Below are positions 1 to 64,000 of a stretch of DNA of 64,000 nucleotides, one piece after another (the stretch's first letter is position 1; every line of letters starts with the position of its first letter). The DNA is from Pilaira anomala (lineage: Eukaryota > Mucoromycota > Mucoromycetes > Mucorales > Mucoraceae), in assembly GCA_025716855.1 (NCBI GenBank), contig JAIXMQ010000095.1, positions 1 through 64,000 on the forward strand, given 5' to 3'. A program made the position numbers and the translations under genes. Below the pieces are notes generated by a model. The model had not been told where the DNA came from, ran no database searches, and saw nothing but the letters and a program-made list of their open reading frames with translations.

Positions 1-2
1 AT

Positions 3-1040
3 AGGCACAGGATGAAGTAGCACCCATCTTTCATTTAGTTGTTAAACCTTCACTTCCAAGTAGGAGTAGTAGTAGTAGTCAGACACCTAAAATACAACCT
101 CTTGGTCAACCTGTTAGTTCACCACTTAGCCAACCATTTGTTCAGCCTACAACAACTACTACACCATCACCTTCACCACCACAGCAACAGTCACCAGTTA
201 CAGATACTAATATTCCAGTATATCCATCCATGTTACCTGGTGGATATCAAGTTGTTGCAATCAAGTAAAAAAAAAAAAAAAAGTCCAAAAGAATAAACAA
301 AAAGACTAACTAAAAGAATTGTTACTTAGTGGACAATATTATCTTGCACCTGTCTTGGTACCTTCGCAGCCTTTACCTTATTTCACAACTGCTCATACCC
401 AACCTACACCTACAACCACATCATATCAACAAGCTCAACAAGCTCCAGTAGTAGACCCGGTTATTCAACCATTCATCAATGGAGGTGTTGGTGGTATGGG
501 ACAAAATAATATAGCAGGAAGAGTGATTCGACCAGCGCAAGCACAAAGAGCGGCATCAATTTGGCTTGCATTAAAATTAGTGGTGTTTTTATTCATGGTA
601 TGTCAAGGAGCTAGTATTGAACGAATTTTTATTTTCCATATGATTGCGTTTGTATTCTTTTTATATCAAACAGGAAGATTGAGGTTTGTGCTTCGTCGAG
701 TACGTGTAGAAGATATGAATCAACGATTTCGACCTATGGCCCAAAGAGGTATATAAGCAATGTATTTGATCAAAGTATATAGATATACAAATAAATAAAA
801 ATATTTATTTATTACTACAGCACCACCACCTGTACCAACACAACAACAGGCAAATGAGAATGAATCGGAAGGAACGCATGCTCCTCCAGCTCCTGCACCT
901 CCTGCTAGAGATCCTACGACATTAGATGTCATTAAAAGGGGCGCTTATACTTTTTTGGCTTCTTTATGGCCTACATATAATCAAGATCCTCTTGTTGCTC
1001 AAGCGTTTGAGAATAATAATGATCAAAGAGAGGGAGTAAG

Positions 1041-1081
<41 letters not shown>

Positions 1082-1135
1082 GTATAAACATGTATTAAAC
1101 AGATTTTTTATATATAATAGATGGAAGAATTTTAA
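3..1135 (+). CDS. HERPUD-like ER membrane protein, 3' part (5' end outside window)
   Basis: Four exons can be joined: to 264, 330-748, 821-1035 and 1121-1135, all with GT-AG introns and consistent phase; the stop follows a short MEEF tail. The visible part begins with a Ser/Pro/Gln-rich linker, then a segment with paired hydrophobic stretches (WLALKLVVFLFMV and a second span ending FFLYQTGRLRFV), then another Pro-rich linker. This resembles the C-terminal half of HERPUD/Usa1-type proteins, which carry an N-terminal ubiquitin-like domain and sit in the ER membrane to scaffold the Hrd1 ERAD ligase. The ubiquitin-like domain would lie upstream of the window, so the assignment rests on the membrane part only. 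It converges with the F-box gene, with only 32 bp between the stops. Confidence 0.6.
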
Positions 1136-1167
1136 AATAAATAATAAACCATATAAATATATTTTCT

Positions 1168-2904
1168 TTATTTGCAATTATTGTATTGAATTAACGTCTT
1201 GTTATCATTTACAAGTACAAGTTTTTTTAGAGGCCCACTCGACTTAAAAGTAACAATAGATATGGTAGTACTATTATTATTGTTAGTATGATCGTAAATG
1301 AAATCATGATTGACAAGATCGTCTTCTCCTTTGATTTGGTAACACACATTATCAGAAGTTGATGATGAACCAAAATCAAATTGTAGATAAACGTTTTCCC
1401 GACCCAAGAGTTGTAGGTTACGAACGTCAAAATGAAATTGAGTTAGATGAGAAAAACCAGTTAAATCAAGACAAGTATTAGCCAATGAAATATATTGATC
1501 CTGTTCGTAAGCAGGTGATAAGAATTGAATTGAATCCAGATGAGGTAAATTCATAGCTATTGCATCAATAGTATCTTGAGAAAAATGAAATTTATCTAGA
1601 CTAATTTTTGACAATTGTTTATTGTAAGCCTTGAAAGAGAAATTGGGTTGATGAATAGATAATAGTTGGTTAGCGTTAGAATGATTTGTATTGTAATGAT
1701 AATATTGTAATATATTTTTAGGTAATGTCTTGTGAGATTGATTCAGGATAAACTTTAAGGAATTGATAATACCATATTTATCAATAAAGTGAGACGGATC
1801 ATTGTTTAACATACCACAAGTAAATTTTAATAATTGTTGTTGATGACAAATATTAATCATAATATGATTTGATCCAGATTCTGCAAATGTTGCATCACAA
1901 TATAGATTTCTATTACCTTTTAAATTTATAATAAAATCATAGTATAATTTCATCTTTATAGGTGTAATATTTGGTATTTGCTTTGGATTACAAGTGATTT
2001 GTAAGTTGTTTAATTTACTGACTGCCAAAGAAAATGTTGAAATAATAGATTGATTTTGAATTAGGAATCGATAAAGGTTTGTTGATTGAATATTTAATAC
2101 AAGAGATTCTAATGTATTTGACTGTTTAATCAAGTATTGAATATAAGATCTTGTTATAGTTGGTATATTTAAATGAATTGATTTTAAATAATTGTTTGTA
2201 ATACAAATTTCTTGTTCTTCTGCACGCATTGGTACTTGAAAATAGCTACTATATTTAAACGTCGTTAAATTTTTACAGCATGCTAATATATCAAATATAG
2301 TTAAATCTTTTTGTCGATCATTGTAGATTGATAATTCTGTTAATTGATCAAAATGAGGTAAATAATAAAGAAAATCGAATTTATCACCATAGATTCTATA
2401 TTCATTTGCAAATGTAACAAGTCGTTTGATTGATTTAGAGAAATTATAACAAACAGAAAAGTGTAATTCTTGATATGGTTTATGATAAGTTAAACTTGAA
2501 ATTTCCTCAATACAAGGTAATAATGCAGCTTGTTCATCTCGTAGGATACCCATGTAGTAATTATGATAGGCGCTAGAACTAAGATTTAATATCTTTAACC
2601 TTGGTAACATGGATAATAATAATAAAAACTCTTGGATTTCTAATCTACTATCTGGATTTATTAAACCATCATCTTCTTTAGCTTTCATAGTTAATTTATG
2701 TGTCCAATATCCATGATCATTTAGTGTTAATTGTTGTTGTAAATATTTCAATTTATCTTCTTTAATACAAATGTCTTGATAACATGCTCTAATAGCAGGT
2801 AAATACCAACTTTTACATACAAGTAAACATGAAAAAATATCTTTTTTCTCCAATTGTTGAAATATTTCAAACCAAATTTCGTTTGCAACGTATTTTAACG
2901 ACAT
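1168..2904 (-). CDS. F-box protein, probable SCF substrate adaptor
   Basis: An uninterrupted frame of 578 codons. Residues about 6-45 match an F-box: EIWFEIFQQLEKKDIFSCLL followed by VCKSW. The rest is built of leucine/isoleucine-rich segments of irregular length, typical of the degenerate LRR-like C-termini of the very numerous fungal F-box proteins. Such proteins bind Skp1 through the F-box and present substrates to the SCF ubiquitin ligase; the target cannot be inferred. The start is the first ATG, close after a T-rich leader shared with the divergent small gene at 3070. Lack of introns is unusual for this window but common for this class. Confidence 0.75.
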   Translation of the reverse strand: MSLKYVANEIWFEIFQQLEKKDIFSCLLVCKSWYLPAIRACYQDICIKEDKLKYLQQQLTLNDHGYWTHKLTMKAKEDDGLINPDSRLEIQEFLLLLSMLPRLKILNLSSSAYHNYYMGILRDEQAALLPCIEEISSLTYHKPYQELHFSVCYNFSKSIKRLVTFANEYRIYGDKFDFLYYLPHFDQLTELSIYNDRQKDLTIFDILACCKNLTTFKYSSYFQVPMRAEEQEICITNNYLKSIHLNIPTITRSYIQYLIKQSNTLESLVLNIQSTNLYRFLIQNQSIISTFSLAVSKLNNLQITCNPKQIPNITPIKMKLYYDFIINLKGNRNLYCDATFAESGSNHIMINICHQQQLLKFTCGMLNNDPSHFIDKYGIINSLKFILNQSHKTLPKNILQYYHYNTNHSNANQLLSIHQPNFSFKAYNKQLSKISLDKFHFSQDTIDAIAMNLPHLDSIQFLSPAYEQDQYISLANTCLDLTGFSHLTQFHFDVRNLQLLGRENVYLQFDFGSSSTSDNVCYQIKGEDDLVNHDFIYDHTNNNNSTTISIVTFKSSGPLKKLVLVNDNKTLIQYNNCK

Positions 2905-3069
2905 GATTTAATTAAGAAAAAAATAGAAAGAAAAGAGGGGCAGGGAATCACTTTTTTTCTCATCGTGACTCTTATTTATACCTAAAAAAAAAAAAAAAAA
3001 AACCTTATACTACTGTGGTATAGCTTTTTTTTTTTACATAAAAAAACGTTCTTTAATATCTTCGCAAGT

Positions 3070-3483
3070 ATGGAAAGTCTAGAGAAACACGGTAAACTAG
3101 AACACGAACAAATTGAAAAAAAGGTACCTAGTTCAATAAAGAAGAAGCGCAAGTTGGCAGAGTTACAACAACGTTACAATGATCAACTTTCAGATGAATC
3201 AGACGATTTACAAGAATTACCACTAGCGTTAGAAAGAGAAATAGTTATACCTAAAATCAAATCAACAAATTATATCAAAAAAGAAGGAATGATTGAACAA
3301 TACAAGTTGGCAAAAGCCCAATTAAATTATATTTTAAGAGAAAATGAAATGCTGTGTGACGAATGGGCTTCAACAGAAAAGAAATTGAAAAGATTAAAGA
3401 CAGAACGTAGAGTATTATTAGATGCACTTGTTAAAAGAAATTATGAAGAAGAAGAGCAACAACAACAACAACAACAAAATTAA
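3070..3483 (+). CDS. Small nuclear coiled-coil protein, INO80E-like
   Basis: Single exon of 137 aa. It has a basic cluster (SSIKKKRKLAEL) early, then a coiled coil at about residues 75-120 with the pattern YKLAKAQLNYILRENEMLCD ... KKLKRLKTERRVLLDAL, and ends in an acidic then polyGln tail. The spacing of Tyr, Leu, the Glu-Asn-Glu turn and the terminal LLDxL resembles the short coiled coil of INO80 complex subunit E. This is a by-eye similarity only; any small chromatin-complex coiled coil would fit. The stop converges with DYS1 about 41 bp away. Confidence 0.45.
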   Translation: MESLEKHGKLEHEQIEKKVPSSIKKKRKLAELQQRYNDQLSDESDDLQELPLALEREIVIPKIKSTNYIKKEGMIEQYKLAKAQLNYILRENEMLCDEWASTEKKLKRLKTERRVLLDALVKRNYEEEEQQQQQQQN

Positions 3484-3524
3484 TAATAAATCTGTTATTA
3501 TTACTATATTATTTATTTATTTTT

Positions 3525-4672
3525 TTACTTATTTTGATGAAATTCTTTTGCAAATGTTTCTGCTACAATAAGTGGGAATACAAGTGTAGCATCTGCATAG
3601 ACTTTGCATGATCTACTATTTAATCTAATTTTACCCCAAGAAACAGCTTCATCTGGACGAGCACCAGCGTCACTACCATCAAATTCTTGACCTGTATTAA
3701 TATAAACAGCATAATCTGCACCATTTCTCATTAAATTGGCATTACAGATATGATGTTTAATAATACCACCACCTAAAATGATCATACCAGTCTTTTTAGC
3801 AAATACAGCTTGATTATTCATTAATTTAATATCAGCGGCAATATCCACAATTAATCCAGGATTCTTATAAGAGTGAAAGTAAATCATATCACCTAAAGAA
3901 CCATCGGTGATAGCAGGACAAAATACAGGAATATCATTCTTTGAAGTCCAATAGTAAATACTAGACTCATCATTGATTTCTTTACCTAATCTATGAATCA
4001 TACTAGAAGGAGTCCAGATAATACCCTTTTCCTTTTGTTCTTTTAACATTTCATCAAAAATTGGAATAATCCAGTCTTCAAATTTACAATAGTTGTTATT
4101 AGGTACTAACAAATTACCAATTCGATTTAAACCCTTCTTTCTTAATGCAGTACCATCCAAAGCAAAATCGCCCAAGTAAGTTGGTGCTAAACATTTAATA
4201 AAATCTTCTTCTACACCACCCGCTGAAGATACAATGACATCTACCATCTTATGTTGTGCAAGGAATCGAATGATCTCTCTTAATCCTGATGATACCAAGT
4301 TGGATGTGTATCCTAAAAAGATTTTACATTTGGTTTGTTTACGAATTTCTGGGTCAAGAAAATCTTTTGCTTCATCTTCGTTAATAGGTTCATCAGAAAG
4401 ACGCCATTTTCTCTAGAATATGCATATACAATTTTAGTATCTGTTTGTATATATTGTTTCTTATACTTTACCATTTCCTTGATAATCTCAATTGATTCGC
4501 CAAGACTGCTACCTTGATATCCAATTTGCTTATAAGCTCCCAATAACTGGGAAAGTGTCAACTCTTTATTAAAGTCAGGGCCTTGAATAAGTACTGAGCC
4601 TTCGGGCATCTCAACTGACTCTACAAAAACGGCATCTAAAGCACCATTAGGTTGTTCGGTATTATTTGACAT
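3525..4672 (-). CDS. DYS1: Deoxyhypusine synthase
   Basis: Two exons (4672-4467, 4410-3525) with a 56 nt GT-AG intron give 363 aa, the usual size. The protein transfers the aminobutyl group of spermidine to the eIF5A lysine with NAD, the first step of hypusine formation, in the cytosol. Family landmarks are visible: WRLSDEP just after the intron, [35 protein letters not shown], [18 protein letters not shown] and [20 protein letters not shown]. The catalytic lysine lies in DEAVSWGKI, and counting gives Lys329, the same number as in the human enzyme. The start is the ATG of [10 protein letters not shown]; an upstream in-frame extension lacks family similarity. Confidence 0.95.
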
Positions 4673-6044
4673 ATTGATAGTAATAAAGAACAAGAAAAAA
4701 AAAACTTTTTTCCTTAAAGTCCCTGTCACGTTTAAAAAAAAAAAAGAGTTTTCGGTAGTGGAAAAGCAGTCATTTCATTCGTTTTGAAAAGTGTTTCCAA
4801 TGAAAAAACTAAAGTGAGTTGAAGAACACTGCAATGATTGTGTTTTTAGTTAGTTTATCATGATATTTGCTATTAGTCTCACTTAAGATTAACGTGGCTA
4901 CATTATACTGCCTCAATTGCAATTTTTATCATCCTTTCTTTAAGTTGTAAACATGCATCATGCGTTCAACATGCAAGTAAATATATTACATTTCGTCAAA
5001 GACAATTAAATAAATAATGCAGTTTTAAAGCGGTTATTTAAATTTGTGCATGATAAAATAAAGGCATCTTTTTTTTTTACACATAGATTTCAAAAGATGG
5101 TTTAAAGATGAACATACATTATAAATTTCGCGTGGCACGTATTTCGGAACTGAGTAAGATTGCATAAGTTTTGTTACACTACTAAGCCAATGTACGTGTG
5201 TCACATCACACTTTTAATGATTGTACCTTTTGTAAAAAAAAAAGAGACATGTAATGTCTGAAACAAGAGAAACTATATCACTTCAGGTTCATAATTACCA
5301 TTTCGATCAGTAAGCGTAAGACTTAATATTAGTACATGCAACAAAATGTGGATATATTACAAGTAGATCAAATTATTTGTGCTCAACGCACTTTCAAATA
5401 TTCTTTACTCTGTCTCAAATCATGATTTTCTCTTTTTTTAAAAAAGTAACAAAAGCTGTAAACTATATTCTCCTTAGTAACCAGTTGCGTCTGTTGCTAG
5501 GCAGTAGTGTTAATTTTAATTATATTGTTTAGCTACGTATCCAAGTAACGCTTTTCAAATGTTTTTTTTAGGTCTGGACCCCAACACATAAAAAGCTTAA
5601 AAATAGCAGAAAATAGAAGTGTCATAAAATGAATGAAAAAAAAAAAAAACGCAGATGATGAATTTTTGTAAGACACATAAAAAGATTATGTATTATTAAT
5701 CCCTTGATGTATAAACTTGCATTGTGTGTGTGTGTGCGATCCAGGAGGAAGAGTAGACAAATCTTAAAGCTACAGACATGATATAAAATTAGCAGAGCTG
5801 AATCTAAATTCAGGACACACGCTTTATATAAATAATGTGTATAGATTGGAAGCGCTTTTCTTCAAGTACAGTTTGATGGCAGACTTTATATTACTTCCAT
5901 TCACCCGAATGTATCTTTTTTTGTAGAACATGGACTACGCAAACTCAGTGGTGTAACAAATATTCTTTTAGTTCAAATAGCGTTTCTTTTTTTTCTGTAC
6001 TCTTTTCCCCTCTCTTTTTTTCTTTTTTCCTGTAGAAAGAAAAT
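4673..6044. other. Intergenic region, 1.4 kb, no gene recognised
   Basis: AT-rich DNA between the divergent DYS1 and tandem-Hsp70 genes, with no long frame that looks protein-coding on either strand. It contains short A and T runs, a GT repeat near 5725 and one motif resembling an RFX X-box (near 5485-5505, see findings). It probably holds both promoters. No tRNA-like A/B box pair was noticed. Confidence 0.6.
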
Positions 6045-9000
6045 ATGTCAATAAAAGATATAAAATATGTGGTGGGAATAGGTTAGTATCAAGCCTTTTT
6101 TTTTCGAAATAAATACGTATGATTAATTTAAAATTTGGTTCTTTTTTTAGACTTTGGTGCAAAGTCTTCTGGTATTTCAGTTGCTCATGTAGATAAACCG
6201 TCTGAAAAGTATACAGTGGATACATGGTAAGTTGGATTTTTGATTTTTTTTTTTTATGTATGTATACTAATATAAGTTGATTTTTTCTTAGGGAAGGAGA
6301 TGGAAAGACGAGTAATAAAGAGCCCAGCCAGTTCTTAACTTCTATCTTGTACCAAGCCAATGGGGAAATTAAATGTGGTTTATCTAACAACGAGAACGAT
6401 AAAGCGATTCGAGATGAAAAAGATGTTTATATTGATAATATCAAGCAATATCTTTTAGATATTGAACAAGCCAATGTAGAACTTGGAGAGATGAAAGAAG
6501 GATTGACTATTCAGCAAGTTGTTTCTGATTACTTGAGGTTATTTATTCAACTAGGTAGAGAACGCATCCTACTCCAAGAGAAATTTAAACAAACTGAAGA
6601 TTTCAAGGCTGAAAATATTCGTTATTGTATCTCTTGTCCTAAATCACAAGAAAAATTTATTAAAAGATGTTTTATTGAAGCCGAGATTGTTGAAGAAGAG
6701 AAAATTGATGGACGACTTGTGTTTGTAACGGAAGCCGAAGCAACTGCTTATCATTGTATTTCATTGGACAGACAAAAGACAAAGATTATTCATGATCATA
6801 CTTATCTTGTTTGTGATATTGGGCATTGTAGCTTTGGTATTTCAAAAATTCAAGCTGATACAACAGAGAATTTAAGTCATGTAGAGTTAATTTCTGAAGA
6901 ACCTGGACAGGGTTCAATGAACTTGGAGGTTCGATTAAGAAGTTACTTGACAGAGAATCAAGATAGGTTAAAGTTAAATCCAACTATCATTAATAAGTTA
7001 GTTGAAAAGTTCGTAGATGATATCAAGTTCTCTTTTGGTATGACACATGTTGAAGATACAATTGAAGAAGAGCCGATTGAAGAGAATGATGCAGCATACG
7101 AAGAAGGAGTAGACGGAGAAGAAGATGATGAGGAAGAAAAAGATGAAGATTATGAAGATGATGAAGATGATGAAGATGATGAAGATGAAGAAGATGATGA
7201 AGATGAAGATGATGACGAAGACGAAGACGAAGAAATTGTTTTTATAACGCATAAAATAGTGGACAAACAAGTTGAAGACCTTGGAATTGGTAATAAGGAG
7301 CAAGAAGAAGATACAGTACCTGTATTTCACGAACACGACAAGGATGGTAATCCTATTTTGATCTCACCTCAAGAATTAGATGAGCACGTATTCTCGCCTT
7401 ACATTGATAGCGTATTTAATTATATTTTGGAAGCTGATGAAAGTGTTGCTGGAATTAATGGTGAATCTAGAATATTTCTTTCAGGAAGATACAGTTCAAA
7501 TGATCATTTCCTTGAGAAATTAATGACATCTAAAGATAGTCGATTTGCTCGGTTCTTTTGTCCTATTGAAGATGATTATATCAATGCAGTCTCTTTAGGT
7601 GCAGCTTCTTTTGGATTAAGATCTGATAAAAAATCACAAACTCCTTTTTATATTAATACAGAACCTGCTGATAAAAACGGACCAAAAAAAGATGATAATT
7701 TAAGCCCATTAGAACAGAAAAAGGATGATTTTATTGTTGGTATTGATTTTGGTACAACTTACTCTGGATGCTCTTATGCTGATTGTAGAGATATTGAAAA
7801 CCCTTCTGAGGCAATAATTAAAACGATTGAAACAGGATGGCCTGGAGGAAACGCAATTGCATTTGGTAAAACACCAACATTAATTATGTATGATAAGAAA
7901 ATGAAACCAAAGCATTGGGGTCAAGAAGCAAAAATCAATGTAGACCATAATAGAGATCTTACTCTGTTAGGTAATTTCAAATTATTTCTTTCACCTAAAT
8001 CCGTTGCACAATACTATGGACCAAACAATGAAGAAATTGAAAGAATTCGTGCAGAAAATGGCTATGGTGTCCATGTAGAAAATTCTAATTCTAATCAAGA
8101 CAAGAAAGGGCCTTACAAGGTGAAGAAATATAATAAAGAGGAAAATATAGATGCTGTCAAGATTATTGCTGATTACCTTCGAGTATTTAAAGACCATGTC
8201 ATTAAACACATTATTGATAATGAAACTCATAAATCCAAAACAGGTAGTTTTAGTAAACTCTTCAGAAAGAAGGAAGTAAATGGTGGCTTTAATTTTAAAT
8301 TTGTTATTACTGTGCCTGCTATGTGGACAGCTTCTGCTAAAGAAACGATGGCACAAGCAGCTATTGAAGCTACTATTATTAAGAAAGATGAATTGGATAA
8401 GCTCTTAATCATAAGTGAACCTGAAGCTGCTGCTCTCTTTTGTGAAAAGAAATATGAAAGCTATGTTCGTGATCCTAACGATCCTACTGCTGGTTCAAAC
8501 TTTATCGTCTGTGATGCCGGTGGAGGTACGGTCGATTTGGTCACATTTAGCTTAACATTTGATGAGTATGGTAAACCAATGATTTGTCAAATTGGAGATG
8601 GTTCTGGCGATACTTGTGGGTCCACTTACCTTGATGGTAAATTTAAAAAGTACCTAGAAGAATTTTATCAAGATATGGAATTGGATATTAATTTCTCAAA
8701 TACCAATTTTGACTCTGTTATGGATAACTTTGTTCATAACTTGAAGGTAAAAAAAAAAAAAAAAAACGTCATAATATAGATATTAACCTTTTTATATATA
8801 GATTAATTACGTTTCAAAAATAAATGAAGATAGTTATCTCGATATCAGATTACCTACTAACCGTATTATACATCAAATTCCAGAAAAAGCAAGAGGAAAA
8901 TATTATTTACATAATAACAACACAGTACTTAGGATGAGAAATGTAGATATGAAAGAAAAAGTTTTTGATGAAATTGTTGATAGTATTTTGAAACTAATTC

Positions 9001-9852
9001 AAGGACAATTGGATCAAGCACATAAAGCAGGCAAGACGATTAAAACAATTTTAATGATTGGTGGATTTTCACGAAATAAATATTTACAACAACGTGTTAA
9101 AGATGAGTATAACGGTCTTTATACGGTTGGTATACCCGAAGAAGGTATTGCAGCTGTTTCTCATGGTGCAGTTTCTTATGGTTTAGAGCCTCGTATGATT
9201 TCTGAAAGGTTGGCAGGACATTCGCTTGCATTAGAAGTACGAGCACCATTTGATAAATCAAAAGGAGATATTCGTGAAAAAATTGTAAATGATATCAATC
9301 ATAAAGAATACACTAAAAATCGTTTAGAATATTTTGTCAAGAAATCGCAAATTATTGATGGCGAAAACCGAGAAATATATCACAAAACAGTTAGTGTAGA
9401 ATATCCTAACAATGCTGTCATAGGTATACATATATATACATATATATCAAGAAAATTTATTTAAGTTTCATGATAATTAACACACTTTTTCTACAATTTT
9501 AGCTGTCTTTTCATATGATTTCAAGGAAGAAGATAATCCAAAAGGTTGGAGATATGTAAGCAAAAAACATACTAAGATCATGGAAGAAACAATTGAATTG
9601 CCTAAACTCGAGAATATTCGTGATGGCGAGAAAATTCTTTTTGATGTTGGCCTTCAAATGGATCATATTGGTGTTACTGTTACTGTCAAATGTAAAGATA
9701 CTCGTATTAATGCCTTTATCAGAGAAAATACTAACGGTAGAAAGAATGGTTTGACTATCGATCGTAAATGTAGTCTGGTTGTTTTCAGAAACAAAAGTCC
9801 TTTGATCGAATACTCTTTAGCTCAATCAAATTTCTTGTTAGGTTCATCATAA
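6045..9852 (+). CDS. Giant HSPA12/Hsp70-like protein with two ATPase-fold modules, the first degenerate
   Basis: Five exons (6045-6081, 6151-6226, 6292-8746, 8802-9423, 9503-9852) give 1179 aa. Module 1 (about residues 1-470) starts VVGIDFGAKSSGISVA, where the phosphate-1 loop lacks the usual DFGTT pair. Its phosphate-2 site is only CDIGHCSFGISK (about 210), and its last strand is FLSGRYSSNDHFL. An acidic Asp/Glu run fills about residues 294-353 inside this module. Module 2 starts at about 520 with VGIDFGTTYSGCSYADC and keeps TVPAMW, the phosphate-2 loop CDAGGGTVDLVTF (about 778), GDTCGSTYLD and the adenosine motif MIGGFSRNKYL (about 941). Hsp70/HSPA12 proteins bind ATP and act as chaperone-like or signalling proteins. 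No Hsp70 substrate-binding domain or EEVD tail is seen. A substrate cannot be inferred. The next gene at 11740 is a paralogue. Confidence 0.85.
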
Positions 9853-11739
9853 AAACAAAAACAAACAAACTGTAAATCTTATTAATTTAGGGACTGTGAT
9901 GATTATTAGAGTCTCTCTAAAAAAAATAAAAAAAAATAAAAAAAAAATAAAAAGAATAAAATAAAATAAAGCTTTTTTAACTGTAATACATCATGGAAAA
10001 AAAATCGAGCGAGTTTCATTATATCAAACTAAGTATCAAAGTATTCATGAATGGGTTAAACATTTTGTGATAAAAAATAATTACACTAATCAGTGACATA
10101 TATATACACTACTTGTAGTAAGGTTTATCAGTACATTATATTATCAACAACAATCCTTTTTCTTACATATCAATTATTATTCTTTTACAAACACGGCTTC
10201 AATTTAAACGTACGCTTTTATTACACACTTTTCTAAATAGAATACTAATGTTCTATTGCTGTCAACAGAACAAATCGCATCATGGTTATTTAAACTATCC
10301 AAACGAAATCAATTCTCTAGAAGCTATGGAGCTATCCCAATTCATAGAGTCACTCAGTATCAAATGGAAGCTTGATAAAAGAATAAGCTATTCATTTGGT
10401 AAAGAAATTAAAGAAAGTAACGAGAAGTATTGGACAAAAGAGGTATATATCAAGGATCCATATAAACGCAAACAAGTTGTCCAAGGAATAGCAAAAGAAT
10501 AAGAACTTGTTTCTGACAAGTTCTTTACTGATGCGGTTATTGCCAAACAAACAAAGCTACCCGTTTCAATTTATCGCTTATATTTTTGTAGAACGGATAT
10601 AAAAATAGGTACTTTGAACGGTATTGTGTTAGGTAATTATTTGCTAGAAAAAACGGTCGGCGCTGTGGCAGCTCGAGGCGCTACTATGGTCAAGATATTG
10701 CCTCGATCTATGGCATTAAGGTCTACTGTAGCCACATTAGATAGACCTGTCAAGGTAATACTAAGAGGTAGCAGCAGTAGGTTTAAAATACACCGCTGGT
10801 TATGTGTTCCAGTGATTGAATCAAACTAGTGCATCAGATATTTTCATATAGACGCAAGTCAATTCAGATGGGATATTTTAATCGAACTAAATATGTGAAA
10901 ATTAATGTGCATTCAAAATATGGCGAAGTAAGGTTGCAGTACGTATAATATGAAGCGTTCCTGCAGTTTTATTTACACTCTTTCAGATTAAGTTTAGACC
11001 CACAAATAAGTCAATTATTTATATTATATAAATAATAAACAACATTATCTACTAAAAAAGTATTTAATGATATCAGCGTTGGGTGTATTTGTACAAACTA
11101 TCAATTAAATGGGTTTGCAGTATTATAAGAAGTATGAACAATATGTTTATAGAATTAACCATTTGAAGTGATACAACGTTGGCTTTACTGTACGACAAAA
11201 GGTCATTCCGATCTTCGGATGCCAAAATTTAGATTATTTATTACACGCTATTCTTGTACCAATTTCTCTTGAAATAAAATAAAATAAAATTGCAAGTGAA
11301 AAAGTATATAATGGGGCCAACTTAGTTATAGCATGGAATATCGATAGTGTTACCAGTAATTAGTTTGCGGCACTGTTTACAGGCATAGGGTGCACATAAA
11401 AGTAAGGCTGAGGATATTGCGAATTAGTCAATGTAACATAGTACACAATTTAAAATGTGTTGACCATCTTTAAAGTTTCCAACAGTAAAAACATCAAAGA
11501 AGTGAATTATTTATGAAATTTTTTGCTGTTTTATTGTTATCATGCATTAGTTATTAGAATAAAAAAGCGAGTAAAAGCTGCAGAGATAAAAAAAAAAAAA
11601 GCTTATTATACACGACTACTGGCTTATCGTTTAAGGTTTGATTTTGGTAACACGTTGAAGATTACACGAATAAAATATGAGATAATACCCCCCTTTTTTT
11701 TCATTTCCCTTTTTCTTCTTTCAATAACAGTAAAAAAAA
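9853..11739. other. Intergenic region between the two Hsp70-like paralogues
   Basis: About 1.9 kb of AT-rich sequence. It opens with an A-rich tract (9910-9970) that probably carries the poly(A) signal of the upstream gene. A broken coding fragment lies at 10248-10829 and is listed separately. The remainder up to the second paralogue shows no supported gene. Confidence 0.55.
10248..10829 (+). pseudogene. Broken coding fragment, possibly from a nucleotidyltransferase C-terminus
   Basis: One frame stays open from 10248 to 10829 except for a single in-frame TAA at 10500-10502, and the reading on either side looks protein-like: a segment with KEVYIKDPYKRKQVV before the stop and SDKFFTDAVIAKQTKLPVS after it. 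The pattern of an aromatic/hydrophobic helix followed by (I/V)xDP(F/Y) and a basic helix recalls the PAP-associated end of Cid1/Trf-type poly(A)/poly(U) polymerases, but this is weak. No start codon context or matching upstream exon was found. It could also be a spliced gene with an intron over the stop, although no good GT-AG pair is obvious there. Confidence 0.3.
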
Positions 11740-14700
11740 ATGGCTTTTAGATATCACAAGTATAAAATCATTATTAGTATTGGTGAGAGCAAGAGAGAAA
11801 GAAAGAAAACATGCTTTCAAGTTTTAAAAATAATTCTACGATATTATAGATTTTGGTACAACTTTCTCAGGAACATGCTATACTGTTACTACTGAACTAA
11901 CTGCTAGAGAGCTTAGAAATGCAAAATATCCAAAAATTATTCAAGTTACAAGTTGGTAAATAGCTAATTTTTATACTATTAAAACTTACCCTTAACGAAC
12001 CCGTTTTATTTTATTCTAGGCCTGAGCAATCAGCAAGTGAAAATAAAACGCCTTCTATTAACATTTACGATACAAATTTTCATTTATTATATTGGGGAAA
12101 AGCTGCTAGAAAGCATATTGAAAATGGCAATTTAAAAGCTGATCAAATTGTTAAAGAACGATTTAAACTGGACCTTCCTTCTTCTGTTCCACAAAAAGGG
12201 ACTATCTATAAAACAACCAACGGCAAAAAGATAGAACATGATAACATGAGAGCAACTATTGATTATTTCAGAGAAATTTTTGATTATACAGTCAGTGCCA
12301 TTCAAAATAATATAGGATTCAGTAAAGAAGTTTCTGTTAAAAAAGATGGAATTCGTTTTGTCATTACTGTGCCCGCCCAATGGAACGATATTCAAAGAGC
12401 TATCATGCGTACAGTTGCAAAAGAAGCTGGATTAATTACTGATGAAGACCACGAAAATCGTTTACTAATTATCAACGAGTCCTCTGCTGCTACTCTCCAT
12501 TGTGAACAAACTAGCGATGATGCTGACAAAATGAGCCCGGGAGATAAATATATTATTTGTGATGCTGGTGGTGGTACTGTTGATCTTGCAACCTTTGAAT
12601 CCGTTGAGCGCGTTGATAGTGACCCAGCCAGTAGTTTTCGTCGCTGTCAATTGACTGCTGACAGTGGCGACAGTTGTGGCTCTACTTTTATAGATAAACA
12701 ATTGTTTGCCCTTCTTACACGCTTTTGTTATAACAATGAGCCTCCCAAAGATGAAGAAGAAACTAAACAGCGCGAGCAATTGTTCTCTCCCGTTATTGAT
12801 AAATTCATACGCCTGATCAAGGTATACCCTAATTCCCTTATATCGATAAAACCTTTTTTTAATTTTCGAATTTAATAGCCAGTCTTTGGTCAACGATCAA
12901 GAAGTTTTAAATTTCCCAAATGTACTCACGCCAAGGCTTTAGAAAAATATAAAGCTGAATCATCTGATAGATATGATTATTTTAATGAAATATCTGGCGA
13001 AGGTGATATAAATGACAATCAATGCCCCGTATGTAAAGTCGAAGATTTTAAACATCTGTTTAAAAAAGATTTCGGACAACGTAAGCTTTTTTCTTTGTAA
13101 TTTTTGTCTTTCATTCATTAACCTTTTGATTTATATTTTTGTTTTATGTAGCCACTATTTTAATTCTAGAAGATGCCAACATTGTACCTAAATTAGAATT
13201 TTCTTTACCTACCTGCTGCTCGGTAGAAGTTGACGGCGGTACTTGCACATTAACAGTATCATACGATATTATGAGAAAGCTTGTGTTCAGAGACGTTGTT
13301 AAAAGTACAATAGACCTTCTAGATCGGCAAATCAAAAAAGCCAACGGCAACATTGACCGTACTTATCTTGTAGGAGGATTTGGTGGCTCTCCATACTTAC
13401 GAAAGATGATTAAAAAGCACTTTTTAAAAAAGGGCACAAAGTTCCCAAATACTGAATTCTATACTGGTACTTTAATTACTGATGATATAGGTAATTCTGC
13501 TGCAATGAGAGGTGCCATGGTTTATGGTATTGATGGTAGCAGAAGAGCGCCTCAATCTGATGTCGCTGAAAAAATGTTCAAGTACAACAAAACAGATAAA
13601 TATAATGTTTTAATTTGTTTGGGTAAGTTCTATTATTATTAGATAAAACTATTTTCTCTTACCAAGCTTGTACAGATATCGGATATAATGGGACATCGTG
13701 TTCTTACAAAGATTTAGAAAATAAATCTAGTGAAATGATTGATATTGTTGAATGGTAACTATTTATATCTCTAACCACAATTTATGTATATTTCTATTCT
13801 AATAATTTACTGATAGGCCTGGATTGAAGAAAAACAATTTCTTAATTCCTACTGCAAAAGAAACCACCAAAGAAAAAACATTATGGGGTGCTCAGGTTGC
13901 TCAAACAATTGATTTGGAGCATGAAAAGCTAATTGTTCCTAGCAAATTAATGGCTATTGTTAAGGCTGATCTCCGAGATTATCTTTGTGAATATTTGAAG
14001 CTTGTACTTGGTCATGTATATCAAATTATTGCCAAAGCAAGTCCTCATCTCGCTGACAAAAATAAGTATAGATATGTCATTACCATGGAAAACTGTTACC
14101 AATTCTTTAATAACAAATCTCAAATGCGTCGCATTGCTGAATTAGCTGGTGTTGTCTCTAAAGAAGATTCTGTTGAACGTCTTTTATTAATAAGTCGTGA
14201 CAATGCTTCAGCCATGTACAATGAAAAGAAGTATTTTTCTGAAAAACCTGGTTATACTAATCACTTTTTGCAAATTAATATGTATCATGATACCTGCCAC
14301 TTATCATTATATGAATCTACCAAAATTAGTGGCACAGATATGGAAGCTGAGGATGATAAAGATACTGGACTTTTTAGAAATGTTAGAAGTATGAGATCTG
14401 CTACGTTCGATTTCGACTTTATCAGTAAAATTGTTTCTAATTTGAATAACTATATATCAACAAATGTTTGTATTAAATGTAGTGGAAGTCATAATACATA
14501 TAATCCTACATATTACGCTGAACTTAGAAGAGGGTTCCTCAATTATATTAAGGTTTCTATATATATACTGGAATAGATTATATAGAATTGCAATGTTAAC
14601 TTTTATTTGTATATAGACAAAATTGAACTTTAACAATAATGATGAAACTCAGAATATTCCTATCACTGATTCTGGATGTTGTATCGCTTCAATCAAAGTA

Positions 14701-15782
14701 TACGACCTTTTGGAACATGTTTTTAGGCCTGCTGTCAAACATTTAGCATCTGAGATAAATCGATTTGCAACTCAAAACGATATGGCCCAGCGTTTCAGTT
14801 TTGATAAGATCTTTTTATCAGGCGTCTTGTTAGAGGCTGACCAGACAAACTATGCATTTTTGGAGCGCATTATCGTTAACAATATTTCGGAAATTATGAA
14901 CATTCAAAGAGATTTTATCAAACCCTCAGAAGACAATGGAAAAGAAGCACTTTTAGGCGCTGCACTTTACGGAAATCAACCTACAGACTTTACTGAAAGA
15001 GTTTCAAGAACTACCTACGCGGTGAAAGTTAGTGCGTTCAAGTTAAAAGAATTTAACGATGATGAAAAGAAGGCTATTGAGGACGAAAAAACAAAAACCA
15101 TTAAAGATGCAAAGAAGGGTACCGCTACTGATTTGAAAAAGAGAATTTACGCCTTAGAATCCGCATTTGGCCTTACTGATCTTGATAAGCCGGTAAAGTT
15201 ATTTTATCAAGCGCCTCATAATCCTTCCTCTAGCACTCTCGAAAAAAAACCGGAAACACCAACTATCTTCATTCATCGCGGTGACAAAATTTTAGAAAAA
15301 GATCAAATGAAGGGTATCTCTAAAAAGTTTTATGCACAAGAAGATTGTATTGTTTATGCTAGTAAGTAACTACCGTTTGCATTTAAAATGACTTTTAAAA
15401 AACTAACGTAAACTCCATAGCTATTTATTGTTCTGATTCAGCTAAGCTAAAAAGAGAAGAAGCCGAATTAGATGCTAGTTTCCGAAAGATTCACCAATTT
15501 GAAGTTTACGTAAAACGCGACCTTGATGATCCAATGACTGTTGGTGAAAAACCTAGGCTTCACTTTGAGGTCCGTTTTATCCCAGATAACAATGAAGCCA
15601 AGTTTGAAGCGAAGGCTAGTGCAAGATTAGGAAAGAAGATACCAGAGTTCCGTTTCAGAGATGAGTTCTTGGTGGCCAATATTTATGATGACTTACAATA
15701 TACAGAAATTGGCGATTTAACAATCAGAGAAGAAGAAGAGGCGGCCCAATTGACCGTGAGCGAAAATGCAAAACCATTGTAA
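11740..15782 (+). CDS. Giant HSPA12/Hsp70-like protein with two ATPase-fold modules, the second degenerate
   Basis: Nine exons (11740-11782, 11850-11955, 12020-12821, 12879-13080, 13152-13622, 13676-13754, 13817-14552, 14617-15361, 15421-15782) join in phase to 1181 aa. Module 1 is canonical: DFGTTFSG (15-22), FVITVPAQW, CDAGGGTVDLATF (about 230), GDSCGSTFID (about 264) and LVGGFGGSPYL (about 457). Module 2 begins at residue 542 with DIGYNGTSCSY, placed exactly where an exon starts just as in module 1. Its phosphate-2 region reads LQINMYHDTCHLSLY, with no DxGGGT, and its final motif is LSGVLLEADQTNYAFL, so nucleotide binding is doubtful. Small Cys pairs (CPVC, CIKC) occur in both modules. It lies tandem to the 6045 gene on the same strand, and both encode almost the same length. 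Function unknown beyond the ATPase fold. Confidence 0.85.
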
Positions 15783-16151
15783 TAAATATTTCTTTTTATC
15801 TTTACATTATTTTGTAATATTTCCCTTTGCATGCACACCGTTTCTTTAAACCTCGTTCAAAATGCATTCTAATGGAAGATATTATCCTTTTTTTTGAAAA
15901 TTATTTTCTATTCTGGTTTCTGTTGTTTTCTGAGAAAAGACTCTTCATATATGATTCATACTATTAATAGATATAATCAGATCTTATGTATTTATTACAG
16001 ATTGCTTTTGTTGTTTTTTTGAATGCCCACCCTTACCATAAAATAAAAAGTAGTCATAGGAGTGAATTGAAAAAAAAAAATGTCCTTAATTTTGTACAGG
16101 TCCCTTTTTTTTTCTTTTTGTTCTTTTCCATAATTCGCAACGGCTTAGAAT
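15783..16151. other. Short intergenic spacer
   Basis: About 370 bp between the second Hsp70-like gene and ARP4. It contains T-rich runs and no convincing frame; it should hold the poly(A) site of the first gene and the ARP4 promoter. Confidence 0.5.
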
Positions 16152-17739
16152 ATGGTTACTTATGGAGGAGGTAATAATACATTAGAACACAACAAAAAAA
16201 ATAAGATCTAATAATTCCTTCCTGTTGTTTAGATGAAGTTAACGCGCTTGTGTTTGACGTTGGATCGACCTCAACACGTGTAGGTTTCGCAGGCGAAGAT
16301 GTACCAAAATCCATGTTCCCTACTTCCTACGGTATCGATAAAGAAAACAACTATTATATTGGCGATGCCAAAATAAACACCTGGAGGCCTAATATGGAAA
16401 TTAAAAACCCTATGCAAGACGGACTTGTGCACGATTGGGATGCCATTGAACATATTTGGCAAAGTGCTTATAACAACATGTTGCACGTCAACTCGTCAGA
16501 ACACCCTTTATTATGTACAGAGCCTGCATGGAATACACAAGAAAATCGTGAAAAAATGATGGAATTAGCTTTTGAAAAGTTTGATACACCTGCTTTTTAT
16601 GTTGCCAAAGATGCTGTTATGACAGCGTAAGTATTACATAATTTCTTTTCTCTGTATTTATAGTAGATATTGAATGATTGCTCGTACAGATTTTCTGTAG
16701 GTAGAGCAACTGCTTTAGTTTTGGATTCTGGAGGAAGTACAACAAGCGCAATACCTGTATACGATGGTTATGTCTTAAAAAAGGGTGTACTTCATCAATC
16801 AATTGGAGGCGATATTTTGACTCAACAAATTCGAGATTATATTAAACGAAACTTACAATTAGAGGTAACACCTCTTTATAAAATTGCTAGTAAGAAACCT
16901 GTTGCTGCAGGTACTCCACCTCAACTTCAATTGCGTAAAAGACCTGATACAACAAAGAGCTTTGATGACTACCAAATTTCGGTAAACTTCTATACATTAG
17001 TAAGAAAAAAATGACTAAACTAATCCAAATTGTTGTTTAGCGAGTTATTCATGAATACAAGGAATCAGTTTCTCAAGTTTCTGAATTCCCTTATGACGAA
17101 CATTTATTGAGCCAAAGACCTCAAAAGCCCTTTGAATTTCCTGATGGATATAATAATTCTTTTGGTGCGGAACGTTATAGAGTTCCAGAAATTATGTTTA
17201 ACCCTCATCACATCCGTTTGGTAAATATATAGCGCATAGAATATTCTGTTGTTGCAAAGATTGATTATTTTTTTCGATAGCCTCCTATCGAACCTGGAAA
17301 AGAATCACAAAAGATCCCCTCACTGGGTATCTCTCCTAATCAAATTCAACGCTCTGTTGGTGTATCTCAACTCGTTTTTAATAGTATCAGCGCATGTGAT
17401 ATAGATTTACGTCCTTTACTTTTTAATAATGTTATTGTTACTGGTGGAAATACTCTCTTCCCTGGATTTGCTGAAAGATTAAGTAACGATTTACCAATGA
17501 TGGTGCCTGGTGTAAGTCTGAAATTCACTTTTTATTTTTAATACCTTTTTATTGATTTATACATTATATAACAGAGCAAAGTTAAAGTACATGCTGCTGG
17601 TAGTCAAATTGAACGCAAGAGTAGCAGTTGGTTAGGCGGTTCGATATTAGCTTCTTTAGGTACATTCAATCAGTTATGGATTTCAAAGAAAGAATATGAA
17701 GAAATTGGCCCTTCTATTATCGAAACAAAATGCCAATAG
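16152..17739 (+). CDS. ARP4: Actin-related protein 4
   Basis: Six exons (16152-16170, 16233-16626, 16690-16981, 17041-17220, 17281-17511, 17575-17739) give 426 aa. The N-terminus [18 protein letters not shown] is the ARP4/BAF53 signature, the first intron falling inside the GGDEV segment. Actin-fold landmarks follow: [40 protein letters not shown] and [14 protein letters not shown] near the end. An insertion with [17 protein letters not shown] is typical of ARP4 rather than actin. ARP4 is a nuclear subunit shared by NuA4, SWR1 and INO80 chromatin complexes, and pairs with actin in them. Confidence 0.92.
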
Positions 17740-18223
17740 TTTTTTTTTTATATGTATAAATTTGTTTAATCGATGTCAATAAAATCATACATCAAGAGAG
17801 AAAAAAGTATTCAAAAAAAAAAAAAAAGATTCACTGGTATCTCTTTTCAAATTACAACTGAAGCTGTTGTTAATGACTTTCTTCAATTTATACACTCAAC
17901 ATGTACTTACTCAGTAATGGTAAATATCTAATTAAATATATTTGAAAAATATACATCTGTCTAGAAATCATATTGGAGAACATCCCCGTATTAGATCCAA
18001 ACCACCATATAGCTCTACGTACACTCAATCATCATATGTTGAATGCTTCATTATATCAAATTGTAATGTATTAATTGAAATAAATGGGACTGTTAATAAG
18101 GGTGACGTAAGGTATGTACGAGAAGTGCGTAACTTTTGAGAAAGAAAAAAAAAGGGCATACGCGTAAACCAAGAACTCTTTCCTATTTTTCTTTATTATA
18201 CTTAAATAAACATATAAGAAAAA
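17740..18223. other. Intergenic region ARP4-RPN10
   Basis: About 480 bp between two genes on the same strand. The sequence holds AATAAA shortly after the ARP4 stop (near 17779) and an A-rich run near 17815. No coding frame is supported. Confidence 0.5.
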
Positions 18224-19462
18224 ATGGTTATGGAAGCTTCAATGATTGTGTAAATATTATTTATGACAACTAATGTTGTAAGTTAGTTTACTAATCTCTT
18301 ATTAAAGTGTCGACAATTCCGATTGGATGCGTAACGGCGACTATTCTCCTACTCGATTAGTTGCACAAAATGAAGCCGTCAATCTCATTTTCTCATCTAA
18401 AACACAATCGAATCCCGAAAATACTGTAGGTCTCATGACAGCAGCAGGCAAAGGACCGGAAGTTTTAGTTACATTGACGACTGATGTTGGTAAAATTCTT
18501 ACAGCTTTACACGCTGTTAAAGCAGGTGGTAATCCCAACTTCTTAACTAGTATTCAAATTGCCCAGGTATGAAAACAATAATAATTGTATTGTTAACTCA
18601 AACTAAACAAAAAGAATATGGATGTAAAATAGCTTGCTTTGAAACATAGACAAAACAGAAACCAACGTCAAAGAATTATTGTATTTGTTGCAAGTCCTAT
18701 CGAAAGTGATGAGAAGACATTGGTAAAGCTTGCCAAAAAGCTCAAGAAGAATAACGTTGCAGTCGATATTATTAATTTTGGTGAAGAAGCTGAAAATACC
18801 TCTAGATTAGAAGCTTTTATCAATAATGTCAATAACAGTGATAACAGTCATCTTGTCACTATCCCTCCTGGACCTCATCTTTTAAGTGATATGCTTATTT
18901 CTACTCCTATTATTGCTGGTGAGGAAGGTTCTGCTGGTAACTTTGGTGCTAGCAGTGGTGGTGACTTTGAATTTGGCATTGATCCTAGTCTTGATCCTGA
19001 GCTTGCTTTGGTAAGTGATGATAAAAAAAAGAAAAATAATTGTGGATATATGCGATATTTATAGATATGATGTAGGCATTACGTATTTCACTTGAAGAAG
19101 AGAAGGCACGTCAAGAAGCAGAAGCAGCAAAGAATGGAGGTGGTAGTTCAAAAGAAGGAGAATCTTCTTCTTCTGCCATGGCAATAGATTCACAACCCGA
19201 ACAAAACGATGAAGATGCTGAACTTCAAGCTGCTTTAGCAATGTCGATGAACGATGCTCCTGTTCATGATGAGGACGAAACAATGGAAGATTTAAATGAA
19301 GACGATGCCCTTCAAAGAGCACTGGAAATGTCCATGAACGAAGGAGAAGACGAGGAAATGATGTCAGCAGTATTAGGTTCTTTACCTGGCGTTGATAAAA
19401 ACGATGAACGTATTCAAAAAGCATTGGAAAATATGGAAAAGAAGAAGGACGAAAAGAAATAA
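18224..19462 (+). CDS. RPN10: 26S proteasome regulatory subunit Rpn10
   Basis: Four exons (18224-18249, 18308-18566, 18633-19010, 19076-19462) give 349 aa. The N-terminal VWA domain shows [20 protein letters not shown] across the first intron, [19 protein letters not shown] and later [17 protein letters not shown]. The acidic C-terminal third carries two ubiquitin-interacting motifs: [12 protein letters not shown] (about 266-280) and [14 protein letters not shown] (about 297-312). Rpn10 is a ubiquitin receptor at the base-lid junction of the proteasome. The very end is Lys-rich (KKKDEKK). Yeast Rpn10 has one UIM while animals have two, so this copy is animal-like. Confidence 0.95.
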
Positions 19463-19574
19463 ATAAGCTAGTTTAAAAACTTCTTAGTTCAAAAATATAA
19501 ATAAATATTATAAAAATACCAAAAAATTTCCCATCTTCTTTTTGTTTCGGTTCTTTTATTTTAATATTCAAGCA

Positions 19575-20204
19575 ATGCTATTAAAGCGTTCATTTCACTC
19601 AACTATTGTAGGACGAAAGAGATACTACGACATTTTGCAATTAAAACATAATGCGGACAAAAAAACCATCAAAACCAACTATTACAGACTTTCAAAGAAG
19701 TACCATCCCGACTTGAATCCTAATAACAAGCAGGCACACGCGATGTTTTTAGACGTTAATGAAGCTTATTCAGTACTTGGAAATGAAGCAAGTAAAAGAA
19801 AGTACGATTACGATAATAGCGATAGTGGTGGTAGTAGTCGTAACAATGTCGCGAATTATTCTAGATCTGGTGGAAGCGGGGGTAATACACAAGCGTGGCA
19901 CTTTAGAAACAGAAAAGCACCTAGAAGTACGGGTTCAACTAGCGCAAGGGAGCAAGCAGAAAAAATGAAAAAAGATAAAGCAGAAGGCAAATTCGATCAT
20001 AGCGAACATTTAAATAAGCATTACGAAGCTGAAGAACATAGACGAAGACATAGAGTAGAGAAGGCGACCGAAAGAAGACGGGCAGCAGGAGACGAAACTA
20101 CACCTGGTAAGGTAGCGCCTGGTATGGAGAATTTATGGGGTCGCTTTTGGAGATTAGGAGCTGTTTTGACAGCTATCGCGTATGTTGCTCAAAAAATCAA
20201 TTAA
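19575..20204 (+). CDS. Mitochondrial-type J-domain protein, DNAJC30-like
   Basis: Single exon of 209 aa from the ATG of MLLKRSFHST; earlier in-frame codons lack an ATG. The N-terminus is basic and serine-rich, like a mitochondrial presequence. The J domain follows immediately (about residues 15-80): RYYDILQLK, YYRLSKKYHPDLNP with the HPD triad intact, NEAYSVLGNEASKRKYDYD. A Gly/Ser/Asn-rich linker, a charged helix and one C-terminal hydrophobic span (FWRLGAVLTAIAYVAQ) end the protein. J domain near the N-terminus plus a single C-terminal membrane span resembles DNAJC30 of the inner mitochondrial membrane. J proteins stimulate Hsp70 ATPase; the partner here is inferred to be mitochondrial Hsp70. 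Confidence 0.75.
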   Translation: MLLKRSFHSTIVGRKRYYDILQLKHNADKKTIKTNYYRLSKKYHPDLNPNNKQAHAMFLDVNEAYSVLGNEASKRKYDYDNSDSGGSSRNNVANYSRSGGSGGNTQAWHFRNRKAPRSTGSTSAREQAEKMKKDKAEGKFDHSEHLNKHYEAEEHRRRHRVEKATERRRAAGDETTPGKVAPGMENLWGRFWRLGAVLTAIAYVAQKIN

Positions 20205-20389
20205 ATATAGAAACACGTACAAAGACACACAAATAGAAAAAGTTTAAATGATGTTTTCCCTTTTATTTTTTTTAAATATATTTTACCTTGTATCTAAGCT
20301 TTCAATAAAGAGCTCAAACACAATGGTATTTTCTTTAATATAAAAAAAAGCGAGAAAAAAGTAGTAGAGCAGAGATAAAGTGAGATGAT

Positions 20390-21070
20390 TTATGATCTGG
20401 GCTTCTCCTTCTTTTCCTTGTAAAGAGCAAGAAGAGAGACACCAGCGACCTTAACAATCTTGAAACGGACACCAGGAATATCACCAATAGCGCGACCCTT
20501 ACGACCGAAACCGGCAATCAAAACTTCGTCATTCTCATCGACATAGTTTAAACAACCATCATTAGGAACGAAAGCAGTAACCTTCTTACCGTTCTTGATA
20601 AGTTGAACACGAACACACTTACGAATAGCAGAGTTAGGTTGCTTGGCTTCAACACCAATCTTTTCGAGAACGATACCCTTGGCGTGAGAAGAACCACCGA
20701 AGGGAGAAGAACGGAAAGCAGTTCCGAGAGCTCTCTTCTTATATTGCTTATCAGCCCAACGTTGGTCACGACGGTGAATACGGAGCTTACGAGCTGCGTT
20801 CAAACCTCTAGGTTGTCCCTTACCTATTCATCGAATAACATTAGTAACAATGTATAGGTATATTTTGTCACAGTCGTAATTCATTTCATTCACTTCTCAA
20901 CTACATCACCCCCCCTCCCCTTTTTTTTTAAAAAAAATATAGACAAAAAATATCTATTTTTATATCCATCCATCCATCCATCTGTTACTCTCCAGTTTTT
21001 TTGTATTTCTCTATCAATCACTCGCTCTTTCCCTATACTCCATTATAAAAATTCAATAGTTCTTACCCAT
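20390..21070 (-). CDS. RPS23: 40S ribosomal protein S23 (uS12)
   Basis: Exon 1 holds only ATGG (21070-21067) and exon 2 runs 20823-20390; the 243 nt intron is the longest clear one in this gene-dense part. Together they encode 145 aa beginning [20 protein letters not shown], with the universally conserved [15 protein letters not shown] and [18 protein letters not shown] loops. The conserved proline of the KQPNSA loop, hydroxylated in many eukaryotes, is present. uS12 sits at the decoding centre of the small subunit. It is divergent with the TRIP4-like gene. Confidence 0.97.
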
Positions 21071-21565
21071 GATGAAATCTGATAAAAAAGGAAGGTCTAT
21101 TCACTTGCCAACTTGGATGTCTCTTTTGGCCTCGGGGATTCTACCTCCCCTCTAGTGCTCACTCCCGCAAGCCAATCCGTGAAACTCATTTGTAATAACA
21201 GTCACGACATGATAGCATGAAAAGTAACAATTAGCTAATTTAATGATCTGTAATTCACCACAATGGTTTTTATTTAGATTTAAATGTAGTAACAAATTGA
21301 ACCTAGAGATAAGTATTTCAGTTATAGGCGTCATACGTTTATAAAGAAGCCAATGTTCGCAAGTACGGATCGTCTAAGTGGAATGCATCCTTAATTGATT
21401 TGTTTGTATTCATCGTATTTACAAAAAGTTCATCCTTTTTCGACTGTTTTCAGTTGCAACTTTCTTTTTTCAGTATCCGCTGACCGCAGCGAAGTGATAA
21501 CTTGATAGATTTGCTTTTCGAACTATTTTTTCTACTCTTTTTTTTTTTATACGTTACTTTTCGTC
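21071..21565. promoter_or_regulatory. Shared divergent promoter region RPS23 / TRIP4-like
   Basis: About 495 bp separates the two divergent start codons. The RPS23 side has a pyrimidine-rich stretch and, within the intron, CATC repeats; the TRIP4 side has a T-rich leader just before its ATG. No specific factor site can be named with confidence. Nothing in it looks coding. Confidence 0.4.
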
Positions 21566-23156
21566 ATGTCACTTGAAAGTTGGGCAATAGATAAACTAAG
21601 TGTTTTTTTGGGGTTTGACCCAGAAACTTTAAAGACACAAATTCTTCCTTACCTCATGTCTTCTAACTCTCCTGATGCTTTTGCTAATGAACTTATGGTA
21701 AAGAAATATTATCTTTTGTAAAGAAACGAGACTTATTTTTCTCTGTATTCTTAGGGTATGGTTGGTACGAGCGACGAAGCACTCAGCTTTATTCAAGAGT
21801 TTACAGAACGTCGATTTCCTCCAAAGGCTGCAACACCACCACCACCAAAAGTTAGCACTCCAAAACAAAGTGTATCTCCTTCAACCTCTTCTATTCCCAA
21901 TACGCAATCCGAAGGCGTATTCCCTTCTTTACCTACCAACCAACAGCCTTATGAAACTATGTGGCCTGCTAATATTAATGTACATCAGAAAAAGGACGAC
22001 GAATATTTTGCCGGGTAAGTCAAATATTTACAAAAAAAAAAAACAAAAAATAGAGAGGTTGCATTTAATTAACATGCAAAATATGTAATTTAGTTTGAAA
22101 AAATCAAAAAGAGGAAAGAATAAAGCTCAAACACATGAATTAAGAGCGGCAGCTTTTCCCAGCGAAAACAAGCAACCTACTGCATCATCCATAGCGAAAA
22201 AAGAAAAAAAGAAAGCTAAGAATGAAATGACGTTAGAAGATGCATTAAAAGAACTAGATATTAAAGCAGAGAAACCTGGCCAAAAGAGAAAGACATGTCA
22301 ATGTCAGGCCACAAAACATCCTTTGCTTAACGCGGCACCCAATTGTTTAAGCTGTGGTAAGATTATTTGTACAGCAGAAGGCGTAGGTCCTTGTACATTC
22401 TGTGGGGCACCTGTTTTATCAAAGGAGCAACAAATTTCTTTAATTGCCGAAGCTAAAAAGAAACGTGCCGAACAAAAGCAACAACAACAACAACCGTCTA
22501 AGCGCGCACCAAGTGGAAACGGAGGCCGCATGCCTGCTTATTCATCCAAAGCAGGTGGAGATATTTATTCTACTCGGTACGAAGAAGATGAAAATAGAAT
22601 TAAAGCAGAAGAACATAAAGAAAAGTTATTAGAATTCCAAAGAACAAGTGCACAAAGAAGTACTGTTATTGATCAAGCTACTGATTTTGAATTACCAACT
22701 GACCAAGCCAACTTTTGGTTATCACCACAAGAGAGAGCTTTATTAATTAAAAAACAACAATCGAATTTAAGACGTGTGGAACGTAAAGGACAAAGTAGTA
22801 AGCATAAGGTCATGACAATTGATGTTCAAACCAAGCAGGTCAAGATGCAAGACGTTGATTCTGAGTCTTCTTCAGAAGATGAACAACCTGTGGTGACAAA
22901 AATGGATTTATCAAAGCAGCCTAAACAAGATGATGCTTCTTCCGCGGGTACATATGCTGTCAATCCTTTGCTGAAGGGTATTGAAAGACCTAAGTTTATT
23001 GGAAAACATACAAAGAAAACAAAAGGTCAATTGAGAAGAAAGGAGCGTGTACAATACGACCCTGATGATGTTATGAATGATTATATTTATTCGGGCACTA
23101 TAGGTGATGATGATTCTCTTGAATCCACAAGTGAACCAGTTGTTTGTACATCATAA
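21566..23156 (+). CDS. TRIP4: TRIP4/ASC-1-like zinc-finger protein
   Basis: Three exons (21566-21697, 21755-22014, 22094-23156) give 484 aa. The N-terminal helix bundle starts MSLESWAIDKLSVFLGFDP. A Lys-rich segment leads to a C2HC5-type zinc finger at about residues 205-255: TCQCQATKHPLLNAAPNCLS, CGKIIC, GPCTFCGAPV. This finger defines activating signal cointegrator 1 (TRIP4), which with ASCC subunits acts in ribosome quality control and DNA alkylation response. The rest is charged and low complexity, and the ASCH domain found at the animal C-terminus was not seen. A short polyGln lies after the finger. Confidence 0.85.
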
Positions 23157-23260
23157 TTTGAATAATAAAGAGTAATTTGATTGGTTATTATAACAATTCT
23201 AAACTTTTTGGCAGTTTTTTTTTCTTTTTCTCATATAAGATATAAAGTCTTTTTATACAA

Positions 23261-24941
23261 ATGTCCCATTACCCCGCACTTTGTTACGGAGAAGAAGGTG
23301 CTAGGTGCGTATAAAAACATATTGGATAGAATCGTAAACAATGTGAATGCTTACAATTCATAATAGATTTGATCAAGCTTTTCACTTGACGTTTAAACAA
23401 CATGAATCACCACCTGTCATTTTATTAAAAGGTGATTCAGGAACAGGAAAGACGTATATCGTATCACACCTAGCGCAGATCTATAACGTTAAGGTACATT
23501 CAGTCACGTTGGGTGAATTAGCAGCTGAAAATCGTGGACAATTAAGCAAAGGATTCAATCGTTTGATTTGGAAAGCAACAACCACAAGTAATAGCTTAAT
23601 ATTGATCGAAGACTTGGACCTGTTTTTTCCGCGTCATAGTCAAGAATCACAAGATATGAGCTTATTAGGTATTTTAGGCTCTTTAGTTGAACAAGCCAAA
23701 GTCATGTTAATCGCGACCACACGACGTCCTGATCATATCGCATTTGATGCACGACCTTTATTTCAAGATGAAATCCACTTACAGATACCAACACCTGATG
23801 AACGATTCAGTATGATGCGATATATATACGATCATTATTTTCAATCCAGAAAGGCCTTAAATGATAACAATATTCAGTTGTTATCTTCAAAAGCGCATGC
23901 ATTCGTAGCAGCGGATATTGCCCAATGGTGTCGACTAGCAGAAGAAGATGCTTTGAATAAAAACTTGGATCAAGGTAAAAATTATCTACCTGAAAGAAAC
24001 AAAAACCATAAACTCATAAATATATAACTTTAGTTGATTTGGAGAACTTTGATAACACATTTGGTAATATTAAAGTGAGTGGATTACAAAATTCGGCTAT
24101 GGCAGAAAAGCCAGATCCTATATACTGGGAAGACATTGGTGGTTTAGTTGCTGCAAAAAACGCGCTAGAGGAATCCGCTGTTTGGATATACAAACACGCT
24201 GATGCTTACAGAAGGCTAGGTATTCGTCCATCTAAAGGAGTATTACTGTTTGGTCCTCCAGGAACCGGTAAAACATTATTAGCAAAGGCAGTAGCGACCG
24301 AATCTTCCGCCAATTTCTTGCCAGTTAGTATACCTGATTTAATTAAAGGCGAGGTGGGTGAATCCGAGAAGGCGGTTTCCAGGATATTTCAAACCGCCAT
24401 TCGATGTAGTCCTTGTGTCATCTTTTTAGATGAACTGGAAGCCATCTTTTCTTCTCGAGAGACTACAGGCGATGTAGGAAGAAAGGCAAGTATATTTCTA
24501 CGTCAAAAAAAAAAAAAAAAAAAAAAAAAAAAACGCTAACGTATTGTAAATATAAAGCTTATTTCGCAATTCTTGATTGAAATTGATCATTTGGATAAAG
24601 CAGATAAGAATGTGATTTTATTAGGTGCAACAAATCACCCAGAATCCATTGATAATTCTATTTTAAGGCCTGGGAGATTAGATCGTTTAGTTTATGTAGG
24701 TGCGCCAAATTTAGAAGAACGTGTACAGATTTTGAAAGTATTGAAAAACAAAACAAAATTAGAAGCGAATGTGAATTTAGACGAAATTGCCTCGAAAACA
24801 GAGGGTTACACGGGTGCAGATCTACAAGCCGTCATTAGAAAAGCTGGTCTTTTATCCTTAAAACAAAATTTGACACAAATTACACAAGAGAATATTTTAA
24901 AAGCTATTGAATCCGTAAACCCATCTGTCATTGCTGAATAA
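23261..24941 (+). CDS. Compact tandem AAA+ ATPase, Afg2/SPATA5(L1)-like
   Basis: Four exons (23261-23304, 23367-23974, 24034-24485, 24558-24941) give 495 aa. The third intron is GC-AG (AAG|GCAAGT) and holds a run of 29 A. Module 1 has Walker A GDSGTGKT (about 37-45) and an altered Walker B LILIEDLDLFF. Module 2 has WEDIGGLVAAKNAL, Walker A GPPGTGKT (about 291), Walker B VIFLDELEAIF, sensor LLGATNHPESID and arginine-finger region RPGRLDRLVYVG. AAA+ proteins of the Cdc48/Afg2 class remodel complexes, Afg2 acting in 60S maturation. The assignment to Afg2 is by module order and style; it is much shorter than the usual 750-900 aa because no N domain is present. The start exon is short, and an upstream start cannot be excluded. 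Confidence 0.75.
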
Positions 24942-25115
24942 ATGTTATTTTTTATATGTATATATACGTGTAATTCTTTTATTGTATTTAAAAAAAAATG
25001 AGGATGGTAAAAAATGTTTGGTTTAATATCTAAGTATCTAATGGTGAAATAAAAAAGAAGGGTTTTTTATATGTAAAATCTAATTTTCTTTTTGTTGTTG
25101 TTGTTGTTTGGTTAT

Positions 25116-26868
<1,753 letters not shown>

Positions 26869-28200
26869 ATTTTTTTATATATTTATTTTAAGAAAAAAAA
26901 AAAAAAAAAGTAATGATTTTTATTCAAATTTTAAATTTGGAACCTTTTTTTTTTCTCGGTTGTGTGACTGTAAGCAAGTTTGTCTATAAGCCACCTTCTT
27001 TAAGAAGTAGTAAGCCACTTGTTCCTTCCTCTTTTTTGTTCGTTTCGGAAGTATTATCATCATCCATTCAACTCATGATAGTTGCGCTAGAATGGTTTTC
27101 CTTCTGTTTATCAATGACCTTTTTTTTTTATATCTTCCTGACAACAAAAGAAGCATAAAATTCCTGTGTTTGAAGGAACCAAACAATGACTTCTTTTGTT
27201 CTGTCAAATATTTTCCTTTTTCGATATTTGTGTGTTTCCGAAAGTTTCTGGAAATTATGAGTTTGAGTTTTTTTTTAAATGTAATTCTTTGATTCGAGCA
27301 CTTGAAAAAAACCTATTACATCTATCTATTTTTATAAATGATCACGGGTTTAATTCGGCTAGTTACGATATCAATTTGCACATAAAGTTAAAGGCGCTTT
27401 TAAAATCTGTGAAAACCTTGATATTCTACTCTTAAATGATAAACACATAGTTATTTTACTTATTTAAAAAGAAAAAGGGGAGAGGCAAAAAGAATGCTAT
27501 ATGTGTAATTAAATAGTTATTGCATTTTTTTTTTTACCACGAGTAGTTAGTTATCAAAAAATGTACTAAGTATATTTATTCTTTTTAAAAAAAGAGTTGG
27601 AATCTTGCAACAACAATCCATGATTATCTAGAAATTGAAAACGGTTCTTTTATCGATGTTGTCAGTTGTCTCTCATCTTCTAACAACTTGAAATGTTTGG
27701 CAAATCAGATAATTGCTCAAATCTTTTACGTACTCCTCGCACACTTTTTTATCACCGTTTCTTTGGAAGATTGTTTAACCTAGCAGAATTTGACACTATT
27801 AATACATAAAAGAAGCTTAGTTTATTAATAGTTTTTCTTTGCATGAGAAGATATAATTTTCCTGGTCAATTGCGATACGTATAAACATATAATATAAAAA
27901 GTTGCCATTAAATCATTGTCTTGATACGATTTTTTCTGTCCAATAGAATATACATGAATGAATTTTGTTCAATTGCACGTTGTATATATAAACCTATTGC
28001 TTTAATGGTATATATGTCTGGCAACTTTAGGCCTTAATAAAACGAATTAAAAATATACACGTACGAAACAAAAACTGAAAAGCTTGTTATACACTGTTTT
28101 AAGACCCGCTTTTTTTTTTGTATTGTGGAAACACCCACCTGTTCTTGTTTGGTTATTCAGTGTTTTCCCTTTTAGTATACCAGAGACCAAAAAAAAAAGG
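26869..28200. other. Intergenic region, 1.3 kb
   Basis: Between the divergent CTP synthase and BOS1 genes. Several open frames between 26913 and 27435 are rich in Phe/Leu/Ser, because the DNA is T-rich, and show no family resemblance. Nothing else is supported. It should contain both promoters. Confidence 0.5.
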
Positions 28201-29150
28201 ATGAATTCATTATATAATAACGCTTTGAAGCAGAGTCATGCCTTACAAAAAGACTTGGACAGTAAAGTTTATCTATAACTTCTACAAACCGTTTGTATGC
28301 AATTTATTAACCTCATTTACTTTACAGAATTTCAGTCAGGGCAAGATGCTTCGGCTGGTTTTCAAGGTAACGCTTTACCATCTTTATACTTATAAACTTA
28401 TTAACATTCAACTGAAATAAAGGACAAATTTCTGTGTCTTTCAACGCTTTACAAAGACATATTGATGAGTATGAGAACTTGGCTAAAAGAGAATTAATTC
28501 CTGTTAAAAAAGAAACGGCTTTAACGTAAGTGAAGGATATTTGAAACCATAAGACAAGTTTTATTTATGTAAAGTTTTATAGGCGAGTTGGAAAGTTTCG
28601 ACAAGATTTACAAGAGATGAAGGTTAGGTTTGAAGCAATAAAAAAAAACCTAGAGACGTTACAGAATGAGCAAAACAGAGACAACTTATTAAGAAGACCT
28701 AATAGAAGTGGACCTAATATGGTAAATATAATCATAGGATGATATGACAGGGTTTATTTATTTAAATATTTGGTTAGCCTGAACATCCATACCAGCCTTT
28801 ATCACGAGATGAATTTGCTATGCGTGAACAATCCTTTGCTAGAAACACAGACTCACAGTTGGACGAATTTATTGGACAAGCACAAAACTTATTAGAGAAC
28901 TTGACTGATCAACATAGTATTTTAAAGGTAGTAAAAAAGTAAATTAATCAGGGGTTTTCTCATCTTTAATTATGTGTACTATTAGAAAACACAAAAGAAA
29001 ATATTAGATACAGCAAATCATTTGGGATTATCTCAAAATACAATTCGTTATATTGAAAGACGATCAGCACAGGATAAATGGATCTTTTATGGCGGTATGA
29101 TCATTACTGTCTTGATTTTATGGGCAATTGTACACTTTATTGGAAAATAA
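28201..29150 (+). CDS. BOS1: ER-Golgi Qb-SNARE, Bos1/membrin (GOSR2)
   Basis: Six short exons (28201-28261, 28328-28366, 28423-28525, 28583-28721, 28778-28927, 28986-29150) give 218 aa. The start MNSLYNNALKQSHALQKDLD matches the membrin N-terminal helix. The C-terminus reads KTQKKILDTANHLGLSQNTI, RYIERRSAQDKW and then a single transmembrane span ending FIGK, which is the membrin/Bos1 signature. Bos1 pairs with Sed5, Bet1 and Sec22 in ER-to-Golgi and intra-Golgi fusion. Exons are so small that only the last one would be seen without splicing. Confidence 0.93.
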
Positions 29151-29209
29151 TAATGAATAATAATAAAATTTATTTAATTAAAATACACGTATATAATACA
29201 TCTCTACTA

Positions 29210-29614
29210 CTAATAGCTTGGTAATAAAATTTTACTAATTCTATATCTAATACCTAAATAACTGAGATAATCTAATTCTGGAAATACACGAACTCTACGA
29301 ACTTCAGGAAAATGACTATCTTGAATATCTACAAATGTACCTTTTGTACGAATAGTATTTTCGAGCTTTTCATAATTTACTAAATCCAAAGGTATCCAGC
29401 GCGATTCATTAAAGAATAACCATTGTGCTAATATTTTTCGTTTATTATTCTTCTTCATTGCAGATAGTGTACATTGAGCAGGACTTCTTTCACGTCGACG
29501 AACGGTATTAGCAAATATCTCTTTATCAAAATGACATTTTATTGGAGGTAATACAACTATTCCACTAGTAGTTTTCTTATTAGTGGTAACATATATACTA
29601 ATATTATATTGCAT
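29210..29614 (-). CDS. Small conserved-looking protein of unknown function, WWE-like
   Basis: Single exon of 134 aa, convergent with BOS1 (59 bp between stops). After a basic stretch (KKNNKRKILAQ) the protein reads WLFFNESRWIPLDLVNYEKL, then VDIQDSHFPEVRRVRVFPEL and YLSYLGIRYRISKILLP. The order of a WxF(F) strand, RWxPLD turn, a Leu-rich helix and a final Y-R-(I/L)SK strand recalls WWE-like modules and the N-terminal region of DDHD-type phospholipases. I do not recognise it as a named protein. It may be a stand-alone protein or a remnant of a larger one. Confidence 0.45.
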   Translation of the reverse strand: MQYNISIYVTTNKKTTSGIVVLPPIKCHFDKEIFANTVRRRERSPAQCTLSAMKKNNKRKILAQWLFFNESRWIPLDLVNYEKLENTIRTKGTFVDIQDSHFPEVRRVRVFPELDYLSYLGIRYRISKILLPSY

Positions 29615-31320
29615 GATATATTAGTCAATGTGATAAAAAGAGAGAGAGAGAGAAGAATAAGAGCGACACAAACGCAAACCTATTTTGCTTTGAAAAACTA
29701 TTATGTATATAGGTCATTTTTTATCAAACAATGTATTATATCATTTGATTAACATTTATTATTCGTGTGAGGTGTCATGCAACCTTATAGAAACATAACT
29801 ACAAATAAAGATATATTTAAAAAAAAAATATACAGGACATTTTATTTTTCTCTGTTAGTTAAAACAAAATGTATCCATTAGTTATTATTGAATAAATATA
29901 TTTTAGTTAACTAATAAATAATTTTTATTAAAACATTTCTCAATTTATTATAGATGACAAAATTCAATTTAGTAACACAATCTAAATGAAGTATAATTGT
30001 TGATTTGCCTTAATATTTATTCAACTGCTGCACATATGATCTCACTTCATGTGTACAGCCTTGTTTGTGATACAGTCGATTTATAATAAAAGATTTATTT
30101 TTAAGCGAAACGTACTGCAATGTAAAGAAGGTTCAAATGTTGTAGCAATAAGCTCGCCGAACCAATTAAAACGTAGTTTATTTTCAACTCCGACAGACAA
30201 AAAAAATGGCGAAATTGTTAAGGCGACCCCCTTGATGATTTTCCAAAAATCAGAAATTTGGATATATCGTTACATTAAAAAGGTTTTCAACCTTAGACTA
30301 TTAGTTAAGTTAAATGTAAAATTTGACGCTCTTTCTAATGATGTAAAAATCATAGTAAAAAAATACTAAAGATTAATATTTATTTTGAGAAAACAAAATT
30401 ACAGTTTTTGTTAGGGCAAGTATAATTTTTACAGATAAAAGTAAAAATCTAAATACATAGAAAGATGCGTCTTTTAATTTTGCATTATTTGAATAACTTA
30501 TTGTTTAGTAGAATATTTAGTATAAAGGGACTTTACATTGACAAGAAGAAAATTAGGATCGTGAATTCGATTTTTTTTTTGTTTCTGGAGAATTTGCTTC
30601 GGCCAATCAAATCGTCCGAAATACTTTTTTTTACTATAAAATAAAATAATAATCATCTTTTACATCTTGAATATCCTGATGAGTTGTATTTGAATAAGAA
30701 CCATCGTTTTGATGGGTTTGCTATTGAGTAAGTACGTTCTACTCTTTAGAGCTGACCATATTTAATCGTGAATTCTACCTACGCGATTGGATAACAACAT
30801 ATATAGTTCTTGACTAAAGAGCATCTTGTAATTATTTACGTGGTTGTTATTAGTCTGGATTCCGTTGTTACAAATTTCATTGGTAAATGCGCATACTTTC
30901 AAATCTTTTAAATTGACAATTGTTGGGATAATCTTTATTCCAACAATGTTATTCTTTTTATTTTTTGTTTACAGATTATATAATATTACTATATATTTTT
31001 GCAAATCATTAAATGTATCGCCATGTAACTAAACTAATTTTTTATGACAGGTTTTTGACAGAATTCAAAAAAAAAGAAAAGAAAAACAGTTTCTTTGAGC
31101 AATGCTACATGAAAAAACGACAACTTTAAAATATCTATATCATCTCTCCTTAAATTTAAAAAAAATAGTAATACATTGTATAAATAATAGATAAAATAGT
31201 GTGTAAATTTATAGAACAAAAGAGTATATTAAAAAAAATTAAAATATTAACAGATCGATGATCATACTAATAGAAATTTTTTTTCTCCAGATTTATTTTG
31301 TGCAAAAAAGAGAAAGTAAC
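29615..31320. other. Intergenic region, 1.7 kb, very AT-rich
   Basis: An open frame at 30049-30369 (106 codons, basic, no recognisable domain) and a short protein-like stretch near 30665-30730 (HLEYPDELYLNKNHRFDGFA) stand out, but neither has supporting splice structure or family similarity that I can name. A GA repeat at about 29638-29655 precedes the 29614 gene start. Possibly contains decayed coding remnants. Confidence 0.35.
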
Positions 31321-31991
31321 TTATTGACGAGCTTCGAGCTTCTCAATCTTCTTGTTAGCACGACGCTCACGGACGGCCTTGTTCTTGGCACGGAGAACAT
31401 CAGCTTGTTCAGCGAGGGTCTTGGCACGGACCTTTTCGGCCTTAGCACGATGAATGTGTTCGATGAGAACACGCTTGTTCTTGAAACCGTTACCCTTGGA
31501 CTTGAGGTAGAGAGAGTGGTAAAGATGCTTATCGATCTTACCAGCTTCTCTGTACTTGGCGAGAAGACGACGGAGAACACGCATACGACGCATCCAGATA
31601 ACTTGGCTGGACATACGAGCATCGGCAGTACCCTTTCTCTTACCATGACCCATATGACGACCGTTACGCTTGGCAGCAGCACGGACGAGAACACGGAAAC
31701 GAGATTGAGAGACCTCAGGCTTACGGATAATAAGTCCGTCCTTAACGAGCTTACGGATGTTGGCACGAGAGTTAGCGTTAGCAATCTCGTTGACCTCATT
31801 GGGATCTAACCAAATTTTACGTTCACCACACTTGAGGACGGAAGCAGCGAGACGCTTTTGAACAAGCAAACTGACCCTATTAAATTTAATTTTTTTTTAA
31901 CCGTTAGTTTTTTTTTTCTTCTTCTTCTCTTTTTATAAATAAAAGGATTTTTGTTATTTTTGTTGTGGTTGTTTTCTTTTTTGCATTACAT
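31321..31991 (-). CDS. RPL19: 60S ribosomal protein L19 (eL19)
   Basis: The main exon 31876-31321 starts after a clear TTTAATAG acceptor with G GTC AGT TTG, which needs two more bases, AT, to make the expected [18 protein letters not shown]. The best candidate is AT|GTAATG at 31991-31990, so the start codon is split AT|G by a 113 nt intron; an alternative AT|GTTACT lies further up near 32030. The protein is 185 aa with the eL19 hallmarks [47 protein letters not shown] and a long basic C-terminal helix. eL19 forms an intersubunit bridge in the ribosome. Confidence 0.93.
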
Positions 31992-33186
31992 TTTAAAAAT
32001 CGACGAAAGCGAAAAAGAGGAAGTAACATAAGTTTGGCCTGTCTAGCGAGTATATAAAAAAAAAATTTGCACAAAAAAAAACAAGCCACCCACTTTCAAA
32101 TAAAAAAAACAACCGTGATTTTGAAACGGCGTTTAATGATGGTTCAAAGGATACTCTAGTTCTATTGCTGCAATTCCATTATGATAAGTGAAATAAAGTT
32201 CTGTATGCGTTCAACGAGTGCATGCACTTTCTTATTTTCAATTAGTTGCAAAAAATTTCTAGTATTTCCAACCACTATATCTCATTAGAATGTATTTGTT
32301 TATTTATATTGAAATGCAATTGTTTTTATTATGAAGTTGGAATTATTTACAGTCCTTAAAAGTTTTATTTTAACTTGATATTTCTATGTAGCTATGACGA
32401 TAACTACATCTTTTGGAATCTGATAACTATTATATGCCAAGTATACCGATGATATGTAGTTTTCTCATCAAATGTATACGATCCGAATATTATTGTTTCG
32501 ACATTTATATTGTATAACAATAAACAAATAATTTGTTGAAATGCAGGTACATAATTTGAAGGTTATTTTTTGCTTCAAATGGTGTAATTACCTTGAATCA
32601 GCTACTTATATCATTAAAAAGCAAGGTAGATTAAAATTTGAAGGAGTCATGGTTACTACAAATGCTTAGTTATGATATTTGATAACAATAATAATAATAA
32701 AAAAAAAAAAAAAAACTATGAAGAAGGGAAACCCACAACTTTGACATAGCAACTTGAAGAGTTATTTGAAACGGAATTTAGAAACATCTTGAAACTCTTT
32801 AATTTATTGTTGACCAAAGATGAACAAACTGTATGATGCGAATAAACAATGCGCAATACAAAAAGTGAAAATAATCCAATTGATCCTTCAGAGGTCAACA
32901 ACAATAAACCTTATTCTCTCTCTAATAATATGAATGAAAACGAAAAATAAACCTAATCGATGATGAATATCATTCCTTTTGGATATTAAAAAGTATTTAG
33001 TCCCCAGTTACTATCTGCAAAAGTTCTTTCAATAGTAGTTGAACAACATTTTTGTTTTCTGACACGCGTTATTGACAAAAATAGTCTTTCCAAATGGTCT
33101 TTAAACTATCTCTCTTTTTGAACCAAATATTTCACTTTACTACTACTTGAAAGCTCTTTTTTATTTTTAGTGGCTTGTTTTTTATC

Positions 33187-33225
<39 letters not shown>

Positions 33226-33314
33226 ACAGGATATTTCAAACAACGGTCATTGAGAAAAAAAAAACGTTTTAAAAAGCTTCTTATTACTTACCCCTTTGAT
33301 ATTCCTAATACACT
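31992..33314. other. Intergenic region, 1.3 kb, with a 35 bp poly-T
   Basis: Between divergent RPL19 and HPM1. It contains an ATA-type and poly-A run (32685-32715) and a 35-base T run at 33190-33224, about 90 bp before the HPM1 start. A minus-strand stretch near 33000-33060 reads vaguely like a transposase C-terminus but was not accepted. No gene supported. Confidence 0.5.
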
Positions 33315-34770
33315 ATGGCTTTCAAATTTAATTTCACAGTGCGTATCTATCACCGAAAATAAAACCAAAACTTGGAAAGCTAAACTGCCCTGTTTTTTTT
33401 TGTATAGAACGAAGACTTAGATCTCGAGGACACTGAAGAGAATCAACAGTTGGAATCTAGTCTCAATGACTTGAGTATCGATGAGACAGACGATATTAAC
33501 AAGATTCCTAGCCGAGAATATGATATACTTGTAAGTAGATATATAAAAGTTTACAGATATATATATATATATTTTTGTAACAAAGACTTTTGGTTTAGTC
33601 TTCCCCTTTACCTAGTGTAATTCAAGCAGATATTCTTCAAGTACCTACCGTCGAAAAACCAATTTATAAACGTACTTTAGCAGACGTCAAATTTCAAATG
33701 GCCGAACAAGATACTTTAGTTGAAGAACAAGATGATAAAGAAGTTATTTCCATGTTGAATTTGAGTGGAAATACAGATTTAATTAAGGGTGTATATGAAG
33801 GTGGTTTTAAAACTTGGGAATGTTCAATTGATATGGTTCAATATTTATCTGGATTACCTGAAGATCAAATCAGTAACAAAAAGATTTTAGAGGTAAAAAA
33901 AAAAAAAGACTTGAAGTGGTTAAAATTGTTATTAAATACTTTTTTTTTAAAAGCTTGGTTGTGGTTCATCTCTTCCTGCTCTTTACCTTTTATCTCATAG
34001 TCATACTAACCGAGTTGATGTACAAGATTATAACGATCAAGTCATTCGTTATATCACTATACCAAACATTCTTTTAAATACAGTTTTAACTGTTGAAGAA
34101 CCATCATCTAAAGTTGTAGAAGAAGAAATTCAAGAAGAATCGAGTTCAGAAGAAGAAGAAGATGATGAAGAGGATGAAGACGAGGATGATGATGAAGATA
34201 AACGCATTGAAGAAGATGTTGATACATGTGATGTAGAAGCACAAATTTCTGCTGAGACTATCCCAACCATGTTGAAATTAGTTTCTGAGCGTACAAGAGC
34301 ATTTGTTGGTGATTGGAGTACATTGCCTGTAAAATATATTAGACATATATATATACCTAAAAAAGGAATAGTGATATTAAACTTTATTGTAAATTTAGGA
34401 GCAATTGAATGTCGATCAAGAAAAATATGATATGATCGTTACATCGGAAACGATTTACGCAGAACATGCCTTGCCTGATTTGATTAGTGTATTCCAAAAG
34501 GCACTCAAAAAACCTAACGGTGTTTGGTAAAGACATGTTTTTAGAAGATTTACAAAAAAAAAAAAATTAAGGCTAATTTTTTTTTTAAATTATATTAGTT
34601 ATGTTGCAGCAAAGACAGTTTATTTTGGTGTAGGTGGTGGTATCTTACCTTTCTGTAATGCATTACTCAATTCAAAAGATGAGTCAGGAGATCGTATGAA
34701 ATTTGAAAAAGTTTTTGAAAGTAATAGTACAGTAAAGCGAGAAATCCTTAAAGTCTCTTGGGACTTGTAA
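33315..34770 (+). CDS. HPM1: Protein-histidine N-methyltransferase (METTL18/Hpm1)
   Basis: Six exons (33315-33338, 33408-33530, 33599-33892, 33954-34328, 34399-34526, 34599-34770) give 371 aa. It begins MAFKFNF, as expected of the family, and a Walker-like SAM motif LGCGSSLPAL opens the fourth exon (about residue 148), followed by VDVQDYND. After FVGDWSTLP comes YDMIVTSETIYAEHALPDL and the C-terminal YFGVGGGILPF. Hpm1/METTL18 methylates a histidine of ribosomal protein uL3 (yeast Rpl3 His243). An acidic Asp/Glu insertion of about 30 residues (34110-34220) separates the first and second halves of the Rossmann fold, longer than I recall for the family. Confidence 0.92.
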
Positions 34771-34873
34771 GGGGAAAAAAAACTGGTTTAAGTGTCAATT
34801 CACGTTGTGGTTTCGTTACACAAATAAAAAAAAGTCTTGGTATTTTCTGCTAAATAGTGTAATAATAATAATA

Positions 34874-34946
34874 CTGTGCGTCCACTCTCAAATGGAACAT
34901 TTTTTGAATTGAGTGGTACATTTTTCGAAAATAGAATAGATCATTT
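34874..34946 (+). repeat. Left terminal inverted repeat of the Tc1-like element
   Basis: 73 bp, inverted copy of 35563-35635 with two mismatches (second base T versus A, and one A/G near the inner end). TA lies directly outside. Confidence 0.92.
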
Positions 34947-35055
34947 ATTATTTTTTCAAACTTAAATTGGAATAAGCTGTGGAATAAAGTCCAATAACTA
35001 CTTATTATTTACCTCTTTATTTTTTTACTTTTCTAATTCATAATCAGCTTGTTTT

Positions 35056-35556
35056 TTTTTAAGTAAAGACAGTTACGACAACTGATCATTATCTTAATTA
35101 TTTGTAAGAGAGATATTGGACATCATGGACGAACAATATCCTAAAACGAAAGGGGGGGGGCTTTTTTTTTATCTTATCATGTATAACGCCTCGATTCATT
35201 CATCAATTAAAGTAAGTGATATTATAGAGAATAGAAATAAACACAATGTGTATATCTTCCTCAATAACACCCAGAAATGGATTCAATCGAGCAATTTTGA
35301 GCTATTGTTAGGCATAAAACTAAAGCATAATCAGCTTATGGAGTCTGAAGCGCTCATGCAGAGAATAACTGAAGCATGTAATAATGTTCCTTTATCTTAC
35401 CTTGCCAACATTACTCAACGCTCTAAAAATCATTTCGAAAATTGCTTAACAAAGTCCCAAATGAATTTTAAAAAGTGTTTGAATCGAATTCACAGTGTAT
35501 TCCAATTTAAGTTCGAAGGATGTTCCATATCAAGTTCAAATTTCGTTCAAATTTAA
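35056..35556 (+). pseudogene. Transposase remnant (Tc1-like DDE_3), catalytically dead
   Basis: From about 35056 a frame with TTTDHYLNY-like residues is interrupted by a stop and a shift, then an open stretch 35116-35556 reads FYLIMYNASIHSS, VYIFLNN and ESEALMQRITEACNNVPLSY. This matches the order of Tc1-type transposases (FYLVMDNAPIHxS, VYLPPYSPELNPIE, and a C-terminal helix). The second catalytic Asp of DNAPIH is Tyr here, and the SPELNPIE block with the catalytic Glu is destroyed. The N-terminal DNA-binding region is absent. It ends at the edge of the right inverted repeat. Confidence 0.8.
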
Positions 35557-35562
35557 TTGGTA

Positions 35563-35635
35563 AAATGATCCATTCTATTTTCGAAAAATGTACCACTCAA
35601 TTCAAAAAATGTTCCATTTGAGAGTGGACGCACTG
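35563..35635 (-). repeat. Right terminal inverted repeat of the Tc1-like element
   Basis: Inverted copy of 34874-34946; TA target duplication follows at 35636-35637. Confidence 0.92.
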
Positions 35636-35999
35636 TAAATTAGAAAACATTATTATATATCCTGAGCTAATTTTTGTTACATAATCAACTTGCAGTATAA
35701 ACAGCATGACTTGAAAGTGTTTTTGATTCTTTACAAAGTCGTCATATTGATATTTTTCACATGATATTTGACTTTTTTTTCTTACGCCACATAAACAAAA
35801 TTATTTAATCACATCGTAAATAAATCATGTTTTTCTCTTTTTTTTTCTTATCTTTATATGCTTCTTTTTCCATTTAAAAACACGAACTTATCCTTACAAC
35901 ACCATCCTAATCTTTTTTTTTTTTTGCTTGATTACACACGTTATTCAGACAAGAGAGTGTAGTTATCAAGAGGCGAAAAAGTTTGAAACTTGCATAAAA

Positions 36000-36632
36000 T
36001 GTTGCCAGCGGTAAGAAAATACTTTTGTTACAAAGAGGTTATTCAGTGTCTAATAAAATTTAATAACTAATTTTCTTTTCTGTACAGACGGCCTTGCTTA
36101 CCAACGGCTAACTATCTCGTCCTGACAGATTTGGGCGGAATATCTTTTTTTTTATCCAATACATGCAGTCTGCACAAAAAATCGCAGCAAAAAGAAGAGT
36201 TGAAATTCCTTTTAAAGAAACAAGAAGAAGAAACCATTCAAATTAGATCATTGGTACGCCTGGGTAAAAGGGACCGAAGAGTAAGCACACATACAGACAC
36301 CCATATCATAAATAAGTATCATTCATTCTATTTCTTTCAAATTAAATTGTAGGAAATTGAAGTTGGGGAACCGGTATGTAAAGTATAAAATATCGCTTTT
36401 ATAATAATGATTTTAGGAAAATGTGAAAATCGGATATTAGGTCGAATAGCAGATAAACCACAACTGAAGCATCAACCAGCAACATTGAATCAATTTTCAG
36501 TGAAGGAAGAGAAGATGAAAAGGCAAATGCCTTGTTAAAACGTGCTCCTGGTGCGATTGAAGGCTTGAACTTTACTATTGTTAAACGACGACCATGTCTT
36601 CAAATGCAAACATTTATGGGAAGAAGATAACA
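36000..36632 (+). pseudogene. Unrecognised locus with splice-like signals but broken frames
   Basis: An ATG at 36000 is followed at once by GTAAGA, a TACAG acceptor near 36087, an open stretch 36090-36281 with QQKEELKFLLKKQEEETIQI and RSLVRLGKRDRR, a GTAAGC donor, a TTGTAG acceptor and a mini-exon EIEVGEP followed by GTATGT. A further stretch to about 36630 reads NALLKRAPGAIEGLNFTIVK. The pieces look like consecutive exons of a charged, helical protein, but I could not join them in one phase without stops. Either it is a decayed gene or an exon structure I failed to solve. No family is recognised. Confidence 0.35.
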
Positions 36633-37293
36633 TAACGCAATGAAGTGAGTAAGAGAAAAGACACGGCAAGTAGCTATTTTAGTGAAATTAAGTAACTAAA
36701 TAAATTTCAAACTGTGCAACACTATACTACATTATTAGTCAAAAAAAGAATCTTCAGAATTTAAAGAAGTGTATCACTAAAAAGTTAATATTTTTATTAC
36801 CAGCTTAAAACAACTCTCTGATCTTTTTTGTTCTGTAGTTGATTGTTTTGGTTAAACAAATTTTGTCCTTAATTTAGATTTTAAACCGTTATAAAATAAA
36901 CATCATCTTATAATTGTACATATGTTTTTTTTTAAAAAAAAAAGTATATTTGTACAAAAAAACACATGTCGAACTACTCACTATATTTTAATTAAAGAAA
37001 AAAAAAAGCGTCATAATTCATATCATGCATTTATATAATTAATTACAGGGAAATAGAATGCCGAGACAGCAAGTTAGTGGTACAGTCCAACCTTTATCAG
37101 TAATTAAATCGCGTGCCATTATGTCTTGCTGAAGATTTTCCCTTAAACTTTAAAAAATCCTTTATTTAAGTAACTTTTTTTTTCTCTCTCTCTCTCTTCT
37201 TTTTCTCTTTCTCTTTTTCTCATACATCTGTTTTTCTTTTATCTCTCTCTCTCTCTTTCTCTCTCCCTTTCTCAAATTTATCTGACTAACAAC
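36633..37293. other. Intergenic region with CT-rich promoter tract
   Basis: About 660 bp. The last 120 bp (37175-37275) before the secreted-protein gene is an almost uninterrupted CT-rich tract of the (TC)n type, often seen just upstream of strongly expressed fungal genes. No coding frame supported. Confidence 0.5.
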
Positions 37294-37605
37294 ATGAAAA
37301 CATCTACACTCATTTATATTGTTGTCGCCACATTGTTCACTAGTAGATCAACAGCAAATCTTTTAGATTTAAGTGATTATGGATTATGTGAGGTACCAGG
37401 TGATGTATCTGATTGTGCTTTCGCCTGTCATGAAATGGTAAAAGGTGAAGGAAATTGTGTGTTCAACAAATGTTATTGTACAGATAAACCAGAAGCTGGA
37501 AAATGTGAAGACGATGATCATGAAACTTGCGATGCGTTTTGTCAAGAATTATCTGGAGATTATGATGGTTTCTGTATGGATAATCAGTGTAGCTGCCTTC
37601 TCTAA
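37294..37605 (+). CDS. Secreted protein with two tandem defensin-like (CS-alpha-beta) domains
   Basis: Single exon of 103 aa. Residues 1-21 form a signal peptide (lysine, hydrophobic core, ending STA). The mature part has twelve cysteines at 32, 41, 45, 55, 60, 62 and 71, 79, 83, 94, 99, 101. Both halves show the order C...CxxxC...C...CxC with nearly equal spacing (8-3-9-4-1 and 7-3-10-4-1), and each has a gamma-core-like GxC before the CxC pair (GNC, GFC). That is the layout of the cysteine-stabilised alpha-beta fold of defensins. Unlike typical antimicrobial defensins, both domains are strongly acidic. Activity is unknown: antimicrobial, signalling and effector roles are all open. The CT-rich tract upstream suggests good expression. 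Confidence 0.8.
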   Translation: MKTSTLIYIVVATLFTSRSTANLLDLSDYGLCEVPGDVSDCAFACHEMVKGEGNCVFNKCYCTDKPEAGKCEDDDHETCDAFCQELSGDYDGFCMDNQCSCLL

Positions 37606-37895
37606 AACAAAAACAAACTTCTTCAGCGATATATAAGCCCATCTTTTGTAACACTACCACCATTACTTATACCTCTCTCTCTCTCTCTCTCTCTCTACTT
37701 TCTCTCTGTTAGAGGGACCTAATACTATACTATTTATTTCTTAATACTAATGCTTGACTCTATTTTGTATATAAAAATCAAAGAGTCTATAATACTACTA
37801 CACATCCCTTACTTTCCTTCTACTATCAACTTCTCTCCCCTTCTTCTATCTCCCCTACTAATAATCTTGTTCTTTTTTTTTTCGCCTCCCCTCCT

Positions 37896-37947
<52 letters not shown>

Positions 37948-38502
37948 TAACAAATAACAATAACAATCAACTTGAACTGTTTTTTTTATATATATAAATA
38001 TGTCACTTTGTTGTTTTGTTTAAATAATAAAAGAATTTGTTTTCGGCTGATATTTCTTTTTGGGTAGTACTGGATCTCAATAATAACTCATTGCAAAGCC
38101 GGATTTTTTTTTTTTTTTTTTTTTTTGTGTATATATCGAGACCAAAAAAGATCAGTTACAAAGGAAAATGGCGCGTACTATATAAATTTTGATCAATGTG
38201 TTACTATCATAAGAATGATCTGTGTTACTATCATAAAACCAGTTCTTATTATTTACACCTGTCAAAAAAAGGAGAGAAAAAAAAATTTTTTTTTTTCCTC
38301 ATTTGGATTTTTTCAAACAACAATGGAGACAAAGAAATCTGTTTTAACTCCTCTCACTCCTCTCTCACTCCTCTCTCTCTCTCACTCACTCACACACACA
38401 CACTCCTCTTTCTCCTACCCACCCCGCACCCCTAATATAGTACATCCCTACACACATCACAATGGTTCTCCCCTTTAAAAAAAGAAGTATCATATATTTA
38501 TT
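37606..38502. other. Low-complexity intergenic region
   Basis: About 900 bp dominated by simple sequence: a CT repeat (37672-37697), a 47-base T run (37898-37944), another T run (about 38105-38127) and CTCACT/CA repeats (38350-38405). A short duplicated phrase, GTTACTATCATAA, occurs twice near 38200-38240. No gene supported. Confidence 0.6.
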
Positions 38503-39870
38503 TTAGTCACGAAATGATAATGATGTATTTTTAGCTCTTCGAGCAAAACTATTATATAACGGTGTACCAGATACAGCGCTGACAGGTTCTGGATCAACAG
38601 CTGGTTTGTAGTCACAATCAATAGTTAAATTCGGTTTGTTATTATTATGATGCGTTGAAGAAGAAACGGAAGGAGGATAAGATCTTTCGAGACTGTTATC
38701 TTCTCCTTCTTTGTTGACTGCTGGGTAGTAATCCAATAAAGAAGGTAAACTAGGCGCACTACTGTAATAAGGATTATCCAATGGTTTAGAAGAAGGTGAG
38801 TAGTCAACGAAAGGTTTAGAAGAAGGTGAGAAATAATCGTCAGGTTTTGAAGGAGTATAATCAAAGAGCTTTGGAAGTGAATAATCGAATGGTTTTGGTG
38901 GAAGATAATCATAAGAATGTTTGTTATTAGAAGGCGAATAATAATCCGATGCCTTATTTGATGAATAATAATCCGTTTGTTTAGGTGAGAATTTAAATAC
39001 TTTTGCGTAATCTTGCTTTGAAGGTGTCAAGAGACCGGATGGATTATTTAAACTGGTAATGGAATACATTGAAGCAGGTCTCTCTGGCATGTATCGTCCC
39101 CATAAGGGTTCACCTGTTGATTTCACAGGTATTTCTTTTACTTTTTGTTGATGGGCTAGTGCATATACTGCAAGTCCTACAAGTGAAATCCATAGAATAC
39201 AAAGTGCGATAGATAACATCCAAGTAAAGTCGCTCAGGAGACATCTGAGAGATAAGTTAGCGGCCTTTTTTTTTTCATATGTAAATTTTTTTTTTTCTCT
39301 GCTACCTTTGATAGAGTAATGGATAAAATTTATCACGGGATGCATCAAATAGTTCACAATTAGATAAAAGATTATTTGAAGCTCTTTCGAGTATCACTAA
39401 ACCATTCGTCCAGGGCTCTAATGAATAGGATAACATGGCAGTAACGATCGAAGCTAATAATGGTATGATGGTCAATGCGCCCATATATTTATCTAGTATA
39501 TATCGTCTTGGTTTATTGTAGTAACAGGCACCGAGACATAAGACAAGACTTCCTAACAGCGAAAAGCTTAATGATATAAACCATAACAAGTACTATGTCT
39601 GATATGATTAAAATGTGTAAAAATATTATATATGTATCTTATATATTTTACCTGCCAATGACCCGCTGTTAACCAATTTGGAATACCTGTCTTAAAAAAG
39701 AAAAAAAAAAGATAAGGTTCATTGTAATTCTTTAAATGTAATTTTTTTTTTTTTACCTTTTTTTGATATGTGTTTAATAAGACACATTGACTTATATGAC
39801 AAATAAAAGTAGATGTGCTCAAGAAGAAAGTCAAAAACCTTAGCGATTGTATGTACCAAAGTATTTGCAT
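38503..39870 (-). CDS. Four-span MARVEL-like membrane protein with Tyr/Pro repeat tail
   Basis: Four exons (39870-39757, 39690-39652, 39592-39306, 39244-38503) give 393 aa. Four hydrophobic spans lie at about 11-32, 52-76, 86-108 and 152-176, the layout of fungal MARVEL/SUR7-like plasma membrane proteins. The long C-terminal tail is Ser/Pro/Tyr-rich and contains a degenerate repeat with the core DYxxP(S)xKP (for example FDYSLPKLFDYTPSKPDDYF, then VDYSPSSKP). The topology predicts the tail in the cytosol. I do not recognise a specific orthologue. The repeat could be a multivalent docking or phosphorylation platform. Confidence 0.65.
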
Positions 39871-40185
39871 TATTATTTATTTTGAGTGAAAAAAAAAAAA
39901 AAAAAACGATAAATATATATAAATAAAACAAAAGAGAAAAGAGAGACAGAGAGAGAGTGTGTATATGAATGGGCTATATATATATATATAAATAAACAAG
40001 AGAACAATGCAGGGAACCCTTTTCTTATTCTAAGGAGGATAACAACAACAAGGCTGCGGTTCTATCGTTACCTGTTTCTTTGGTCATGATGTTCAAAGTC
40101 AAGAAAAAAATTTGTTTTTATTATGTTTTTTCCCTCTTCTTTCCCTTTTTATTAAGGGATTAGAATTTTATTATGATATTACGCA
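39871..40185. other. Intergenic spacer between two minus-strand genes
   Basis: About 315 bp. TA and GA repeats lie at 39940-39990. A minus-strand mini-frame from 40087 (MTKETGNDRTAALLLSSLE, then stop) is present; its GGTAAC could be a donor, so it might be an upstream exon, but no joining was found. Confidence 0.35.
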
Positions 40186-41224
40186 TTAAAATTCCTCTGA
40201 TTCAATAACTAAACCACAGGACTCACATTTTTGAATCGATTGATCATTTTGATCTTGAGTAGTAGGGCCGAATTGATGTTTATGAGGACCTTCTTGTCTC
40301 TTTCTTTCCCAACTGCTTGTCATCGTTCTCCTTCTTAAATCCGCAAGTTTCTCTTTAAACTTTTTCTCTTTCTTCTCTTTTTTTTGTATCTCTCTTCTTT
40401 CATATTCTGCATCTAATCCTTCAGGTCCTTCCCATTTCTTGAAAGCATATTCTTCTACCTATTGTTTTGTATAAATAATAAGATCGATTTTTTTTTTTTT
40501 TTTAAACAGTAGTGTTACCATTTCTCGAACATAAAGCATCATATCATTCCATGTTGATTTATGTGGATTAGGTTTAGACCAATGTGGTAATAATTCAGGA
40601 TCTTTTAATTCAGCTTATATAAAAAGTAAAGTTAGTAGGCCTTTGTTTTTTTTTTCGTAGAGTGGTACAAATGTAAATCGCAGACTTACGATCCGTAAGT
40701 AAATAATCTTCTTTAGCCTCAGTCTTTGTAATTAAACTATACTTTTCAGGATATTTGTCTTTACAAGTCGAGCAAAGAAATATATGAAAGACGTTAAAAA
40801 AAATTGGGTCCAAGTCCATCGATTGACATTCTTTACATTTAGGGTTTTCGTGAGCTTCTAACGAAGGAGCTTTTTTTTTAAGAAAAAATAGTAGTAGTTA
40901 GCATAATGTATATCGCTTCTCCCTTTTCTCCCTAGCTTTACGATAATAAGGTTCAATGACATAGGTTCGTTTCTTTTCCTCGTTGAATTTATTATTTCCT
41001 TCAGTTTCGTCAATAATAAAACCACCTTTACTATTCTCCAAAGTACTTAGATCGTATTCATAAAAGGTCTTTAACCATTTAGCTTTTTTGGGTGGTTCAG
41101 GTTTACTACTAGTAGGTTCTGTTGTTGCTTTTCTTTTTTGTTTCAAACGTTCTAAAGCTTTTGCTTTATTCGCTGCAATCAAGTCTAGTTGAGCTTGAGT
41201 TAGTTCTTTTCTAGGTTCTGACAT
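40186..41224 (-). CDS. RAD14: Nucleotide-excision repair protein XPA/Rad14
   Basis: Four exons (41224-40942, 40869-40690, 40613-40519, 40458-40186) give 276 aa, close to the human length of 273. After a Lys/Pro-rich start comes DSKGGFI-like [13 protein letters not shown], then the C4 zinc finger CKEC ... CSTC, followed by [16 protein letters not shown] and [19 protein letters not shown], the conserved DNA-binding core, and a Lys/Glu-rich helix ending in [21 protein letters not shown] verifies damage and positions RPA and TFIIH in the nucleus. The C-terminal [13 protein letters not shown] adds a second Cys pair shared with animal XPA. Confidence 0.96.
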
Positions 41225-41399
41225 GAAAGAGAAAAAAGTAATACACAAAAGAAGAACTGCGGATTCATGTGACTTATAAAGACAATTTTTTTTATATTTT
41301 TTTTTTCTTTAAAAGGATTAAAATACGTTTTGTTTATTTAAGCAAAACAGGGACACATCGTATTGAAAAAAAAAAAAGTAAAAGAGAGGAAAGTTAAAT

Positions 41400-42144
41400 T
41401 TACTCGCGGTTACCACGGCCTAGAAAAAAAGAAAAGAGTCAATACAATTGATCTTTTTAAACACGCAATTCACTCTTTTATAAAAATATCCCAAAAAATA
41501 AAAACTTACCAAGACCACCACGGAACTCGGGCTTGAAGTCACCGGAAGCTCCTTCCTTGCGTCTGTAGTTATCACGATCACCACGGGGAGCACGGTTCTC
41601 GCGGTCACCACCGACTATAATAAAGTATTTTGATTAAGTATATGATTGAATTCTCTAAAACTTTCTACAATAAAAACTTACAAGCACGACGAGGGGCAGC
41701 GGGGCGAGCAGACTTCTTCAAGGTAGCGGGAACAATCTCAGTAGGCAAGTGAAGGACTAAAAAAGAAAAAGAAGTTTAGTTGTGGTTGTTCTAATAGCTA
41801 AATATTTTTTTTAAAAAAAAAAATAAACGTACATTCACGGAGGTAATCAATACCCTCATCGGTGAGGGTATAGTAGTACCATTGCCAAGAGAATTGAGTC
41901 TTGACGAAACCCTTGGAGGTCAAAGATTGCATGAGCTTGATGACCTCGAGGTTAGGAACATCGATATCAGCGTGCTTGGGGAGGTTATAATCCTTAGGAG
42001 CAACAAGGGCACCGTCTAATGAGGAGATTTTTTTTTTTTTTTTTAGCTTTTACTATTATTTTATCACTTGAATAAGAATAATAAAGACTTACCCTTGAAG
42101 AGGGCCTCATAAACGGCCTTTCTGTTTTGCTTAGATACAAGCAT
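41400..42144 (-). CDS. RPS10: 40S ribosomal protein S10 (eS10)
   Basis: Five exons (42144-42093, 42015-41833, 41756-41682, 41614-41510, 41419-41400) give 144 aa. It begins [18 protein letters not shown] and contains [40 protein letters not shown] and the RPAAPRRA / RGDRDNYRR basic-aromatic tail of eS10. Just upstream of the ATG an acceptor-like TTAG (about 42156) and a GTAAGT on the same strand at about 42448 suggest a 5' UTR intron of about 290 nt. It is divergent with TRM82. Confidence 0.96.
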
Positions 42145-42673
42145 GATGTTACCTAATTAATAAACATGAATATTTGGAGCTAATGAATATCAAAATAAAG
42201 AGAGAAAGATGTATAAAAAAAAAAGAAGGTTGAAAGAGTAAAACATGAAGGGCTATTGCTGTCTGTATCCAATTTGTCGATAACTGATATGTATGATTTT
42301 ATTGTAGTTGTTGTAGTTGTATTTGATTTATAATTGCCAATCCATCTATCCATCCAGTTTCATGTATACATTTTCTATCCTCTCTATCTTCTTTTTTTTT
42401 TCTCTCTCTCTCTCATCACTTAATTTTTTTTTTTAATGATGAACTTACAATACGATGATGAAAGAGGGGCTTGTCAATAATTCAGCTTTCTTTGGCCACA
42501 CATAGTAGGGCTCCCCCTTTTCCCCATCCCATCCGCAGACAAGGTCCTTTTGAAACGCCTCTCATCCCGGACCGGAAGGTTTTAGAAAAAAAAAAGAAGT
42601 ACTTCTTGAACACGAACATGATAATTTTTTTTTAATAGTTGAAGAAAGCCTCTTTTCTTGTTTTTGTTTAATC
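42145..42673. promoter_or_regulatory. Shared divergent promoter RPS10 / TRM82
   Basis: About 530 bp between divergent starts, including the probable 5' UTR intron of RPS10. The segment 42505-42590 is conspicuously GC-rich for this window (CCCATCCCATCCGCAG, CATCCCGGACCGGAAGG) and contains an inverted CCGG-type core. This is likely the promoter core of the ribosomal protein gene. Confidence 0.5.
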
Positions 42674-43210
42674 ATGTCTACTAAACTTCCTTTCACTAAA
42701 ATCGTTCATAACCCTAAAAAGTCAGAACTTGTTTTGGCTAATGGTCATCACTTTCTTGTCTTAAATACCAGGTAAAAATAAAATAAAAAATTGACAGAAG
42801 ACAATAGATCTAATAAAGTTAAAAAAGTACTGGTGAGTTGATCAAGAGCTACCCTGAAGACGCTAAAGTTGAGCCAGTTACTGACTACTACCGCTGTATG
42901 TCTTTCAACAAGGACGGTAGTTTATTAGCTACTTCTGGTGAGAACAAGCAAATTATTGTTTGGGATACACAAGATTGGACTGTTAAGAACACAAAGTAAG
43001 CTGGACAACTACAAGTTTTTTTTTTTTAAAAAAAAAAAACGGTATATATTAACTTTCAAGTGTTTTAGGCCTGCTTATAAGCGTATCAATGCTGTTCAAT
43101 TCACAAGTGATTCAAGCGAGATTGTTGCTGCTGATAAATTCGGTGATGTTTACAAGTAAAAAAAAAAAAAGATATTATTCTTTTTTATTATTTTTATTTA
43201 ACCATTGTTT

Positions 43211-43245
<35 letters not shown>

Positions 43246-44154
43246 TCATTCTTTAAAAGATGATACACCTGTCAGTGAAGAAAAGCAACTCCCTGTATTA
43301 GGTCATGTCTCCATGGTAACTGATATGGTAAGAGAAAATTATTATTTTTTTTAAAAAAAAAAAAAGAAAATATCGTATACTGAGAATGATGATGATAAAT
43401 AGGTATTGACACCCGATGATAAATTTGTAATTACTTCTGATCGTGATGAACATATCAGAGTGAGTCGTTATCCTAACGGTTATAACATTGAATGTTTCTG
43501 TTTAGGTCACACCGAGTAAGTAATAAAAAGAGATATAAAAAAAAAGGAGGGGGGTATACTAACAAAAGTATCAATAGTGTGGTGACATGTATTCAATTGT
43601 TACCTTGGAACACTAGTATTTTAGTTTCTGCAGGTGGAGATGGTACAATTCGTCTCTGGGATACCTTAAAGGGTACACAAATTCAATGCTTGGACCTTAA
43701 GGAACAAATTGAACCTTACAAGCCAACAGCCGCGGATGCTAATTCAGAAGATGCGATTGTGAGCAGCATTTCTTTTGACAGCGCTACTCAACGTGTAGCA
43801 GTTGCATTTGCTAAATCCCCTGCCATTTTACTTTTAGCTTATAAAGAGAATAAGCTCGAGTTTGAACAAACGATTGTGACCGAATCACCTGTATTAGATA
43901 TTGCGTTTGATAACGAGAGTAAACTTTGGATCAGTCATGATGGAGCGGAATCGATTTCGGTTTATAATGAAAAGGTTGAAAAGGTACCTGAATTGACAGA
44001 AAAGATTAACAAGGCAAGTGTTTGTCAAGCAGATAAAATCTTTGATCTTTACACTATCTTTGGACTTCGTAAATTCCTTGAACTTCCCGAGAATCTTGTT
44101 ACTGCTTATGCAGAAGAAGCTAAAAACAAAAAGAGAAAGACAACTGCTGCATAG
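42674..44154 (+). CDS. TRM82: tRNA (guanine-N7) methyltransferase non-catalytic subunit, WD40 protein Trm82/WDR4
   Basis: Six exons (42674-42771, 42828-42995, 43069-43155, 43246-43327, 43403-43515, 43578-44154) give 374 aa. WD-like repeats are visible: [20 protein letters not shown] with [46 protein letters not shown] and the diagnostic [16 protein letters not shown], then [14 protein letters not shown]. This order matches Trm82/WDR4, which stabilises the Trm8 catalytic subunit to make m7G46 in tRNA. The C-terminus is a basic KNKKRK tail. Intron 3 ends in a 31-base T run directly before its AG. Confidence 0.92.
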
Positions 44155-44323
44155 AAGAAAGAAAAAAAAAAAAATAGAAATAGAAAATTGTGAATATTAT
44201 AAAATAAATGGAGGAGAATTTTTTTTTTTTTTTTTTTATGTATATATAAAAATAATAAGTGATGGTGGTGGTAGATAGTGAGGGTATTATATGTAAAGAA
44301 ATGAAGAAGAGGGTGTTTTTTTT
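44155..44323. other. Convergent 3' ends
   Basis: About 170 bp separates the TRM82 and NIPA-like stops. It has A and T runs and a GGTGGTGGTAG phrase; only 3' UTRs are expected here. Confidence 0.5.
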
Positions 44324-46417
44324 TTAAGATAAATCACGTTCGTCTTCTTGAATTTGAATTAATTTGGAAGTACGTCTATTATTGTTGATGTTGTTGTTAT
44401 TATTTTGAAGTGGCATTAATTCTCGATCAGATTCTTCATGATGAAAAGAAGAAGGTGTAGGTATTTCGATTTCAACAGCATCTGGATCTTCTAATCCATT
44501 ACTATCATAAGGTGTTGTAGTATGAGATGTGATAGCAGAAGTAATACCAGAAATGATATTACCTAGGGTATTTTCGTTATTACGACGTGGAGAATGAGTA
44601 GGTAATTGAATAGCGCCTTGTTGTTCATCGTTACGATCTAATAATTGAGAAGCCATAGAGATACCTCTAAATACAGAACTATGTCTACGATGTCCATGAT
44701 GATGATTCATACTACTGACAAGATGACTATTGGCTTCTTGCCAAGCTTCAAAACTGTTGTTGTTGTTGTTGTTGTTGTTGTTATTGTTATTATTGTTATT
44801 GTTTGTGATTAAAGAAATACGTTTACGAGCTTGTTGTTGTTGAAGATGATCAGAAGGTAATAAATTAAGTCTATCTAAAGCTTCTTCTTCATCAGAAAAA
44901 GAAATTGCGGTTCCACTATCGGCACTATTCGATAAAGCAGGAGTAGGATTGTTGATACGTTTTGATCTTTTTGAAGTAATTAAATAAACACCCAAGAATT
45001 CGACAGCACAACCCGACATGAAACCAGATAATTGTTCCATTTCCATGCCGTCAAAATCATGATAGAGTACAGCACTTCCAATGATTGCGGAAACGGTAAA
45101 TAAAACGAATTGAGTAGGAATGACTTCGGTTGAATCGAATCTTTGTAATGCTTTGTTTAAATATTTAATTTGTAAAATTGCTGTTACTACTAGTACAAAG
45201 ATAAGTAAATAAGAAACAGGGTAACTATATGAAGGTGTCATGTTAGTGAATATATCTTTTTATAACATCTTTTTTTTTTTTTACTTACGCAAACATCTTG
45301 AAAAAGGTCAAGCTTAATAAGGATGCCACGCTTTTAGTAGAAAGTACAGTGTAACCACCTAAAAAAGATATATATATATAAAAAGTTAATTTTTTTTTTT
45401 TTTTGTGAGAGAAAATGCATTGAACTACCATAGATGGCAACTAATCCCAAGTCAATCATAATACTGGAAGCACCATAAAGAGGAGATAGAATAGTTAAAG
45501 TAACAATAGCACAAGCCGTCAAAATGAAATAAATAATGGATTGTAATTGAGTCAATGACTCTACAATTAATTCAGGTGACAACTAAAGAAAGAGGAAATG
45601 TCAGGCGAGAGAGATTAAAAGAGAAACAAGATGATTCATTTTTACCTCAATCTCTTGTGAGTTTGAACTAAAGACTACCATGGCAGCACCAGTGACAGCC
45701 AAGATAACACCGATCAAATCACGTTTTCTAAATAATTCCTTCAACATGAGCGGGGCCAAGATGACATTGGCAACTAAAGTCGTTGTTCCCAATGGAGCAA
45801 TAGTTGAAGCGGGAGCGAAACCATAAGCAACAAAGTTACCTACTTCACCTAAAATCATGAGCGTGATACCTAACCACCATAATTTAGATTTTAAATATTC
45901 AGTTTCTCCAGCACCCGTTGTTTGTGATTGTTCCATTGTCATGATTAACTTTTGTCTTTCTAATAAGTGTTGTTGTTGTTGTTGTTGTTGTTGAGTAATA
46001 GAGTCTAAAGAAGATCTAGGCGAAGAATCATATCCATCATCTGGACAGAATCCATTGTATTGTGTCGTACTAGATATCCATTGAGGTGGTTCATCCATAT
46101 TGGCAAAATAATTTGCCATTTGTTTTTCTTGAATGTTGTTATGCTGCAGAGAAAAAATAATTAATTAGAAAAAAAAAAAAAAAAAGGGAGTATATATACA
46201 TGTAATTCTATCAACTTACAGCTCGTTTTTGTACATTTAATGCAACAGATATAAGTGCCTGAAAAATTTATTTGTGAGTATATATAAAAAGAGAGAGAGA
46301 GAAAGAGAGAGAGATTAAGAGATTGTTACTTACATTACCACAAATAGAGACAAGTACGCCAATAAAGGTACGTAAGTCTACTTCAGTAGTCGCTGGTTCT
46401 ATGGTATTATTATTCAT
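44324..46417 (-). CDS. NIPA-type magnesium transporter-like membrane protein
   Basis: Six exons (46417-46334, 46258-46220, 46143-45646, 45582-45429, 45358-45289, 45224-44324) give 581 aa. The first span reads FIGVLVSICGNALISVALNV, and later spans include LWWLGITLMILGEVGNFVAY, FAPASTIAPLGTTTLVANVI, VILAVTGAAMVV and GAVLYHDF-like segments, the signature of the NIPA (PF05653) family. NIPA proteins are proposed Mg2+ transporters of endosomes/plasma membrane. An insertion of about 70 residues between spans 1 and 2 carries polyGln (about 92-99), and the long cytosolic tail has a 14-residue polyAsn and Ser/Thr-rich segments. The family match is firm; the substrate is by family. Confidence 0.88.
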
Positions 46418-47225
46418 TAAGGTATACTTTTTTAAAGTGCTTTCTTAAGCAGGTATGTATAGAAAAAAAGGAAAAAAAAAAAAAGAAACAAACAAGGTTT
46501 TAGCCTTTTATACAAAAAAAAAGGGATCATTATTTTTTTAAAACGCAGAAGTTTTTTTTTTTTCTTTTTGTGTCTGTAAAAGAAAAACTATTGTTTGATC
46601 ATTTTACTGTAAGTGTTTTATATTGCAATTGCTAAGGAACAGTTTTATACTGTAAGCATTAGTCTCTCTTGAAAGAGATATCTCATATATACGATGTGTC
46701 TCTTCTGTAAATAAAAAAGACAAAATCCTTTTTTTAGTCAGTGTACATATGCTGCTGCTGTATTTAGACTACTACTGTTTTAAAAAAGCACCTCCTTCAA
46801 TAGAATTGTTAAATAACTATTCACGTTTCTGCTTTAAAAAAAAGATCTATTGTTTTCTCTTTTTCGTTTGTTACACGTAATTGATACTATTACTTGGCAA
46901 ATGAACTACGCTTTAAATACAGAAAAGAATATAAAGTACTTCTTTACTACGCTTTTATTTACTTGGCAAACACAACACATATTATATACTAATTATATAT
47001 TAAGTCTTTATTGTTTGATATTACCATTGGAACTCCTCAGAAATTAAAAAACGGGCATGTTGAATATTGCCCTTTTCAGGTAAAGGTACCACGAGCTTAC
47101 TATGAAATTTCGTTATACAGAAAAAAAAAAAAAAAATACGACCTTTTTTTTAATTCTCCTCTCACTATTCTACTCCTTTCTCTCTTTTTCTTCTTCTTCT
47201 TCTTCTTAACAATAATATATTAAAA
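46418..47225. other. Intergenic region, 0.8 kb
   Basis: Between divergent NIPA-like and coiled-coil genes. A short plus-strand stretch at 47011-47100 (FDITIGTPQKLKNGHVEYCP) resembles the first strand of a PX domain and ends without continuation (see findings). The remainder is A/T-rich promoter-like DNA with a TTC repeat just before the next start. Confidence 0.45.
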
Positions 47226-47852
47226 ATGGGTGTTCAAGACGTTGTAGCTCGTCTCAATAAATCAAAATCAGCAAATCTTGTAATGACAAATAAAAAGATA
47301 CCACCACCACCACAACCAACCGCACAAATCGTACCACCTGTACCTCAGCGAAGAATTATATCTACAGCAAGAACAACAACAACAACAAATAATAATAATA
47401 ATACTAAAAACTATCCACCATCCCCTGTGGATTCACCTACCACAAAAGAGAATCCTATGCTACACAAATTTAATTCAACATCACAAAAGACAACTACAAC
47501 CGTAACACCACCTGAATCACCTAAATTAAAATCGCAACACAACAACCATAGCAACCAATTTGATTATCGTAAATTTGATAGTACTGCATCAGAAATTGTC
47601 GATCTTTTTCAGGCGTTATTAGAAGAAAATCAAAGTGCACAAGAGACAATCAATAAATTAAAATTGGATGTTGAAAAGTATAGTTCAGATTCAACTAAAG
47701 TACGAGATTATGAGATTAGAGTAGAATATTTAGCTTTAAAATTAGAGCAAGTATCCGAAGAAAGAGATTATTTTGAAAAGGAGCTGACTGAATTACAGCA
47801 GCAGCAGCAGGTGGAGCAGCAGCAACAACAGCAACAACAGCAACAACAGCAA

Positions 47853-47887
<35 letters not shown>

Positions 47888-48542
47888 TAGACAGTCTGAT
47901 ATTATACTAGAAGATGAACAGATGCTACATGGACAGAATAATGAAGCTTATATGCAAGATATACTAAATGTTTATGAAGAAATACAATCAGACCAAGACG
48001 ACGATGAAGAAGGTGGTGACGAAATGCAATTATTTGATGATGATGATGATGATGACAATAATCAACAGCAACAAGATGAAATTGATATCCAGCAACAAGA
48101 TTGTGATCGAGGTATTCAAATGACGATTGTTAAATATGTGACAGATTTAGAGACACAAAGATTAGAAGTAAAAGGACTAAAGCAAGTGATTAAAAAGCAA
48201 GACGAACTTATTACAAAATTAGAAGAAAAGATCAAAGTAGAATCAAGTGATGAATTATTAAAAGAACAAGTTCAACTACAAAAAGTAGAATTAGATAATA
48301 AACGAGAATTATTATCACAACTTTTGAATGAAAGAGAAGATTTGTTGAGAAGAATTAATACAAATAATAATAGAAGATCCTCTATTGATATGATTTCAAA
48401 CATTCTTTTAACAAATAATAACAGTAACCGTCGACCTAATTCATATTCTTCTATCTCTTCTACTGGCTCTTCTTCTGGTAGAGGTACTCCTCCTTTAACT
48501 GCTCCACCAAGACAACCTTTACCCCCTTTACCTACTAAATAA
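47226..48542 (+). CDS. PolyGln coiled-coil protein of unknown function
   Basis: Single exon of 438 aa. After a Pro-rich, Asn-rich disordered start, a coiled coil opens at about residue 115 (ASEIVDLFQALLEENQSAQE), runs into a polyGln block encoded by CAG/CAA at about 47806-47888, an acidic DDDDDDD run, and a second coiled coil (EDLETQRLEVKGLKQVIKKQ-like) to about residue 380. The tail is Ser/Gly/Pro-rich and ends PLPPLPTK, a candidate SH3 ligand. The combination suggests a cytoskeletal, polarity or septation scaffold, but no family is recognised. Confidence 0.7.
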
Positions 48543-48613
48543 TCATTGTTCTGTTGTATATTCTTTTCTTTTTTTATTGTACATTTAAATAAACTCTTTT
48601 TTTTTTTTATTCA

Positions 48614-49034
48614 TTATCCCCAAGCAGCTGTTGTGCAATAATTAATGATTAAATGATCGTTTGTGTTAAAGCACTTTGTTAAATAAACTGTTAATAATGC
48701 ACACACACACACACGTCGTAATATCATGCTTTTACCTTGTGTAAATTGGCCACAGTTTCATCAGGGGAAGGAGAAAATGCACTATTGATATAAAGAAACT
48801 ACATAAAAAGGATTAATTTTCTCTCTTTTAAAAAAGTAGTATACGACTTACAAGTGGGTCGGAACCTTGATATCGTAATTCTTTACGAAGGAACTGTATA
48901 ACAGTTTGAAACTTATTGGAGGCAGCCAACTTGAATACTTTTTGCTTCAAGATGGGCGCATTACCAATCGCTCTAAACATGACTACGACTTTAGTAGTGT
49001 CTTTTGTTTGATGTTTTTCTACAACATTGTCCAT
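48614..49034 (-). CDS. ATG12: Autophagy ubiquitin-like protein Atg12
   Basis: Three exons (49034-48852, 48798-48736, 48673-48614) give 101 aa. It reads KVVVMFRAIGNAPILKQKVF then FQTVIQFLRKELRYQGSDPL, FLYINSAFSPSPDETVANLH and finishes LIINYCTTAAWG, the conserved beta-grasp core of Atg12. The chain ends exactly in Gly, so no C-terminal processing is needed before conjugation to Atg5 through Atg7/Atg10. The N-terminal extension is minimal (about 15 residues) compared with budding yeast. Confidence 0.95.
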
Positions 49035-50340
49035 TGATGAAGGAAGTAAAAAGGCTTAAATAGAAAAGAGAGGCAAAATAAAATATAAAATACAGTTATG
49101 TCGCCCAATCAGAAATAAGTTTTTTTTGCTGCCGTAGGAATAAAATGTCTTTTTAAACTTGTCTAAATATATGTATAATACTCTTAAGAAAATAAACGGA
49201 TATAGAAGAATTTGAACAAAAAAGCTATTTAGTTAGTGAGAGGCTAGATAGAAACCGTTATCATTTTAACACGTTTGAGTAAAGAAAGTGGAATATTGTA
49301 CTTTTTTTTTTTTTTAATTTTGGTGAGCAGTTACTCTCAACTACTTGTATAAGTTATGAATAAAACTCAAGTCGATTTTACACCAGTATGAATATACACT
49401 GGTGAGGATGATAAGTGAATTTAAACGGTTTATGGAGAACACGAATTATTGCATGGTATATAAACAAAATGCATTCACTAGCAATTAAAGGTAACCGTTA
49501 GATTAGATCATACTGCGCCAAAATATCAACAGCAGTAAAAGAATTAGATTAATTACTTGCTTGTTTCAGTGACTTCACTTAGTTTTGTAAAGAAGATCCT
49601 AAAGGAAGGTGATTGTTAATGGTATGGAAAACCACCCATGCTCACAAGATTAATCTGACCAGGAGCATATACCACAACCAAGTCCCAAAGATATACGCTA
49701 GCCCGACTTCACACTCGGGCCCAATTCAGATCAAGATAAAAATAAATAGCAGTAAAAGCGAGGTACAATTCTAGTACATTATAAACTATGCCAAATTACA
49801 ACCCATAAATCCAGACAGGACACATAAAAAAACCTTACCTTGAATACCAACATCAACCTTTTTTTTTTTATTATTATTATCGACAGCTCGTTTATACTAA
49901 CAAAAAAGCAATGATATATCACAGCAATGTGAGAAAAAATTACAGTTAACTATAACATAAAAGTCTTAAACAAGCAATAAACTACTTTTTAACTCTTATT
50001 GAAAAAATAAAAGTCTTACGCAAGTAGTAATGTTATAAAATGATTCTCTTTTTTTGTGTTGTACCAATGTTGTGTAACAAGAATTAGCATTCATAATGGA
50101 GTTTGAAAAGCTTATTTTCTTTCAATCTACGTCAGACTTTTTTAAAATCCACCCTGTAAATCGACTGTTTATCAATTATTTCACTTCTCTTTACTTTAAC
50201 AAAATATACTATGCCTAAAAATACAATAATAAGAAAACCCACTCCAAAAAAAATAATCAATGGTTTAAAACTACCATCGCCTTTAAACAAATACTCCAAA
50301 AAAAAAAAAAAAAAACGCGTTCCACGTACCAGTTGGTAAC
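49035..50340. other. Intergenic region, 1.3 kb
   Basis: No coding frame is supported. A GC-rich perfect hairpin, GCCCGA / TCGGGC with an 8-base loop, stands out at 49701-49720 in an otherwise AT-rich stretch; the surrounding 49620-49735 is less AT-rich than the rest and might be a small RNA or an element remnant. Confidence 0.4.
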
Positions 50341-50369
50341 TCTTTTAGTTGTATTACGGCTAGCTTACC

Positions 50370-52813
50370 GCAGCCCACTTCTGATATTGATATAATTACT
50401 CCTGCTGGAAAACTTTGGCAAGATTCATGTGTTATTTCTGCAGCCATTTTCAAGAAAAATTGGTCAAAACGTACTGGTGGATACGTTCTATTTCATTCTA
50501 CATGCAAAGTTAAGTTGTCAGTAAGACAATGCAGCTCACTAAAGATTGATCCGGTGTTCAATGATTTATCAACAACTGACTGGTCGAATGTGGCTAAACT
50601 AGTTGATAAATCCATCGAATGTTATCAAGATACGCTTGATAGCACAAAAGCGTATTGCTATCTCTTTGTAATCCGTAAAGCAAAACGCGAAAAATAATAT
50701 GATATTGGCCTCGTATAGCTGTTGTTCAAAACAGAATCACATTAAAACACTGTTTTGTAAAAAAGAAAAAAATCGCCTCAAGTACCATACGCTTGAAAGC
50801 ACAAAGCGTATTGCTATCTCTTTGGAATCCGTAAAGCAAAACGCGAAAAATAATATGATATCGGCCTCGTATAGCTGTTGTTCAAAACAGAATCACATTA
50901 AAACACTGTTTTGTAAAAAAGAAAAAAATCGCCTCAAGTACCATACGCTTGAAAGCACAAAGCGTATTGCTATCTCTGGAATCTGTAAAGCAAAACGCGA
51001 AAAATATGTAATATAATATTAGCCTCGTATAGCTGTTGTTTAAAACAGAATCACATTAAAACACTGTTTTGTAAAAAAGAAAAAAATCGCCTCAAGTACC
51101 ATGAAAAAACTCAACAGAAAGCAAGGTCAAAGAAACGCTGTTCTGATAACGTCTCAATTCACTGATGAATATTATGAAGAATTGTTGTCAGGCTCAAAAT
51201 TAAACGAAACTGTAAACGAAAAAAAAACATATAAAAAGGGCATATTCAAAGATCAAGAAAATAGCGAAGTTGATGAAGACGAAGAATATGAATTTTCATC
51301 TGATCAAACTTATGACTACCATCCTCAAAGAACTGCAGATTATTTTCTGCTTCATGATAACTCCTCTGAACAAATTACTCTAAATGAAAGTGACACCAAT
51401 AATTGGATTATAAATGGCAACCTTAATATATCTATCAGATGTAAGTTGGTGAAAGAAAACACATTAGGATTAAACAAGAATCCATCAGGTTTCTCAGATA
51501 TTAGACTCTTGTAAGTGAAGAAAAAAAAATACTGAAGCATGAATATGATTGACTCACAGTAACTTATTTCATAGATCACTTAACGACATTTTCATTTTTG
51601 ATGAAAATATGGACGCCTCCATAACCAAATATTTTGGAACAGAATCACATGAAATGATTATGTCTGATATTAGCTATAGCTGTTACCTCCCTCACCAGCC
51701 AATTAAATCCCATGTTTGGTGTTTGAAAATTGCTGAAGTAAGTTAACTACAAGTTTTGATGCATGTGTTGTGATAACTAATGAACCTGTTTGTTTGAAGA
51801 ATCCTCCTGATGATTTGATTTCATCATTGAAATTATGCTCTAATTTCTTACTTCAAGCGACTGAGCAAGAAAATGAGGTCGATCTACATGTGGCCCATAC
51901 TCTGACTCAAGTGTAAATATACATAAATGCCAATATGCTATAATGAGTTACTAATAGATACCATATATTTATTTAGATAACCTGTGCTTGTTGCTGGTTC
52001 TCATGATGATTCAATTGAGGATTCTTATGTACATCATTATTTAGGCTCTTCTCTTCAGTCTATTTATAGTACAGATAAGAAGAGCCTATAGTCGACCGTT
52101 GCGATCTGTGTGTAGCCCGTCGTATTTTACTACAGATAAGAGATGGTAAGTTAGTAGTTTTTGTGACAGCTTTTGTGAGAATAAACAACTAACCTACATG
52201 AATTTGGTACATTTTCATAGGGCCAATGGCGCCTTAAATGAAGTCTCACCATTTAAGGCTGACTTTCAGGTCTTTAGCCATATTTATTAATATCAGATGT
52301 ATTGTGATTGTTGCAGAATTTAAGCACAAGTCTCACAATACATCTGTAGAATCTGGCTTAATAAAACTGGGAAAGCAGATGAAACCTTATACAATGATTT
52401 GGTATCTAAACCTACTGTCTGCGGGCTATTATGTCAAGGGGAACGTTTAAGTGCATTTGTAATTGATATGCCATCCCCTTGTACATACAAAATGGTCAAG
52501 TTATCAAAGGTTACTTTATGTAGAAACATTAATGAATTACATTTGTTACCTACTTCTATTTCCAAGCTTATTCAGGTTAAAGTAAGAGCAAAGTGTTTGA
52601 TTAAAATGTTTATATCTTGCTAACTTTATTTTTTTTTTTTCTAAACAATATAAACAGAATATCACTCTGGAAAATGCCAAAAAAGCAGAAGAATATCTTT
52701 TAACAGCAAGTAGTTCAACGAACCCTTTACCATACAATCCTCCAAAATCATGGCTTTCACATAGCTCATGTCAATTATCAAGATCACATAAAAAGAGAAA
52801 AACGAATGATTAA
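50370..52813 (+). pseudogene. Decayed gene of a repeat-like Mucoromycota protein family
   Basis: Coding-looking pieces follow one another with stops and frame changes: 50370-50697 (KLWQDSCVISAAIFKKNWSK), 51101-51514, 51577-51739, 51799-51915, and 51977-52813. The last part reads SDDSIEDSYVHHYL-like text, EFKHKSHNTSVESGLIKLGK, PTVCGLLCQGERLSAFVIDM, INELHLLPTSISKLIQVK and a Lys/Arg-rich end. I remember this order (KLGK, VCGLLV-G, KMDL, DI-L-P-I, LKQ-K) from abundant unnamed proteins of Rhizopus/Mucor-like genomes; the EFK block could be a PD-(D/E)xK-like motif. There is a one-base frameshift near 52375-52400, TAG/TAA codons near 52089-52130, and a minisatellite interrupts the 5' half. Confidence 0.6.
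50630..51102 (+). repeat. Minisatellite, three copies of a 156 bp unit
   Basis: Units start at about 50630, 50787 and 50943 with the phrase ATACGCTTGA(A/T)AGCAC and end at about 51102. The copies are nearly identical; copy 1 has one extra base and copy 3 loses three T and has a changed ATGTAATATAATA segment. Each unit contains two potential hairpins: TACGCTT...AAGCGTA at its start and AAAACAG...CTGTTTT in its second half. The first copy overlaps the end of a coding-looking stretch, so the unit seems to have been duplicated out of the host pseudogene. Confidence 0.9.
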
Positions 52814-52887
52814 CCATCTTTTCTTTTATTTTTTTTTTAAATAAACTATCAAATTAACTACAATCAACTGTGTAACTCATAAATGTA

Positions 52888-53045
52888 ATGGACGTCTTAA
52901 AAAAGAACAGTAGAAAGGGATTTTACTTGGTAATAGACAATGCGCCTATTCATATGAACCTGCTACAGTAAGAAACTTTATTGAGAAAATATGATACAAA
53001 TGTGTCTATCTTCCTCCTTTCTTAATCCTACTGTGTGAGTGAAAA
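52888..53045 (+). pseudogene. Tc1-like transposase fragment
   Basis: An open stretch begins at 52888 and reads MDVLKKNSRKGFYLVIDNAP followed by IHMNLLQ and a stop. Beyond it, in shifted frames, TNVSIFLL / LPPFLNP resembles the VYLPPYSPELNP block. This is the central part of a Tc1-type DDE_3 transposase with the second catalytic Asp kept and the rest broken. No inverted repeats were found around it. It is less damaged at DNAPIH than the remnant at 35116, so it comes from another copy. Confidence 0.7.
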
Positions 53046-53294
53046 ATGTTTTTAATAGCTGTATTTGTTAGTAAATTCGATAAAATTTGGCTATACGTGA
53101 ATGTTCATCAATTTGACTTATGTACAGAGAAGTAACTGTCGAGTATTTGGTCTTTGACGTCAATCCATTTGTTATGGCTACCATATAGCTCCATCTTGAA
53201 TATAAGATCAAAAACATTATTATCAGGAGAAAATGTATCACTCATTTTATTATAATTTGATAAAAATGAAAAAAAAACAAAACACGTGATGTTT
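53046..53294. other. Short intergenic spacer
   Basis: AT-rich sequence between the transposase fragment and the SEC9 3' end, with no supported feature. Confidence 0.4.
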
Positions 53295-54361
53295 TTATCT
53301 GGTATTGTTTAATTTATGAGTGGTTCCTACGATACGGTTGGTAAGTGGATCAACTTTACCAATGGCCTTATTTAATTGGTGATTTTGACTATCTAATTCA
53401 GTATTCATTGTGATAGCCATATTCTTGAGTCTACCAACAGCACCACCTAATAAATCCAAGTTTTCATCAATTTCGTCTTCAACACGATCATCATCAGAAT
53501 CCTCTTCAAATTGATAACGACGACGATCAGCTTCAGAACGACCTCTTCTACCACCGCCACTACTAGCATTAGCAGCAGATTGACTATTTAAACGATTTGT
53601 TTCTTGAATACGAGCACTAGATTCATATTCAAATTGACGAATATTATCTCTTTCAGCCATATGTTCTGAATGATCTCTCTTTAAATTTTCTAATTCTCTA
53701 CGTTCCTTTTCCTTTCTTCTAAATGGGTTAGATACAACAGGTATAAAAATGGATTTGTTCAATTGCTTTAATTCGTCAGCTGAATTAGCAGCTTTATCAG
53801 AATAAGCTTTTGATAAGTCTAAATGACGGTTGACATTTGCTAATTGACCTATTAATAGAAACATTAAAGTAAGTAACACATACACGTACACACACACATG
53901 TATCATATATATATATATATAAGCTTACTTGATTGTTGTCCCAACATATTCATCGTATTAGCAGCGGTTGCCTCAGTTTCATGAATCTTTTGAAGAGCAA
54001 GTCTTGTACTTGCTAAAGAATCATTCTTTACATTTTTTATTTGTTGTTTCATACCGTTAATTTCTTGTTCTTCATCTTGTTCATCTTGGTTCTCATCGTC
54101 ATAGTCATTACGTCTACTACTATAATCTCGACTAGAGTTATTATTATTATAACTTTCACTTCTTCCGCCCATCAATTGGTTTCTTTGTTCAGCTTCTAAA
54201 GGTGCACTATTATAACGTACTCCTGCACCATAACGACCTTGAGGTTGTTGTTGAGGTTCTTCTTGAGTATGATAAGAAGGTGCAGGAGAAGAAGGTTGAC
54301 TGCTTGCTTCAAAAGGGTTTGTAGTAGCTTCTTGTTTCTTTTCTTTCTTTTTCCAGAACAT
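53295..54361 (-). CDS. SEC9: Qbc-SNARE of the SNAP-25 / Sec9 family
   Basis: Two exons (54361-53929, 53848-53295) give 328 aa. An N-terminal basic start MFWKKKEKKQ and an NPF tripeptide (TNPFEAS) are followed by a disordered Gln/Asn-rich linker. SNARE motif 1 lies at about residues 103-165 (INGMKQQIKNVKNDSLASTR, then ALQKIHETEATAANTMNMLG across the intron). SNARE motif 2 is at the C-terminus (DENLDLLGGAVGRLKNMAIT, ELDSQNHQLNKAIGKVDPLT). No membrane span or Cys palmitoylation cluster is seen, as in yeast Sec9. It acts with Sso1 and Snc1 in exocytosis. Confidence 0.92.
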
Positions 54362-54739
54362 TTTTTTTTAAAGAGTTGTTGTTTTTAAAGAAAAGGGTAA
54401 AAAAAAAAAAAAACGAGGAACCAATTTAGTTTTTATACCTATCAAATGTCTCCTTTTTTCTCGCGTCTATTTATAGCAGCTACACAATAATAAAAAAATC
54501 TGAGCCGTTTTTATTCTGACTAGATGCACTGTGTTAAAACAAAAGTGTGTGTATACCTTTGGTACAGAAAGGGAGAGTGGAAGCACTTTATACTACGTTA
54601 AAAAAAAACGATACATAATAAAAAAGTATTTGAATAGATATTTTATACTATTTTTGGTCTTTATTAAAAAAATAAATAATAATATACATATACAATTGAA
54701 TTCCTTTTTTTTTTCTTTTCTTTTTCTTCTTTTTTATGC
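54362..54739. other. Divergent promoter region SEC9 / membrane protein
   Basis: About 380 bp with A runs near 54400 and T-rich stretches before 54736. No coding frame or named site is supported. Confidence 0.45.
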
Positions 54740-55552
54740 ATGTATTTAATAAAGTTTTTTTGGATAGTTATAATGAGTGTAGTAGTAGTATCAGCAGAAT
54801 ATGCTATCATCAATTGCTCATGGCCATGTCCTGATACATCCCACGGATGTATTGTTACCTCTCAAGAAGCATACTGTGGAGAAAGATTAGAGAATAGTTG
54901 GATCATTCATTCACCACAGAAAGCACCTTATTATACTGGAGCCTCAGTCTCTGTAAACCTTCAGCCATGTCAATTAGCCCCATTTCCTTCTTTACTACCA
55001 GCAGTAGAACCAGTAGCAGCGTCAGGAAAACAATTGATTGAATGGCCAATGAATAATCCAAAAAGACCCTATGATATTTATTTGGGTAACTGTGGACATG
55101 GACTCTATTGCTCTTCTATTAGTTTAAATTTAGATAAACCAGTATGCAGGCATCGATATAAAATAAATGAGCGCTGTGAATCATCTAACCAGTGTATGAC
55201 CAGTTTTTGTTCTCATAATGGTACGTGTCAAGCTTTATTAATAAATAGTCAACAATTAGTAAAACAACAACAAGAAGAAGAAGAAGGGAATGATAATAAA
55301 AGGAAAATGGTAGAAATACTTGCATCTGTGTTTGGTATCGTAGGAGGATTTGCAGTGATAGGGATTAGTTTGTTCCTGTATCGTAAATATAAATTGAATT
55401 ATAAAATAGAAGAAGAAAATATTCATCAGAATAGTTCAATATTACCTTTACAGCAACAGTTTGCCTCGGATTTTGAACATGAAGAAATATCAAGTCAATT
55501 CATCAATCAAACTCAACCATTCGATATTCCTCCTCCTTCTTATAAGCCTTGA
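54740..55552 (+). CDS. Cysteine-rich type I membrane protein with C-terminal PPxY motif
   Basis: Single exon of 270 aa. A signal peptide (about 1-19) leads into an extracellular part with about 16 cysteines, including CSWPCPDTSHGC, NCGHGLYCSS and a C-terminal cluster CESSNQCMTSFCSHNGTCQ that looks like a small EGF/Dickkopf-like module. After a Gln/Glu-rich linker one membrane span (about 192-214, ILASVFGIVGGFAVIGISLF) is followed by RKYK and a cytosolic tail ending IPPPSYKP. PPxY motifs bind WW domains such as those of Rsp5/Nedd4 ubiquitin ligases, so endocytic control is plausible. No family is recognised. Confidence 0.75.
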   Translation: MYLIKFFWIVIMSVVVVSAEYAIINCSWPCPDTSHGCIVTSQEAYCGERLENSWIIHSPQKAPYYTGASVSVNLQPCQLAPFPSLLPAVEPVAASGKQLIEWPMNNPKRPYDIYLGNCGHGLYCSSISLNLDKPVCRHRYKINERCESSNQCMTSFCSHNGTCQALLINSQQLVKQQQEEEEGNDNKRKMVEILASVFGIVGGFAVIGISLFLYRKYKLNYKIEEENIHQNSSILPLQQQFASDFEHEEISSQFINQTQPFDIPPPSYKP

Positions 55553-55693
55553 ATTGTCATAGATACCATTTTTCTTCTTTCTTTTTTTTTCTAAGCCAAT
55601 AAAATTAAATTGTAACGTGATTTGAACCTTGAGTTTATTAAATAAAAAAAATCTAAACTACACTTCTTTTAGATATACAATACACTTAATATA

Positions 55694-56418
55694 ATGACAA
55701 GTCATGCGCGTGGTTCTTCTGCTGGTATTGAAGAAGAATTAGCGCAAATAAGACGTTATGAAGACTTTAGTACAACAGGTAAAAAGACTTTAGAACAAAA
55801 CAGAAAAAAGTAGATTCCTGCAAAAAAAAAAAAAAAAGGGCGATTAACAAAGGTATACCTAGATTGGGTAAAAGACGCTATTTTAGAAAGATATCGACAA
55901 TCATCTATACAACACCAAAATCATAACGATAATTCTTGGCGTGCTTGGTGGCATTTAACTTTTGAAACAGCTGAATCGTGGATAGTTGTATTACTCGTCG
56001 GTAAAAAGAAAAAGTTCTTTTAAAAGGTTTTTTTTTTTAAGATGATTTATCAAGGATCTTTTTTGTTTGTTAGGTGCGGCTATTGGATTGAATTCAGCTT
56101 TGATTGCAATTATTACGGACTGGTTATCCGATATAAAATTAGGCTATTGTTCTCATTCTTGGTGGTTAAATCAGAAATTTTGTTGCTGGGAAATTGAAGA
56201 AGATGGTAAATTGAAAAATAAAATAAAAATTCAGCAAAGCGATCTCATACAAACTCTTTTATTTTTTTTTTAAAAAAAAAAGGGGACGGAGGATGTGATA
56301 ATTGGAACTCTTGGAGTGAATTTATGTATTTAGGACCCAATATATATGTTGTGAAATGGTTCTTTTATGTTGTTTGGGCTGTAAGTGATTTTTCAGAGAA
56401 ACTGAGGGATAGAAAAAA

Positions 56419-56455
<37 letters not shown>

Positions 56456-58668
56456 GACTTTATTTGCAACAACGTGTGCCTATCTTGTTAAAAAACTAGC
56501 ACCTTATGCAGCTGGATCTGGTATTTCTGAAATCAAATGTATCATTGGTAAGTACAAAAAGTTAAATAAGTGGGGAAAACAATGTCATTTATATTTGTTT
56601 TGCCGCATAGCTGGATTTGTGATGAAGGGATTTTTAGGTGGTTGGACATTAGTGATGAAAAGTATAGGCTTGGTAAAGTAACCATAGAAACATGTTGTTA
56701 TAGATTTCGTATTTATTTATTTTTTCCCTCTCAAATAAAGACAATGGCTGTGGCATCCAACTTATCAATTGGAAAAGAAGGACCTTCAGTTCATATGGCT
56801 TGTTGTGTAGGTAATGTGATTTCAAGATGTTTCAAGAAATTCAAGACGAGTAAAGCAGAAATGAAAGAAATCTTGACAGCTTCAAGTGCAGCAGGAGTAG
56901 CAGTTGCATTTGGTTCACCTATTGGAGGTGTCTTGTTTGCGCTTGAAGAAATGAGTACAACCTTTCCTAACCGAACCATGTGGAAGAGTTTCTTTTGTGC
57001 TATGATTGCTACGATTGTTTTACAAGCAATGAACCCGTTTCGAACAGGGAAATTAGTTATGTTTCAAGTGAGTTATGACCGTGATTGGCATTTCTTTGAA
57101 TACTTGTTTGTAGTTGTGATTGGATTATTTGGAGTAAGTTTATTATTTATTAAAAAAATTCTTGCCCTGATTTATTATTATTTAGGGATTGTATGGTGCG
57201 CTCGTGATCAAGTTTAATTTGATCGTAGCTCAATTTAGAAAGAATGTATTGAAAAATCATCCCATTACTGAAACAGCTGTCTTGGCCTTTGTTACTGCAA
57301 TGATTGCTTACCCAAATGTATTTTTAAGAATTGATATGACTGAAATCATGGGTATTTTGTTTAGAGAATGTGAAGGTGCAGGTACAGAGAATTACCATGG
57401 GCTTTGCGAGTAAGTAAAAATAACAATAATCATAATATAAAACATTCATCTTTTTTTTTTCCTCACTTTAGTGCTTCGGAAACAGGTCGTATGGTGGCGT
57501 TATTATTTATTGCAACAGTATTAAGATGCTTTGGTACGATCATGACATACGGTGCACGGGTACCTTGCGGTATCTTTGTCCCATCTATGGCAATTGGAGC
57601 AACATTTGGACGTATGATTGGATTACTTGTGAAATCATGGCAAGAAAATAATCCCGATTTATTTTTATTTGCATCCTGTCGACCTGATATGCCTTGTATT
57701 ACACCTGGTACATATGCCTTTTTAGGAGCAGCAGCAGCATTATGTGGAGTGATGCGAATTACGGTCTCAGTTGTAGTGATCATGTTTGAATTAACAGGAC
57801 AAATTACATATATTTTACCTACGATGATTGCTTTGATGATTACAAGAGCTGTAGGGGATTGGTTTGGTACAGGTGGTATTGCAGATCGATATATTCGATT
57901 AAATGGATACCCTATCTTAGATAATGACGAACAAGTATTTGGAGTACCTGTATCACATGTGATGCAAGAGAACATGACAGTAATGACAGCGACTGGTATG
58001 ACATTTCGAAAGATTGAAACGATACTTGAGAACACAAACTTTCAAGGATTTCCTGTGGTTGAAGATTTAAGGTCAATGATTTTGATTGGATATATTGGAA
58101 GATCTGAATTAAGGTATTTACTTGAAAAGGCTCGAGTGAATAAAAAGGCCCATGATGAAACAATTTGTCGATTTACTCCAGACGGTGATGAACCTGAAAT
58201 ATTAACACAAACAGAAATTGTGGATCAAGATACGAATCCTGATTTAAGAGGATCTGCAGATAGTTTAGATTTTGGTGCTTATATGGATCAAACGCCTATT
58301 ACTGTTCATCCTAAATTGTATCTTGAAACTGTTATGGACATGTTTAAGCAACTAGGGTAAAGTAAACAATATGTATAAAGTATATAAATGTACTAAATCA
58401 TTATAATAGTCCAAGAGTCGTTCTTTTAGAAGAAAGAGGTAAATTAAGAGGACTGGTGACGGTCAAGGATGTATTGAGATATACAGCGCATATTGAAAGT
58501 GTAGAATCACCTTCAACCCCACATTATTCAAGAGAATGTGGTGGTATATTTGATAAAATGTCTACATGGATTCTTAAACGAGAACAACGTTACACGCAAT
58601 TACAAAATCGAAGTTCAATCGAAGTAAATCAAACAGAAGAAAGTCATGAAATGGATAATAGACTATAA
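55694..58668 (+). CDS. CLC-type chloride channel / Cl-/H+ antiporter with CBS domains
   Basis: Ten exons (55694-55778, 55863-56000, 56074-56205, 56283-56380, 56457-56547, 56611-56672, 56741-57133, 57186-57409, 57472-58356, 58410-58668) give 788 aa. The CLC selectivity segments are present: [33 protein letters not shown] with the gating Glu, and [15 protein letters not shown]. Two CBS modules follow ([16 protein letters not shown] and [16 protein letters not shown]). The gating Glu and the general layout place it with intracellular CLC exchangers such as yeast Gef1 and animal CLC-3/5. It is expected in Golgi/endosome/vacuole membranes. Intron 4 carries a run of 33 A just before its TAG acceptor. 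Confidence 0.95.
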
Positions 58669-58687
58669 TAATAATAATAAAATTTTA

Positions 58688-59463
58688 TCAAGAAGCGCTT
58701 TTCTCATCGACAGATTCCTGTGCTTGTTGTACTTCTTGTAATTTCTTTATTACAATTGGTTTATATCCTACAGCTACAAAGAATCCTTCAGTAGATTGCT
58801 TTCGAGATGCATCAGGTTTTTCTGTCTTTACTTTTGAAAACATTGTTTGTAACTTTCTTTTAAATTCAAATTCGGTACCACCCATTAAAAACTGATTTAA
58901 AAAGAGATGTTTTAGTTTTTGTGTGTAGTAATAAATATACGCATAGCTTTTTTTTTTTTTTTTTTCACCTTAGCTACAAAAGAACCTCCAGGGCTCAAGA
59001 CCTTTTGAGCAAAAGTTAAAGCGGATTCACATAATTCCATAGACCTCGCATGATCTGCTGTATGATTACCAGAGAAGGAAGGTGCCATATCAGAACAAAC
59101 GAGGTCAACTGGACGTCCCTCTAAAAGATCACGAATGGCATTTTGTGTCTTGATTCGCATAAAGTTACCAGTCAGGACATGAGCATTAGGAATAGGATCG
59201 ATAGGTAATAAATCAACACCAATCACAAGTCCCTTGTCTGAAGTAAGTTCAGCCGCTACTTGTGTCCAACCACCAGGAGCAGCACCACAATCGACAACGA
59301 CATGGTTACGACGAATTAAACGGTATTTTTGGTTGATTTGAATCAACTTGAAAGCACTTCTTGCTCTGTATTGGTTTGCCTTGGCTAGTTTACAATAAGG
59401 ATCTTTTGCTTGTCGAGACATCCATTGTTTAGAAGAAGTTGAATAGAGTCGAGTGAATATCAT
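58688..59463 (-). CDS. MRM2: Mitochondrial rRNA 2'-O-methyltransferase Mrm2 (FtsJ family)
   Basis: Two exons (59463-58969, 58891-58688) give 232 aa. The start has a basic presequence (MIFTRLYSTSSKQWMSRQAK). The FtsJ/RlmE core follows: YRARSAFKLIQINQKYRLIR with the catalytic Lys, VVDCGAAPGGWTQVAAEL, LVCSDMAPSFSGNHTADH and GGSFVAK. FtsJ-family K-D-K-E residues are visible. Mrm2 methylates U2791-type uridine of the mitochondrial large rRNA. The intron donor is GTGAAA followed by a 17-18 base A run. It converges with the CLC gene, only 19 bp between the stops. Confidence 0.93.
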
Positions 59464-59627
59464 TATAATACAAAGAGGATAATATACAAGATATTTTATG
59501 CATTTTTTTAATGTCTTAAGGCGCTATTTAAAAAAGTGGCTTAGCGCTATATTAGTAAAAGATAATTTTTTTTTTTTTCTTTTTTTTACTTTTTCATCTT
59601 GTATTGACAAGTATTCAAATATCTACT

Positions 59628-59768
59628 ATGGGAAGGTCTAAACGCAACAAGTATAATAACGAGAATAAGAAGGGACATTACAAAAAAGACCATAGTTATA
59701 TTGACTTTTCAGACGAAGACGCGAGTGGTATGTACGACGATGGTAAAGTATTAACAACAAAAATAAGC

Positions 59769-59800
<32 letters not shown>

Positions 59801-61338
59801 GTTTGTATTAGATCATATCTCGATTGCTTCTTCCTCCTCAGGAGAAATAAGTAATGATAGTACAGGTAAACAGGAAGAAGACTTTATTGCTTTGACAGAA
59901 GAAGTAGTAGACGATCGTAGTAGACAACAGAAGCGATTTGAAGAAAGAGCTCAGTTAAAACGTAAAAGAGATGAAACAGACGAGGAAGAAGATGAAAATG
60001 CTTCGTTTGAGAATCGATTCTGTTATCCTTGGATAGAGTTTATGAATTTAAGCCGATTTAAGCAACCACTTTCTGCACATCGATTGTAAAGTAATAGAGA
60101 AAGATAAAAAAGAAAGAAAGAAAAGGAAGACAAGAAATAACAAATTCTTTTATAATGTGTAATAGATTACAACGTGAAGTTACTTGCTTTTTACAATACT
60201 TGGAACCAACAGATATAGAAATTAAACTTCGACATTATTTAGTTCATCGTATTCGATTAGCAATTACAGAAAAATGGCCAGAAGCTTCAGTGGATGTATT
60301 TGGTAGTTTTTCAACAGACTTGTATTTACCAAACAGTGATATCGATATCGTAGTTCAATTTCCTCCTTCTACACAAATAAGACTTCGAAGAATTGCAAGC
60401 TGTTTAGAAGCAGAAGAAATTTGTAGAGATCCACAAATTATTGAACATGCATCCGTAACGTATTTATCAAGTTTATAAAATGAGAAGAAAGTATGGGTTA
60501 CAGAGAAAATTAATATTATTACTATTAGGTTCCTGTTATTAAATTTGAAGATGTAATGACGAAATTAAAAGTGGATATTATATTGAATTCGACATCTGGT
60601 ATTGATAGTGCAAATATGATTCAATCAATGATTCAAAAATACCCTGGTGTACGACCTATTGCATTGATTGTAAAATATTTACTATCTCTTCGACACATGA
60701 ATGAAGTATTTACGGGTGGATTAGGTGGATATGCAGTAGTATGTCTTGTAGTGAGCTTCTTACAAGTAAAGTGATTGGTATATAAAATATATATATATAT
60801 ATATGTAGGGGGACTAAAAATAGCCTTTTTTTTTTAATAGATGCATCCTAAAGTAGCATCTGGACAAATTGATCCAATGCAGAATTTAGGTGTTTTAATA
60901 CTTGATTTCTTCCAATTATATGGTATTAATTTTAATATGGATGTAGTGGGAGTTTGTGTAAATGACAATGGATCTTATTATGATAAATCACATGTTATGA
61001 GTAGAGATGGTAGACCAGTATTCTCTATTAGAGATCCACAAGATGAAAGGAACGATATTGGAATGAAATCATATAATTCATCAGTTGTGGTACGATCCTT
61101 TAAATTTGCTTACTTGGCAATGACCAACAAAGCATTCTTATTGGAACAAGAATTAAAAAGGAATAATTATATGCATTTGGATTCATCTACTGTAAAAAAT
61201 CCAAAATCAGTTTCAATACTTGGTTCCTTTCTTCATATATCTACTGAATTTATGAAACAAAGAGAATTAATGAACAATGTTTATGATGAAAAAAGGTGGT
61301 CAGAACAAAGTGCTGCTAGTTCTTTTAATTTCAAATAA
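59628..61338 (+). CDS. TRF4: Non-canonical poly(A) polymerase, Trf4/PAPD5-like
   Basis: Five exons (59628-59742, 59812-60085, 60166-60454, 60529-60765, 60841-61338) give 470 aa. After a basic, acidic and low-complexity N-terminus comes LQREVTCFLQYLEPTDIEIK, then the nucleotidyltransferase core VDVFGSFSTDLYLPNSDIDI with GS and the DxD pair, and the third Asp in LKVDIILN. The PAP-associated domain follows (RPIALIVKYLLSLRHMNEVF, GGLGGYAVVCLVVSFLQ, RDPQDERNDIG). Trf4-class enzymes act in the TRAMP complex, adding short A tails to nuclear RNAs for exosome decay. The first intron is 69 nt, in frame and free of stops. Confidence 0.92.
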
Positions 61339-61467
61339 ATAAAGTAACTAAGAAAAAACGTGGCGTGATGTGTAACCCTATATTGAACAAATCGTATTGG
61401 CCTAATAATAATTTTAAAAAGAAGGGATATAAAAGAGACCAAAAAAAAAAAAAAACTTTTTCTTTTA

Positions 61468-61508
<41 letters not shown>

Positions 61509-61763
61509 ATGTCTACTTCTATTCATCCTACTTGTTCTTATATGCGCTCTATTCAGGATGGTGATATTATTTTAGAAGAAGCAAACTCTGACTTCTTGAC
61601 TACCTCTAGTATTGCAGAATGGCTCTTAAAGAGTCCTCGCGCTAAAGCAACTTTAACTATGTTTGACGATGATTCAAGTATCGAGTTACCTGTCTATACT
61701 CTTCGTCGTAGAAACGCTATTGTTGCTGATCTTCCTGATGCTCCATTATTTTACAGAAAGTAA
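61509..61763 (+). CDS. Small protein of unknown function
   Basis: Single exon of 84 aa starting right after a (TC)n tract at 61471-61505, with an AATAAA about 140 bp beyond the stop. Sequence: a Cys/Ser start, EAIEW-like TSSIAEWLLKSPRAKATL and a Leu/Pro end (DLPDAPLFYRK). No family is recognised. A splice from its last codons (AGAAA|GTAATA) to the CAG at 61975 would fuse it in phase to the ATR gene downstream, so it could instead be the first exon of that gene; the separate poly(A) signal argues against it. Confidence 0.5.
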   Translation: MSTSIHPTCSYMRSIQDGDIILEEANSDFLTTSSIAEWLLKSPRAKATLTMFDDDSSIELPVYTLRRRNAIVADLPDAPLFYRK

Positions 61764-61985
61764 TAAACAACAACAACAACAACAACAACCTTTTGTAAAT
61801 AACAAATCATTTAGAATACCATCCAATCATAAACATTACATCACCCCCCCCCCCTCTTTCTTTATATTACTTTTTTTTGACACGCACATTTTATACAACA
61901 AAAAATAAAGTCACATTATAAATACCTATACAATCTCTTTTTTTTTGTTTTTTCTTTTTTATCTTTTTTTGTCAGGAACGATAGT
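61764..61985. other. Spacer or intron upstream of the ATR-like gene
   Basis: About 220 bp with a CAA repeat, a nine-base C run (about 61846) and T runs ending in a good CAG acceptor at 61975. It is either intergenic or a long intron (see the two flanking entries). Confidence 0.4.
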
Positions 61986-62354
61986 ATGGAAAAGTTTGAA
62001 AATGTCATTAAAGAACAACTCGAAAATGATGATGATATAGAAGGTACTTTATCAGTAAGAAAGAGAGACATGTGTATATTGATTTACTCTTTATAAATAG
62101 ACATTCATACATCACTAACAACTTTATATGATAAACTCAATATTTCTCCTGCATTTTGTTCCTCGTTATTTGTACCGATACTGCGACACTGTATGTACAA
62201 TGATGAGCTGCAAAACTCACAGGATATATATGTCGCCACCCTAAATGATTTATATACATACACCCTAACTAAAGAGCTTAATTTTGGTAAGCGTTCCTTT
62301 GTCACCATTACCTCCTTCATTTCAGGTATATAACTCATTCCAAAAAAAAGTTGT

Positions 62355-62390
<36 letters not shown>

Positions 62391-64000
62391 GTCAAAAATT
62401 TATTGACTACGTAAAATACAGATTTACTTAAAGCAAGAAACAACATTCATATTCCATATGTAATAACAACATTTTAAATCGAAACGTCACTCCCTATTTA
62501 CTTTTTTTTTTTAAAAAAAAAAATGTTAGGAAAAATATCATATCAATTTCAATGAGATTAGAATAGATAACTTGCATTATACACTAGTCATTGCAACAAG
62601 TACTTGTAGTTTCATGCTAAATTTCAACAGTAATAGGATGGAGATCAATTTAAATATGAATGTATTAAGCAATTATCTATCAAAGTTGGTAAAGTTCTGT
62701 GAAGTGAACAACGATATTTCTAATGCAATCACACAGGTAAACATTACTAAAGCAAAATATATAGACATATATAGTATTAATTTTAATTATAGAATACAAC
62801 AAGCATAATTCAAAGCGTTATTAAAAATCACTATATCAAATTCAACCAACTTCAGATCGAAACCTTAATATACAACCTATTGGTTATCTTTCGTCAAAAA
62901 AACTGTCATCCGTCTAATAATGTTGCCAACACGTTAAATTGTATTCTTCAAGCTTCTTTCAACATTAAAATTAGATATCCTTCTGCTCTCGCTTCGATTA
63001 CAAATTCAGTGGTCGCTTTTGTGGAAGATAATAACTTGTCAGATGATGTTACTTTCAGAGCACTATTGAATGTATCCTACTTAATTTTAAAGAATTATAC
63101 AAAGACACCTTGGCTTGACACAATCATTTCCTTATCTCAACAATTTGATGACCTTGAAATTTTAAGAGAAAAAGCAAGTTTACTATTAAACTACACTAAT
63201 AGTAACGTTTTCGACTCTCAAGATCATATGGAAGTTGATCAAGATGATATGCATACTAAATTTAATTTTAATAATGTACTAAAGTGTCCTCCTTTCATTT
63301 ATGAAAAACTAATGACAAAAGTGGGTCCCATTATTGATAAAATGGTGGCTGAAGATACTACTAGTATTGAATGTAAAGCATTAATGGCAAAGGTAAACAA
63401 GAATAGAAACATCATTCTTTTTTGCTCTTGTTATTGATTTCATTATTTAGTTGATTGAAATTTCGATATATACCGACAACACAAACATAATGACCTTATG
63501 TCAAGATCACATGGAGACATTAACAGAATTTGTCACTCGTATCTTATTAAAGGATCCAAGTTTAGCAGAATCAGTAGCCGCTTTGTTTAGTTATGAACTA
63601 CCTCAATTTCTCCACAAATACCTCCGATATGCTTTGCCTTATTGTATATTCAAAACTCTAGATGAAGAATTACTATTGAATATTTCAAGTATTTTAGAGA
63701 CATCAAAAGATGAATTATTGGAAAATTGTGCACATCATATCATACTCAGTCTATTACTGGAACCTGAAAGTAGCGTTCGAAATGATTACTTGACACGATT
63801 ACAAAAAATTTCAAATCGTTCACAGATCTTCAGACACTTGGCTACCTTAAAAGCGACAAAAATCACTACTATCTTGTGCTTAACTTTAGGTAATCCTAAA
63901 TTACGAAAGCAATCTGCCTTGGCTTTGTCCGAAATGAAAAAGGCGATATTTAAAGTTGCTACAACCATTGGTGAATATTTATCTGAATACTTTCTTAGTT
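61986..64000 (+). CDS. ATR: ATR/Mec1/Rad3-like PI3K-related kinase, N-terminal part (3' end outside window)
   Basis: Exons 61986-62043, 62101-62286 (or to 62325), 62422-62459, 62530-62736, 62793-63392 and 63451 to the window edge join in phase. The visible protein is all HEAT-like helices. The last exon reads LPQFLHKYLRYALPYCIFKT, then a helix pair up to ENCAHHIILSLLLEPESSVR, which aligns by eye with the stretch of ATR before the UME domain (RFLTRTLQVLLPDL and following in the human protein). ATR senses RPA-coated DNA and starts the replication checkpoint. The kinase domain lies beyond 64000. Only about 360 residues precede this block, shorter than in known ATR proteins, so further 5' exons may be missing or the N-terminus is reduced. 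Confidence 0.65.

Follow-up and report, generated by a model that had tools for sequence, protein, structure and literature searches.

What does an ATPase module do once it has lost its nucleotide-binding loops and stays fused to a module that has kept them, and how did two neighbouring genes come to carry such modules in opposite orders? The question is raised by two adjoining genes of Pilaira anomala, here called A and B, each of which encodes two HSPA12-like ATPase modules and then a beta-rich tail. They lie in a 64,000-nucleotide stretch of contig JAIXMQ010000095.1 (the window), and we modelled them by hand.

6045..9852, + strand: gene A, encoding a silent module 1, a live-looking module 2 and a beta-rich tail
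6045-6081, 6151-6226, 6292-8746, 8802-9423, 9503-9852, + strand: the five exons of gene A (product 1179 aa)
11740..15782, + strand: gene B (product 1181 aa)
11740-11782, 11850-11955, 12020-12821, 12879-13080, 13152-13622, 13676-13754, 13817-14552, 14617-15361, 15421-15782, + strand: the nine exons of gene B

Neither model contains an internal stop (0 in the 1179 aa of A, 0 in the 1181 aa of B), and both agree with the first-pass annotation, which gave about 1180 aa and two modules per gene. To check the introns, annotated homologues were spliced-aligned to the window. P0002 recovered all four introns of gene A, P0004, whose start is 3' of intron 1, recovered three of the four, and the distant P0028 agreed at the last two true introns and predicted two extra ones. 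For gene B, 8/8 introns were recovered with P0040 and likewise with P0037, and the distant P0057 agreed at seven of eight, one being shifted. Exon 3 of gene A, 2455 nt long, reaches from module 1 well into module 2, and exon 5 of gene B passes from module 1 through the linker into the first strand of module 2. Because one exon bridges the module junction in each case, neither locus has a natural split into two genes; moreover, several species have annotated homologues of equal length and module order. Thus we rejected the reading that each locus holds two separate genes wrongly modelled as one long protein, to which we assign next to no probability. Exon continuity and the homologous annotated proteins argue for one transcript per locus in A and B alike.

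The modules, the loops at their nucleotide sites and the tails are placed as follows:

6045..7618, + strand: A module 1 (aa 1-480), silent by loop reading
6815..6838, + strand: DIGHCSFG at the DxGGGT-loop position of A module 1
7478..7492, + strand: LSGRY at the adenosine GG-loop position of A module 1
7721..9188, + strand: A module 2 (aa 515-985), matching Pfam HSP70, all three loops kept, one intron (8747-8801)
8513..8536, + strand: DAGGGTVD loop of A module 2
9057..9071, + strand: adenosine loop IGGFS of A module 2
9189..9852, + strand: C-terminal beta-rich tail of A (aa 986-1179), intron 9424-9502
11740..13531, + strand: B module 1 (aa 1-511), matching Pfam HSP70, all three loops kept
12561..12584, + strand: DAGGGTVD loop of B module 1
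13370..13384, + strand: adenosine loop VGGFG of B module 1
13595..14973, + strand: B module 2 (aa 533-932), silent by loop reading, all three nucleotide loops replaced
14079..14102, + strand: conserved replacement motif ITMENCYQ of B module 2, where live modules have ITVPAxW
14277..14300, + strand: NMYHDTCH at the DxGGGT-loop position of B module 2
14379..14408, + strand: conserved replacement motif NVRSMRSATF of B module 2, close to where live modules have GDxCGS
14974..15782, + strand: C-terminal beta-rich tail of B (aa 933-1181)

Loops 1, 2 and 3 read DFGAKSSG, DIGHCSFG and LSGRY in A module 1 and DFGTTYSG, DAGGGTVD and IGGFS in A module 2. The order is reversed in B, with DFGTTFSG, DAGGGTVD and VGGFG in module 1 and DIGYNGTS, NMYHDTCH and LSGVL in module 2. 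Remnants survive in both silent modules: A module 1 retains the Asp and one Gly in loops 1 and 2, and B module 2 retains D-I-G in loop 1. A module 1 also has an acidic stretch, 52% D/E across 103 aligned residues. For gene A these readings bear out the first-pass description, loops gone from module 1 and all retained in module 2. For gene B the intact module 1 stands, but the loss in module 2 is not limited to the DxGGGT loop, all three loops being gone. Nor are the lost loops intact in the same register, as the aligned positions hold replaced residues.

Both live-looking modules matched the Pfam HSP70 profile (PF00012; A module 2, 1.5e-7 and 30.5 bits; B module 1, 4.1e-7 and 29.1 bits; curated cut-off 20.6), and the proteins belong to the Hsp70-type ATPase fold. 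The same search found no match in silent A module 1 or silent B module 2, and an NCBIfam search gave only weak DnaK-type matches, far below their cut-offs. A and B are not canonical Hsp70s, which pair a strong full-length profile match with a lid-bearing substrate domain: they match part of the HSP70 profile at about 30 bits, whereas the top-scoring Hsp70 in this genome reaches 866 bits over 1-599. PMC2266713 describes HSPA12-type ATPase domains as highly divergent with scattered Hsp70 motifs, and human HSPA12A/B as having an 86-residue element inserted at Hsp70 168-192. A and B share the high divergence and scattered motifs, and among the matches listed their nearest single-module relatives are, by annotation name only, HSPA12 (Mortierella, Rhizopus, Apophysomyces and Mya entries), the fungal ones being annotated "Heat shock 70 kDa protein 12A" or "actin-like ATPase domain". 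Because HSPA12 has one ATPase module per protein and A and B have two each, we class them as an HSPA12-like two-module variant and not as HSPA12.

Homology of the modules, asserted in the first-pass annotation, was upheld by profile comparison. Modules 1 and 2 of A (A1 and A2) aligned with probability 99.9 over 383 columns, B2 aligned with the single-module set at 99.5 over 355 columns, and B2 aligned with B1 at 99.0 over 207 columns. These comparisons indicate that the silent modules are real relatives of the live ones, and by sequence each protein has a pseudo-ATPase half, that is, a module kept with its nucleotide loops lost. Structures predicted for homologues from shallow alignments reached pLDDT 69.9 and 74.8 and pTM 0.45 and 0.72, and fold comparison on these models bears little on the silent halves.

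Opposite-order silencing is conserved in related Mucorales. Homologue searches scored about 8000 candidates sharing most words, one listing giving the best 120 of 917 matches, and loops were counted in an A-type set (G1 and P0001-P0029, n = 30) and a B-type set (G2 and 26 B-type matches, n = 27), both without P0030, P0034 and P0035 (single-module, partial or remote), by generous patterns made for this analysis. Module 2 of the B-type proteins failed loops 1, 2 and 3 in 26/26, 27/27 and 26/26 readable copies. Module 1 of the A-type proteins failed loops 2 and 3 in 29/29 readable copies; it passed the loop-1 rule in 6 of 18, and the Asp-x-Gly at the start of loop 2 is often retained. Module 2 also fails at least one loop in 11 of the 30 A-type proteins, so a live site is absent from some A-type copies. 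Because the silent-half pattern is common to related species, loop loss is not recent; we therefore ruled out recent decay, and the first-pass term "decayed" is misleading for a pattern fixed among these species. That related fungi share the arrangement suggests a function for the silent halves.

Two readings would give the silent halves a different meaning. They might be leftovers of neutral decay under way, as the module 2 losses and turnover in the A family (a relic, C180, with stops, and a truncated-looking C148) could indicate. However, the frames are open, the silent modules are conserved and the replacement motifs are invariant between species (a comparison that, like that of the acidic stretch, left out P0058, P0030 and P0001), and we regard this as very improbable. 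Alternatively, they might bind ATP without hydrolysis and serve as sensors of ATP in the manner of Ssz1 or Sse. The A-type copies that pass the loop-1 rule and the surviving Asp-x-Gly are in line with such binding, but the consistent failure of loops 2 and 3 in A-type module 1 and of three loops in every readable B module 2 makes it unlikely.

As to origin, both B halves and the single-module paralogue C24a have identical introns, and the P. anomala genome has seven single-module loci with intact loops. The first-pass annotation was right that the modules have a phase 1 intron in common, but this intron is no proof of a shared two-module state, since single-module C24a has it too. Similarity in overall architecture, the lack of a tail between the modules in either protein and genomic adjacency would fit an ancestor with two live modules that was duplicated, the copies then losing opposite halves. 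The phylogeny proposed in the same annotation speaks against this: in a tree of 53 of 117 extracted modules, B1 paired with B2 (UFBoot 93), and the arrangement A1+B1 / A2+B2 was rejected by the AU test (p 0.006 with 53 sequences; 0.025 and 0.019 with 26, where fixed, pruned topologies are compared). The KH and SH tests did not reject it on the 26-sequence set (p 0.061-0.064) and leave some room for a shared tandem ancestor, which we consider improbable. Grouping A1 with B2 was not rejected by the AU test (0.364, 53 sequences), and A1+B2 with A2+B1 was rejected with 53 sequences (0.0117) and not with 26 (0.085-0.086); the place of A1 is thus less firm, and long branches may mislead. Because the tree disfavours an ancestral tandem, the mirror image probably had separate origins, most likely separate module duplications and losses from a C24a-like single-module ancestor.

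We favour, at roughly 55%, the reading that the silent half acts as a built-in regulator of the live ATPase half to which it is joined, the mirror image having come from separate duplications and losses. The silent module would be a structural regulator permanently tethered to the live module, the contact between an Hsp70 and an atypical Hsp70 would form inside a single chain, and the silent module would hold or release the ATP or ADP form of the live one, which would hand its state on to the tail. Such an allosteric reading is plausible. In A, the live module adjoins the tail, as in Hsp70, and the silent module at the N-terminus would be the regulator. B has its silent module between live module and tail, and because of that separation the live module would have to signal through it; A and B should therefore work differently.

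A and B might instead form a complex in which each partner gives one live site, the heteromer of the first-pass annotation, and in which the silent half of one would dock the live half of the other. Hints come from gene order: A- and B-type genes are neighbours in Mucor flavus (tags 002446, B; 002447, A; 002448, B) and in Helicostylum (001502, A; 001504, B), both kinds lie on apparently one contig in seven cases from four species (9/29 A-type matches), and one annotated M. saturninus protein, P0059, reads B1-B2-A1-A2. The trees of linked pairs are also alike (r 0.88 over 36 distances from nine hand-chosen pairs, uncorrected for the species tree). However, tandem duplication alone would leave related genes adjacent, the start-like Met kept at the A end of P0059 makes that protein a probable gene-model fusion, and many A-type copies of M. 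saturninus and M. mucedo are on contigs without a listed B-type match. As A and B each have a live-looking site of their own, no heteromer is needed, and we hold the complex to be doubtful. Still more tentatively, A and B could be one co-evolved machine of two double-headed Hsp70-like proteins, two-headed through separate duplications and joined by silent-to-live-half contacts; A, whose live module adjoins the tail, would then be the engine that handles clients, and B, with its silent module by the tail, an exchange or timing factor dedicated to A.

Mammalian hexokinase I, of the same fold superfamily, likewise has duplicated halves, one catalytic and one regulatory; it differs from A and B in being a sugar kinase without Hsp70 kinship in sequence and in having one polarity only. 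HSPA12A and HSPA12B have the same divergent Hsp70-superfamily ATPase module, whereas A and B have two, one of them silent. Two HSPA12-like modules per chain also occur in Rhizophagus P0082 and P0084 and in Microbotryomycetes P0066 (which may be a gene-model fusion), but these keep three loops in both modules; in P0131 of the clam Mya arenaria, module 1 reads NAGGVSVN and module 2 is intact. With both modules' loops kept in Rhizophagus and one module's lost in Mucorales, silencing can be compared across lineages. Ssz1 and Sse are Hsp70-fold partners described as regulating live Hsp70 through ATPase-domain contacts, and Sse is described as an ATP binder whose ATPase activity is marginal (PMC8476630, PMC3879978); they are separate polypeptides acting in trans, whereas A and B would join regulator and engine in one chain. 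The available excerpt of PMC8778642 describes how the Hsp70 family expanded in other early fungi but not the architecture of A and B, and among the open-licence papers listed for fungal HSPA12, two-module Hsp70 or pseudo-ATPase Hsp70, no title or abstract opening described proteins like these.

Control of Hsp70 by silent relatives such as Ssz1 and Sse acts between separate proteins; A and B put live and silent modules together. With both module orders as neighbours in one genome, they are a natural construct pair for testing the role of the dead half, and comparing A with B asks whether the silent half's place relative to the tail matters. If the two did form one machine, an Hsp70 and an atypical partner that are separate elsewhere would have been fused twice, in opposite orders.

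Genes A and B lie 1.9 kb apart on the same strand of a 34.25-Mb genome of 225 contigs, and the closest homologues of both are from Mucorales (Helicostylum, Thamnidium, Mucor). Their proteins share one layout: module, short linker, module, tail.

6045–9852, plus strand: gene A, 5 exons, 1179 amino acids
11740–15782, plus strand: gene B, 9 exons, 1181 amino acids

We tested the splice sites against homologous proteins. P0002 recovered all four introns of A, and the eight introns of B were all recovered with P0040 and again with P0037. Of two distant homologues, P0057 recovered 7/8 in B, and P0028 2/4 in A plus two others. Upstream of A is a minus-strand deoxyhypusine synthase gene (3525–4774; Pfam 1.1e-117 for 3525–4412). 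Between A and B are two open frames (10122–10829) for which no Pfam match was found and which may be relics or non-coding. Directly after B comes an actin-family gene (16205–17014; Pfam Actin 1.9e-49 and 9.7e-24), whose product shares the modules' fold superfamily.

The first-pass annotation held that module 1 of A is silent and module 2 live, with the reverse in B, and aligned loop residues bear this out. At loops 1, 2 (DxGGGT) and 3 (adenosine GG), A2 reads DFGTTYSG, DAGGGTVD, and IGGFS where A1 has DFGAKSSG, DIGHCSFG, and LSGRY, and B1 reads DFGTTFSG, DAGGGTVD, and VGGFG. B2 has indeed lost the DxGGGT loop (NMYHDTCH), as claimed, but its other two loops are replaced too (DIGYNGTS, LSGVL). 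Although Pfam HSP70 matches only A2 and B1 among the four modules, the silent modules are homologous to the live ones by profile comparison (probability 99.9 for A1–A2, 99.0 for B2–B1, and 96.9 for A1–B2; against single-module proteins, 99.9 for A1 and 99.5 for B2). An acidic, repeat-like D/E tract in A1 (7070–7240) is also acid-rich in homologues P0002–P0007, whereas most of the remaining A-type proteins have a short tract or none.

To extend the comparison, we scored readable loops in 27 B-type and 30 A-type proteins by our own loop rules. Loops 1, 2, and 3 passed in 19/20, 25/25, and 25/25 B-type first modules and in 0/26, 0/27, and 0/26 second modules. The corresponding A-type counts were 6/18, 0/29, and 0/29 for module 1 and 26/30, 20/30, and 29/29 for module 2; the latter kept all three loops in 18/30 proteins, failed at least one in 11/30, and was incomplete in 1/30. 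By these counts the B-type pattern is strict, whereas the A family includes copies in which both modules look impaired. Loop 1 of module 1, encoded by a very short first exon, is missing from many entries, which may reflect mis-annotation. In an A-type subclade from M. flavus and Helicostylum (P0005, P0006, P0007, P0009), loop 2 of module 2 is changed in 4/4.

Eleven stretches of the P. anomala genome were fetched for relatives:

C24a, C46, C166, C112, C124, C217, C2: seven single-module genes, loops intact
C35 (L071), 159000–164500, minus strand: single module, altered loops (DLGSTFSG, DIGGFSTS, LSGGCS), possibly a stand-alone pseudo-ATPase
C24b (L063), C24 352500–358500, minus strand: third two-module gene of the genome, A polarity; module 1 retains loop 1, with DADDYY and FLFGKF in place of the other two, and module 2 has DFGTSFSK, DAGGGTVD, and TGGLG
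C148: A-like gene, module 1 apparently shortened, DAGGATVN in module 2
C180 (L072), about 139848–140523: broken A-like fragment with stops, 72–75% identical to A2

Mapped on a single module alignment, the introns occupy four columns: 173 (phase 1, within the loop 1 Asp codon), 216 (phase 2, interrupting a Trp codon), 556 (phase 0), and 936 (phase 1). B1 has the first three plus one of its own, B2 with the tail has all four, and A has 173 and 216 in module 1 with 556 and 936 after it. C24a has exactly these four. C24b shows 173 in its second module and also, judged by alignment to B1, in its first; in the other six single-module loci the intron lies at 175 rather than 173. Thus, both A and B descend from modules of C24a-like gene structure. 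The shared phase from which common ancestry had been argued is real, but it does not demonstrate a shared two-module ancestor because single-module C24a has it too.

Whether first modules group together across the genes had also been raised. The 53-module tree joins B1 and B2 as sister groups (UFBoot 93). A single two-module ancestor (A1+B1 with A2+B2) is rejected by AU (p = 0.006; with 26 modules, 0.025 under LG and 0.019 under C20), although not by KH and SH with 26 modules (0.061–0.064). Cross pairing (A1+B2 with A2+B1) is rejected with 53 modules (0.0117) but not with 26 (0.085–0.086). With 53 modules, A1+A2 with B1+B2 (0.14) and A1+B2 alone (0.364) are not rejected. We read this as probable separate module duplications, with the placement of A1 not fixed by the tree.

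Linkage of A- and B-type genes is common among the matches listed. The M. flavus tags 002446–002448, which run consecutively, read B-A-B, Helicostylum tags 001502 (A) and 001504 (B) are two apart, and seven cases in four species (H. pulchrum 2, T. elegans 1, M. flavus 2, M. mucedo 2), containing 9/29 A-type matches, place both types on contigs of equal listed size. A 2201-residue annotated M. saturninus protein is ordered B1-B2-A1-A2 and is probably a gene-model fusion. A-type P0006 and B-type P0047 have tags two apart, and B-type P0045 and P0047 form a subclade matching that of P0005, P0006, P0007, and P0009; the pair may have duplicated together. The basis for a possible partnership between A and B proteins, which would be a further step, is gene neighbourhood. 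In a profile search with B (best 120 of 917), two-module B-type matches, all from Mucor, Parasitella, Helicostylum, Thamnidium, or Backusella, end at 614 bits, and the next match scores 275. Two-module HSPA12-like proteins also occur in Rhizophagus, a Microbotryomycetes fungus, and Mya arenaria; unlike A and B, those of Rhizophagus and the Microbotryomycetes fungus keep all three nucleotide loops in both modules. Loop 2 of module 1 in the Mya protein (P0131) is NAGGVSVN, possibly a third case of one-sided loss.

Mean identity is 53.6% for the silent versus 51.2% for the live module of B (325 protein pairs) and 44.3% versus 50.4% for A (276 pairs). In the silent modules, conservation of the loops is close to that of random blocks (reached by 1212/5000 and 856/5000 draws). 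The loops of live A stand out (3/5000), and so do six motifs in live B1 (0/5000). The six motif positions of silent B2 also stand out together (26/5000), an effect of new motifs, ITMENCY and NVRSxRSATF among them, with several residues that are invariant in a 23-protein alignment. A repurposed module would show this pattern: ATP site lost, module retained, new motifs fixed.

Judged from sequence, each chain carries one live-looking and one silent module, in opposite order in A and B, and this arrangement is conserved. Atypical Hsp70s serve as regulators (PMC3879978) and act in trans, through contacts described for Ssz1 and Sse (PMC8476630), whereas the silent module of A or B shares a chain with the live one. 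We infer by analogy that direct contact could let the silent module regulate the live module of its own chain, and different coupling would be predicted for A and B from where the live module sits with respect to the tail.
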